Origin: Deltaproteobacteria bacterium
GTDB lineage: Bacteria > Desulfobacterota > Syntrophia > Syntrophales > UBA6807
Length of the DNA stretch: 40,604 nucleotides
Assembly (NCBI GenBank): GCA_016935565.1
Contig: JAFGQS010000123.1
Coordinates: 1 to 40,604, forward strand
Direction: 5' to 3'
Shown here: positions 1 through 40,604 of the stretch, one piece after another
Numbering within the stretch: position 1 is the stretch's first letter
How the letters are laid out: each line of letters starts with the position of its first letter
The notes under the pieces: generated by a model
Seen by the model: only the letters and a program-made list of their open reading frames with translations
What the model was told of the DNA's origin: nothing
Database searches by the model: none
Program-made: the position numbers and the translations under genes

Positions 1-14
1 AGTTATTAGTTGAA

Positions 15-31
15 AGAGATCCCGCATCTCT
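15..31 (+). terminator. possible terminator hairpin at window edge
   Basis: A perfect 6-bp stem (AGAGAT / ATCTCT) encloses the loop CCCGC and is followed by CTTATT. It could end a gene lying left of the window. The stem is short and the T-run is interrupted, so this is tentative. Confidence 0.3.
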
Positions 32-213
32 CTTATTAAAATGACAGATATGATGACATGAACATAAATGGAGACTATAGAAATAGATAATAATTGTAAC
101 AGCATATTGAAATTATTTAAGATACAGCGTCCGAGCGGGATGCTCCTTCAGAAAGACAAAAATAAGCAATAAATATCTCCCGTTAGTTTTTTATCCGTTC
201 ATGAGAAAAAATA

Positions 214-242
214 TTGACAATTGGTACCATAATATTTACATT
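214..242 (+). promoter_or_regulatory. candidate sigma70 promoter
   Basis: A perfect TTGACA (-35) is separated by 17 bp from TACATT (-10, four of six consensus positions). It lies about 55 bp upstream of the GAGGAGGG ribosome binding site at 298-305, so transcription would include the short ORF at 310-333. Confidence 0.4.
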
Positions 243-309
243 AAAAACAAACAGTTTCTTTAGCTATCAAGCCGGTATTTTCTTATTTAATTTACGTGAG
301 GAGGGCACT

Positions 310-333
310 GTGAAACTCAAAGTTGTTCTATAA
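310..333 (+). pseudogene. seven-codon ORF behind a strong RBS, possible decayed gene start
   Basis: GAGGAGGG at 298-305 sits four bases before a GTG that reads M-K-L-K-V-V-L and then TAA. The sequence looks like the first residues of a signal peptide, and a promoter-like site lies at 214-242. What is seen is a short, well-initiated reading frame that stops at once. The inference is either the stump of a lost secreted-protein gene or a leader peptide. No continuation was recognised in the other frames downstream. Confidence 0.3.
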
Positions 334-847
334 TACTTCCAACAGGACTCTAGCAGTTCTCTTGGAAGTACTTTAAAAATTTCGGCGATCTCGTGACAGG
401 TGATATATCAATATTGCGTAGACCGTTTCTTATTCGGATGCATCTAATTTCTCGAGTTGCAAGGCATTGATGCAATGTAAGCCTTCTCGGAGCCTCATAA
501 TATATCTTTCGTCCCGCAAACATCAAGAGCAATATCTTTTTTCTTTCTGAAAAATCACAGACGCACAAACATTTGTAAGATATAGAATATTATTCTCACA
601 AACTGCGACTGTTTCTCAGACTATCAGGTGCAAGTGTATAACTGCACATTTACATTTCCTATGCATCATCAATTATTGAGAATATTTATTGTATAAACGA
701 TAGAAACAGCAGACGGGAATAGATAAAGAACGAATATCAAAAACAACTACTTAATTATAATATCGTTTCTGCTGATTTTATAAAGATGGTTGTTGTCTTG
801 CTGTTTTAATGTTTGAAAACTGAACACTTCTGAATGTTTGGATTGCG

Positions 848-914
848 AAAGGAGGTGGGAACCGACGGAATTAAAAAGGAAATGGTGAATGATGCTACAC
901 ATAATGAAAAATGA
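848..914 (+). promoter_or_regulatory. leader with orphan Shine-Dalgarno and 10-aa mini-ORF
   Basis: AAAGGAGGTG (848-857) is a ten-base complement of the usual 16S rRNA 3' end, but no start codon follows at a usable distance. At 882 a mini-ORF reads MVNDATHNEK and stops at 912-914. The true ribosome binding site of the next gene, AAAAGGAGGT, is at 922-931. The same order of elements occurs at 35125-35204, upstream of the TAXI binding protein. Confidence 0.4.
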
Positions 915-937
915 TTTTCAGAAAAGGAGGTAGAAAA

Positions 938-1348
938 ATGAAGAGAAATTGGATTCCGATGATTATTTTTTTAACTATCATTGTCATTCCCGCAATGGCT
1001 CTGGGAGCAGCGTTTCAAGGTACGATTCAGGGCTTCAACTGTGTGACTGAGGGCCAGGTATGTCCGGTCGGTAAAGAGGACCCCATGGTCGCGGCTGAGA
1101 GTGTTTTCGTGCTTCAGACCCAGGACGGCAACTGGCACTTCGTGCCCAATGTTGATTCGAAAATTATGGCACGGCACATCAATCAGATGGTGATGATTGA
1201 AGGTACATATAATACCAAGTTCCGCGCGATCAAAGCAGACAACGTCTACGTCATGGAAAATATGAAATGGCGTAAAGTATGGTCACAGGACATCAATGAC
1301 GAAATCTACAGAGAGTACCTTGGTGGCACTCCATGGTCAGGAAAATAA
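938..1348 (+). CDS. small secreted protein, paralogue 1
   Basis: Predicted 136-residue exported protein of unknown function. The start at 938 is chosen because AAAAGGAGGT lies just upstream (922-931); the longer frame from ATG 911 would translate through that site. Residues 1-23 form a signal peptide (MKRN, hydrophobic core, MALGA). The mature part begins with a G-T-I-Q-G strand, a conserved NCVTEGQVCPVGKEDP segment with two Cys six residues apart, then FVPNV, ARHIN, KWRKVWS and YLGG. The pattern of short strands suggests a small beta-barrel (OB-like) fold, which is an inference. It is followed after 87 bp by a close paralogue. The two Cys could form a disulphide or bind a metal. I do not recognise the family. 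Confidence 0.8.
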   Translation: MKRNWIPMIIFLTIIVIPAMALGAAFQGTIQGFNCVTEGQVCPVGKEDPMVAAESVFVLQTQDGNWHFVPNVDSKIMARHINQMVMIEGTYNTKFRAIKADNVYVMENMKWRKVWSQDINDEIYREYLGGTPWSGK

Positions 1349-1435
1349 GGTAGTGCTCACTGATACGGAGCATGAAACTTCATACATGAACCAGTACCAT
1401 TGAACAGAACAACAAACAAGTAGAAAAGGAGAAAA

Positions 1436-1849
1436 ATGATGAAAAAAACATTGTTATTTACCGTTATATTGGGTATTTTCCTGGTACCGGCACTCGCTTT
1501 CGGTGCATCGCTGACCGGAACGATTCAAGGATTCAACTGCGTTACTCAGGGTAAGGTCTGCCCCGTGGGTAAAGAAGATCCGATGGCTGCCACCGAAAAG
1601 GTTTTCGTACTCTGGGATGCAAAAGGGGAGAAATTCTATTTCGTTCCCAATGTTGACCGGGCAGCTCTGGCACGGCACATTAATGAAACCGTGAAAATCG
1701 AAGGGAATATGTCAGATAAGTACAATTCCATTAAGGCAAGTGAGATTCACGTAAAAGAGGGAAAGAAGTGGAGAAAGGTGTGGTCTTCGGACTGGCAGGA
1801 TGAAATTTACAAGGAATACCTCGGTGGCTCCCCGTATTCAGGAAAATAA
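1436..1849 (+). CDS. small secreted protein, paralogue 2
   Basis: Predicted 137-residue exported protein, clearly homologous to the gene just upstream over its whole length. Shared blocks include GTIQGFNCVT, CPVGKEDPM, FVPNVD, ARHIN, KWRKVWS, DEIY and EYLGG; by eye more than half the mature residues match. The signal peptide spans about residues 1-24 (MMKKTLLF to ALAFGA). An AAAAGGAG ribosome binding site precedes the paired ATGs at 1436/1439. Together the two genes are a tandem duplication and probably one transcript ending at the hairpin at 1907-1933. The two Cys spaced C-x6-C are kept in both copies, so they are likely functional. Function unknown. Confidence 0.8.
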   Translation: MMKKTLLFTVILGIFLVPALAFGASLTGTIQGFNCVTQGKVCPVGKEDPMAATEKVFVLWDAKGEKFYFVPNVDRAALARHINETVKIEGNMSDKYNSIKASEIHVKEGKKWRKVWSSDWQDEIYKEYLGGSPYSGK

Positions 1850-1906
1850 GACTGCAGTTTATAAGCATGCTTCATCCAACCGCTTGACAAAACAATAGCT
1901 TACCTG

Positions 1907-1933
1907 AAAACCCCCGTCGACGATGGGGGTTTT
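1907..1933. terminator. bidirectional rho-independent terminator
   Basis: AAAACCCCC (1907-1915) pairs with GGGGGTTTT (1925-1933), and the inner bases GTC-gac-GAT can extend the stem through one G-U pair. A-rich and T-rich flanks make it work on both strands. It ends the secreted-protein pair (plus) and the uvrB-uvrC-mntP unit (minus). Confidence 0.85.
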
Positions 1934-1940
1934 TCATTTT

Positions 1941-2510
1941 CTACTGAAACACGGCAAGATGCTCTATCAGTATCTTTATCCCGATGCCGATAAGAATAAC
2001 CCCCCCGAGGATTCCGACTCCTTGACCGGCAATTTTTCCCAGACCTTCCCCGAAGATCATTCCAATTATCGTCATGATGCAGGCCACGACACCGATGACA
2101 ATGCTCGGATAGAGAATCTCCACACTCAAGAAGGCAAGACTGAGACCAACGGCGAGAGCATCGATACTGGTAGCAATCGACAACATAATAAGATTCAGGC
2201 CTTTTGTCGGATCTGTCCGCGCAATTATATCATCTCCGTCTTGAAGGGAGTCCCGGATCATCTTCCCTCCTATAACTGCGAGGAGAAGAAAGGCAATCCA
2301 GTGGTCATAATGTACGATATAATCGGCAACTGTTCTCCCTGCCATCCATCCGACAATGGGCATCAAAAACTGGAAGAATCCGAAATGGAAGGACAGGCGA
2401 AAGACGGGACCGAATGAGAGATTACGGATACTAATACCCGCCCCGATTGCCACAGCAAAGGCATCCATTCCCAGTCCCACGGCAATAAATAAAATAGACA
2501 GAAAACTCAT
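1941..2510 (-). CDS. mntP: MntP family manganese efflux pump
   Basis: Small polytopic inner-membrane protein of 189 residues, matching the MntP/YebN (DUF204) family of Mn(II) exporters. It has the usual N-terminus (FLSILFIAVGLGMDAFAV) with the conserved Asp of the GMDAF motif in helix 1, and a second half-repeat near IATSIDALAVGLS. About six membrane segments are visible. I prefer ATG 2510 (six codons inside the longest frame) because it gives the standard family N-terminus and has GGAG upstream; ATG 2528 has no ribosome binding site. It lies about 48 bp after uvrC on the same strand, so it is probably co-transcribed with the excision-repair genes. No yybP-ykoY riboswitch-like leader can fit in the short gap. 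Confidence 0.9.
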   Translation of the reverse strand: MSFLSILFIAVGLGMDAFAVAIGAGISIRNLSFGPVFRLSFHFGFFQFLMPIVGWMAGRTVADYIVHYDHWIAFLLLAVIGGKMIRDSLQDGDDIIARTDPTKGLNLIMLSIATSIDALAVGLSLAFLSVEILYPSIVIGVVACIMTIIGMIFGEGLGKIAGQGVGILGGVILIGIGIKILIEHLAVFQ

Positions 2511-2558
2511 TGACGGGCAATTCTCCATAATTTAACAGATGAAATCATACGTATCGAC

Positions 2559-4412
2559 CTACACAGTGTGAAAGTGATTAAATATTCTATCGGCCATCTC
2601 TTTACCGATACCGGGAACTTTCTCTAATTCTTCCTTCGATGCCTTTTTTACCTTTTCCACGTCTCCGAAATGACGGAGAATCGCCCTTTTTTTCAAATCG
2701 CCGACCCCGGGAATTTCATCGATAATCGACCGGAAATCCGCCTGTTCCTTTAATTTCCGATGATATGAAACGGCAAATCGATGCGCTTCGTCTCTCACCC
2801 TTTGAAGGACAAAGAGAGCTGACGGATATCGTGACAGATAGACGGGATTTTTCCTCATTGGCAGATAAATCCTATCCTCTTCTTTGTCGATCTGTGTCTT
2901 TCCTTTGTGAAAAAAAGATGATTCCTTACCATGATGTTCCTTGGCAAGACCAATAACATCAATATCGCTGATTTTCAATTCTTCTAAAACTGACAGGGCT
3001 ACATTGAGCTGGCCCTTTCCACCATCAATGACAATGAGATCCGGTAAATCAGTTGCATTCCGATAGTGCCTCTTCAGTATTTCATACATCATGGAATAAT
3101 CGTCTGCACCTTCTACGGTCTTAATTCTGAAGCGTCTGTAACCAGACGTATCAGGCTTCCCGTCGGAAAAGGATACCATTGATCCGACGGCATAGTGTCC
3201 ACCAACATTGGATATGTCGAAGCATTCGATTCGATGGGGTATTTTCTTCAGGCCGAGCCTTTCAGCCAATTTGTTGAGTGCTATTTCTTCATCGTCCTTA
3301 CGAATCCGTTCAGTCGTAAATATATTTTCCGCATTGTTGACGGCTATGGAAAGAAGACCGACGCGATCTCCCCGTTTCGGAATGATAACCGAAACTTTTT
3401 TTCCCCTTCTTTTTTCAGTCAGCCACTCCTCAATAACCTTTTTATCTTCAATTGTCTCAGATATGATAATTTCCTGAGGAATAAAAGCACCCCCGTCATA
3501 ATACTGCTTCAGGAGTGACGAAAGAACCTCGGCTGAATCGGTCTCGACTTTGAAAAGGGGAATTCGCTTTGCCCCCAACATAGTTCCTTTTCTGACGAAG
3601 ACAAGACATATCTGTACCAGATCCCCCGACCGATAAAGGCCGAACACATCCTGATCTTTCAATGCTTTTGAAACAACCTGTTGCTTTTCGAGCGTTGCAC
3701 TGATGGCACTGATCCGGTCCCTCAGGGTCGTCGCCTTTTCAAAATCAAGTTTATTTGCAGCCACAATCATTCTTTTCTTGAGTTTCGAAATCAGTTTTTC
3801 GCCATGGCCATCCATAAAAAGAATGACATCCTTGACAATCCTTTCATATTCTTCACTTCCGATAAGATTGCAGCACGGCGCAAGACATCTTTTAATTTCA
3901 TATTCAATACAGGGTCTTTGCCTGGCATTAAATTCAACGTCTTTGCATGTTCGAAGAGGGAAAACCTTCTGAAGTAATTGAAGGGTTTCTTTAACTGCGG
4001 CGCTGGACGAATAGGGACCGAAGTATCGTGCCCCGTCTCTTTTTATGCGTCTGACCAGTTGTAAGCGCGGGAATTTGTCTCTGAGGTCAATCCGTATGTT
4101 AAAATAATTTTTGTCATCCTTAAAAGTAACGTTGTATCGGGGTTTATGTTTTTTGATCAGGCTGTTTTCCAGAATCAAGGCCTCTTTTTCCGTATTCGTT
4201 ACGATAAACTCCATATCCTTAACCCTGGACATAAGAAACGGAATCATCGGTCTCGTGTCTTTTCCGCCGAAGTATGACCTTACCCGCGTTCGAAGATTTT
4301 TGGATTTGCCCACATAGATGACGTTATTATGTTCATCCTTCATGAGATAAATCCCCGTCCTACGGGGGGCATTATGCACACTATCTTTCAGAAGATCTTG
4401 TTTGCTTTTCAT
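2559..4412 (-). CDS. uvrC: excinuclease ABC subunit C
   Basis: UvrC makes both incisions in nucleotide excision repair once UvrB is loaded at a lesion. The 617-residue length is normal. The order is an N-terminal GIY-YIG nuclease domain (GIYLMKDE..VIYVGKSKNLR, residues about 20-46), a Cys-containing linker (CIEYEIKRCLAPC), a UVR motif (KLDFEKATTLRDRI), the RNase H-like C-terminal nuclease (ECFDISN, VIDGGKGQL) and terminal helix-hairpin-helix repeats (IPGVGDLKKRAIL, VPGIGKEMADRI). All main motifs are present. The start ATG 4412 has only a weak ribosome binding site. It lies 193 bp downstream of uvrB on the same strand, with a hairpin between them. Confidence 0.97.
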   Translation of the reverse strand: MKSKQDLLKDSVHNAPRRTGIYLMKDEHNNVIYVGKSKNLRTRVRSYFGGKDTRPMIPFLMSRVKDMEFIVTNTEKEALILENSLIKKHKPRYNVTFKDDKNYFNIRIDLRDKFPRLQLVRRIKRDGARYFGPYSSSAAVKETLQLLQKVFPLRTCKDVEFNARQRPCIEYEIKRCLAPCCNLIGSEEYERIVKDVILFMDGHGEKLISKLKKRMIVAANKLDFEKATTLRDRISAISATLEKQQVVSKALKDQDVFGLYRSGDLVQICLVFVRKGTMLGAKRIPLFKVETDSAEVLSSLLKQYYDGGAFIPQEIIISETIEDKKVIEEWLTEKRRGKKVSVIIPKRGDRVGLLSIAVNNAENIFTTERIRKDDEEIALNKLAERLGLKKIPHRIECFDISNVGGHYAVGSMVSFSDGKPDTSGYRRFRIKTVEGADDYSMMYEILKRHYRNATDLPDLIVIDGGKGQLNVALSVLEELKISDIDVIGLAKEHHGKESSFFHKGKTQIDKEEDRIYLPMRKNPVYLSRYPSALFVLQRVRDEAHRFAVSYHRKLKEQADFRSIIDEIPGVGDLKKRAILRHFGDVEKVKKASKEELEKVPGIGKEMADRIFNHFHTV

Positions 4413-4538
4413 CCTGCTATCTTATGTCCTTATACACCAATTCCTCGAAATTTAGACATGAACCATTCAGCCACACAAGAATGTTCTTCGAATAATCCTT
4501 AATGCTACGACACACTGTCCTATGACCGTCACTGACAG

Positions 4539-4563
4539 CTCTGATCCCTCCCCGGGAACAGAG
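4539..4563. other. hairpin in the uvrB-uvrC gap
   Basis: CTCTG-A-TCCC (4539-4548) pairs with GGGA-A-CAGAG (4554-4563) around the loop TCCCC, with one A/A mismatch. There is no T-run on either side, so it may be an RNA processing or stabilising element rather than a terminator. The rest of the 193-bp gap shows nothing else beyond a six-bp stem GTAAAG/CTTTAC near 4576-4590. Confidence 0.4.
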
Positions 4564-4605
4564 TCTCAAAGCTGCGGTAAAGTCCCTTTACGTACCTCCG
4601 TTTTC

Positions 4606-6609
4606 TTATTTCCATAGGGCTATTTCCATTTCAATATCGGAAAGTTCTTTGATCCTGTCTCTGATTCGAGCCGCCTCTTCATATTCCATGTTTTTTGCCG
4701 CCTCTTTCATTTGTCGGGTCAGTTTGTTAATCATGATGGGAATATCCTTCTCTGCAATGTATTCCTCCTTCTCGTCTGACGTGACCGGGATAGTAAGATA
4801 ATCCGATTCATACACCGAGCTGAAAATGTCGTGAATCGATTTTTTTATGGTTTCGGGGGTAATCCCGTTCATTGTGTTAAATCTCATCTGTTTCTTTCTA
4901 CGCCGTGTCGTTTCTTCAAGACATGCCTGGATGGACTTTGTCATCGTATCGGCATACATAATGACCTGCCCGTTTACATTTCGTGCAGCCCGACCGCTCG
5001 TCTGTATCAGAGACCGTTCGGAACGTAAAAAACCCTCTTTATCCGCATCGAGGATGGCTACGAGAGAAACTTCAGGAATATCAAGGCCTTCTCTGAGAAG
5101 ATTGACGCCAACAAGAACGTCGAACTCACCTCTTCTCAGATCTCTGATAATGGCGACTCGATCCAATGTTTTAATGTCGGAATGAAGATACCGCACTCTG
5201 ATACCGAGTCCCTGATAATATTCGGTGAGGCTCTCCGCCATCCTTTTTGTGAGTGTCGTAACGAGAACACGTTCTTTCTGCTCCACCCGTTGGTTGATCT
5301 GGCTGAGCAGATTGTCAACCTGGTGGCTGGCGGGCTGAATAATAATCTCCGGATCCATTAATCCCGTCGGTCTGATTATCTGTTCCACGACATCGCCGTG
5401 CGACTTGCTCAACTCATAGATCGCGGGTGTAGCTGATATATAAATCTTTTGTTGTGAAAAATTTTCAAATTCGGCAAACATGAGAGGGCGGTTATCTAAT
5501 GCCGACGGGAGCCTGAAACCATACTGTACCAGGGTTCCTTTCCGAGACCTGTCCCCGTTATACATTCCCCGTAACTGCGGTATTGTCGCATGGCTTTCAT
5601 CGATGATAATCAGCATATTATCCGGCAAATACTCCATCAGTGTCGGTGGCGGCTCTCCCGGTTTACGTCCCGTGAGGTGACGTGAATAATTTTCTATACC
5701 CTGGCAGTAACCCATTTCCTCCATCATTTCAATATCAAACCGCGTTCTCTGTTCAAGCCGCTGTGCCTCAAGAAGTTTATTAAGCGACTCCAACTCTTTC
5801 AGCCTTGATTCCAGTTCTTCCCTGATTGAAGCGATAGCTCGTTTCATGGTGTTTTTTGTCGTTACATAATGACTGCCGGGATATACATTGATTGCATGAA
5901 TCTTTTTAATCCGTTTCCCTCGCAGTGGGTCTACGACGGACAAGGATTCGATCGTGTCTCCAAATAATTCCACCCGGATAACAAGTTCATCCTCATAGGG
6001 AGGAAAGATTTCCACAACATCACCCCGAACACGAAATGTACCTCTGTGAAAATCGATATCGTTTCGTTCATACTGAATCTCGACCAGATTTCTGAGGAGA
6101 GCATTCCGCTGAACCTCCATACCCTCATGCAAAGACACATTAAGACCATAATAATCATCAGGAGATCCTATTCCATAGATACACGAGACACTTGCCACGA
6201 TAATGACATCGTTTCTCTCAAACAGTGAACGGGTAGTGGAATGCCGCATCTTATCGATTTCATCGTTGATCGACGAATCCTTTTCAATATACGTGTCGGT
6301 ACTTGGAATATAGGCTTCAGGCTGGTAATAATCGTAATAACTGACGAAATAGTTCACTGCATTTTCAGGGAAAAGAGTCTTGAACTCATTATAAAGCTGG
6401 GCCGCCAGGGTCTTATTGTGGGCTATCACGAGAGCAGGCCTCTGAACCTGTTCGATAACATTAGCAATGGTAAATGTTTTACCTGACCCGGTAACTCCGA
6501 GAAGTACCTGATGCTCGCCCCCCTTTCTGACACCATCCACCAGTTTGTCAATTGCCTGTGGCTGATCACCTTTCGGCTCAAAATCTTTAACTAATTTAAA
6601 TGTATTCAT
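4606..6609 (-). CDS. uvrB: excinuclease ABC subunit B
   Basis: UvrB is the damage-verifying helicase-like core of nucleotide excision repair. With ATG 6609 the protein is 667 residues, close to the usual length; the frame extends to a TTG at 6636 but the MNTF start matches family N-termini. Walker A is GVTGSGKT (residues 38-45). The aromatic beta-hairpin that inserts beside lesions follows ([12 protein letters not shown]). The Walker B-like box is IIDESH, with helicase motifs V-VI ([17 protein letters not shown]). The C-terminal UVR motif that binds UvrC is [17 protein letters not shown]. It is the first gene of the uvrB-uvrC-mntP unit, under the promoter and palindrome at 6643-6685. Confidence 0.98.
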
Positions 6610-6642
6610 AGAATCTCTTGCTTTCTTTGATATCAATGATTA

Positions 6643-6685
6643 TCCTACGGTAGGAATTATAAGAATTTTTATCGTTAAATGGCAA
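6643..6685 (-). promoter_or_regulatory. uvrB promoter with overlapping 13-bp palindrome (candidate repressor operator)
   Basis: On the minus strand TTGCCA (6680-6685) and TATAAT (6656-6661) are 18 bp apart. Directly after the -10 box comes the perfect inverted repeat TCCTAC-C-GTAGGA (6643-6655). The palindrome would cover the transcription start, the normal position for a repressor site. Because uvrB is a typical SOS gene, a LexA-type repressor is the leading guess, but the sequence is not one of the LexA boxes I know. Confidence 0.6.
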
Positions 6686-6726
6686 GAACTTCTATGCCAC
6701 TGCATGATATTACTCTGAATTTCACC

Positions 6727-6755
6727 TTGACAAATAATTACATATATGGTCTAAA
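6727..6755 (+). promoter_or_regulatory. rpmH promoter candidate
   Basis: TTGACA (6727-6732), a 17-bp spacer and TCTAAA (6750-6755) lie about 35 bp before the rpmH start. It is divergent from the uvrB promoter. No cluster of DnaA boxes was seen in this intergenic region. Confidence 0.5.
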
Positions 6756-6789
6756 GCGTAGTTTATAGATTTTGAGTGGAGTTCACTTT

Positions 6790-6927
6790 ATGAAGAAAAA
6801 TATAACTCACAAAAGCAATCTCAAGAGGAAAAGGACACACGGCTTTCGTGCCAGAATGGCCACGAAGGGAGGCAGATTAGTCCTGAAGAGGAGAAGGGCC
6901 AAGGGCAGAAAAAGGCTTGCAGTTTAA
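6790..6927 (+). CDS. rpmH: 50S ribosomal protein L34
   Basis: A 45-residue, very basic protein that is component L34 of the large ribosomal subunit. It reads [19 protein letters not shown] and then [21 protein letters not shown], the typical L34 pattern (HGFRxRMxTxxGRxVLxxRRxKGRxxL). A TGGAG ribosome binding site lies eight bases before the ATG. It heads the conserved rpmH-rnpA-yidD-yidC-jag-mnmE order. Confidence 0.97.
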
Positions 6928-6991
6928 CCCGTTACAATCATTACAAGCAGATGCGACAAACAACATAAGAGTTTAATCCCATCTTCAAAGA

Positions 6992-7339
6992 ATGAAACAA
7001 TATTCTTTTAGAAAATTCGAAAGAATACATAAGAGAAAAGACTATTTGAGAATTTATCAAGAAGGGAAGCGGGTTAACTCAAAGAACTTCATTACTATTT
7101 TAAGTCGCAACCAGACGGGAATTCAAAGGTTGGGGATAACAGTTACTAAGAAGGTAGGGAATTCGGTAAAAAGAAACAGGATTAAGCGCCTGTTGAGAGA
7201 GTTTTTCAGATTAAACAAAGATAAATTGCCTGGTTCAAATGATATAGTAATCATTGTAAAAAATGAAATTCCTCCTCTCAAATATCCGGATGTATACGAG
7301 GAACTGGAAAATCTCTTCATAGAAAGAGACGATCGTTGA
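6992..7339 (+). CDS. rnpA: ribonuclease P protein component
   Basis: Protein subunit of RNase P, which removes 5' leaders from tRNA precursors together with the catalytic RNA. The 115-residue length is normal. It is rich in Lys/Arg and contains the signature block [18 protein letters not shown] (the RNR motif) at about residues 53-70, preceded by [11 protein letters not shown]. The ribosome binding site is weak (AAAGA), common when the gene is read with rpmH. yidD starts four bases after its stop. Confidence 0.96.
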
Positions 7340-7343
7340 TATA

Positions 7344-7568
7344 ATGCTAAATCAAGTTTTGAAAAAACTATTTATCTTTTTTATAAAATTTTACCAGACA
7401 GTTATATCACCTCTATTCCCAACCAGTTGTCGCTTCTATCCCACATGTTCCGAATATGCGGTTACGGCCATCACCAGGTACGGTCCTTTTAAAGGATCTT
7501 TTCTTGGCCTAAAGCGTATTCTTCGGTGTCATCCCCTGAATCCCGGTGGTTATGATCCTGTAATGTAA
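7344..7568 (+). CDS. yidD: membrane protein insertion efficiency factor YidD
   Basis: A 74-residue protein of the YidD (haemolytic domain) family, thought to assist YidC-dependent insertion at the inner membrane. Visible marks are an amphipathic N-terminus ([19 protein letters not shown]), the Cys-containing [11 protein letters not shown] motif, and the C-terminal [12 protein letters not shown]. It is translationally packed between rnpA and yidC, the normal place for this gene. Confidence 0.95.
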
Positions 7569-7599
7569 AAACCAAGAGAAGAAAACGGAGGCTCTCTAG

Positions 7600-9228
7600 A
7601 TGGACAAGAGAACGATACTTGCCATAGTACTGTCATTGATACTCGTGATGGGCTATCAATACCTTTTTTTAAAAAAACCCGCACCTGAACCAGGACAGCC
7701 TGCAACTGTACAAGCAACAAGCGATGTCACCGTCAAAAAGGATGTAACAGCAGACAAAACCATAACCACAGAACCTCCATCTCCCGAAAAATCGATAGTT
7801 AAGAAAGCGGATATCGGTGCCGTTGGAAAAGATATTAAAGTTATAACGCCCCTGTACACAGCAATATTTAATACGAGAGGGGCGGCGCTCAAGTCTTTTA
7901 AACTAAAAAACTATAATGTCAATGTTAAAAAGGACTCGGGCCTCGTTGAACTCGTGACCGGCACAAACGATATGGATTATCCGCTAAGCCTGTCGTTCTC
8001 AAAATCGAGCATCAATATAGCTTCAAACCTGATTTATGAGACAAATCAGACGACCATGGATCTGACGAAGCTCATGAATGAAAAAAAATTGATCTTCACC
8101 CGGTCATTTCCGGAAGAAGTAACGATTGAAAAGATATTTACTTTTTATCCGGACAAATACACCTTCGACCTTGAAGTACGCGTCGTCAACCTGTCGAAAG
8201 AGATATTCAAACAAAGTGCCTTACTCAGCTGGAATCAATATGCTGAGCCTGAAGCAAAATCGAGCAGGTACTATCACGAAGGCCCCATATCATATATCAA
8301 GAATGATGTTGAGACCGAAAAGATAAAAAATCTCGGACCTCCGAAGATTCTCGGCCCGGACATCTCGTGGGCAGGGTATGAAAGCAAGTATTTCATTGCT
8401 TCCGCCATACCCCAACAGCCTTCATTGACGAATCTTGTTATTTCCAAGGATTCACAAAATATTGTATCGGTAAGCCTTGAAGGTCCCAAGAACATTATTT
8501 TACCCGGACAAACAGGAACATTTCACTATAACCTATACCTCGGACCGAAAGACTACAGCATTTTGAAAGGGGAAGGAGTAGGTCTTGAAAATTCAATTAA
8601 CTTCGGCTCCTGGCTGAAATGGCTTGCCCTGCCGCTTCTCACAGCTTTGAAATATATCTATCATTATGTCCACAATTACGGAATTGCCATCCTGATATTG
8701 ACTGTACTGGTAAAGATCCTCTTCTGGCCTCTGGGAAATATCAGCTACCGGTCCATGAAGCAAATGCAAAATCTTCAGCCCAAGATAGAAGCTATTCGTG
8801 AAAAGTATAAGGGTGATAAAACAAAAGTAAATCAGGAAGTTATGGCGCTTTATAAATCTTATAAAGTCAATCCCATGAGCGGTTGCCTCCCCATGTTGAT
8901 CCAGCTTCCTGTATTTTTAGGCCTGTATAAGGCGCTCCTTTACTCGATAGAACTCCGCCATTCACCATTTTTCTTCTGGATACAGGATCTGTCTGCCAAA
9001 GATCCGTATTACATTACACCGATTATTATGGGGGCAACCATGTTCCTCCAGCAAAAGATGTCTCCTGCACCTAGCGGTGACCAAATGCAGGCAAAGATGA
9101 TGATGTGGATGCCCGTCATCTTTACATTCATGTTTTTAAGCTTCCCATCGGGACTGGTAATTTACTGGTTATTTAACAATGTTATCAGTATCGGTCAGCA
9201 ATACTATGTAAATAAGCGAACGTCCTGA
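7600..9228 (+). CDS. yidC: membrane protein insertase YidC
   Basis: Insertase that helps inner-membrane proteins fold and enter the bilayer, alone or with SecYEG. The 542-residue form is Gram-negative type. An N-terminal anchor (residues about 6-22) is followed by a Pro/Lys/Thr-rich linker, a large periplasmic P1 beta domain (about 75-325), and the conserved C-terminal core with membrane segments. The first core segment begins LALPLLTALKYIYHYVHNYGIAI, followed by the cytosolic coiled hairpin QMQNLQPKIEAIREKY. Further segments include MSGCLPMLIQLPVFLGLY and SFPSGLVIYWLFNN. A GGAG site precedes ATG 7600. It is co-directional with yidD and jag. Confidence 0.97.
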   Translation: MDKRTILAIVLSLILVMGYQYLFLKKPAPEPGQPATVQATSDVTVKKDVTADKTITTEPPSPEKSIVKKADIGAVGKDIKVITPLYTAIFNTRGAALKSFKLKNYNVNVKKDSGLVELVTGTNDMDYPLSLSFSKSSINIASNLIYETNQTTMDLTKLMNEKKLIFTRSFPEEVTIEKIFTFYPDKYTFDLEVRVVNLSKEIFKQSALLSWNQYAEPEAKSSRYYHEGPISYIKNDVETEKIKNLGPPKILGPDISWAGYESKYFIASAIPQQPSLTNLVISKDSQNIVSVSLEGPKNIILPGQTGTFHYNLYLGPKDYSILKGEGVGLENSINFGSWLKWLALPLLTALKYIYHYVHNYGIAILILTVLVKILFWPLGNISYRSMKQMQNLQPKIEAIREKYKGDKTKVNQEVMALYKSYKVNPMSGCLPMLIQLPVFLGLYKALLYSIELRHSPFFFWIQDLSAKDPYYITPIIMGATMFLQQKMSPAPSGDQMQAKMMMWMPVIFTFMFLSFPSGLVIYWLFNNVISIGQQYYVNKRTS

Positions 9229-9244
9229 AACGAGGTAACCCACT

Positions 9245-9982
9245 ATGGATACGAAAACAATAGAGATCGAAGGAAAAACTATTGATGATGCCATTGAAAA
9301 AGCATGTCAAGAATATGATTTGCCCAGGGAGAAATTGAATATAGAAATCATTTCAGAAGGTTCATCTGGATTTCTCGGTCTGGTTGGATCCAAAAAAGCG
9401 TGTATCAGAGCCAGCATTATGTCTATTGACTTAACCATGGAAAGTCCTCCGAAAGAAAGAATGGAATCAACCTTTACAGCCGCACAATCAGAAAAGGCTG
9501 ATGTGCCCCGGACAGAAGAGATTAAAGAATCTCTGGCAGCGAAAGCAAAAGAAAAACTTGACGGTATTCTCAAGCGTATGGGTCTTGATTTTCCGGTGCA
9601 CGTTGAGGAAACATCGGAAACCATTATATTAAAGATTGAAGGGGACGGCAGCGGCCTTCTCATCGGTAAAGGGGGCCAAACTCTGGACGCTTTGCAGTAT
9701 ATTGTTAATAAGGCATCGAATAAAAATGGAAAAGGGCGGAAAAGAATAATCCTGGATACGGAAGATTATAGAAAGAGAAGAGAGAAAACCCTTATTGCCC
9801 TGGCGGAGAAACTGGGTGAAAAAGTAAAAAAAACGAAAAAGCCCGTTACCGTTAATCCTATGAATGCCCATGATCGCAGGATAATCCATCTGGCTCTTCA
9901 GGATGACAAACAGTTAACCACAAAAAGCCGCGGTGAAGGAGCCTTTAGGAAGATTATCATAGTGCCGGCCAGGAAGAGTTAA
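9245..9982 (+). CDS. jag: RNA-binding protein Jag/KhpB (SpoIIIJ-associated)
   Basis: A 245-residue cytosolic RNA-binding protein. The Jag-N domain covers about residues 1-52 (KTIEIEGKTIDDAIEKACQ). An Asp/Glu-rich linker follows, then a KH domain with GLLIGKGGQTLDALQ (about 137-151) and a C-terminal R3H domain (NPMNAHDRRIIHLAL) carrying the Arg-x3-His pattern. The gene begins 16 bases after yidC with a GAGGT site. The yidC-jag pairing is widely conserved and suggests a link between RNA binding and membrane protein biogenesis or cell-envelope growth. Confidence 0.95.
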   Translation: MDTKTIEIEGKTIDDAIEKACQEYDLPREKLNIEIISEGSSGFLGLVGSKKACIRASIMSIDLTMESPPKERMESTFTAAQSEKADVPRTEEIKESLAAKAKEKLDGILKRMGLDFPVHVEETSETIILKIEGDGSGLLIGKGGQTLDALQYIVNKASNKNGKGRKRIILDTEDYRKRREKTLIALAEKLGEKVKKTKKPVTVNPMNAHDRRIIHLALQDDKQLTTKSRGEGAFRKIIIVPARKS

Positions 9983-10072
9983 GAGCTGAATCGAGCACAC
10001 CGGATTATCAACAGGCAATGTTGAATGGCCATACCTGAAATTATGAACATTAGACCGTAAACTTATAACTAA

Positions 10073-11455
10073 ATGCTGGTTCAGGAAGATACCATTGCAG
10101 CCATAGCCACACCGAAGGGTGTCGGTGGAATCGGGATCATCAGGATCAGTGGTCCGAAAGCAGAGGAAATCGGGCACCGTTTGTTTAAGCCCCAAAAATG
10201 TTCCTTTCCCCTTCAAAGCCATCACCTCTATTACGGAAATATTGTATCACTCGACACGGGTGCCATCCTGGACGAAGCCTTACTCTCCATAATGAGAAAA
10301 CCTCATTCATATACGGGAGAAGACACCATTGAAATCAACTGCCATGGGGGTCCCATTGTTCTCGAAGCTGTCTTGCATGAAGCCGTAAAAGCGGGATCAC
10401 GTCTCGCCGAACCGGGAGAATTTACCAAAAGGGCCTATCTTAATGGGCGTCTTGACCTTGCACAGGCTGAAGCAGTTATCGATCTCATCATGGCGCAATC
10501 AAACCGCGGTCTCAGCCTCGCACTTTCCCATCTCAAGGGAAACGTATCTCAGAAAGTCCACTCTCTCCGCTCATCTTTGATTGAGATCCTCGCACACCTT
10601 GAAACGTTAATCGACTTCACGGAAGAAGATATTAATATTTCCCCGTCGTCAGAACTTGCAGATGCTGTCCAACACATAATCGACGATATAGAAGAAATTC
10701 TTGCAACATATAGTGAAGGGAAAACGGTGCGGGATGGTCTGAGCATTATCATTACGGGAAAACCGAATGTGGGCAAATCAAGCCTCCTGAACCGGTTACT
10801 TGGGGAAAAACGTGCCATTATCACACCCATACCGGGGACAACGCGGGACTTTATCGAAGAGGCGCTCCTCATTAAAGGAATCCCGGTAAAATTAATCGAC
10901 ACAGCCGGAATCAGAGAGGTAAAAGATCAGATAGAAGCGGAGGGTATAAAACTGGTATGGGAAAAGATTTCATCGGCCGATATCGTTATCATACTCCTTG
11001 ATGGAAGCACCCGTATTACAGAAGAGGATTTGGAAGTCATCGAGAAAAACAAAGGTAAGGAAATCATTCTTGCCGTCAACAAGTCTGACCTCCCTTCACA
11101 GATTCAAGACAACGATTTAGGAATGACTGTTTCCGGCGTTGACCCGATCTGGATATCGGCAAAATATGGGGATGGTATCCCCCAGTTGACGGAAAAAATT
11201 TACGAACTGGCGGTGGGAAACAAACGGACTACTGAGTCGGACGTCGTATTATCCAATCTTCGCCACAAGGTTGCCTTCGAAAAAGCACGTGACCTGCTCA
11301 CCGTCGCATACAATACTATCCTTCAAGGGCTCTCTCCCGAACTTGCAGCCTTTGACATAAAAGAATCTCTCGAACACCTGGGAGATATTATAGGAGAGAC
11401 CACCAATGAAGATGTTTTAGACAGGATCTTTTCAACGTTTTGTATTGGAAAATAA
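10073..11455 (+). CDS. mnmE: tRNA modification GTPase MnmE
   Basis: MnmE works with MnmG to place a carboxymethylaminomethyl-type group on U34 of certain tRNAs. The 460-residue protein has the N-terminal folate-binding domain (EDTIAAIATPKGVGGIGIIRISG), a helical domain and an inserted GTPase domain. The GTPase motifs are GKPNVGKSS (G1), TPIPGTTRDF (G2), DTAGIR (G3) and NKSD (G4). The C-terminal CIGK catalytic signature is present. ATG 10073 has no clear Shine-Dalgarno, although no alternative start fits better. MnmG is not in the window. Confidence 0.97.
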   Translation: MLVQEDTIAAIATPKGVGGIGIIRISGPKAEEIGHRLFKPQKCSFPLQSHHLYYGNIVSLDTGAILDEALLSIMRKPHSYTGEDTIEINCHGGPIVLEAVLHEAVKAGSRLAEPGEFTKRAYLNGRLDLAQAEAVIDLIMAQSNRGLSLALSHLKGNVSQKVHSLRSSLIEILAHLETLIDFTEEDINISPSSELADAVQHIIDDIEEILATYSEGKTVRDGLSIIITGKPNVGKSSLLNRLLGEKRAIITPIPGTTRDFIEEALLIKGIPVKLIDTAGIREVKDQIEAEGIKLVWEKISSADIVIILLDGSTRITEEDLEVIEKNKGKEIILAVNKSDLPSQIQDNDLGMTVSGVDPIWISAKYGDGIPQLTEKIYELAVGNKRTTESDVVLSNLRHKVAFEKARDLLTVAYNTILQGLSPELAAFDIKESLEHLGDIIGETTNEDVLDRIFSTFCIGK

Positions 11456-11478
11456 AAATACTTCCAGGATGAAATGTG

Positions 11479-11811
11479 ATGACCGAATATACCCACGAAG
11501 AACTGGACAAAGAAGTACAGTTTATTGCAGGAAACTACCGTTTTATCGAGGAGGACCGTCTGCCTTATAAGGGGCGAGACATAGTGTACGTGGTTGGTGT
11601 AGCCGTGGTGGACAATTCGTGTTGCGGCACCGGCGGCTGCCGTTTTATCCGCGTGCCCGGCTATGTCGTCTCCTGGAAGGCTACAACCGATGGCTCAAAC
11701 CTTCCTGTAAGTACAATTGAGCCAATAAAGGATGAAGAAGAACGAAAAGATATTAAGAATCTGTTGGATAGAGAATATCAGCATACACAGATCTTCTTTG
11801 ACGATGGATGA
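11479..11811 (+). CDS. small conserved-looking cytosolic protein with CCGTGGC motif
   Basis: A 110-residue acidic protein with no signal peptide or membrane segment. ATG 11479 is preferred over GTG 11476 because AGGA lies nine bases upstream. The notable part is a tight cluster, VVDNSCCGTGGCRFIRVPGYV, with three Cys within seven residues. It is followed by a strand ending in Trp-Lys and then a charged helix (DEEERKDIKNLL). The Cys cluster could bind a metal or cofactor. It starts 23 bp after mnmE and may share its transcript. I do not recognise the family. Confidence 0.7.
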   Translation: MTEYTHEELDKEVQFIAGNYRFIEEDRLPYKGRDIVYVVGVAVVDNSCCGTGGCRFIRVPGYVVSWKATTDGSNLPVSTIEPIKDEEERKDIKNLLDREYQHTQIFFDDG

Positions 11812-11815
11812 AAAA

Positions 11816-11830
11816 TCGGCACATTGCCGA
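11816..11830. terminator. compact hairpin after the Cys-rich gene
   Basis: TCGGCA-cat-TGCCGA is a perfect six-bp stem with a three-base loop, five bases after the stop at 11811. On the minus strand it is followed by TTTTT, so it would terminate leftward transcripts better than rightward ones. Confidence 0.45.
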
Positions 11831-11902
11831 CTGTCAGGACTGAGAAGAATGCCCATGGCCAATGGCTCAAGGCAAAAAAAGGATTCATGTTTCTGTTTTC
11901 AT

Positions 11903-11935
11903 AAAAAAACAGGGAACAATATTTTGCTCCCTGTT
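11903..11935 (-). terminator. rho-independent terminator of the HDAC-like gene
   Basis: On the minus strand CAGGGAGCAA pairs with TTGTTCCCTG with one mismatch (two more A-T pairs extend the base), and a run of seven T follows. It lies about 45 bp after the stop of the HDAC-like gene. Confidence 0.8.
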
Positions 11936-11969
11936 GACTTCTGACTACTGACTTCTGACTTCCGACCCC
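11935..11969. repeat. degenerate heptamer array TGACTTC x5
   Basis: Consecutive seven-base units read TGACTTC, TGACTAC, TGACTTC, TGACTTC, CGACCCC, then TGA. It sits between the terminator and the 3' end of the HDAC-like gene. Similar heptads recur at 12828-12862 and 12925-12959. Confidence 0.75.
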
Positions 11970-11979
11970 TGATAACGCC

Positions 11980-12720
11980 TTACCCTTCCATCCCTTTGAT
12001 GAGGGCCATTGCATTCTGGCCGATGACACGGTGGTTATACCCGCCCTCAAGAATCGCAAAACAACCGCCACCGCTCCGCTGACTTGCCAGGCGTACCATC
12101 TGACCTATCTCTCTGTAATTATCTGTGGTCAGCAGTCCTCCCCAATCTGCTTCATGGTTATCAAAACCGGCAGAAATACCAATAATATCAGCATCATCCG
12201 GAAGAGTTTCTTCTATTTCCCTGAGGTAACGATTCGAATCGACTGCAGACGGATTGCACAGGGTTACATAGTCCGTATTTCCCAGGAGATTAACCGTTCC
12301 ATCACCAAAATGAAGATCGATATCAAGGATGAAGGCTTTATTTATTTTGCCCTGCCTTTTGAGCTTCGAAATTGCAATTGCCATGTTATTGAAGAAACAG
12401 AATCCCCACGCACTATTGGCGGAGGCATGATGTCCCGGCGGCCGAATCAGGCCGAAACATGGCTCTTCCAATCCGATGCTTGCCGCCTGAATAGCGCCGC
12501 CCGCCGCTAAAGCAGCTATCTCATAAAGACCCATCCGATTGATATGATCAATGTGATATTCCGTATGGCAGGCCTCGATATCCTCTCTCTGAGCGGGAAT
12601 GGCCTCGACAAAGGCAACCTTATCACGAATTGCTTCGACGACGGCCTCTATACGACCTTCGGCAGCAGCAGGATCGGAACAATATGACTGGTTAAAGCCC
12701 TCATGATATACTACTTTCAT
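11980..12720 (-). CDS. compact histone deacetylase family hydrolase
   Basis: A 246-residue zinc hydrolase of the arginase/deacetylase fold. Family members remove acetyl or other acyl groups from lysines, polyamines or small molecules. Catalytic features present are the His pair in RPPGHHA (H97-H98), Zn ligands D135 and H137 in DIDLHFGDGT and D187 in SAGFDNH, and the transition-state Tyr in EGGY (Y228). It is shorter than the roughly 300-370 residues usual for the family, mainly at the N-terminus and in loops, so the pocket may be open. ATG 12720 has a good GGGGAGG site. It stands alone with its own terminator. The real substrate cannot be told from the sequence. Confidence 0.9.
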   Translation of the reverse strand: MKVVYHEGFNQSYCSDPAAAEGRIEAVVEAIRDKVAFVEAIPAQREDIEACHTEYHIDHINRMGLYEIAALAAGGAIQAASIGLEEPCFGLIRPPGHHASANSAWGFCFFNNMAIAISKLKRQGKINKAFILDIDLHFGDGTVNLLGNTDYVTLCNPSAVDSNRYLREIEETLPDDADIIGISAGFDNHEADWGGLLTTDNYREIGQMVRLASQRSGGGCFAILEGGYNHRVIGQNAMALIKGMEG

Positions 12721-12827
12721 CAATTTCCTCCCCTTTCTCGTCTTTATTGTTCATCTTATGTATCAATAAACATGAATTACCGTCAACGATTAATACACTG
12801 CATCTCCGGAAGTCTTTTTCACAGCTC

Positions 12828-12862
12828 GGAAATCGAAAACCGGAATTCGTGAATCGTGATGC
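12828..12862. repeat. degenerate heptamer array (GTGAATC-like) x5
   Basis: Units read GGAAATC, GAAAACC, GGAATTC, GTGAATC, GTGATGC. The array lies in the non-coding 249 bp between the HDAC-like gene and the ABC exporter operon. Confidence 0.6.
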
Positions 12863-12924
12863 GAACTTTTGCATCTGTGCATACGCTTTTCATTACCAAC
12901 TCTCTGGTCCTACAACGCCCCTCT

Positions 12925-12959
12925 TCTGACTCCTGTTTTCTGACTTCTTACTATCTGAG
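12925..12959. repeat. degenerate heptamer array (TCTGACT-like) x5
   Basis: Units read TCTGACT, CCTGTTT, TCTGACT, TCTTACT, ATCTGAG. The core TCTGACT is the same heptad, in another phase, as the TGACTTC array at 11935-11969. It ends 10 bp before the stop of the exporter permease, where no normal terminator is visible. Confidence 0.6.
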
Positions 12960-12969
12960 AGCTAACACA

Positions 12970-14091
12970 TCAATCCAACCGCTTTCTGAAGCGACTCACG
13001 GCACCGGTGAATACGATAAACCCGATGATCGCCAGTGCTACAAGCTGTGGCCAGAGCACGGAAAGACCGACCCCCTTGAGAAATACCCCTCGAATAACAA
13101 CGAGAAAGAACCGGAGAGGATTGAGATAGCTCAGCCATTGGACGACTTCGGGCATATTCGCGATGGGAAAGACAAAACCACTGAGCATGAAAAAAGGCAG
13201 AATGAAAAAGAATGTGGTCATCATGGCCTGTTGCTGCGTCGATGAAATTGTCGATATAAAAAGCCCGATTCCCAGCGTACTCAGAAGGAAGAGACAGGTA
13301 GCAAAAGCGAGAAGGACGATACTCCCCGCCAGGGGAATGTTAAACCAGAATATGGCAAAGACGGTTACAGCCACCATTTGAGCCAGAGCGATAATAATAT
13401 ACGGGATTGTCTTCCCCAGTATCAATTCAAATGATTTGACCGGTGTAACAATGAGTTGCTCCATGGTTCCTGCTTCTTTCTCTTTAATGATAGCCATGGA
13501 GGTAAACAGTAATGTCAGGATCATAATCAAGAAAGCCACGATCCCGGGAACGAAAAAGTTATGACTGTACAGGTTCGGATTATACCAGGTCCGTACCCTT
13601 CCATCGATCTTTCCATAATCCATCCTGAAAGGATACAGTTCCTTGATCAGGGTCTGATTCAAGCCGTCCAAGACGAGTGACGTATAGGCAATCCTGACAG
13701 AGGCCATATTACTCATGCTCCCGTCGGCAAGGATCTGAATGCGTGCCGTTTCTCCTTTTCGTATTCGCTCACTAAAATCGGGATGAACCTTGATCGCCAG
13801 ATCAATTTTTCTTCGTAAAAGCTTTTGTTCCAGGTTTCCCGGCTTATCCGTGACATAGACGATAGTAAATGTCTTGTTGGCATTGAAGGCATCCATCAGC
13901 ATTCGGCTTTCTTTTGTTCGAGACTGATCGAGAAATCCCACGGTAATATTTCTGATATCCGTCGTCACGACGTATCCGAAGACGAGCAACTGGACCAGCG
14001 GTGCAATAACCAAAATGGGCCTGTTCTTTTTATCTCTGAAAAGCTGGATAAATTCCTTGCGAACCAGTTCTCGAATTCGAAGCCATCTCAC
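12970..14091 (-). CDS. ABC-2 type transporter permease, YbhR-like
   Basis: A 373-residue inner-membrane permease of a multidrug or cell-envelope ABC exporter. The layout is an N-terminal cytosolic piece (RELVRKEFIQLFRDKKNR), one membrane helix, a long periplasmic domain (about residues 45-180) and five C-terminal helices with the ABC-2 hallmark KEKEAGTMEQLIVTPV. It starts at GTG 14091, with GGAGGG across the end of the upstream permease. It is the last gene of a five-gene operon and pairs with the homologous permease upstream to form a heterodimeric channel. Confidence 0.93.
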   Translation of the reverse strand: MRWLRIRELVRKEFIQLFRDKKNRPILVIAPLVQLLVFGYVVTTDIRNITVGFLDQSRTKESRMLMDAFNANKTFTIVYVTDKPGNLEQKLLRRKIDLAIKVHPDFSERIRKGETARIQILADGSMSNMASVRIAYTSLVLDGLNQTLIKELYPFRMDYGKIDGRVRTWYNPNLYSHNFFVPGIVAFLIMILTLLFTSMAIIKEKEAGTMEQLIVTPVKSFELILGKTIPYIIIALAQMVAVTVFAIFWFNIPLAGSIVLLAFATCLFLLSTLGIGLFISTISSTQQQAMMTTFFFILPFFMLSGFVFPIANMPEVVQWLSYLNPLRFFLVVIRGVFLKGVGLSVLWPQLVALAIIGFIVFTGAVSRFRKRLD

Positions 14092-14092
14092 G

Positions 14093-15226
14093 TTACATAC
14101 CCTCCCGTTTCAGCTTGATAAAGGTAAGCGATGCAAGAATAAGAAGCATAACGGTTAAAATGAGGTAACTGGGCCACAACACCTCGAGTCCAAGGCTCCG
14201 CAAGTAAAGTCCGTTGAGAATGTCGATAAAATATTTTGCAGGAACGACATAAGTAATGACCTGGAGTATCTTCGGCATGTTAACGATGGGGAAAACAAAA
14301 TCGGAAAGGAGAAGAGACGGCAAGTAGGTAATCAGCACGGCCATCTGATTGGCCACCAGTTGCGATTTCGTAATAATCGAAATCAACAAACCGAGCGCAA
14401 GGGCAACGGCAAGATAGAGGGATGCAGCGAGAACAAGCAACCAGAAACTGGACTTCATAACAACGTCAAAAAGCACCTGCCCCATCAGAACGGCCACAAG
14501 GACATCGGTCAGCCCGATAAAAAAATAGGGAATCGCCTTCCCGGTCAGAAATTCCCCGGCACCGAGAGGAAGTGAGAATAACGTTTCCATCGTACCGTTT
14601 TCGTATTCTCGGGCAATAACAAGAGAGGTCAGCATTGCTCCGACAATCATAATAATAATTGCTATAATACCGGGAACGATGAAATGCCTGCTCTCAAGGT
14701 CCTCGTTGAACCAGACCCGTATCTGTCCTTCAATCGGCGGCTTTATTTTTTCCATCCCTTTGCGTTCGAGGAAATCAAAGAGCAAGCCGTTATTATATTC
14801 TCCGACAAATCTCGTCATATACCCCACGGACATACTGGCGAAATTAGGGTCACTGCCATCAAAAAGAAGCTGAATCGGGGCTTCACGGTCTGCCTTTATG
14901 TTTTCTGTCCAATCAGGTGGGATAATAACGGCCATGGTTGTCCAGCCGTGGTCCAGGTATTTGTTGACTTCATCCGTATCGGAGAGGTAACCGATAATAT
15001 TAAAATAAGAAGAGGCATCCAGTTTGCGAAGAAAATCCCGGCTGAACGATGTTCTATCCTGATCCACAACCACGGTCTCGATATTATCCACATCGAGGCT
15101 GAGAGCGTATCCGAAGAGAAGAATTAATAAAAGTGGAATTGCAAAAGCCAGATACAGGCTCCTGAAATCTCGGATCAGATGGTAGAATTCTTTACGGGCT
15201 ATCGCCTTTATCTTTATAGGATTCAA
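14093..15226 (-). CDS. ABC-2 type transporter permease, YbhS-like
   Basis: A 377-residue partner permease with the same layout: KEFYHLIRDFRSLYLA, a first helix, a periplasmic domain, then five helices with AREYENGTMETLFSLPL as the ABC-2 signature. The start is TTG 15226, whose TTGA overlaps the TGA of the preceding ATPase gene; GGAG lies six bases upstream. The overlap implies translational coupling. Confidence 0.93.
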   Translation of the reverse strand: MNPIKIKAIARKEFYHLIRDFRSLYLAFAIPLLLILLFGYALSLDVDNIETVVVDQDRTSFSRDFLRKLDASSYFNIIGYLSDTDEVNKYLDHGWTTMAVIIPPDWTENIKADREAPIQLLFDGSDPNFASMSVGYMTRFVGEYNNGLLFDFLERKGMEKIKPPIEGQIRVWFNEDLESRHFIVPGIIAIIIMIVGAMLTSLVIAREYENGTMETLFSLPLGAGEFLTGKAIPYFFIGLTDVLVAVLMGQVLFDVVMKSSFWLLVLAASLYLAVALALGLLISIITKSQLVANQMAVLITYLPSLLLSDFVFPIVNMPKILQVITYVVPAKYFIDILNGLYLRSLGLEVLWPSYLILTVMLLILASLTFIKLKREGM

Positions 15227-15978
15227 TTGTTACTCCGAGACATTAATTGTATGAATACATCGTTCAGATCCGCATCAGGTTTACCGGGCATGGTTTGAGT
15301 AATTATTTCCCCAGGGCTTCCGACGGCGACGATTTTTCCCTCGTTGATCATAACGATTCGCTCGCAGTTTAACGCCTCATCCATGTAGTGCGTCGTCACA
15401 AATACCGTTACACCCCCTTCGGCAAGCGTACCGATAAAATCCCAGAAGTGGCGGCGAGTCAGCGGATCAACACCCGACGTCGGTTCATCAAGGAACAGAA
15501 TATCCGGCTTGTGAAGAAGTGCACAGCCAAGTGCCAGCCTCTGACGCCAGCCCGGAGGCAAATCATGGGTGAGGCGATCACGTACATCAGAGAGTCGGAC
15601 AAGCTCAAGGATCCATTCGATTCTCTCTTTCCACTGATCAAGTGGGGTATTATAGACTCCCAGATAAAAACGAATGTTTTCAAGAGATGACAGCTCTTCG
15701 TACAGGGAAAATTTCTGGGACATATAGCCGATGGATTGTTTGATATTCTCAGGTTCTGTCCAGATGTCATATCCGGCCACCTCTCCATGACCGGATGTCG
15801 GTTTCAGGATTCCGCAGAGCATGCGGATTGTTGTCGATTTTCCGGAACCGTTTGATCCAAGGAAACCGAATATCTCGCCTTTTTTTACTGAAAATGAAAT
15901 TTTATCGACGGCGACAAAATCTCCGAATTTCTTTTCCAGTTCCTTCACGTGAATTGCATCAGACCTTGAAGTTGTCAT
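15223..15978 (-). CDS. ABC transporter ATPase, second of a pair
   Basis: A 251-residue nucleotide-binding subunit. ATG 15978 is chosen because the earlier part of the frame only shadows the upstream ATPase gene and the protein then starts, as usual, just before the domain (IHVKELEKKFGDF). Walker A is GSNGSGKST, the Q-loop is YMSQ, the ABC signature is degenerate (HDLPPGWRQRLALG instead of LSGGQ), Walker B is ILFLDEPTSGVD and the switch His is in TTHYMDE. The gene overlaps the 3' end of the first ATPase by 20 bp. In E. coli YbhF the two ATPase halves are one polypeptide; here they are separate genes. Confidence 0.93.
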   Translation of the reverse strand: MTTSRSDAIHVKELEKKFGDFVAVDKISFSVKKGEIFGFLGSNGSGKSTTIRMLCGILKPTSGHGEVAGYDIWTEPENIKQSIGYMSQKFSLYEELSSLENIRFYLGVYNTPLDQWKERIEWILELVRLSDVRDRLTHDLPPGWRQRLALGCALLHKPDILFLDEPTSGVDPLTRRHFWDFIGTLAEGGVTVFVTTHYMDEALNCERIVMINEGKIVAVGSPGEIITQTMPGKPDADLNDVFIQLMSRSNN

Positions 15979-16717
15979 GAACAAGTTCCCTGTCTTCTTC
16001 CTGAATGCGATAAATGAAAGCCTCTTCAAGATCCGGAAAATCGGACTTGATCTCTTTCGGAACACCCGATTCCAAGAGTCGGGATCGGTGTATCAATGCC
16101 AGATGATCACACTTTTCTCCTTCATCCAGATACGCAGTTGAAATCAATATGGTCATACCCTGTTCCTTCATCTGGAAAAGAATATCCCAGAACTCCTGCC
16201 GTGATACAGGATCAACGCCGTTGGTGGGCTCATCGAGAATAAGAACCTGCGGCTGATGAACCAGAACACAGGCCAATCCGAGTTTCTGTTTCATTCCTCC
16301 GGAAAGATTGCCGGCAAGTCGATCAATAAAGGGAATAAGATTGGAAAATTGAAGAAAGCGCTCTTTTCTCTGTTTTCTCTCAACACCGAAAATTCCAAAG
16401 ATGTCCATGAAAAAATCAATATTTTCTCCCACCGTCAGATCTTGATACAGTCCGAATTGCTGGGGCATGTAACCGATCATTGTTTTAATCCGTTGTTTCC
16501 ATATCACAACATCAAGCCCGTCTATGAGGATTTTACCGGCAGCGGGTTTGATCATCGTTGCTACCATACGGAACAGTGTGGATTTTCCCGCACCGTCGGA
16601 TCCGACAAATCCGAATATAGTACCTTTTTTCACGGTGAGAGATACATGATCGACGACGGTAATCCCTCCGAAGTCCATGGAGACGTCATCGATTTCTATG
16701 AAAGTACTTCCCCCCAT
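15959..16717 (-). CDS. ABC transporter ATPase, first of a pair
   Basis: A 252-residue nucleotide-binding subunit starting at ATG 16717, which has an ideal GGAG six bases upstream; a longer frame reaches 16765 but would run into the HlyD gene. Walker A is GSDGAGKST, the Q-loop is YMPQQFG, the canonical signature is NLSGGMKQKLG, Walker B is VLILDEPTNGVD and the switch region is STAYLDE, with Tyr instead of the usual His. With the second ATPase, whose signature motif is degenerate, the pair would make one strong and one weak ATP site, a common arrangement in heterodimeric exporters. Confidence 0.93.
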   Translation of the reverse strand: MGGSTFIEIDDVSMDFGGITVVDHVSLTVKKGTIFGFVGSDGAGKSTLFRMVATMIKPAAGKILIDGLDVVIWKQRIKTMIGYMPQQFGLYQDLTVGENIDFFMDIFGIFGVERKQRKERFLQFSNLIPFIDRLAGNLSGGMKQKLGLACVLVHQPQVLILDEPTNGVDPVSRQEFWDILFQMKEQGMTILISTAYLDEGEKCDHLALIHRSRLLESGVPKEIKSDFPDLEEAFIYRIQEEDRELVHDNFKV

Positions 16718-16745
16718 AGTAATCTCCGGGTTTGGCAAAGAATGG

Positions 16746-17759
16746 TTAGTCTCGTAACCATGCATCGGCAGGCATTCCTGATTTCAATTCCAGGTCGGGA
16801 TTGGGAATGGAAATTTTTACAAGATAAACGAGTTTGACCCGTTCCTTGTGAGTCTGAATAATTTTAGGAGTGAACTCTCCTTCAGGTGAAATGAATGAAA
16901 CCGTTCCTGTGTAAGCCTTATCGGGAAACGTATCAATCTTTATCTCTGCTCGTTGACCTGGTTTGACTTTACCGATTTCCGTTTCATCCACGAATATTTT
17001 AAGGTTTACGGTGGTAAGGTCCGAGAGCGTTAACACCTCACGTCCCGATGTAACGACCTCACCCGGTTCTACGTTGCGGCTTGTTATGATGCCGTCGAAC
17101 GGTGACATGAGCCTGGTATAGGAGAGCTGAACGTGAGCATAAGTGACTGCTGCTTCGGCAGCCAGATTTCTTGCTTTTGCAACCTCAATCTCTTTTCCCG
17201 TAGCCTCTATCTGTTGTAAATTACTCGTGGCCTGTTTCGAGATTGCCTCGGCCTCAGATAACCGGGCCTGTGAGGTTTCATATTTCAGCTTGACGTTTTC
17301 CCATTCTGCCTGGGAAACAACGTTTTTTCGATAAAGTTTTTCGTAACGTTCATTATTTTTACGTGCTTCTTCCGCAACTGCGGCGGCACTCGACACCCCG
17401 GCCTCAGCCCTGTTAACGTCAGCAGGAAGTGTTTTTTTGTGCACTTCCAGGAGTGTTTGTAACCGCTGTAGATTTTTTTCTGCCTGCTGCAGGTTCGCTC
17501 TTACCTCTTCATACCGGGCCAGGTATTGTGAGCTGTCCAGTTCGGCAAGCACGTCCCCCTGTTTGACGGTCTGTCCTTCCTCCACGGAGACATTCGTGAC
17601 TTTGCCGCTTACCTGAAAAGCCAACTCTGACGTTGTTGCTTCGATGGTACCGGAATAATACAGTTCTTCAGTCTGAACTTTTCGCTGTGCGAAATAGACA
17701 AGAGAACCGACACCGAGAAAAAGGACAATGAAAATGAGTATGATGATCCGCTTCTTCAC
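16746..17759 (-). CDS. HlyD-family periplasmic adaptor, YbhG-like
   Basis: A 337-residue membrane-fusion protein linking the inner-membrane ABC pump to the periplasm or an outer-membrane channel. An N-terminal anchor (residues about 4-22) is followed by a lipoyl-like half (AFQVSGKVTNVSVEEGQTVKQGDVLAELD), a long Ala/Glu-rich coiled-coil hairpin (about 75-200), the second lipoyl half (TRLMSPFDGIITSRNVEPGEVV) and a beta-barrel domain (IFVDETEIGKVKPGQRAEI). The start is GTG 17759 with GAGG upstream. First gene of the five-gene exporter operon. Confidence 0.93.
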   Translation of the reverse strand: MKKRIIILIFIVLFLGVGSLVYFAQRKVQTEELYYSGTIEATTSELAFQVSGKVTNVSVEEGQTVKQGDVLAELDSSQYLARYEEVRANLQQAEKNLQRLQTLLEVHKKTLPADVNRAEAGVSSAAAVAEEARKNNERYEKLYRKNVVSQAEWENVKLKYETSQARLSEAEAISKQATSNLQQIEATGKEIEVAKARNLAAEAAVTYAHVQLSYTRLMSPFDGIITSRNVEPGEVVTSGREVLTLSDLTTVNLKIFVDETEIGKVKPGQRAEIKIDTFPDKAYTGTVSFISPEGEFTPKIIQTHKERVKLVYLVKISIPNPDLELKSGMPADAWLRD

Positions 17760-17833
17760 ATGTCAACCTCCCCTATCGGTGCAGAGTTATATCACTGTAA
17801 TCAGGATTTGAACAAGAACAAATTTTTCAATCA

Positions 17834-17947
17834 TTACAAAACGGATGGAAACCAGCCTTCGTTTTCACTCATCACATCATCAGCCCAGCTCAGTGCGGCC
17901 GCAACAATCGACAATCCGAATTCCCTCCCCTTTTTATAGGTTGCCAT
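17834..17947 (-). CDS. possible 37-aa peptide upstream of the exporter operon
   Basis: The frame reads MATYKKGREFGLSIVAAALS and continues WADDVMSENEGWFPSVL. Composition is protein-like, with a plausible amphipathic helix and a Trp-rich end, and the ORF lies 74 bp before the HlyD start on the same strand. No Shine-Dalgarno is visible before ATG 17947, so it could equally be a relic of a longer gene or chance. Nothing else was seen in the 319-bp gap between the exporter and the phenylacetate-CoA ligase. Confidence 0.3.
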   Translation of the reverse strand: MATYKKGREFGLSIVAAALSWADDVMSENEGWFPSVL

Positions 17948-18078
17948 TGTGATATCAATATGTTAATGGTACAAGTCTCTTTTTCGTGATAAGCTTTGAA
18001 ATGCCATGTACGACTATTATCTTTATATTTACACTAAAGTAACTGCAAAAAAAAGAAAGAAAATAAGGAGACTTCACT

Positions 18079-19380
18079 ATGATTTTCAATGAGGAATTCG
18101 AGACGTTGCCTCGAGAGGCTTTGGAGGCCCTTCAGCGAAAGAGACTCCACCAGGTAGTGGAACGTGTGTACCATACCGTTGGTTTTTATAGAAGGGTTCT
18201 TGACGAAGCAGGGGTTACCCCCGATGATATACAAACATTGCACGATATTCAGAGACTGCCTTTTACAACCAAGCAGGACCTGAGAGATAATTATCCTTTC
18301 GGGATGTTTGCAGTACCCATGAGCAATATCGTACGACTCCACGCGTCATCCGGTACGACAGGAAAAGCAACCGTCGTCGGTTATACAAAAAGAGACATCG
18401 ACATATGGTCACGTCTGATGGCACGGTCCTTTGTTGCTGCCGGCCTGACAAAAAATGATATTATCCATAATGCCTACGGATACGGTCTCTTTACCGGAGG
18501 ACTTGGCGCCCACTACTGAGCTGAAATGCTCGGTGCAAGCGTTATTCCCATATCGGGTGGAAACACAAAACGACAAATAATGATCCTGCAGGATTTTGGC
18601 CCGACGGCCATATGTTGTACGCCGTCATACGCCCTATATCTCGCTGAACAGGGAGAAGAGATCGGCGTTGATATGACCTCGTTGAATCTCCGGGTCGGTG
18701 TCCTCGGCGCAGAACCGTGGAGCGAAACGATGAGACAGGAAATCGAAAACAAGTTGAACATCAAAGCACTCGATATTTACGGACTTTCCGAGGTCATCGG
18801 TCCCGGTGTTGCCATGGAGTGCGAGGAAGGTCGTAACGGGTTGCATGTCTTTGAGGATCATTTCATCGTAGAGACCATTAATCCGATCACAGGTGAGGTC
18901 GTACCCAATGGCGAAGAAGGCGAACTAGTCTTTACGACCCTCACAAAGGAAGCATTCCCGTTGATCCGCTATCGCACCGGGGATATGTCCAGGTTAATGA
19001 AAGAACCGTGCAGGTGTGGCAGAACTGTGGCAAGAATGGCACGTATATCCGGTCGAAGTGACGATATGCTGATCATACGAGGAGTCAATGTTTTTCCATC
19101 TCAGATAGAAAATGTCTTACTGGCCATCGAGGGACTCGAACCTCATTACCAGCTTATCGTCGATCGGGAAGGAATGTTGGATACGCTCGAAATACGGGTC
19201 GAAGTCAGCGAAACCATCTTCTCCGATGAAATACGTACTCTGCAAAATATTGAAAGACGTATAGCGAAAGATGTAAAGGATTACTTAGGCGTAACCGCGG
19301 CGGTGAAACTGGTGGAACCAAAGTCCCTGCAACGATTTCAAGAAAAGGCCCAGCGTGTCGTCGACAAACGACATATCTGA
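18079..19380 (+). pseudogene. phenylacetate-CoA ligase family enzyme interrupted by in-frame TGA
   Basis: AMP-forming aryl-acid:CoA ligase of the PaaK family (433 residues if read through, normal length). Read in one frame it has the ATP-binding loop [15 protein letters not shown], then [17 protein letters not shown] (18517-18519) and [19 protein letters not shown], followed by [22 protein letters not shown] and the C-terminal lid ([21 protein letters not shown]). PaaK enzymes normally carry Gly at the TGA position (HYGAE), so GGA changed to TGA by one base. There is no frameshift and no other lesion. A good AAGGAGA site precedes ATG 18079; ATG 18526 after the stop has no clear ribosome binding site. 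The most likely explanations are a recent nonsense mutation or a sequencing/assembly error. Confidence 0.85.
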
Positions 19381-19402
19381 AAAAGAAAAAGGAGCGAAAC
19401 GT

Positions 19403-19834
19403 ATGAAAGTAGAGCAAATATCTATTTTTCTGGAAAATAAACCGGGGGCTCTCGAAGAAGTAACCCGTGTACTGAAAGATGCCGACATAAATATCAGGGC
19501 ATTATCACTTGCCGATACCTCAGACTTTGGAATTCTCCGGCTTATTGTGAATGACATCGATACGGCGGAGAAAGTGCTTCAAGCCAACGGCTTAACAGTG
19601 CGGCGCACACCGGTTGTAGCAGTTGAGGTGCCGGATCGTCCCGGAGGTCTCCACAGCATTCTGGCACTTTTATCGAAAAAAGGTATAAATGTTGAATATA
19701 CGTATGCGTTCGTTGAAAGAAGCGGAGAGAATGCTCTCATCATATTCAGGTTTGATCGTATCGATGAGGCAATAGATGTTCTTCTCGAAAACGGGGTTAC
19801 CGTCCTTCCCGGTGAACGGGTCTATCAACTCTAA
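19403..19834 (+). CDS. double ACT domain protein
   Basis: A 143-residue protein made of two ACT domains: residues about 1-68 ([35 protein letters not shown]) and about 70-143 ([33 protein letters not shown]). ACT domains bind amino acids or related small acids. ATG 19403 is chosen for its AAAGGAG site; the frame extends upstream into the ligase gene without a ribosome binding site. It follows the phenylacetate-CoA ligase by 22 bp. This ligase/ACT pair recurs in anaerobes, so the protein may sense aromatic amino-acid-derived acids for the ligase. Confidence 0.9.
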
Positions 19835-19840
19835 CCATCG

Positions 19841-19872
19841 GGGAGGAGCCGGAATAAAATCTGACTCCTCCC
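19841..19872. terminator. terminator hairpin between convergent genes
   Basis: GGGAGGAG (19841-19848) pairs perfectly with CTCCTCCC (19865-19872) around a 16-base loop, and TTGATTATTTC follows on the plus strand. It ends the ligase/ACT unit and could also serve the minus-strand genes ending at 19886. Confidence 0.6.
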
Positions 19873-19885
19873 TTGATTATTTCTT

Positions 19886-20155
19886 TTATACGCTTTGTGC
19901 TTCCTGCTGCTTTGAAGCCAGGGCATGAGTAGTGCGATCAATGATACTGAAGTAATTCGGCATGTTATGAAAGGCATTATTCTTGAGGATATTTCTAACG
20001 AAGGAAAGCTGCCAGATTATAAAGGTTACGTACTGACGTTCCTTGTTGTTTACCGGATATTCACCGGCGTACCATAGACTCAAGAACCAAAGTTGATTGT
20101 TTTGAGCAATTTCAAGGTGTTCCGTGATACGGGCAGAGTCTTTATTTCCCCCCAT
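19886..20155 (-). CDS. small protein overlapping the Nudix gene, start uncertain
   Basis: The frame is open for 89 codons but its first 25 overlap the Nudix gene in another frame and look like a shadow. The last 60 or so look like real protein: LWYAGEYPVNNKERQYV, a Trp/Phe-rich helix WQLSFVRNILKNNAF, then MPNYFSIIDRTTHALA. Possible starts are ATG 20155 (inside the Nudix gene) or a TTG just after the Nudix stop; neither has a clear ribosome binding site. It may be a separate small gene, or a C-terminal extension of the Nudix protein lost by a frameshift. I do not recognise the family. Confidence 0.4.
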   Translation of the reverse strand: MGGNKDSARITEHLEIAQNNQLWFLSLWYAGEYPVNNKERQYVTFIIWQLSFVRNILKNNAFHNMPNYFSIIDRTTHALASKQQEAQSV

Positions 20156-20508
20156 GACAGCCAGCGGGCTTCCAGTGCATCGTCTGAACCACAGGGCTCA
20201 CCGCTGACATATTCACCCTTCACATCAACTACGATAAAATGAAAATGGATTCGGCCGGAGTCATCCTTTTCAATCAGATCAAATGCGTACATCGGTTCTC
20301 CGGCTTTGATAACAATCCCCGTTTCCTCGAATATCTCCCGTTCGGCAGTCTCCTGGATCGTTTCCCCCAACTCTATATGGCCGCCCGGAATAGCCCACAA
20401 ACCTTTACTGGGCGGGATACCTCTCCTGACGAGCAACACTTTACTGTCTTTGATTACAACCGCTCCAACACCGACCCGGGGAACATCGGGATAGTCACTT
20501 TTCGACAT
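20080..20508 (-). CDS. Nudix hydrolase
   Basis: A 142-residue pyrophosphohydrolase that cleaves a nucleoside diphosphate linked to another group. The complete Nudix box is G43-x5-E49-x7-REIFEETGI, with the Mg-binding Glu pair at 61-62. It is preceded by the LLVRRG..PSKGLWAIPGG segment typical of ADP-ribose or NADH pyrophosphatase-like members. GAGG lies eight bases before ATG 20508. It begins 11 bp after the cupin gene and is likely co-transcribed with it. Substrate not determinable by eye. Confidence 0.93.
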   Translation of the reverse strand: MSKSDYPDVPRVGVGAVVIKDSKVLLVRRGIPPSKGLWAIPGGHIELGETIQETAEREIFEETGIVIKAGEPMYAFDLIEKDDSGRIHFHFIVVDVKGEYVSGEPCGSDDALEARWLSWGEIKTLPVSRNTLKLLKTINFGS

Positions 20509-20519
20509 TTTTGAAACCT

Positions 20520-20927
20520 CTATGTTTTCAATTCAAACAACGAGGGACAACGAATCATATCCGGCTCGGAAGAACTATTCATCACGATCAGGTATATTTC
20601 ATGGTTCCCTTCATTTCTGAGCGCATGCTCTATCAGCGAAGGAATTTCGAGAAGTGCCGGTTCGTTGTCACGAATTATAATCTCACGCACTGTCTTTTCT
20701 TCAACTCCCTTCCACAGAAACCTCACCGTGCCGTTACAGATGAGCATCCATTCTGTTGCATCCGTATGATAATGATTTCCCCTTATACACCCTGGTTTCA
20801 ATGAAACAACATGAATATCGAGGGAAGCCGTATCGGAAATATCAAACGCTTTGAATGGATTGGCACCCCATCCTCTTTCATCTTCCCGTGCAACGTGCTG
20901 AAAGTTAATCTTTCTTACATCGGCCAT
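20520..20927 (-). CDS. cupin domain protein
   Basis: A 135-residue single-domain cupin. Motif 1 is GNHYHTDATEW (likely metal ligands H52, H54, E59) and motif 2 is PSLIEHALRNEG (H101). The strand pattern resembles sugar-nucleotide isomerase-like or WbuC/polyketide-cyclase-like cupins acting on small molecules. The frame extends to GTG 21005, but those 26 extra residues look unlike a family N-terminus; ATG 20927 is preferred although its ribosome binding site is weak. It sits between NRDE and Nudix genes on the same strand. Confidence 0.85.
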   Translation of the reverse strand: MADVRKINFQHVAREDERGWGANPFKAFDISDTASLDIHVVSLKPGCIRGNHYHTDATEWMLICNGTVRFLWKGVEEKTVREIIIRDNEPALLEIPSLIEHALRNEGNHEIYLIVMNSSSEPDMIRCPSLFELKT

Positions 20928-21037
20928 AGACTGTCCATAGTACAGGTTGTGTCTTATCCCGGCAGCGGTTATGTTTGTGAAAGAAACGCTCACGAACGAA
21001 GACACCTGCTCAGGTCAAAATTATCCTGATATTACTT

Positions 21038-21808
21038 TTATTGGTCCAGTTTGAATTCAAATTTTCTTTCATTAAACCGGTCAGTCCCGGAATGAAAAAC
21101 CCTTTCCATGAAGGTGACCTTATGATGCCTGTCTACAAGCACCACGGTTGAAAAGCGTGTACCATAAACAGGACTCTCGACAAATATCGGGGAAAGGATT
21201 CTTTCCCATGTAAGCCCCACACCCGTGTCGGGAAGAAGAACATCATCAGGACTTGACCGATCTGCAAGGATATGAAAAATATCTCCGGGTGAGAATGATT
21301 TGTTTTCTGAAACCAGATCTGCCAGCTTTTTCTTTCCCGATTCAACTTTTGTCCAGGGTGTATCCAGCAGGTGGTTACTTAATCCATAGAGTCCCGGCAC
21401 TAACCGCTGAACTATTCCTCCACGATTGGAAAAATAATAGAGATCGGAAACGTATCCGAAAATGAGGTTGAAACCATTGTACTCTTCCGCTCTTTGTTCC
21501 AATCTTTGAACATACTCTGTCGGCTCTTCGTGACTCAGAAGAAAGTTACTGACGAGTTCACCCCGGGATGGAGCATCATCTTTGATTGAAAAGGGATCTC
21601 GATAATTCGTGAGCGTTGCGATTCTTCCTGATTTTGTTAGACCAAGCCACGTACCGCACTCTTTTAAATCTCTTCCTGCCAATATCTCGGGTGCATCCTC
21701 CCAGAGCGCAGCCGATGCCGTCGGTCTGTCGAAGAATTCATCCCTGTTGGATGCCAGAATCAGCGGATATTCGGAATGGAGTTGATATGAAAACAGAATT
21801 AAACACAT
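21038..21808 (-). CDS. NRDE family protein (TANGO2-like)
   Basis: A 256-residue member of the NRDE/TANGO2 family, with the Ntn-like N-terminus MCLILFSYQ in which Cys2 would be exposed after Met removal, and the family name motif ASNRDEFFDRPT. Further conserved pieces are LAGRDLKECGTWLGLTKSGRIATLTNYRDP, SRGELVSNFL and YGLSNHLLDTPWTKV. The eukaryotic relative has been linked to haem or lipid handling; the bacterial role is not established. It starts one base after the sirtuin stop, so it is translationally coupled to it. Confidence 0.9.
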   Translation of the reverse strand: MCLILFSYQLHSEYPLILASNRDEFFDRPTASAALWEDAPEILAGRDLKECGTWLGLTKSGRIATLTNYRDPFSIKDDAPSRGELVSNFLLSHEEPTEYVQRLEQRAEEYNGFNLIFGYVSDLYYFSNRGGIVQRLVPGLYGLSNHLLDTPWTKVESGKKKLADLVSENKSFSPGDIFHILADRSSPDDVLLPDTGVGLTWERILSPIFVESPVYGTRFSTVVLVDRHHKVTFMERVFHSGTDRFNERKFEFKLDQ

Positions 21809-21809
21809 G

Positions 21810-22619
21810 CTACTTGCTTTTCCTTTTTTGTATTTTTTCTCTCACTCTTTCTAAAACTTTCTCCATGACTTCACCGGCCCTGTTATAAATAACCACGTGG
21901 GACACATAATCATAGGAAGTACCCGTCATGTTTATAATAACCAGTTTTGCGCCTGCCTCGGAGGCATATGCCGGTATGTATGCTGCGGGATAAACAACAA
22001 GAGAAGAACCGATAACAATGAGAAGGTCACAGTTACGTGCATGTTCCACAGCTTTCGCCATAACGTCCGTGGGAAGTGCTTCTCCAAAAAGAACGACATC
22101 GGGCTTGAGCATTCCGTTGCACTGTTCACAATCGGGAATCTCTTCACCGTTTTCCAACCGTTCCTTAATATCATCCAGGGGATATCTCGCTTGACACCGA
22201 AGACATACGACCCAATTCATATTTCCATGTAATTCAAAAACTTTGTCCGGTGAACTTCCCGCTTTCTGGTGGAGGTTATCAATATTTTGTGTGATAACGG
22301 CATCGAGTTTGTCCATCGTTTCCAGTGCAGCAATGGCCAGATGCGCCGGATTCGGCTCCGCATCGGCCAGAAATCCTCCATCAGCAAGAAATTTCCACTG
22401 TCTTTTCCGAGATTCTGGATCACTGATAAATTTCTGAATGGTAAAATCCTCAGGATCAAATTTGGACCATATGCCACCGGGGCTTCGAAAGTCAGGTATT
22501 CCGGATTCGGTACTGACTCCCGCACCGGTAAACACGACTATTTTCCCAGAACTGATAATCAAATCCGCCACCTTATCGACTTGTAGACTCAACGTACCCA
22601 TTCTTTCCGCCTTTTTCAT
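21810..22619 (-). CDS. Sir2 family NAD-dependent protein deacylase
   Basis: A 269-residue sirtuin. It has the NAD-binding TGAGVSTESGIPDFRSPGG (31-49), TQNIDNLHQKAG (110-121), catalytic His131 in ELHGN, a zinc ribbon with C139, C142, C164 and C167, and the GSSLVVYPAA nucleotide loop. Sirtuins remove acetyl or longer acyl groups from lysine using NAD. ATG 22619 has no ribosome binding site; the seventh codon is also ATG with an AAGGCGG-like sequence upstream and may be the real start. It lies in an operon with the spermidine-synthase-like membrane protein and NRDE protein. A role in removing acyl-CoA-derived lysine marks is plausible for an acid-degrading anaerobe. Confidence 0.94.
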   Translation of the reverse strand: MKKAERMGTLSLQVDKVADLIISSGKIVVFTGAGVSTESGIPDFRSPGGIWSKFDPEDFTIQKFISDPESRKRQWKFLADGGFLADAEPNPAHLAIAALETMDKLDAVITQNIDNLHQKAGSSPDKVFELHGNMNWVVCLRCQARYPLDDIKERLENGEEIPDCEQCNGMLKPDVVLFGEALPTDVMAKAVEHARNCDLLIVIGSSLVVYPAAYIPAYASEAGAKLVIINMTGTSYDYVSHVVIYNRAGEVMEKVLERVREKIQKRKSK

Positions 22620-22663
22620 ATTTTAAATCCGACCAAGCGTTTTATATCATAAATAATCATTAT

Positions 22664-25096
22664 TCACGAATGTAAAAAACCACCCCGTATACGCTGCAAA
22701 CCAATAAATAAATATGCAATTCCTGCTATCATATACAGGAAAAGGGCACAGACAATGGCCACTTTGAAACCGAATCCGATAGCAATTAAAACGGCTGATG
22801 ACGAACCGATTACAGAAAAGAATCCGTTTATCCCCCATGCCCAGGGAACAATATCTTCGTGAACCTGTCCCAATCGACTGAGCCCTGCGGGAAAGGGAAT
22901 GCCCATGGGAATAGCCAGCGGTGCAATCAGTATACTGCATATCAGCATTCGTAACCACAGAGACAAGCCCGACAAGGCATGGAGAAGAAAGAGATCACTC
23001 CCCACGTAAACGATGCCAATCGTAACAATAAAAAGGAGAGAGAAGACCAGTATATATCCTGGATGTGATTGCCACACCTTTTCTCCGATCAAGCTTCCCA
23101 CACCTGAGTATACGAGGAAGGAACAGATAACAACAGTTGCAGAAAAAACAGGATCGTACAGATATCTGATAAACTGTTGTAAAAATGAAATTTCAAGGAA
23201 TATGTAGGCAAGCCCGAGAGAACCGAAATAGACGAACACACAGAAAGTACCTCTTGACGAGCCTCTGAGAATTCTGAGGGGAAGCAGGATAAATATCATG
23301 CTGAAAACAACCAATATGAAAAACGAAGCCCAGACAAGAATGTATCCCCAGTCCATATAAGGAATTATACCCCGCCCACCGGGGGACACATACTGTTTCA
23401 GCAGACCCATTTTAAAAAAATGTGAGAAGAATGGCTTATTGTCTGTCGCCGGCCGGATATCGAAGGGATATTGTCTATAAAATTGCTCCTTTTCCCCTGA
23501 GAGAAGCTTATCCGCGGCGATAAAAAAATACCGTTCGTCCAGCCGATTAACAATATTTGTTTCCTGTGCAGTGATTCCGGGGTAGTAACAAAGATCAAAG
23601 CCATGATTTCCACAGAACTCTTTCGCCGCGCCTATTTCCTGCGGTCGAAACGTACCATTTTTCATTAGAAGTGTTGCCGTCTGCCAGCTCCTGATCATAA
23701 TAATGGATTGAGAGGCATCTCTATTTTCAGCTTCGAGGGCATTGATAACAGTCGCGAGAATTTTTATGCTCTCCCGGGGTGGATTCCTAACCCATCGCGA
23801 TATGGAAATCACACCTCCCGGATTCAGACGTTTCAGGCTGGTTCTCAGGGCTTCCGTAGTGAAAAGGTAGTTCTCATTGAGGGAATAAACACCGGAAGCG
23901 GTGCTCTCCATCGTTTCGAGAGCACTCAGCTGAATCACGTCGAATGTCTCTTTCGTCCCCTGGAGATAACCCCTTCCATCGGCAGAAACAATTCGACAGT
24001 TCTCAAAATTATAGATGCCGCCGCTGAAATGACTATAACGATTCCTCATCAAACTGATAATGTCGTTATTCATCTCGACGACGAAAATACGCTTTGACCC
24101 GCAGTAATGCGCATTCAGTATCTCCGTACCTCCTCCGCCACCAATGATGAGAACATCGGGATTGGGCACAAGCCGATAGACAAGAGAGCTTGTCCGGCAC
24201 TCCATAAAACGGAGATCATTCATGCTCCCCGAATATCGGTTGATAGCACCGATGGCATTTCCATCCATGAAAAGACCTTTCTGCTTCGGCAGGAGATGGA
24301 GACAGGTAAGGCTCAAATCAGGAAGATAATGATATGCCGGACTATCGATAACGGTAACAAGCCCGAGAGGGCCGTATCTTTGAAATTCCGTTGTTGCATG
24401 CTGTAAATGTTCCGCCCTGGAAAGGTCTTTGAAAGAAGTCATGACAAGAGGAGCGTTTTGTAAAAAAAAGAAATAACCGGTAACGGCAGCTATAAAAACG
24501 GTCAACGAAACAGCCTTTCGTAAGCGATTTGTTGCCATGGGAAATGTCGCCGCGATTGCTATGAGTGAAATAATAAAAATAATGTCATTCGGAGATACAT
24601 GCAGCACCGTGAGCATCACCAGCAAAGTACCCAACCCGGACCCAACAAGATTTGAAAAGTAGATTCTATGGATTTTGTCCGGAAAGACCACAAAACCCAT
24701 TCCGATGCAAACAGCACCTAAAAAAAAGGGAACAAACAATGCCAGAACGAGGAAAGCAAGATTGACAATCTCGACGTGCTGCCAGATTATCATCAAGGGA
24801 TTGAAGTCTATCAGGCGACTGAGAGGCACATTAATCCAGATTGAACCAACCATGAGAAGGGGGAACAGATAAAAAATGCGTAATACATTGTTCTTCAATG
24901 TTTTTCTCAAGAGAAAAATAAACGTACCGCTTGTTCCAAAGCCGAGCAAGGCAATACTGATAATTAAATAGGCAAAATGATACCAGTACTGAATGGAAAG
25001 CATCTTAATGAGAATAATCTCGTATGCGAGTAACGCGGCTGAGACAAGAAAGATGAAAAACTGAATCCTCCTGAGCGATGACTGAGAATATATCAT
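22664..25096 (-). CDS. polytopic membrane protein with spermidine-synthase-like SAM domain (type A)
   Basis: An 810-residue inner-membrane protein in three parts. Residues about 11-215 hold six or seven membrane helices. About 240-500 is a Rossmann SAM-binding domain with IIGGGGGTEIL (317-326) and the acidic E341 in VVEMN. About 530-805 hold seven or more helices. In true aminopropyltransferases a catalytic D-S-S-D-P follows; here the matching stretch is QLSALETMESTASGVYSLNENYLFT, so the aminopropyl-transfer residues are not conserved and the reaction is probably different. ATG 25096 directly follows the PIMT stop (TAGATG). Such fused proteins are often labelled spermidine synthase; I would treat that name as unproven. 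Confidence 0.85.
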   Translation of the reverse strand: MIYSQSSLRRIQFFIFLVSAALLAYEIILIKMLSIQYWYHFAYLIISIALLGFGTSGTFIFLLRKTLKNNVLRIFYLFPLLMVGSIWINVPLSRLIDFNPLMIIWQHVEIVNLAFLVLALFVPFFLGAVCIGMGFVVFPDKIHRIYFSNLVGSGLGTLLVMLTVLHVSPNDIIFIISLIAIAATFPMATNRLRKAVSLTVFIAAVTGYFFFLQNAPLVMTSFKDLSRAEHLQHATTEFQRYGPLGLVTVIDSPAYHYLPDLSLTCLHLLPKQKGLFMDGNAIGAINRYSGSMNDLRFMECRTSSLVYRLVPNPDVLIIGGGGGTEILNAHYCGSKRIFVVEMNNDIISLMRNRYSHFSGGIYNFENCRIVSADGRGYLQGTKETFDVIQLSALETMESTASGVYSLNENYLFTTEALRTSLKRLNPGGVISISRWVRNPPRESIKILATVINALEAENRDASQSIIMIRSWQTATLLMKNGTFRPQEIGAAKEFCGNHGFDLCYYPGITAQETNIVNRLDERYFFIAADKLLSGEKEQFYRQYPFDIRPATDNKPFFSHFFKMGLLKQYVSPGGRGIIPYMDWGYILVWASFFILVVFSMIFILLPLRILRGSSRGTFCVFVYFGSLGLAYIFLEISFLQQFIRYLYDPVFSATVVICSFLVYSGVGSLIGEKVWQSHPGYILVFSLLFIVTIGIVYVGSDLFLLHALSGLSLWLRMLICSILIAPLAIPMGIPFPAGLSRLGQVHEDIVPWAWGINGFFSVIGSSSAVLIAIGFGFKVAIVCALFLYMIAGIAYLFIGLQRIRGGFLHS

Positions 25097-25837
25097 CTAT
25101 TTATGATCTCCCGTAAGAGGAACAAAAATGACCGGCATTATATTCTGGGTGGTAATATTTCCTGTTTCATCCTTTATTACCAGCACCAGGCTCTGCGTCA
25201 TGAAGGCTCCTCCCACCGGAATTATCATCCTGCCGCCATTCTTCAGTTGTTCTATGAGGGGAGGCGGCACGTGACCCGCTGCTGCCGTTACGATGATTGC
25301 ATCGAAGGGTGCACGTTCCGGCCATCCGTAATAACCGTCGCCGTTTTTTACCTCTATATTATTATATTCGAGTCTCTGTAACCGTTCCGATGCCGATGCT
25401 GCAAGTTCGGGAATGATTTCAATGGTGTAGACTTTTTTTACCAGCACAGAGAGAATCGCTGCCTGATAACCCGAACCCGTTCCCACCTCGAGAACAACAC
25501 TGTCTTTGTCCAGGTTTAAAATCTCAGTCATGTACGCCACAATATATGGCTGGGAAATTGTCTGTCCATAGCCGATGGGCAGCGGAGAATCATTATATGC
25601 CCGGTACATACTCTTTTCCGGAACAAAAAGATGACGCGGGACGGACAACATTGCATCGAGAACATCCCTGTCGTTGACGCCTCTTCTCTTTATTTGTTGA
25701 TCCACCATCGATTTTCTCATGGAAGCAAACCTCTCGTCATCGACAACAGGTGAAGATGACCTGCTTTTCTTGCTGATCCCAAGCAGAACAATCCCGATCA
25801 CCAGGGAATACAATGCAATTTTCCATATTCGTTTCAT
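25097..25837 (-). CDS. pcm: protein-L-isoaspartate O-methyltransferase, membrane-anchored or exported
   Basis: A 246-residue PIMT, which uses SAM to methylate isoaspartyl residues and start their repair. Motifs are VPRHLFVP (66-73), LPIGYGQTISQPYIVAYM (86-103), SAM-binding VLEVGTGSGYQAAIL (115-129) and the C-terminal GGRMIIPVGG. Unusually, residues 5-22 form a hydrophobic helix with a basic N-terminus, so the enzyme is probably anchored in or exported across the membrane, whereas the classical enzyme is cytosolic. It is followed without a gap by the SAM-domain membrane protein, with which it is surely co-transcribed. Confidence 0.93.
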   Translation of the reverse strand: MKRIWKIALYSLVIGIVLLGISKKSRSSSPVVDDERFASMRKSMVDQQIKRRGVNDRDVLDAMLSVPRHLFVPEKSMYRAYNDSPLPIGYGQTISQPYIVAYMTEILNLDKDSVVLEVGTGSGYQAAILSVLVKKVYTIEIIPELAASASERLQRLEYNNIEVKNGDGYYGWPERAPFDAIIVTAAAGHVPPPLIEQLKNGGRMIIPVGGAFMTQSLVLVIKDETGNITTQNIMPVIFVPLTGDHK

Positions 25838-25893
25838 GGTTTAATTCAATCTGTGGTACTATACTTGTAGTCAAACTTATTCCCGGGGGTTAC

Positions 25894-26262
25894 ATGGGAT
25901 TTAAAATTGCCGCTGATCTCTTTGTTTTCATCCACTTTCTGTGGATTCTATTCATCATACTGGGATTCCCCCTGTTTCTTTACTTCAACCTCGCCAAATG
26001 GAGATTATTTCATCTGGCTGCCCTGATAGTAACCATTATTATGCAATTAACCCGTACCATCTGTCCTCTGACATATCTTGAGGCTTATCTGAAATCAAAA
26101 GACCTTTCACATACGATCTATCCCGGTTCGTTCATCATAGAGGCAGTCGAAGAGGTGATTTATGTACGGGATGTAACGCTGGAATTAATTGCTTTTCTCA
26201 CGCTGATATACTTCATCGCTGTGGTACTATCTTTTTGGTTGAGACCGATTAAAAGAAACTAA
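25894..26262 (+). CDS. DUF2784 family membrane protein
   Basis: A 122-residue protein with about four membrane helices. It matches the DUF2784 pattern: ADLFVFIHFLWILFIILGFPL at the start, RTICPLTYLEAYL with the conserved Cys-Pro-Leu-Thr, and SFIIEAVEEVIY. ATG 25894 is preferred because GGGGGT lies just upstream; the frame is open further left, overlapping the divergent PIMT gene, without a better start. Function unknown. It stands alone, divergent from the PIMT operon and convergent with the TRAP operon. Confidence 0.85.
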   Translation: MGFKIAADLFVFIHFLWILFIILGFPLFLYFNLAKWRLFHLAALIVTIIMQLTRTICPLTYLEAYLKSKDLSHTIYPGSFIIEAVEEVIYVRDVTLELIAFLTLIYFIAVVLSFWLRPIKRN

Positions 26263-26423
26263 TCATATCATAATCCATACATGATCGGGATGAAAGGATC
26301 CGCAAAAATTCGGATGATGGTCGGCAGAATAGATCAAGAGCTGCAGGTGAATACAAGGTCCGTAAGAAAATGACTTTAATGTAAATACAGTATCGAAGAG
26401 ACGACGTTTAGTCAATGCAAAAA

Positions 26424-26450
26424 CTCAGGTCCTTTTGTGGTTATCTGATC
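26424..26450 (-). terminator. weak terminator after dctM
   Basis: On the minus strand GATCAG-ataaCC pairs partly with GG-acCTGAG and is followed by TTTTTG; it overlaps the dctM stop codon. The rest of the 178-bp gap between the convergent genes shows nothing clear. Confidence 0.3.
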
Positions 26451-27769
26451 ATAATGCCGGGGAGCCACAGCGCCAGTTGGGGGAAGAGGGCAATCATAAT
26501 GACGCCGATAATCTGGAGTATGATAAAAGGTATGGCACCCCTCACAATATGCTGACCGAAATCAAGTTCCTGCGAAGCAACGCCTTTTATATAGAAAAGG
26601 GCGGGAGCCATGGGAGGCGTCAGGAATGATGTCTGCATGACAACACAGAAGAGAATAGCAGCCCACAGGGGATTAAAATGAAGGGCAGCAAGAACAGGTG
26701 CAAAAATCGGCACAAGTATTGGGACGATTCCGACCCATTCCATAAATAAGCCGAAGATGAAGAAACAGCAAGCCATAACGGCAAGGACCCCCCATCGCCC
26801 CACGGGCAAACCCAGGAGCCATTCTTTAACCAGATCACCACCGCCCACCAGCATAAATGTCCCGGTAAAAACAAATGCCGCAGCAACGATCAGCAGGATC
26901 ATACTGGAAACGACAAGTGTTCTGTACACGGCACTTTTCAGTGTTGCCCAGTCTAAACGACGATAAGCCCATGCAAGTAAAAGGCTGGCGAAGGCTCCCA
27001 CTGCGGCTGCCTCCGTCGGCGCAGCAATCCCGAAAAAGATCGTTCCCAGAACGGCAAATATAAGAAGGAGTGTGGGGAGAAGAGATGTCACAATCATCAT
27101 AAGTTTTTTGCCTGCCGGCAATGTTCTCTGTTCAGGCGGTAATGCAGGTCCAAGTTCAGGATTCAAATAGCATTTGACGATGATGAAAACAACGTAGAGG
27201 AATGACAGCAGCAGGCCCGGAATAACAGCGCCCATGAAAAGTTTGCCCACTGATAACCCTGCCATAGGACCGTAAACGACCAGCATGATGCTCGGAGGAA
27301 TAAGAATTCCCAGGGTACCACCGGCACAGATAGTACCGGAGCTGAGGGCTTTATCGTATCCTCTCTTTAACATCTCCGGCAAAGCAAAAAGACCCATAAT
27401 GATCACCGGAGCACCCATAATTCCCGTTGCCGCAGCCATAATGGTGCAAACCACGACGACGGCAAGTGCGAGCCCTCCTCTCAGTCCCCCTAACAGGATA
27501 TGTAACGAATTGAAAAGCCTCTCAGCCGCTCCCGAGTGTTCCAGCATTATTCCCATGAATACGAAAAGAACGATTGCAATAAGGATATAATTCTGCATTG
27601 TCTCGAAAACCCGGAGGATCATCATCGGGAAAAAACCATAGCCGACCCCCATAAAACCGACGACCATGGAAACTCCCAGCATCACAAACGGAACGGGAAA
27701 GCCTATAAGCATTCCGATTACAAGACCGGCAAAAAGGATTACAATGAGAATCTCGGGAGTGGATATCAA
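26441..27769 (-). CDS. dctM: TRAP transporter large permease DctM
   Basis: A 442-residue large membrane subunit of a tripartite Na+-driven organic acid importer. About 12 hydrophobic segments are present, with the DctM signatures GFPVPFVMLG, GGTLGILIPPSIMLVVYG and the C-terminal QTSFLTPPMAPALFY. The start is TTG 27769: AAGGGGG lies upstream, the TTGA overlaps the dctQ stop, and the protein then has the standard length. The longer frame only shadows dctQ. It is the third gene of dctP-dctQ-dctM. Confidence 0.93.
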   Translation of the reverse strand: MISTPEILIVILFAGLVIGMLIGFPVPFVMLGVSMVVGFMGVGYGFFPMMILRVFETMQNYILIAIVLFVFMGIMLEHSGAAERLFNSLHILLGGLRGGLALAVVVVCTIMAAATGIMGAPVIIMGLFALPEMLKRGYDKALSSGTICAGGTLGILIPPSIMLVVYGPMAGLSVGKLFMGAVIPGLLLSFLYVVFIIVKCYLNPELGPALPPEQRTLPAGKKLMMIVTSLLPTLLLIFAVLGTIFFGIAAPTEAAAVGAFASLLLAWAYRRLDWATLKSAVYRTLVVSSMILLIVAAAFVFTGTFMLVGGGDLVKEWLLGLPVGRWGVLAVMACCFFIFGLFMEWVGIVPILVPIFAPVLAALHFNPLWAAILFCVVMQTSFLTPPMAPALFYIKGVASQELDFGQHIVRGAIPFIILQIIGVIMIALFPQLALWLPGIMIR

Positions 27770-28281
27770 AGCAATCCCCCTTTTGTAACCGAGATGAGGG
27801 ATCGGACAAATTCGACAATTCCCTGGAGAAGGAGTAAGAACGCTGCAACAGGAATAACGGTCTTGAATGGATAAATGGGAGGCGACCACATACTGACACC
27901 GGCATGCTCCATTATTTTCCATGACTTTACGGCATAGTCGGTTCCGTAATACAGGAGCGCCAGCGTTACGGGAAAGAAAAAAATGAGGTATCCCACTATA
28001 TTTATAATCGCCTTTGATCTGGCAGATACTCTATCATAAAGGATACCAATCCTGACATGTTCATCAAGAAGGAGTGTATACGCGGCACCGATCATAAACA
28101 TTGTCCCGTACAGCATATAGGAAATATCGTAGGACCACTCAGTGGGGGCGTTGAAACCGTACCGCGCAATCGTATCGTAGACAAGCTCAAGAACGAGAAT
28201 CAGGCAGAGCCACGCAACGGCCTTTCCCGACCACGTACTCAGCCGGTCAATAAACGTACCGATTGATGCAAAGGTTTTCAT
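27766..28281 (-). CDS. dctQ: TRAP transporter small permease DctQ
   Basis: A 171-residue small membrane subunit with four helices. Family marks are the Arg-containing IARYGFNAPTEWSYDISYMLYGTMFMIGAAYTL and LDEHVRIGILYDRVS. The stop overlaps the TTG start of dctM, so the two permeases are coupled. It is separated from dctP by 117 bp that hold a hairpin. Confidence 0.93.
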   Translation of the reverse strand: MKTFASIGTFIDRLSTWSGKAVAWLCLILVLELVYDTIARYGFNAPTEWSYDISYMLYGTMFMIGAAYTLLLDEHVRIGILYDRVSARSKAIINIVGYLIFFFPVTLALLYYGTDYAVKSWKIMEHAGVSMWSPPIYPFKTVIPVAAFLLLLQGIVEFVRSLISVTKGGLL

Positions 28282-28337
28282 GGATAACCGAACTTTAAGC
28301 TTTCAGCGCTCAGTATTTCAGGGAATACATGTAACTC

Positions 28338-28369
28338 AAAGGTGGGCCTGCAGAGCACAGCCAACCTTT
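28338..28369 (-). other. hairpin between dctP and dctQ
   Basis: AAAGGT-G-GGC (28338-28347) pairs with GCC-A-ACCTTT (28360-28369) with one mismatch. On the minus (transcribed) strand no T-run follows. Such hairpins after a binding-protein gene usually protect its mRNA and let it be made in excess of the permease; that role is inferred here. Confidence 0.5.
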
Positions 28370-28398
28370 AAAATTCAAACCACGAAACGCGATACGCG

Positions 28399-29475
28399 CT
28401 ACCTGGCATATGGATATGGAAGCCGTATCAAATCGGCATAGGGTTCGACTTTCTTCCGAAATGCTATCTGCGACTCTAAAACTTTCTTAAACATAGGGTC
28501 TTTCTGTGCATGCTCTTCAAGTAACGTGTCTCCAACTTTTACAATTTCATCAATCATTTCCGGAGTCAGTTTTGACACATGGAGGCCCTCATAACTTCTG
28601 AAGAATTCCATTGCTTCTGCATCTTCCTTCAGGGCCTGATTAATAGCCCAGAAGCAGGTGTCACGTAATGCCACTTGCACCTTGTACTTCAAATCATCGG
28701 GCAATTTTTCCCATGATTTCTTATTGACGAGAGTCTCCAGAGGAGCGCACGGTTCATGGATACCGGGAAGCTTCAGGTAAGAACATATTTCCTGGAAGCC
28801 AAACTTTTTATCAATAGCGGGTGTCCCGAATTCACAGGCATCAATAACACCTCGTTCCAAAGCGGGATATACCTCGGCACCGGGCAGCGTAACGACACGG
28901 GCACCCAGACGTTCAAGACACTGCCCCCAGATGCCGACTGTTCTGAATTTCAAACCTTTAAAGTCCGATAGTTTGTTAATCGGTTTTCTTGACCAGCAGA
29001 AATTCTCCGAACCGAGCATACCGTAAGGAGGCAGGACAACGATATTGTGGTCCTTGTACAATTCATTCCAGAGCTCCAATCCTCCTCCGGCATAAATCCA
29101 TCCGAGCATCTCCTGCATCTGGAGACCGTTGGGATACGAATTGGCAAAGAGAACGGCAGCAGGAAACTTTCCGATCCACCAGCCCGCCCACGTACAGCCA
29201 ATATCCAATGTGCCGGCACTGACTGCATCGAATACCTTCATTGCGGGAACAATAGCGCCGCCGGGAGACATTTTAATAACGAGCCGCCCATCTGTCAGCC
29301 TTTCAACTTCTTTGGCAAAATGCTCAGACGGAGCATACAACTGAGGGAGTCCGGCCGAGTAGCTTGATTGTCCTCGCCAGACAATTTTTTCGGCAGCTGT
29401 CGATGGCATAACAACAAAAAAGAAAAAGATTACCGACAGAAAGGCCGTCAACATAATAATATTTCTTTTTTTCAT
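28399..29475 (-). CDS. dctP: TRAP transporter substrate-binding protein DctP
   Basis: A 358-residue periplasmic receptor for a carboxylate substrate. Residues 1-28 are a signal peptide (KKRN, a long hydrophobic core, STAAE). The DctP fold is shown by FAKEVERLTDGRLVIKMSPGGAIV, the strand-helix LSDFKGLKFRTVGIWGQCLERLGA carrying the carboxylate-binding Arg, and LPGAEVYPALERGVIDACEFG. AAGGAGG precedes the ATG. It belongs to the family of mannitol/chloroaromatic or 2-oxo-acid-type receptors with an unusually Trp-rich pocket (WAGWWIG), so an aromatic or bulky acid is possible; the actual ligand is unknown. Confidence 0.93.
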   Translation of the reverse strand: MKKRNIIMLTAFLSVIFFFFVVMPSTAAEKIVWRGQSSYSAGLPQLYAPSEHFAKEVERLTDGRLVIKMSPGGAIVPAMKVFDAVSAGTLDIGCTWAGWWIGKFPAAVLFANSYPNGLQMQEMLGWIYAGGGLELWNELYKDHNIVVLPPYGMLGSENFCWSRKPINKLSDFKGLKFRTVGIWGQCLERLGARVVTLPGAEVYPALERGVIDACEFGTPAIDKKFGFQEICSYLKLPGIHEPCAPLETLVNKKSWEKLPDDLKYKVQVALRDTCFWAINQALKEDAEAMEFFRSYEGLHVSKLTPEMIDEIVKVGDTLLEEHAQKDPMFKKVLESQIAFRKKVEPYADLIRLPYPYAR

Positions 29476-29529
29476 CAGGCATCCTCCTTACCGTTATTCA
29501 CAATTTCAATGTCTCATACAAAGTAAGAA

Positions 29530-29558
29530 GTATAGGAAAGAGATGGATACGAGTCAAG
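29530..29558 (-). promoter_or_regulatory. dctPQM promoter
   Basis: On the minus strand TTGACT (29553-29558), a 17-bp spacer and TATACT (29530-29535) form a near-consensus sigma70 promoter about 55 bp before the dctP start. Confidence 0.65.
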
Positions 29559-29658
29559 GATAAAACAATAGCATAGGATATTTAGATTTATTGATATCTT
29601 CTTGATATTATTTGACGTTAAGGTTACATTGGAAGGCACTTCGCCGGAGGACTCACCG

Positions 29659-31785
29659 ATGATTGGAAACGATAACCGTTTTTCAATACCGTTTGCCGTA
29701 ACAGTCCTCGGTATATCTCACGTCGTAACGCAGATTACCGTTATTCGCGAGTTCATCAATGTCTTTGCGGGGAACGAAGTCGTCCTTGGAATTCTTTTCT
29801 CTCTCTGGATGTTACTTACAGGGTTCGGGGCATGGCTGGGTAAATTCGTGAGGACTTTTACTCTCCAGATGCTTTTATTTCGACTTTCACTTTTTCTCGT
29901 TGCTTTTTTACCGATAGTGCATATTTTTCTCATCCGCTTCCTTCGAGACTATCTTTTCATCAGAGGAGAAATGCCTGGAATCGGACCGCTCATTATCTGG
30001 GCAACTGCTCTCTTAACACCATATTGTCTTATCACGGGTATCCTCCTCACGATAGCCTGCAGTATATTTCCTGCGTACGACTCGGGGAAACTCAGTATCG
30101 GCAAAGTCTATTTTTTTGACAATATCGGCGACATCTTAGGCGGACTTCTTTTCACGTTTATTCTTGTTCTGTATTTCAATAATATTACCATACTGTACGT
30201 TCCCGCTTTTCTCTGTCTTCTCGGACTTCTTCTCGTAAAGGGCTCTAACGCCGGGAGTCAGTATTTCAAGTTCCTCTGGGGTATCGGCGGCATGATTCTC
30301 CTGAGTATCATCATATTACTTCCGCTCGAAGACATCTCACTGCAATGGCTGTATCCGGGTCAGAAGATTGTCGATCACCTTGAATCACCATACGGAAGGG
30401 TTGTGGTCACGAGAGACCATGATCAAATTTCCTTTTTCGAAAACGGAGAGCACCTCTTTTCAACCCCCAACGTCTTTGCCAATGAAGAGCTCGTCCACTT
30501 TGCCCTTCCCCAGATACCTGACGTTCAATCCGTTTTGCTGATCTCGGGAGGCGTGTCCGGGATTCTTGATGAAATCCTGAAATACGATGTACGTACTGTT
30601 GACTATGTTGAACTCGATCCTTCGGTCATTACTGCCGGGATGAAGCACCTTAACATTCACTTTCCACAGGCTGTTCATCTCCGACAGCAGGACGGAAGAA
30701 ATTTTATCCATAATACGAAAAACAAATATACTGCAGTGATTCTTGATCTGCCCGATCCAACATCTCTTCAACTCAACCGCTTTTATACCTATGAGTTTTT
30801 TAACGAGGTCAAATCGATTCTATTGCCCAAGGGAAGCATCTGCTTCGGGGTAAAAGGTGCGGAAAATTATATCAGCCATGACCAGGCTCGTTTTTTATCA
30901 GCACTCCATAATACGCTGAAGAAGATTTTTGATCATGTCCTTATCATTCCGGGAGAAAGAAATATTTTTATTGCCTCCGACAGACCCCTGTCTTCCGATA
31001 TTGCTACCCTCATTGCAGCCCGGAAAATCCAAACGACATACGTGAATAAATATTATCTTTCCGGAAGAGTAACAGCGGAAAGACTTTCATTCATCAAGCA
31101 GCATATTATCGATGACGTTCCCACGAATCACGATTTTCGTCCCACAGCATTCATATATAGTATCCGTATCTGGCTGAACATGTTTCAGGAAACCTTCAAG
31201 ATTCCCTTACTAATGATTTTTCTCTTCTTTGCAACCTATTTTGCCCGAATCGGCATGGTCAACAAAGCACTGTTTACGACAGGATTCACTGCCTCTTCCA
31301 TGGAGATAATGATTCTTTTCTGTTTTCAGATTTCTCACGGCAGTATGTACACAGGCATCGGTTTCATTATCGCGTCATTTATGCTGGGACTTGCAGCAGG
31401 GAGTTATATGGCAAACCGCCTCCTTCTTGTTACCAAAAAAACCATTCTTGAAATCGAAGCATATATTATACTGTACATACTCATTTTTTTGGTCATCCTC
31501 ATCGCGGGAAAATCGCTTCGCGGAATCCTAATCTTTCCTGTACTTGCTATTGTAATCGGTACATTAACAGGGGCTGAATTCCCCATTGCCTCGAGACTTG
31601 TGTATTCTTCCCCATGGGAAACGGCAGGCTCCCTGTATACTGCCGACCTGCTCGGGGGAAGTCTGGGAGCTATCGTTGTGAGCCTCTTTTGTGTACCCAC
31701 CATCGGAATTTTTTATACCTGTTTAATGCTTGCAGTATTTAAGATATTGATCATTTCAGGATTGGTTGTTACAATCAATCGCTAG
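29659..31785 (+). CDS. polytopic membrane protein with spermidine-synthase-like domain (type B)
   Basis: A 708-residue inner-membrane protein. Residues about 8-222 hold seven or so helices, 240-445 an aminopropyltransferase-like domain, and 510-705 seven more helices. The middle domain keeps much of the spermidine-synthase pattern: YGRVVVTRDHDQISFFENGEHLFST (245-269), NEELVHFALPQ, GGVSGILDEILKY (297-309), VELDPSVI (317-324) and a D-L-P-D-P (363-367) in place of D-S-S-D-P, so both catalytic-site Asp remain. ATG 29659 is chosen for its GGAGG site. The radical SAM gene begins 16 bp after its stop, so the two are almost certainly one operon. Polyamine synthesis in the membrane is possible but unproven. 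Confidence 0.85.
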   Translation: MIGNDNRFSIPFAVTVLGISHVVTQITVIREFINVFAGNEVVLGILFSLWMLLTGFGAWLGKFVRTFTLQMLLFRLSLFLVAFLPIVHIFLIRFLRDYLFIRGEMPGIGPLIIWATALLTPYCLITGILLTIACSIFPAYDSGKLSIGKVYFFDNIGDILGGLLFTFILVLYFNNITILYVPAFLCLLGLLLVKGSNAGSQYFKFLWGIGGMILLSIIILLPLEDISLQWLYPGQKIVDHLESPYGRVVVTRDHDQISFFENGEHLFSTPNVFANEELVHFALPQIPDVQSVLLISGGVSGILDEILKYDVRTVDYVELDPSVITAGMKHLNIHFPQAVHLRQQDGRNFIHNTKNKYTAVILDLPDPTSLQLNRFYTYEFFNEVKSILLPKGSICFGVKGAENYISHDQARFLSALHNTLKKIFDHVLIIPGERNIFIASDRPLSSDIATLIAARKIQTTYVNKYYLSGRVTAERLSFIKQHIIDDVPTNHDFRPTAFIYSIRIWLNMFQETFKIPLLMIFLFFATYFARIGMVNKALFTTGFTASSMEIMILFCFQISHGSMYTGIGFIIASFMLGLAAGSYMANRLLLVTKKTILEIEAYIILYILIFLVILIAGKSLRGILIFPVLAIVIGTLTGAEFPIASRLVYSSPWETAGSLYTADLLGGSLGAIVVSLFCVPTIGIFYTCLMLAVFKILIISGLVVTINR

Positions 31786-31801
31786 GAAGATATGAACGAA
31801 C

Positions 31802-32992
31802 ATGACACATTCTAAAAATAATGATTCTTTTCCGTTTCTAACACGAAGAGAACTCCTCATATCCGGCATTCTGAGTGCTTCATTGTTTTGCCCCCTTCAA
31901 GCTCTCGCCAAGCCACTCTTCTCGTCCGGCAAAAATGAAAAAAAGGTCACGCTTCATGACGCGCCGGCAAAACTCTGGAAGTGGTCGAAAGAGGTTTATT
32001 TCAAGGAAGAATTGAAAAACAACTACGTCCGGTGTCTCACCTGTCCCAATACATGCATCCTGGCTCCGGACGCGCGGAGCAGATGCAAATCACATGTTAA
32101 CAAAGACGGGAAACTGTATACACTCGTTTATGGTAACCCCTGTGCTGTGCATATCGACCCAATTGAGAAAAAACCCCTCTATCATTTTCTCCCTTCATCA
32201 AGAACTTTTTCCATCGCCACAACAGGCTGTAGTTTTCATTGTCTGAACTGCCAGAATTGGGAAATATCGCAGGCCAGACCGGAGGAAGTCAGAACTCATG
32301 ACATGTTTCCGGAAGAGGTTGTCGGCGCCGCCGTCAAGACACAGTGCCGGTCGATCGCCTATACATATTCTGAAGCGACAACATTTTATGAATACATGCT
32401 TGACACGTCTCGATTGGCACGGGCAAGAAATTTAAAAAATACTTGGATAACAAATGGTTACATAAACGCTGCCCCCCTCACTGAACTGTGCAAAACCCTC
32501 GATGCAGCCAATGTTGATATCAAGAGCTTTTCAGAAGTCACCTATTCCAGGCTGAATGCCGGTCGTCTGAAACCGGTTCTTAAAACTCTCTCAATTCTTA
32601 AAGAAAAAAATGTCTGGTTTGAAATGACGGCTCTCATCGTACCCACCTATACAGACAATATTGAAATGGTCAAAAGGATGTGCGACTGGATTCTGGAAAA
32701 TCTGGGACCCGATTATCCTCTCCACTTTTCACGGTTCCATCCTCGATATAAATTGACCCATCTTCCTCCGACGCCCATTTCATTTCTCGAAAATGCTTGG
32801 AAAACGGCCATGAAGATGGGCATTCACTATGTCTACGTGGGTAATGTTCCCCCGTCAGATTGGAATCACACGTACTGTCCATCCTGCAAAAAGAAAATCA
32901 TAGATCGTACCGGGTATTATATTGGCGAAATACATGTGAATGACGGAAAATGTACCTTCTGCAAAGAACCCATTGCGGGAGTGTGGAATTAG
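31802..32992 (+). CDS. amrS: AmmeMemoRadiSam system radical SAM enzyme with Tat-like signal
   Basis: A 396-residue radical SAM protein of the AmmeMemoRadiSam family (pyruvate-formate-lyase-activase-like). The 4Fe-4S/SAM motif is C143-x3-C147-x2-C150 (GCSFHCLNCQNW). It has the usual N-terminal Cys region (CLTCPNTC, C95), the family stretches YTYSEATTFYEYMLD, ITNGYINAAPL and DIKSFSE, and a C-terminal zinc-ribbon-like pair (CPSC, CTFC). Unusually, residues 10-37 look like a twin-arginine signal: LTRRELLISG, a hydrophobic core and ALAKP. If used, the folded enzyme would be exported. Coupled to the polytopic SpeE-like gene upstream. The reaction of this family is not settled; the short symbol follows common usage. 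Confidence 0.9.
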   Translation: MTHSKNNDSFPFLTRRELLISGILSASLFCPLQALAKPLFSSGKNEKKVTLHDAPAKLWKWSKEVYFKEELKNNYVRCLTCPNTCILAPDARSRCKSHVNKDGKLYTLVYGNPCAVHIDPIEKKPLYHFLPSSRTFSIATTGCSFHCLNCQNWEISQARPEEVRTHDMFPEEVVGAAVKTQCRSIAYTYSEATTFYEYMLDTSRLARARNLKNTWITNGYINAAPLTELCKTLDAANVDIKSFSEVTYSRLNAGRLKPVLKTLSILKEKNVWFEMTALIVPTYTDNIEMVKRMCDWILENLGPDYPLHFSRFHPRYKLTHLPPTPISFLENAWKTAMKMGIHYVYVGNVPPSDWNHTYCPSCKKKIIDRTGYYIGEIHVNDGKCTFCKEPIAGVWN

Positions 32993-33068
32993 GAAACCTT
33001 ATTTGACCAGCACAGTTTTTCATTACAAAGATTTCATCCGGCAATTCCGCAAGTGACAGCTCCGAGTT

Positions 33069-33284
33069 CTTCTTATATCGAAAGAAAAAAATGCCGCGTA
33101 AGGCAAGCGAAATTCCGAGGGCCTTCTGAAACGAGAGAGATTCTTTTGAAAACAGGTACGCAAGGACCGGTGCGACCAGCGGATATGGTACCGTTATCAC
33201 CACAACACGGGTCACTTCACCATGTGCGAATGCCGTATAGAAGAAAAATGACCCGATTATCGAAACAAACCCACTGAAGAACAC
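33069..33284 (-). pseudogene. EamA/DMT transporter fragment
   Basis: A 72-codon stretch looks like the last half-domain of an EamA (drug/metabolite) transporter: FFSGFVSIIGSFFFYTAFAHGEVTR, PYPLVAPVLAYLFSKESLSFQKALGISLALRGIFFFRYKK. The first seven or so helices are missing, and the frame runs on past the normal end into the 3' part of the radical SAM gene (to 32898). Upstream it meets the 53-codon ORF. This is a remnant, not a working transporter. Confidence 0.7.
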
Positions 33285-33285
33285 A

Positions 33286-33447
33286 TTAACCCTCTGATTT
33301 TTCCATATCAGCCATGATGGCAAGTATCGTTTGATAGGACATGTTTAATAAATATTCCGGGGGATTTCCGGTACCGCCCCTGGCAAATTCTTTGGTTATT
33401 TCAATTGCTCGATCTAATGCCCATTCTTTTTGTTTCCTGTTTACCAT
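33286..33447 (-). CDS. 53-aa small protein
   Basis: The frame reads MVNRKQKEWALDRAIEITKE, then FARGGTGNPPEYLLNMSYQT and ILAIMADMEKSEG. AGGGAGGT (33456-33463) lies eight bases before ATG 33447, an excellent start. The sequence suggests two amphipathic helices with a Gly/Pro turn and no membrane segment. It lies between the radical SAM and Memo genes but on the opposite strand. Small helical proteins of this look are common in Desulfobacterota, without known function. I consider it a real gene. Confidence 0.65.
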   Translation of the reverse strand: MVNRKQKEWALDRAIEITKEFARGGTGNPPEYLLNMSYQTILAIMADMEKSEG

Positions 33448-33668
33448 GACAATATACCTCCCTGTTTATACTAATCATTCTACCAATCATATATGCCATC
33501 CACTGTGAACAAGAAATGATATGATTGTTCTTTGTGATGCTCTTTCTACATAACGAATTCATGAAAAGAAGTCCACATTTCTGCCTTGACAAGAGCATTT
33601 TATTGTCACAATGTAAAGGTTCTAATAAAAAGGCATCGGTATTAAATGCCGGACAGGAAATGAATACA

Positions 33669-34889
33669 ATGAAGAAGCCCCTTTTGAGAAGGGATATTCA
33701 ACTTATTTCAACGGCCATTGAAGGACAGAAGGTAATTTTATTCATGGATCCGCTCCGCCTGGTTCAGAATAGTTTTGCCGTCGATATATCGCTGCTCCCT
33801 CTCTTCGAAGCTCTCAACGGACAGAATGACCTGAGAGACATTCAGATGGAAATGATGCGTCAGCAAGGGGGACGTCTGGTTTCTCTTTCCGAAATAGAAG
33901 CGTTTATGGAACAATTGGACAATATTTTTCTCCTCGAAAGCGATCTGTTCTACGAGAAAGTAGAATCGGTATATGGAGAATTCAGTCGATTAGAGAATCG
34001 ACCTCCCTCACACGCAGGCAGTGCATATGAGGCCGATCCTGTAAAACTCAGCCGTTTCATCGATGCTATTGAACAAAATCTTCCACGGAACGATTCGGAT
34101 TATATCCATCGGCACATCACCGGCGTTGTGGCCCCTCATATAGACATCATGGTGGGAAGCACGACCTATATTGATCTCTATCGTCATGTAAAAGGGAAAA
34201 ATTATAAACTCGTTGTAATTCTCGGCATCGATCACCAACGGAATGACGGTCTTTACTCGGTATCGGAAAAAAATTTTATAACTCCTTTCGGGACAATCAA
34301 GACTGACAGAGATTTCATTTCTCAACTCAAAAAAAGGGTGCCGCAGGGAACCCTGTCATCAAACGATTTCGGTCACAGAACAGAACACTCTATCGAATTT
34401 CAAACAATCTTTCTTCATTATTACCTCGAAGAACCATTTTGTATCGTACCCATCCTCTGCGGAGGTATTCATGAGTTTATTTATCAGGGAAAGAATATCT
34501 TTGCCGATGAGCGTTTTAACAAGATGACAGATGTCCTCTCAGATTTGATTCAGATGGGAGGAAACAATGCGTTGATTGTTTCGGGAGTCGATTTCTCCCA
34601 TATAGGATTCAAATTCGGGCATCACATGACAGCGGAAGCCCTTCTCCCCCAGGCTCAGTCATACGACCGGACTATCATTTCACACCTTCTCCAGGGACAA
34701 CCGGACAAGATCTTTGAAAGTGCCGTGGAAACCCGGGATCGTTTTAACGTTTGCGGACTCCCGTCGATCATTACATTTTCAAGGATCTTACAGGGAAGCA
34801 CGGGAAAACTCATTGCTCATGAAACGTATAACGAATCGGCAACGCAAAGTGCTGTCACCTATGCATCGATGATATTTACCGGTCAATAA
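33669..34889 (+). CDS. amrB: AmmeMemoRadiSam system protein B (Memo) with PqqD-like N-terminal extension
   Basis: A 406-residue protein. Residues about 112-406 are a Memo domain (extradiol-dioxygenase-like fold): AGSAYEADP, VAPHIDI (H157), ILGIDHQ (H189), the TPFG strand, EHSIEFQ (H240), SGVDFSHIG (H311) and CGLPS (C362), so the putative metal/active-site residues are kept. Residues 1-100 form an added domain with a PqqD-like pattern: strands around LRRDIQLISTAIEGQKVILFMDP, then ALNGQNDLRDIQMEMM and SEIEAFMEQLDNIFLLESDLFYE. The start is ATG 33669 or 33660; the longer frame to 33525 looks non-coding. The partner AMMECR1 protein is not in the window. Function of the family is unsettled. Confidence 0.85.
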   Translation: MKKPLLRRDIQLISTAIEGQKVILFMDPLRLVQNSFAVDISLLPLFEALNGQNDLRDIQMEMMRQQGGRLVSLSEIEAFMEQLDNIFLLESDLFYEKVESVYGEFSRLENRPPSHAGSAYEADPVKLSRFIDAIEQNLPRNDSDYIHRHITGVVAPHIDIMVGSTTYIDLYRHVKGKNYKLVVILGIDHQRNDGLYSVSEKNFITPFGTIKTDRDFISQLKKRVPQGTLSSNDFGHRTEHSIEFQTIFLHYYLEEPFCIVPILCGGIHEFIYQGKNIFADERFNKMTDVLSDLIQMGGNNALIVSGVDFSHIGFKFGHHMTAEALLPQAQSYDRTIISHLLQGQPDKIFESAVETRDRFNVCGLPSIITFSRILQGSTGKLIAHETYNESATQSAVTYASMIFTGQ

Positions 34890-34975
34890 TTTATCGGTAA
34901 TGCACGGATTTTTTGCTTGACAATAGGCGAAGGGATGAAGAACTCTTTTTTGAAAAAACACCATAGTCTTTTATT

Positions 34976-35004
34976 TTGACCGTTATTGTCTTTTTTAGTA
35001 TGAT
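34976..35004 (+). promoter_or_regulatory. promoter of the TAXI TRAP operon
   Basis: TTGACC (34976-34981), a 17-bp spacer and TATGAT (34999-35004). The predicted 5' leader is then about 200 nt long and contains the elements at 35125-35196. A second TTGACA at 35010-35015 has no matching -10. Confidence 0.55.
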
Positions 35005-35124
35005 TCTTTTTGACAGACATTCGATTTGATCTCTTTCTGCTATCGTTATGAGGCAACCTCAGTAATTTCTGCCTGTAAAAACATCATCAAACGATTCCAT
35101 TTTTAGTAACAATCAATATTACGG

Positions 35125-35196
35125 AAAGGAGGTGTTAAGAAAAGATAAGGGGTGGCGTTTATGGTTGACATAAACTGTATACATAACAAGACGTAA
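35125..35196 (+). promoter_or_regulatory. leader with orphan Shine-Dalgarno and 11-aa mini-ORF
   Basis: AAAGGAGGTG (35125-35134) again has no start codon at normal distance. The mini-ORF at 35161 (MVDINCIHNKT, own site AAGGGG) stops at 35194-35196, overlapping the true ribosome binding site AAAAGGAGGT (35195-35204) of the binding-protein gene. Layout and spacing copy those at 848-931. Coupled translation or ribosome standby is a possible role. Confidence 0.4.
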
Positions 35197-35208
35197 AAGG
35201 AGGTTAAA

Positions 35209-36168
35209 ATGAAACGTTCATTGTATGTACTTCTCGTAATTTGCCTGGCCATCACCTTAGTCTTTGCGGGTCAGGCCATAGCAAAGAAAAAGATCTTTTT
35301 AACTCTGGGGTCAGGCAGTCCGGGCGGTGTTTATTATCCTCTCGGGGGTGGAATGGCAGTAGTTATTGAGAAAACCGTTGAAGATGTCAGGTGCGCCTCC
35401 GAGTCAACCGGTGCGTCCGTTGAAAACAGTCGCCTCGTCGGTCTCGGAGAAACCGACATGGGAATGGTCATGGGAAGCGTTGCCTACAAGGCAACGAAAG
35501 GCTTAGATCCTTTTGACAAGAAGTATAATCTCGTGGCTCTCTTTCAGATGTATCCCGCTCCTGAACATATCGTCACCACCAAGCAATCGGGAATTAAATC
35601 TCTTGCCGACTTAAAGGGAAAAAAGGTTTCCATCGATGTTCCCGGCAGTGGCTGCTCGACTCAGGCTATGGCTATTCTGAGTGAGTATGGATATGATCTT
35701 GAAAAAGATTTAACCCTTGCCAATCTCTCCCAGACGGAATCGGTACAGGCCTTGAAGGACGGCGTTGTCGATGCCTGTTTCTTCAACTTTGCCTATCCCG
35801 CCTCCGCTGTTATGGATCTGGCCGCCACACGAGACATCGTTATGGTACCTCTTGAGGAAGCATTTGTTGACAAACTCGTCAAGAAATACCCCTATTATCT
35901 CAAGCTCGTCATACCAGCCGGGACGTACAGTGACGTTGATTACGACGTTCTCTGTCTTGGTGACTCGAATGTCATGGTGGCAAACAAGAAAATGAAGAAA
36001 GACATTGCATACAAGATAACAAAGGCCATTTATGAAAATGTTTCCACCGGCAAATATGCTCTCACAAATATCCACCCCATTGCAGCACAGTTAACACCGG
36101 CGAATGCGGTCAACAGTCCGATTCCGCTCCATCCTGGTTCAATGAAGTATTTTAAAGAACTAAAATAA
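35209..36168 (+). CDS. TAXI family TRAP transporter substrate-binding protein
   Basis: A 319-residue periplasmic receptor. Residues 1-25 are a signal peptide (MKRSLY to GQAIA). The mature start KKKIFLTLGSGSPGGVYYPLGGGMAVVIE is the TAXI signature, followed by ASTGASVEN-like STGASVENSRLVGLGETDMGMV, SLADLKGKKVSIDVPGSGCSTQAMAIL and ALKDGVVDACFFNFAYPASAV. TAXI receptors bind glutamate, 2-oxoglutarate or other acids and hand them to a fused TRAP permease. The strongest ribosome binding site of the window lies at 35195-35204. First gene of an operon with DUF1850, permease and acyl-CoA synthetase. Confidence 0.95.
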   Translation: MKRSLYVLLVICLAITLVFAGQAIAKKKIFLTLGSGSPGGVYYPLGGGMAVVIEKTVEDVRCASESTGASVENSRLVGLGETDMGMVMGSVAYKATKGLDPFDKKYNLVALFQMYPAPEHIVTTKQSGIKSLADLKGKKVSIDVPGSGCSTQAMAILSEYGYDLEKDLTLANLSQTESVQALKDGVVDACFFNFAYPASAVMDLAATRDIVMVPLEEAFVDKLVKKYPYYLKLVIPAGTYSDVDYDVLCLGDSNVMVANKKMKKDIAYKITKAIYENVSTGKYALTNIHPIAAQLTPANAVNSPIPLHPGSMKYFKELK

Positions 36169-36183
36169 CAACGCTGTGAAGCG

Positions 36184-36212
36184 GCCCGGCCGGACGTCAT
36201 AGCCGGCCGGGC
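36184..36212 (+). other. GC-rich hairpin after the TAXI gene
   Basis: GCCCGGCCGG (36184-36193) pairs perfectly over ten bp with CCGGCCGGGC (36203-36212) around ACGTCATAG. There is no T-run, so it probably acts as an mRNA stabiliser or partial attenuator between receptor and downstream genes. It ends 11 bases before the DUF1850 start. Confidence 0.7.
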
Positions 36213-36223
36213 ACTCTATTGCC

Positions 36224-36718
36224 ATGGTACTGAAGCGAGCTTCCACAACGACCATACTGATTCTTCTTTCCTTTTTCTGTTTCATGCTGTGCGGGAAGGA
36301 ACTTTTTTCAGTCGAAATAGGAACTCTTGTTCTTCAAATCGTCAAGCAACCGGAAAACACGACACTCGTCGAATTCAACATTGAAAGGGGTGATTACTTC
36401 TATCTCGATTATACACATTCATCGGACCTTACCCCCGTTCATGATATTTTTCAGATCAACGAGCAGGACGAGATTGTTCTCCTCGAGGAAGATTATTATT
36501 GGTACGGAGCCGGGTTAGAGTTTCACCCGGATGCAAATGCGCACATTTCCTATACCGATAAAAAAACAAAGGTCCTTCTATATCGAGTATTTCCGCATTT
36601 TTTACTCAGGGTCGGCAGAGTTGCCGGCCATGTGATCACCTATAAGAATCAAAGGATTTTTTTAAAGGATATCGCCAAAGGGGGAAGTTCGGTGTGGATT
36701 CGGGTAATTCGAAAATGA
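36224..36718 (+). CDS. DUF1850 domain protein of TAXI TRAP operons
   Basis: A 164-residue protein with an N-terminal hydrophobic segment (residues about 9-25, TTTILILLSFFCFMLCG), so exported or anchored. The DUF1850 pattern is seen in FYLDYTHSSDLTPVHDIFQI (Tyr-x-His-Ser), VLLEEDYYWYGAGLEF and the C-terminal GHVITYKNQRIFLKDIA. DUF1850 genes typically sit between the TAXI receptor and the fused permease, suggesting an accessory transport role. ATG 36224 has no Shine-Dalgarno and follows the GC-rich hairpin closely, so its translation may be low or depend on the upstream gene. Confidence 0.88.
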   Translation: MVLKRASTTTILILLSFFCFMLCGKELFSVEIGTLVLQIVKQPENTTLVEFNIERGDYFYLDYTHSSDLTPVHDIFQINEQDEIVLLEEDYYWYGAGLEFHPDANAHISYTDKKTKVLLYRVFPHFLLRVGRVAGHVITYKNQRIFLKDIAKGGSSVWIRVIRK

Positions 36719-36742
36719 CGTCCGGGAAAGAGGTACTTTCAC

Positions 36743-38725
36743 ATGACTAAGAGGGAAAGAACGGAAGAAGGTACAATAGACTTACAGGCGATTGATTCGG
36801 AAGCGGCACGTGCGGCACAGGAAGTTCTCGAAAAATTCGAGAGAAAAAGAGAATATTCCGGCATCCCTGGTCTCTTAATTACCATCATTGCCATTGCAAC
36901 ATCTCTCTATCATATTTTCTATGCATACGTTCACCCGTTCTTTGCCCTCGATCACCGTGCAATTCACTGGTTTTTTATGTCAATTCTCATCTTTTCCCTG
37001 TATCCGTTTTCAAAAAAGAGGTCTCCCCTCAGGAGGATGTCGGTTTTTGACTGGATCTTTCTCCTCGGTTCCGCCGGTATATGTATCTGGATTTTCATCT
37101 ACTCGACTCCCATATTGAATCGTGCCGGATCGTTTCTTACCATCGACGTAACCATGGGATCAATCCTGGTGATATTAGTTCTGGAAGCATCGAGGAGATC
37201 GACAGGACCTGCTGTACCACTGGTTGCCCTGTTTTTTATCTGTTATGCCCTGTTCGGCCCATACCTTCCCGATGCGCTGATGCACAAGGGTTACAGCATC
37301 AAGCGTATTTCCACGTATCTTGCTCTCTCTACCGATGGTATTTTCGGCGTTCCCATCGGTGTTTCCGCCAACTTCATCCTTCTCTTCATCCTGTACGGAG
37401 CCCTGTTGAGAAAAACGGGAGCGGGTCAATTCTTTACCGATGTGGCCTTCGCCCTGACAGGATGGACCCGGGGAGGGCCGGCAAAAGCCGCCGTAGCGTC
37501 CAGTACCTTTTTTGGAATGATTTCAGGGAGTTCAGTGGCAAACACGGTAACGACCGGATCCTTCACCATACCGCTGATGAAACGGACCGGATACCCTGAT
37601 TACTTTGCTGCCGGTGTCGAGGCATCCGCTTCCACGATGGGACAGATAATGCCGCCGATTATGGGCGCAGCTGCCTTCATCATGGCCGAGTTTCTGGCAA
37701 TTCCCTACTTCAAGGTCTGTGTGGCAGCGGCAATACCGGCATCACTTGCCTTTTTCTCCACGTTCATGCAGGTCCACTTCAGAGCCGTTTCTCTGGGATT
37801 GAGCGGCCTGCCACGGACTGAACTGCCGAAAATACGGGCCGCCTTTGCTGCCGGCTGGCATCATATATTTTCAATTTTTCTCCTCATCTATTTTCTCATG
37901 AGGAACTTTTCGCCGGAACGGGCTGTTTTCTGGGCCATTACCGCTACCGTTGTATCTTCATTCATCATGAGCATGATAAAAAAGGAATCACCGAAGGCTT
38001 TCGGCATATTGATTCTCGACGGCTTAAAGGAAGGTGCAATCGGTGCCGTTGAGGTTGCCGCCGCCTGTGCAGCCGCGGGTATTATCATCGGTTCTATTAC
38101 CATGACCGGATTAGGAATAAAATTTTCTTCACTGGTTGTGGATGCATCATTCGGCAAGCTTTATCTGGCACTTCCTTTCACGATGATCGCCTGCATTTTC
38201 CTTGGAATGGGTGTCCCTACAACAGCCCAGTATGTCATCATTTCATCACTTGTCGCTCCCGCTCTTGCCCAGATGGGTGTTCTTCCGATAGCGGCTCATC
38301 TTTTTATCCTCTATTTCGGTACAAGGGCCGATATTACACCCCCCGTGGCCCTCGCGGCATATGCCGGCGCAGGCATAGCCAAATCCGACCCGTGGAAGAC
38401 AGGGATCAGTGCCTTTCAGCTCGGAATCGCAGGATTCATTATTCCATTCATGTTTGTGTACGCACCTGAACTGCTCCTCATCGGGAGTATTGGAAAAATA
38501 ATCACGGCCTTTGCGACGGCAACGCTCGGGATTGTATGTCTGGCAGCCGGTGTACAGGCATGTTTCCTCGTGCCCACGAAATGGTACGAAACGATACTAC
38601 TGCTTGCCGTGGCTTTTTTGATGATAAAACCAGGGCTCATAACCGACAGCATCGGTTTTGGATTATTTGCACTCGTCTTCGGTCTCCAATGGATCAGGAG
38701 AAAACGGGTTCTTGAAGCCGCATGA
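36743..38725 (+). CDS. TRAP transporter permease, fused 4TM-12TM (TAXI type)
   Basis: A 660-residue membrane protein joining the small (DctQ-like) and large (DctM-like) permease parts. A charged cytosolic N-terminus (residues about 1-40) precedes many helices. Characteristic stretches are GGPAKAAVASSTFFGMISGSSVANTVTTGSFTIPLMKR, ASASTMGQIMPPIMGAAAFIMAE, CIFLGMGVPTTAQYVIISSLVAPAL and LFILYFGTRADITPPVALAAYAGAGIA. AGAGG precedes ATG 36743. It uses the TAXI receptor 35209 and is followed after 26 bp by the acyl-CoA synthetase. Confidence 0.96.
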   Translation: MTKRERTEEGTIDLQAIDSEAARAAQEVLEKFERKREYSGIPGLLITIIAIATSLYHIFYAYVHPFFALDHRAIHWFFMSILIFSLYPFSKKRSPLRRMSVFDWIFLLGSAGICIWIFIYSTPILNRAGSFLTIDVTMGSILVILVLEASRRSTGPAVPLVALFFICYALFGPYLPDALMHKGYSIKRISTYLALSTDGIFGVPIGVSANFILLFILYGALLRKTGAGQFFTDVAFALTGWTRGGPAKAAVASSTFFGMISGSSVANTVTTGSFTIPLMKRTGYPDYFAAGVEASASTMGQIMPPIMGAAAFIMAEFLAIPYFKVCVAAAIPASLAFFSTFMQVHFRAVSLGLSGLPRTELPKIRAAFAAGWHHIFSIFLLIYFLMRNFSPERAVFWAITATVVSSFIMSMIKKESPKAFGILILDGLKEGAIGAVEVAAACAAAGIIIGSITMTGLGIKFSSLVVDASFGKLYLALPFTMIACIFLGMGVPTTAQYVIISSLVAPALAQMGVLPIAAHLFILYFGTRADITPPVALAAYAGAGIAKSDPWKTGISAFQLGIAGFIIPFMFVYAPELLLIGSIGKIITAFATATLGIVCLAAGVQACFLVPTKWYETILLLAVAFLMIKPGLITDSIGFGLFALVFGLQWIRRKRVLEAA

Positions 38726-38751
38726 ATGAACAACAATAAGGAGATTTCGTT

Positions 38752-40604
38752 ATGGAACGATCATTGGACGGGGTATTCAACCCACAATCAATCGCTGTCA
38801 TAGGAGCTTCCGAGGTTCCCGGCAAAGCCTCTGAACGAAGGACAAGGAGCCTTATTCAAGGAGGATATGCGGGAGATATCTTTCTGATTAACCCCAAGAG
38901 ATCCGAACTCTTCGGGCGAAAGGCTTATGCAGCGATAACCGATGTCGACAGGCCCGTAGATCTGGTTATGATTGTTGTGGCACCCAAATTTGTCGCATCC
39001 GCCGTTGCCGACAGTGTAAAAATGGGGGCCAAGGGTATTATCGTTATAACCGCAGGGCTGGGAGAGACGGGTGAAGAGGGGAAAAAAATCGAAGCGGAAA
39101 TCCTGAACGAAGCGGCAAGGACGGGCGCTTATATCGTCGGCCCCAACTGCAGCGGCATGTTCAACGCCTCGGCAAATATCAATATGTTAGGCATCCCGAC
39201 CATTAACAGAGGTTCGATTTCAATTCTTGCACAGAGCGGTAATGTCATCGACTCTCTGACGCACTTCGCCAGAATGAGAGGCGGTGGTTTTAATAAAATC
39301 ATTAATGTGGGTAATGCAATCGGGGTTCAACTGCATGAGTATATCGAGTACCTGAAAGATGATCCCGACACCAAAGTCATTATGACCTATCTCGAAGGCA
39401 TCAGGGGAGGAAACGAGCTGGTCAGAGTCATCAGGGAAACCGTCAAAAAAAAACCGGTTGTTGCGCTGAAAGTCGGCAGATCGAGTGCGGGAATGAGGGC
39501 CGCGGCTTCCCATACCGGATCACTGGCGGGAGACGACATTATTCTGGATGCCGCATTCAGGCAGGCCGGAATCGTCAGGGTATCCAACGCCGATGAGCTT
39601 TATGACATGGCGCATATCTTTGCCACCTGTCCGATTCCGAGGGGAAACAGATTAGCCATATTATCGGAGGGTGGTGGTGACAACTCTATTGCCGCAGACA
39701 ATGCCGAAAAATACGATATGGACGTCCCCGTCCTCAGCACGGAAACACAGGAGAGAATAAGGCCGTTTCTCCTTGCAGGCATGCCGGCCCACAATCCCAT
39801 CGATTACGGCGGAACTGCAGAAGAAAATCCCCACATGATCACCGAATGCATCAAGGTGTGCATGGAAGATGACCATGTTGACGGCCTCCTGATCACCGGA
39901 TTCTTCGGGGGATTCTACGATATTATCGCACCTCATATTGCCGAACTGGAGGAGCAGACATCGCGGGAACTTGTCGATCTTGTACGTCAATACAGAAAAC
40001 CTCTTATCGTCAACACAAGCTATGCAAGAGATCCCATAAAATCTCTTGCCATTTTAAAAGAAGGGAGCATCCCCGTCATTGAATCTTCCGAGAGAGCTGC
40101 GCAGGCCATGAGCGCTCTGATGCACTTTTCAATGAAGCAGCAAAAAATAAGCACGATGACCATTCCAGGAAAAGAACCCCGGGAACATCCAGCTATAAAA
40201 AAACTTTTCGAAACGGTAAAGCATGAAGGAAGGGCCAATCTGCTCGAAACGGAATCGAGAGAACTCCTTCAAGAATATGACATATCCCTGCCGGATGCAG
40301 CAATTGCAGCAACTGCCGAAGCCGCCGTCATGTCGGCTAACAAGATGGGATATCCGCTGGCAATGAAGATCGTCAGCCCCGACATTATACATAAATCCGA
40401 CGCAGGTGGTATCAAACTCAGCCTGAAAGACGAAGGGGAAATTAAAACAGCCTTCGAGGAAATCGTTCACAATGCAAAGAACGTAACGACACGAGAAAGA
40501 ATTGTGGGAACCATCATTTCCCCCATGGCGGCCCCGGGGCAGGAATGCATCATCGGGATGGTTCGCGATGCACAGTTCGGTCCCGTGATCATGTTCGGCC
40601 TGGG
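38752..40604 (+). CDS. ADP-forming acyl-CoA synthetase (acetate-CoA ligase family), partial
   Basis: NDP-forming acid:CoA ligase with alpha and beta parts fused; the window ends after about 617 codons, inside the C-terminal ATP-grasp part. Residues 5-125 are the CoA-binding Rossmann domain (VFNPQSIAVIGASEVPGKASERR). About 150-290 is the succinyl-CoA-synthetase-like ligase domain with the phosphohistidine H254 in ASHTGSLAG. A further flavodoxin-like ligase domain and a linker follow. ATP-grasp begins near residue 500 (LLETESRELLQEYDISLP, AMKIVSPDIIHKSDAGGI). AAGGAGA precedes ATG 38752. Such enzymes either activate acids or make ATP from acyl-CoA; coupling to the TRAP genes points to the transported acid as substrate. 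Confidence 0.95.
   Translation, partial: MERSLDGVFNPQSIAVIGASEVPGKASERRTRSLIQGGYAGDIFLINPKRSELFGRKAYAAITDVDRPVDLVMIVVAPKFVASAVADSVKMGAKGIIVITAGLGETGEEGKKIEAEILNEAARTGAYIVGPNCSGMFNASANINMLGIPTINRGSISILAQSGNVIDSLTHFARMRGGGFNKIINVGNAIGVQLHEYIEYLKDDPDTKVIMTYLEGIRGGNELVRVIRETVKKKPVVALKVGRSSAGMRAAASHTGSLAGDDIILDAAFRQAGIVRVSNADELYDMAHIFATCPIPRGNRLAILSEGGGDNSIAADNAEKYDMDVPVLSTETQERIRPFLLAGMPAHNPIDYGGTAEENPHMITECIKVCMEDDHVDGLLITGFFGGFYDIIAPHIAELEEQTSRELVDLVRQYRKPLIVNTSYARDPIKSLAILKEGSIPVIESSERAAQAMSALMHFSMKQQKISTMTIPGKEPREHPAIKKLFETVKHEGRANLLETESRELLQEYDISLPDAAIAATAEAAVMSANKMGYPLAMKIVSPDIIHKSDAGGIKLSLKDEGEIKTAFEEIVHNAKNVTTRERIVGTIISPMAAPGQECIIGMVRDAQFGPVIMFGL

Follow-up and report, generated by a model that had tools for sequence, protein, structure and literature searches.

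AmmeMemoRadiSam systems are recognised from three proteins, namely a radical SAM enzyme (TIGR04337), a MEMO protein (TIGR04336) and an AMMECR1 protein (TIGR04335), and in their usual form they are signal-less. Radical SAM enzymes are assigned to the cytoplasm because SAM and strong reductants are located there. The Tat system exports folded cofactor proteins. To our knowledge, the molecular function of the human relatives of these proteins, MEMO1 and AMMECR1, is unknown. The abstract of the 2019 study by Burroughs reportedly links Memo to the modification of nucleotide bases and isoprenoids. A literature search found no work on the export of radical SAM enzymes and none on what AmmeMemoRadiSam does; PMC10924467 mentions the system merely as a neighbouring gene, and the one paper known to deal with the context of Memo-AMMECR1, Burroughs 2019 (PMC6664185; cited in PMC7159879), lay outside the search.

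The gene described here lies in a window of 40,604 nucleotides (the whole stretch of DNA analysed) from a member of the order Syntrophales. Its product passes TIGR04337, and both other proteins are encoded in the same genome, AMMECR1 being fused to MEMO on contig C140 and a second MEMO lying in the window, so that the genome holds all three components; the three are linked here only by co-occurrence and a shared export direction. Unlike the usual system, the radical SAM protein of the window bears a Tat signal, the MEMO-AMMECR1 fusions of its relatives bear Sec or lipoprotein signals, and the constant neighbour of the Tat-bearing enzyme is a membrane protein resembling fused MFS/spermidine synthases. 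With a probability of roughly 0.7, we consider 31802-32992 to be the radical SAM gene of an AmmeMemoRadiSam system that works extracytoplasmically; neither the export nor the substrate of the enzyme, nor the origin of its SAM and electrons, has been shown. The conserved signals on the enzyme and on its partners, as read from sequence, suggest that a whole radical-chemistry pathway may operate outside the cytoplasm. Such a set of conserved, exported proteins makes both the presence of SAM outside the cytoplasm and the role of the MEMO-AMMECR1-radical SAM system testable.

The radical SAM enzyme and its Tat signal

The open reading frame at 31802..32992 (+) encodes a protein of 396 residues whose N-terminus reads MTHSKNNDSFPFLTRRELLISGILSASLFCPLQALA followed by KPLF. 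The protein is intact and scores 343.2 bits with the radical SAM model TIGR04337, above the curated cut-off of 220; it is also matched by PF04055 and gave an AF2 model with a pLDDT of 89.6. The radical SAM motif CX3CX2C (C143/C147/C150; 32228..32251, +) is flanked by an N-terminal set of four cysteines (C78, C81, C85 and C95; 32033..32086, +) and a C-terminal CxxC...CxxC pair (C359, C362, C384 and C387; 32876..32962, +), so that eight conserved cysteines occur besides the motif. In an alignment of 34 Tat-bearing and 77 signal-less rows, all of these cysteines are 100% conserved except C362 (92% in signal-less proteins), which bears out the earlier description of the motif and its flanking clusters as complete. 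The core residues T188, Y189, E197, K241, D285 and H308 are equally invariant in Tat-bearing and cytoplasmic rows, and a dead active site in the Tat type is ruled out by this invariance. The closest solved fold is that of pyruvate formate-lyase activating enzyme (3cb8 and 8fo0; TM-score of the AF2 model 0.80-0.82, depending on the target), which also provides the closest sequence profile in the PDB. The window protein differs from it in its extra cysteine sets and Tat signal and shares only 16-17% identity with it, scoring below the cut-offs of the activase models (TIGR02493, 49.4 versus 231.75 bits; TIGR04041, 49 versus 250.2 bits).

The start of the gene at ATG 31802 is firm as judged from the DNA. 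The frame opens just two codons before it (open frame of 398 codons), and a likely ribosome-binding site, AGGAAG (31784..31789, +), which overlaps the preceding gene's stop codon, lies 12 bases 5' of it. Up to residue 100 the frame offers just two other possible starts, TTG28 within the hydrophobic core and TTG71.

Residues 1-36 (31802..31909, +) form a putative Tat signal peptide with a predicted cleavage after ALA36. The segment TRRELL occupies residues 14-19 (twin-arginine codons R15-R16; 31844..31849, +), an uncharged stretch follows at 18-36 and ALA-K stands at 34-37, just where the sequence-only reading had located them. TRRELLI is a weak Tat motif, weaker than the signals of the relatives, and this N-terminus is not matched by the Tat profiles TIGR01409 or PF10518. 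TatC is encoded in the genome (256.6 bits, contig C176). A Tat signal at the N-terminus is missing from all 37 further radical SAM proteins encoded there, the two regular-expression matches among them being internal.

Relatives of the enzyme were collected from genome contigs, 395 genomes of the phylum and 60 genomes of the order. With duplicates removed, 229 related loci remained; a signal of the form [ST]-R/K-R-x-F-[LIV]-[KR] with a hydrophobic core was identified in 76 of them, eleven borderline loci having been classified by eye. Among the 73 unique Tat N-termini, the second arginine is present in all and the first position is R in 64 and K in 9; the twin R/K-R and a hydrophobic residue at +3 were required by the search. 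Features left free by the search also match the Tat consensus, with S/T at -1 in 66/73, F at +3 in 55/73, L/I/V at +4 in 69/73 and K/R at +5 in 48/73, and an AxA follows the core in 46/73 (33% expected). TIGR01409 matches 26 of 77 signal-bearing N-termini versus 0 of 76 signal-less controls, the window's own being among the unmatched. A chance motif is rejected on the evidence of shuffled N-terminal extensions, which pass the Tat criterion in only 1.4-3.4% of cases, and by the 37 control proteins. The earlier proposal, a twin-arginine signal preceding a radical SAM enzyme that is complete in all other respects, is upheld by retention of the signal in these loci and by the consensus at unselected positions. 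Taken together, the N-terminal comparisons support a genuine Tat signal on the window protein; export itself is inferred, there being no localisation data. A few N-termini of the family weakly match those of the Tat substrates NapA, NapG and PhsA, which carry Fe-S or Mo cofactors; unlike the present protein, these are respiratory redox enzymes and not SAM-consuming radical enzymes.

The Tat label required 3 changes, versus about 29 in shuffles, on a tree built from the catalytic domains of 111 representatives; the root of this tree was not inferred. One clade of 48 rows is signal-less and includes the second radical SAM copy of the window's genome (contig C186). The other large group holds every Tat row together with nested signal-less sets, one from Bacteroidales and one from Gammaproteobacteria, Lentisphaerota and Planctomycetota; in Bacteroidales the signals are missing together from all proteins of the system. 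On this tree the predicted signal is a lineage trait, and the most economical history, subject to the missing root, would be one gain and two losses. Aligning homologues had been proposed as a check, with a start downstream of the twin arginine as the refuting outcome: homologues from the window's own lineage retain both RR and core, and such starts occur elsewhere only, in the separate paralogous clade or in lineages of apparent signal loss. Within the order, a Tat copy was found in 25 of 54 classifiable genomes, 23 of which also keep a signal-less copy; the two that do not are 72% and 80% complete. A Tat-bearing enzyme close to the Deltaproteobacterial ones, again with an MFS/spermidine-synthase-like gene, was also seen on a contig labelled Aenigmatarchaeota (L041), through either mis-binning or transfer.

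Some relatives have a further insertion. In 9 of the 16 Tat-bearing enzymes of one clade of the order (loci L151, L163, L164, L165, L168, L171, L173, L174 and L175), a CXXCH lies between the Tat signal and the first cysteine set, usually with an HxH downstream of it, and all genomes encoding these proteins possess cytochrome c assembly. From its sequence this insertion may be a site of covalent heme c or of a metal (Zn); a covalent heme, if true, would need the periplasm.

Proposed partners: the membrane protein and MEMO-AMMECR1

Partner genes, which the sequence-only reading did not take up, also suggest by their predicted signals and topology a location outside the cytoplasm. The gene directly upstream (29602..31785, +; probable ATG start 29659) encodes an MFS/spermidine-synthase-like membrane protein, matched by NF037959 (42.7 bits, cut-off 40) and PF01564. 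It ends about 16-17 bases before the radical SAM gene and adjoins it at almost every locus of the window's clade; the two are probably in one operon. Over 68 homologues the protein averages 14 TM segments, seven of which precede a spermidine-synthase-like Rossmann domain (residues 242-530; 30325..31191, +), and the AF2 model (pTM 0.85) likewise shows seven helices, the domain and seven helices. The summed K+R is 19.0 in inside loops versus 4.7 in outside loops, with the N-terminus inside, and because of this bias the 290-residue domain after TM7 is predicted, from topology and model, to face the periplasm. Foldseek matched the domain to spermidine synthases, and the nucleotide-site residue D364 is present in 68/68 homologues. 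Unlike in fused MFS/spermidine synthases, the Asp of the catalytic pair is not conserved (D382 in 17/68, D385 in 26/68), and the protein fails the spermidine synthase model NF002956 (140.9 versus 472 bits). Spermidine synthesis is therefore implausible, but the domain could plausibly bind SAM or a related compound.

The homologue of this membrane protein carries an FMN-binding module at its C-terminus in Gammaproteobacteria and in some members of the Lentisphaerota and Planctomycetota, and many of these proteins also have a NapH/NosR-like Fe-S part. This arrangement resembles a conduit to the periplasm, in lineages where the radical SAM enzyme is signal-less. Examples are L103:1020-4655 and L061:7662-10592, both with a C-terminal FMN_bind and L103 also with the NapH/NosR-like part, from lineages with a signal-less radical SAM enzyme and exported MEMO. 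The window protein has neither an FMN/Fe-S module partner nor a CXXCH.

Sec or lipoprotein signals were found on 32 of the 35 MEMO-AMMECR1 fusions that adjoin a Tat-bearing enzyme; the other three comprise one obscured by a run of N, one whose start is visibly hydrophobic and one left unassigned. The domains of the fusion were confirmed separately. Non-adjacent fusions, encoded elsewhere in the genome, often have an export signal as well. At the level of the order, AMMECR1 lies in a MEMO fusion bearing a Sec or lipoprotein signal in 22/22 evaluable genomes with a Tat-bearing enzyme versus 1/25 others (Fisher p = 2.8e-11 on a stricter table of 22/23 versus 1/25, which counts the one genome unreadable through a run of N against the coupling). 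No correction for common descent was applied to these counts. Two genomes (G425 and G395) were excluded post hoc because both hold fragments of a Tat-type enzyme; with them the figures are 22/22 versus 3/27. Order genomes without a Tat copy mostly encode AMMECR1 alone and signal-less, and only G436 of the 25 evaluable looks exported. The close relatives of the window's genome each have a single AMMECR1 domain, so that where it is exported none remains inside; it lies in a signal-bearing fusion in six genomes and is truncated in G421. The fusion of the window's own genome has no in-frame signal as assembled. A Sec-type signal, MNRSFQITAWGILIFCLILSFSEKGG, lies in another frame (L133:1380-1500, contig C140) and meets the fusion at a run of eight G, which implies an assembly error, a switched signal (phase variation) or a lost one. 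An apparent decayed signal precedes the MEMO-AMMECR1 fusion of G403, a genome of the same family without a Tat-bearing enzyme (L368:1410 region, reverse). At another locus (L243, minus strand), a signal-less radical SAM enzyme and an FMN/NapH-like protein are accompanied by unfused MEMO and AMMECR1 genes, both of whose products begin with an N-terminal signal anchor.

The second MEMO-like protein of the window (33525..34889, +; TIGR04336, 100.5 bits; PF01875) has no signal and is probably cytoplasmic; its gene neighbours the radical SAM gene in some relatives. Its N-terminal extension of about 150 residues matches no Pfam family and is an architecture common to close relatives. Clustering of neighbouring ORFs over the 76 Tat loci gave, beyond the radical SAM, spermidine-synthase-like and MEMO/AMMECR1 genes, mostly antisense or lineage-bound ORFs.

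Location of the radical chemistry

According to the extracytoplasmic reading, the enzyme would fold and take up its 4Fe-4S clusters in the cytoplasm, as inferred from Tat biology, and would then be exported by Tat with a probable cut after ALA36, a step inferred from a signal that the comparisons do show. Outside, it would meet the MEMO-AMMECR1 fusion and the periplasmic Rossmann domain (their signals and topology are predicted, the meeting is inferred) and may modify an envelope-side substrate by chemistry like that of the pyruvate formate-lyase activase, as its predicted fold and active site indicate; the substrate is unknown. Electrons might come from periplasmic low-potential carriers, for which the membrane FMN/Fe-S modules or the CXXCH of relatives, mere hints at present, could serve, and supply of SAM through the MFS-like half of the partner is speculative. 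The signal-less paralogue would handle cytoplasmic work. If true, this form would limit substrates to envelope molecules (lipids, peptides or glycans) and argue against nucleic acids as targets in these lineages. A complete periplasmic pathway, in which the MFS half exports or exchanges SAM, the Rossmann domain holds it, the radical SAM enzyme and MEMO-AMMECR1 use it and low-potential carriers feed electrons, can only be put forward tentatively. Against an extracytoplasmic location, there is no established SAM pool in the periplasm or beyond, and both the C140 fusion as assembled and the MEMO-like protein at 33525 lack an in-frame signal.

The signal might be genuine and the chemistry nonetheless cytoplasmic, before or instead of export, with Tat serving for quality control, for tethering to the membrane or for slow removal of the protein, and with exported MEMO-AMMECR1 acting on a product that crosses the membrane. 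We regard this as unlikely, though plentiful SAM and reductant are known only inside, and the pairing of exported MEMO-AMMECR1 with a signal-less radical SAM enzyme in relatives from Gammaproteobacteria, Lentisphaerota and Planctomycetota means that the enzyme need not be outside for the system. A signal on a second enzyme is, however, hard to explain if both copies work inside, given the separate signal-less paralogue in 23 of the 25 Tat genomes of the order, and the signals are retained throughout a diverse clade. Little credence is given to an exported enzyme without multiple-turnover SAM chemistry, whose Fe-S clusters or one preloaded SAM would make it an electron-transfer protein or a single-use activator. 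Tat's handling of folded cofactor proteins, the eight further cysteines and the CXXCH of some relatives would suit such a role, but the radical SAM motif and core are as invariant in Tat-bearing as in cytoplasmic rows, which indicates the same chemistry. That the start is wrong or the motif accidental, the real enzyme beginning downstream in the cytoplasm, is scarcely credible: an AAGGAAG near TTG71 and the failure of Tat profiles on this N-terminus speak for it, yet the stop-to-stop frame makes ATG 31802 behind AGGAAG the natural start, TTG71 is rejected as it is not a conserved start codon in close relatives, and the RR and core stay conserved while the sequence around them varies.

At its 3' end the radical SAM gene is overlapped by a fragment of an EamA transporter (half a domain; 32898-33323, -) that lies between it and the MEMO-like gene and looks like a gene remnant.
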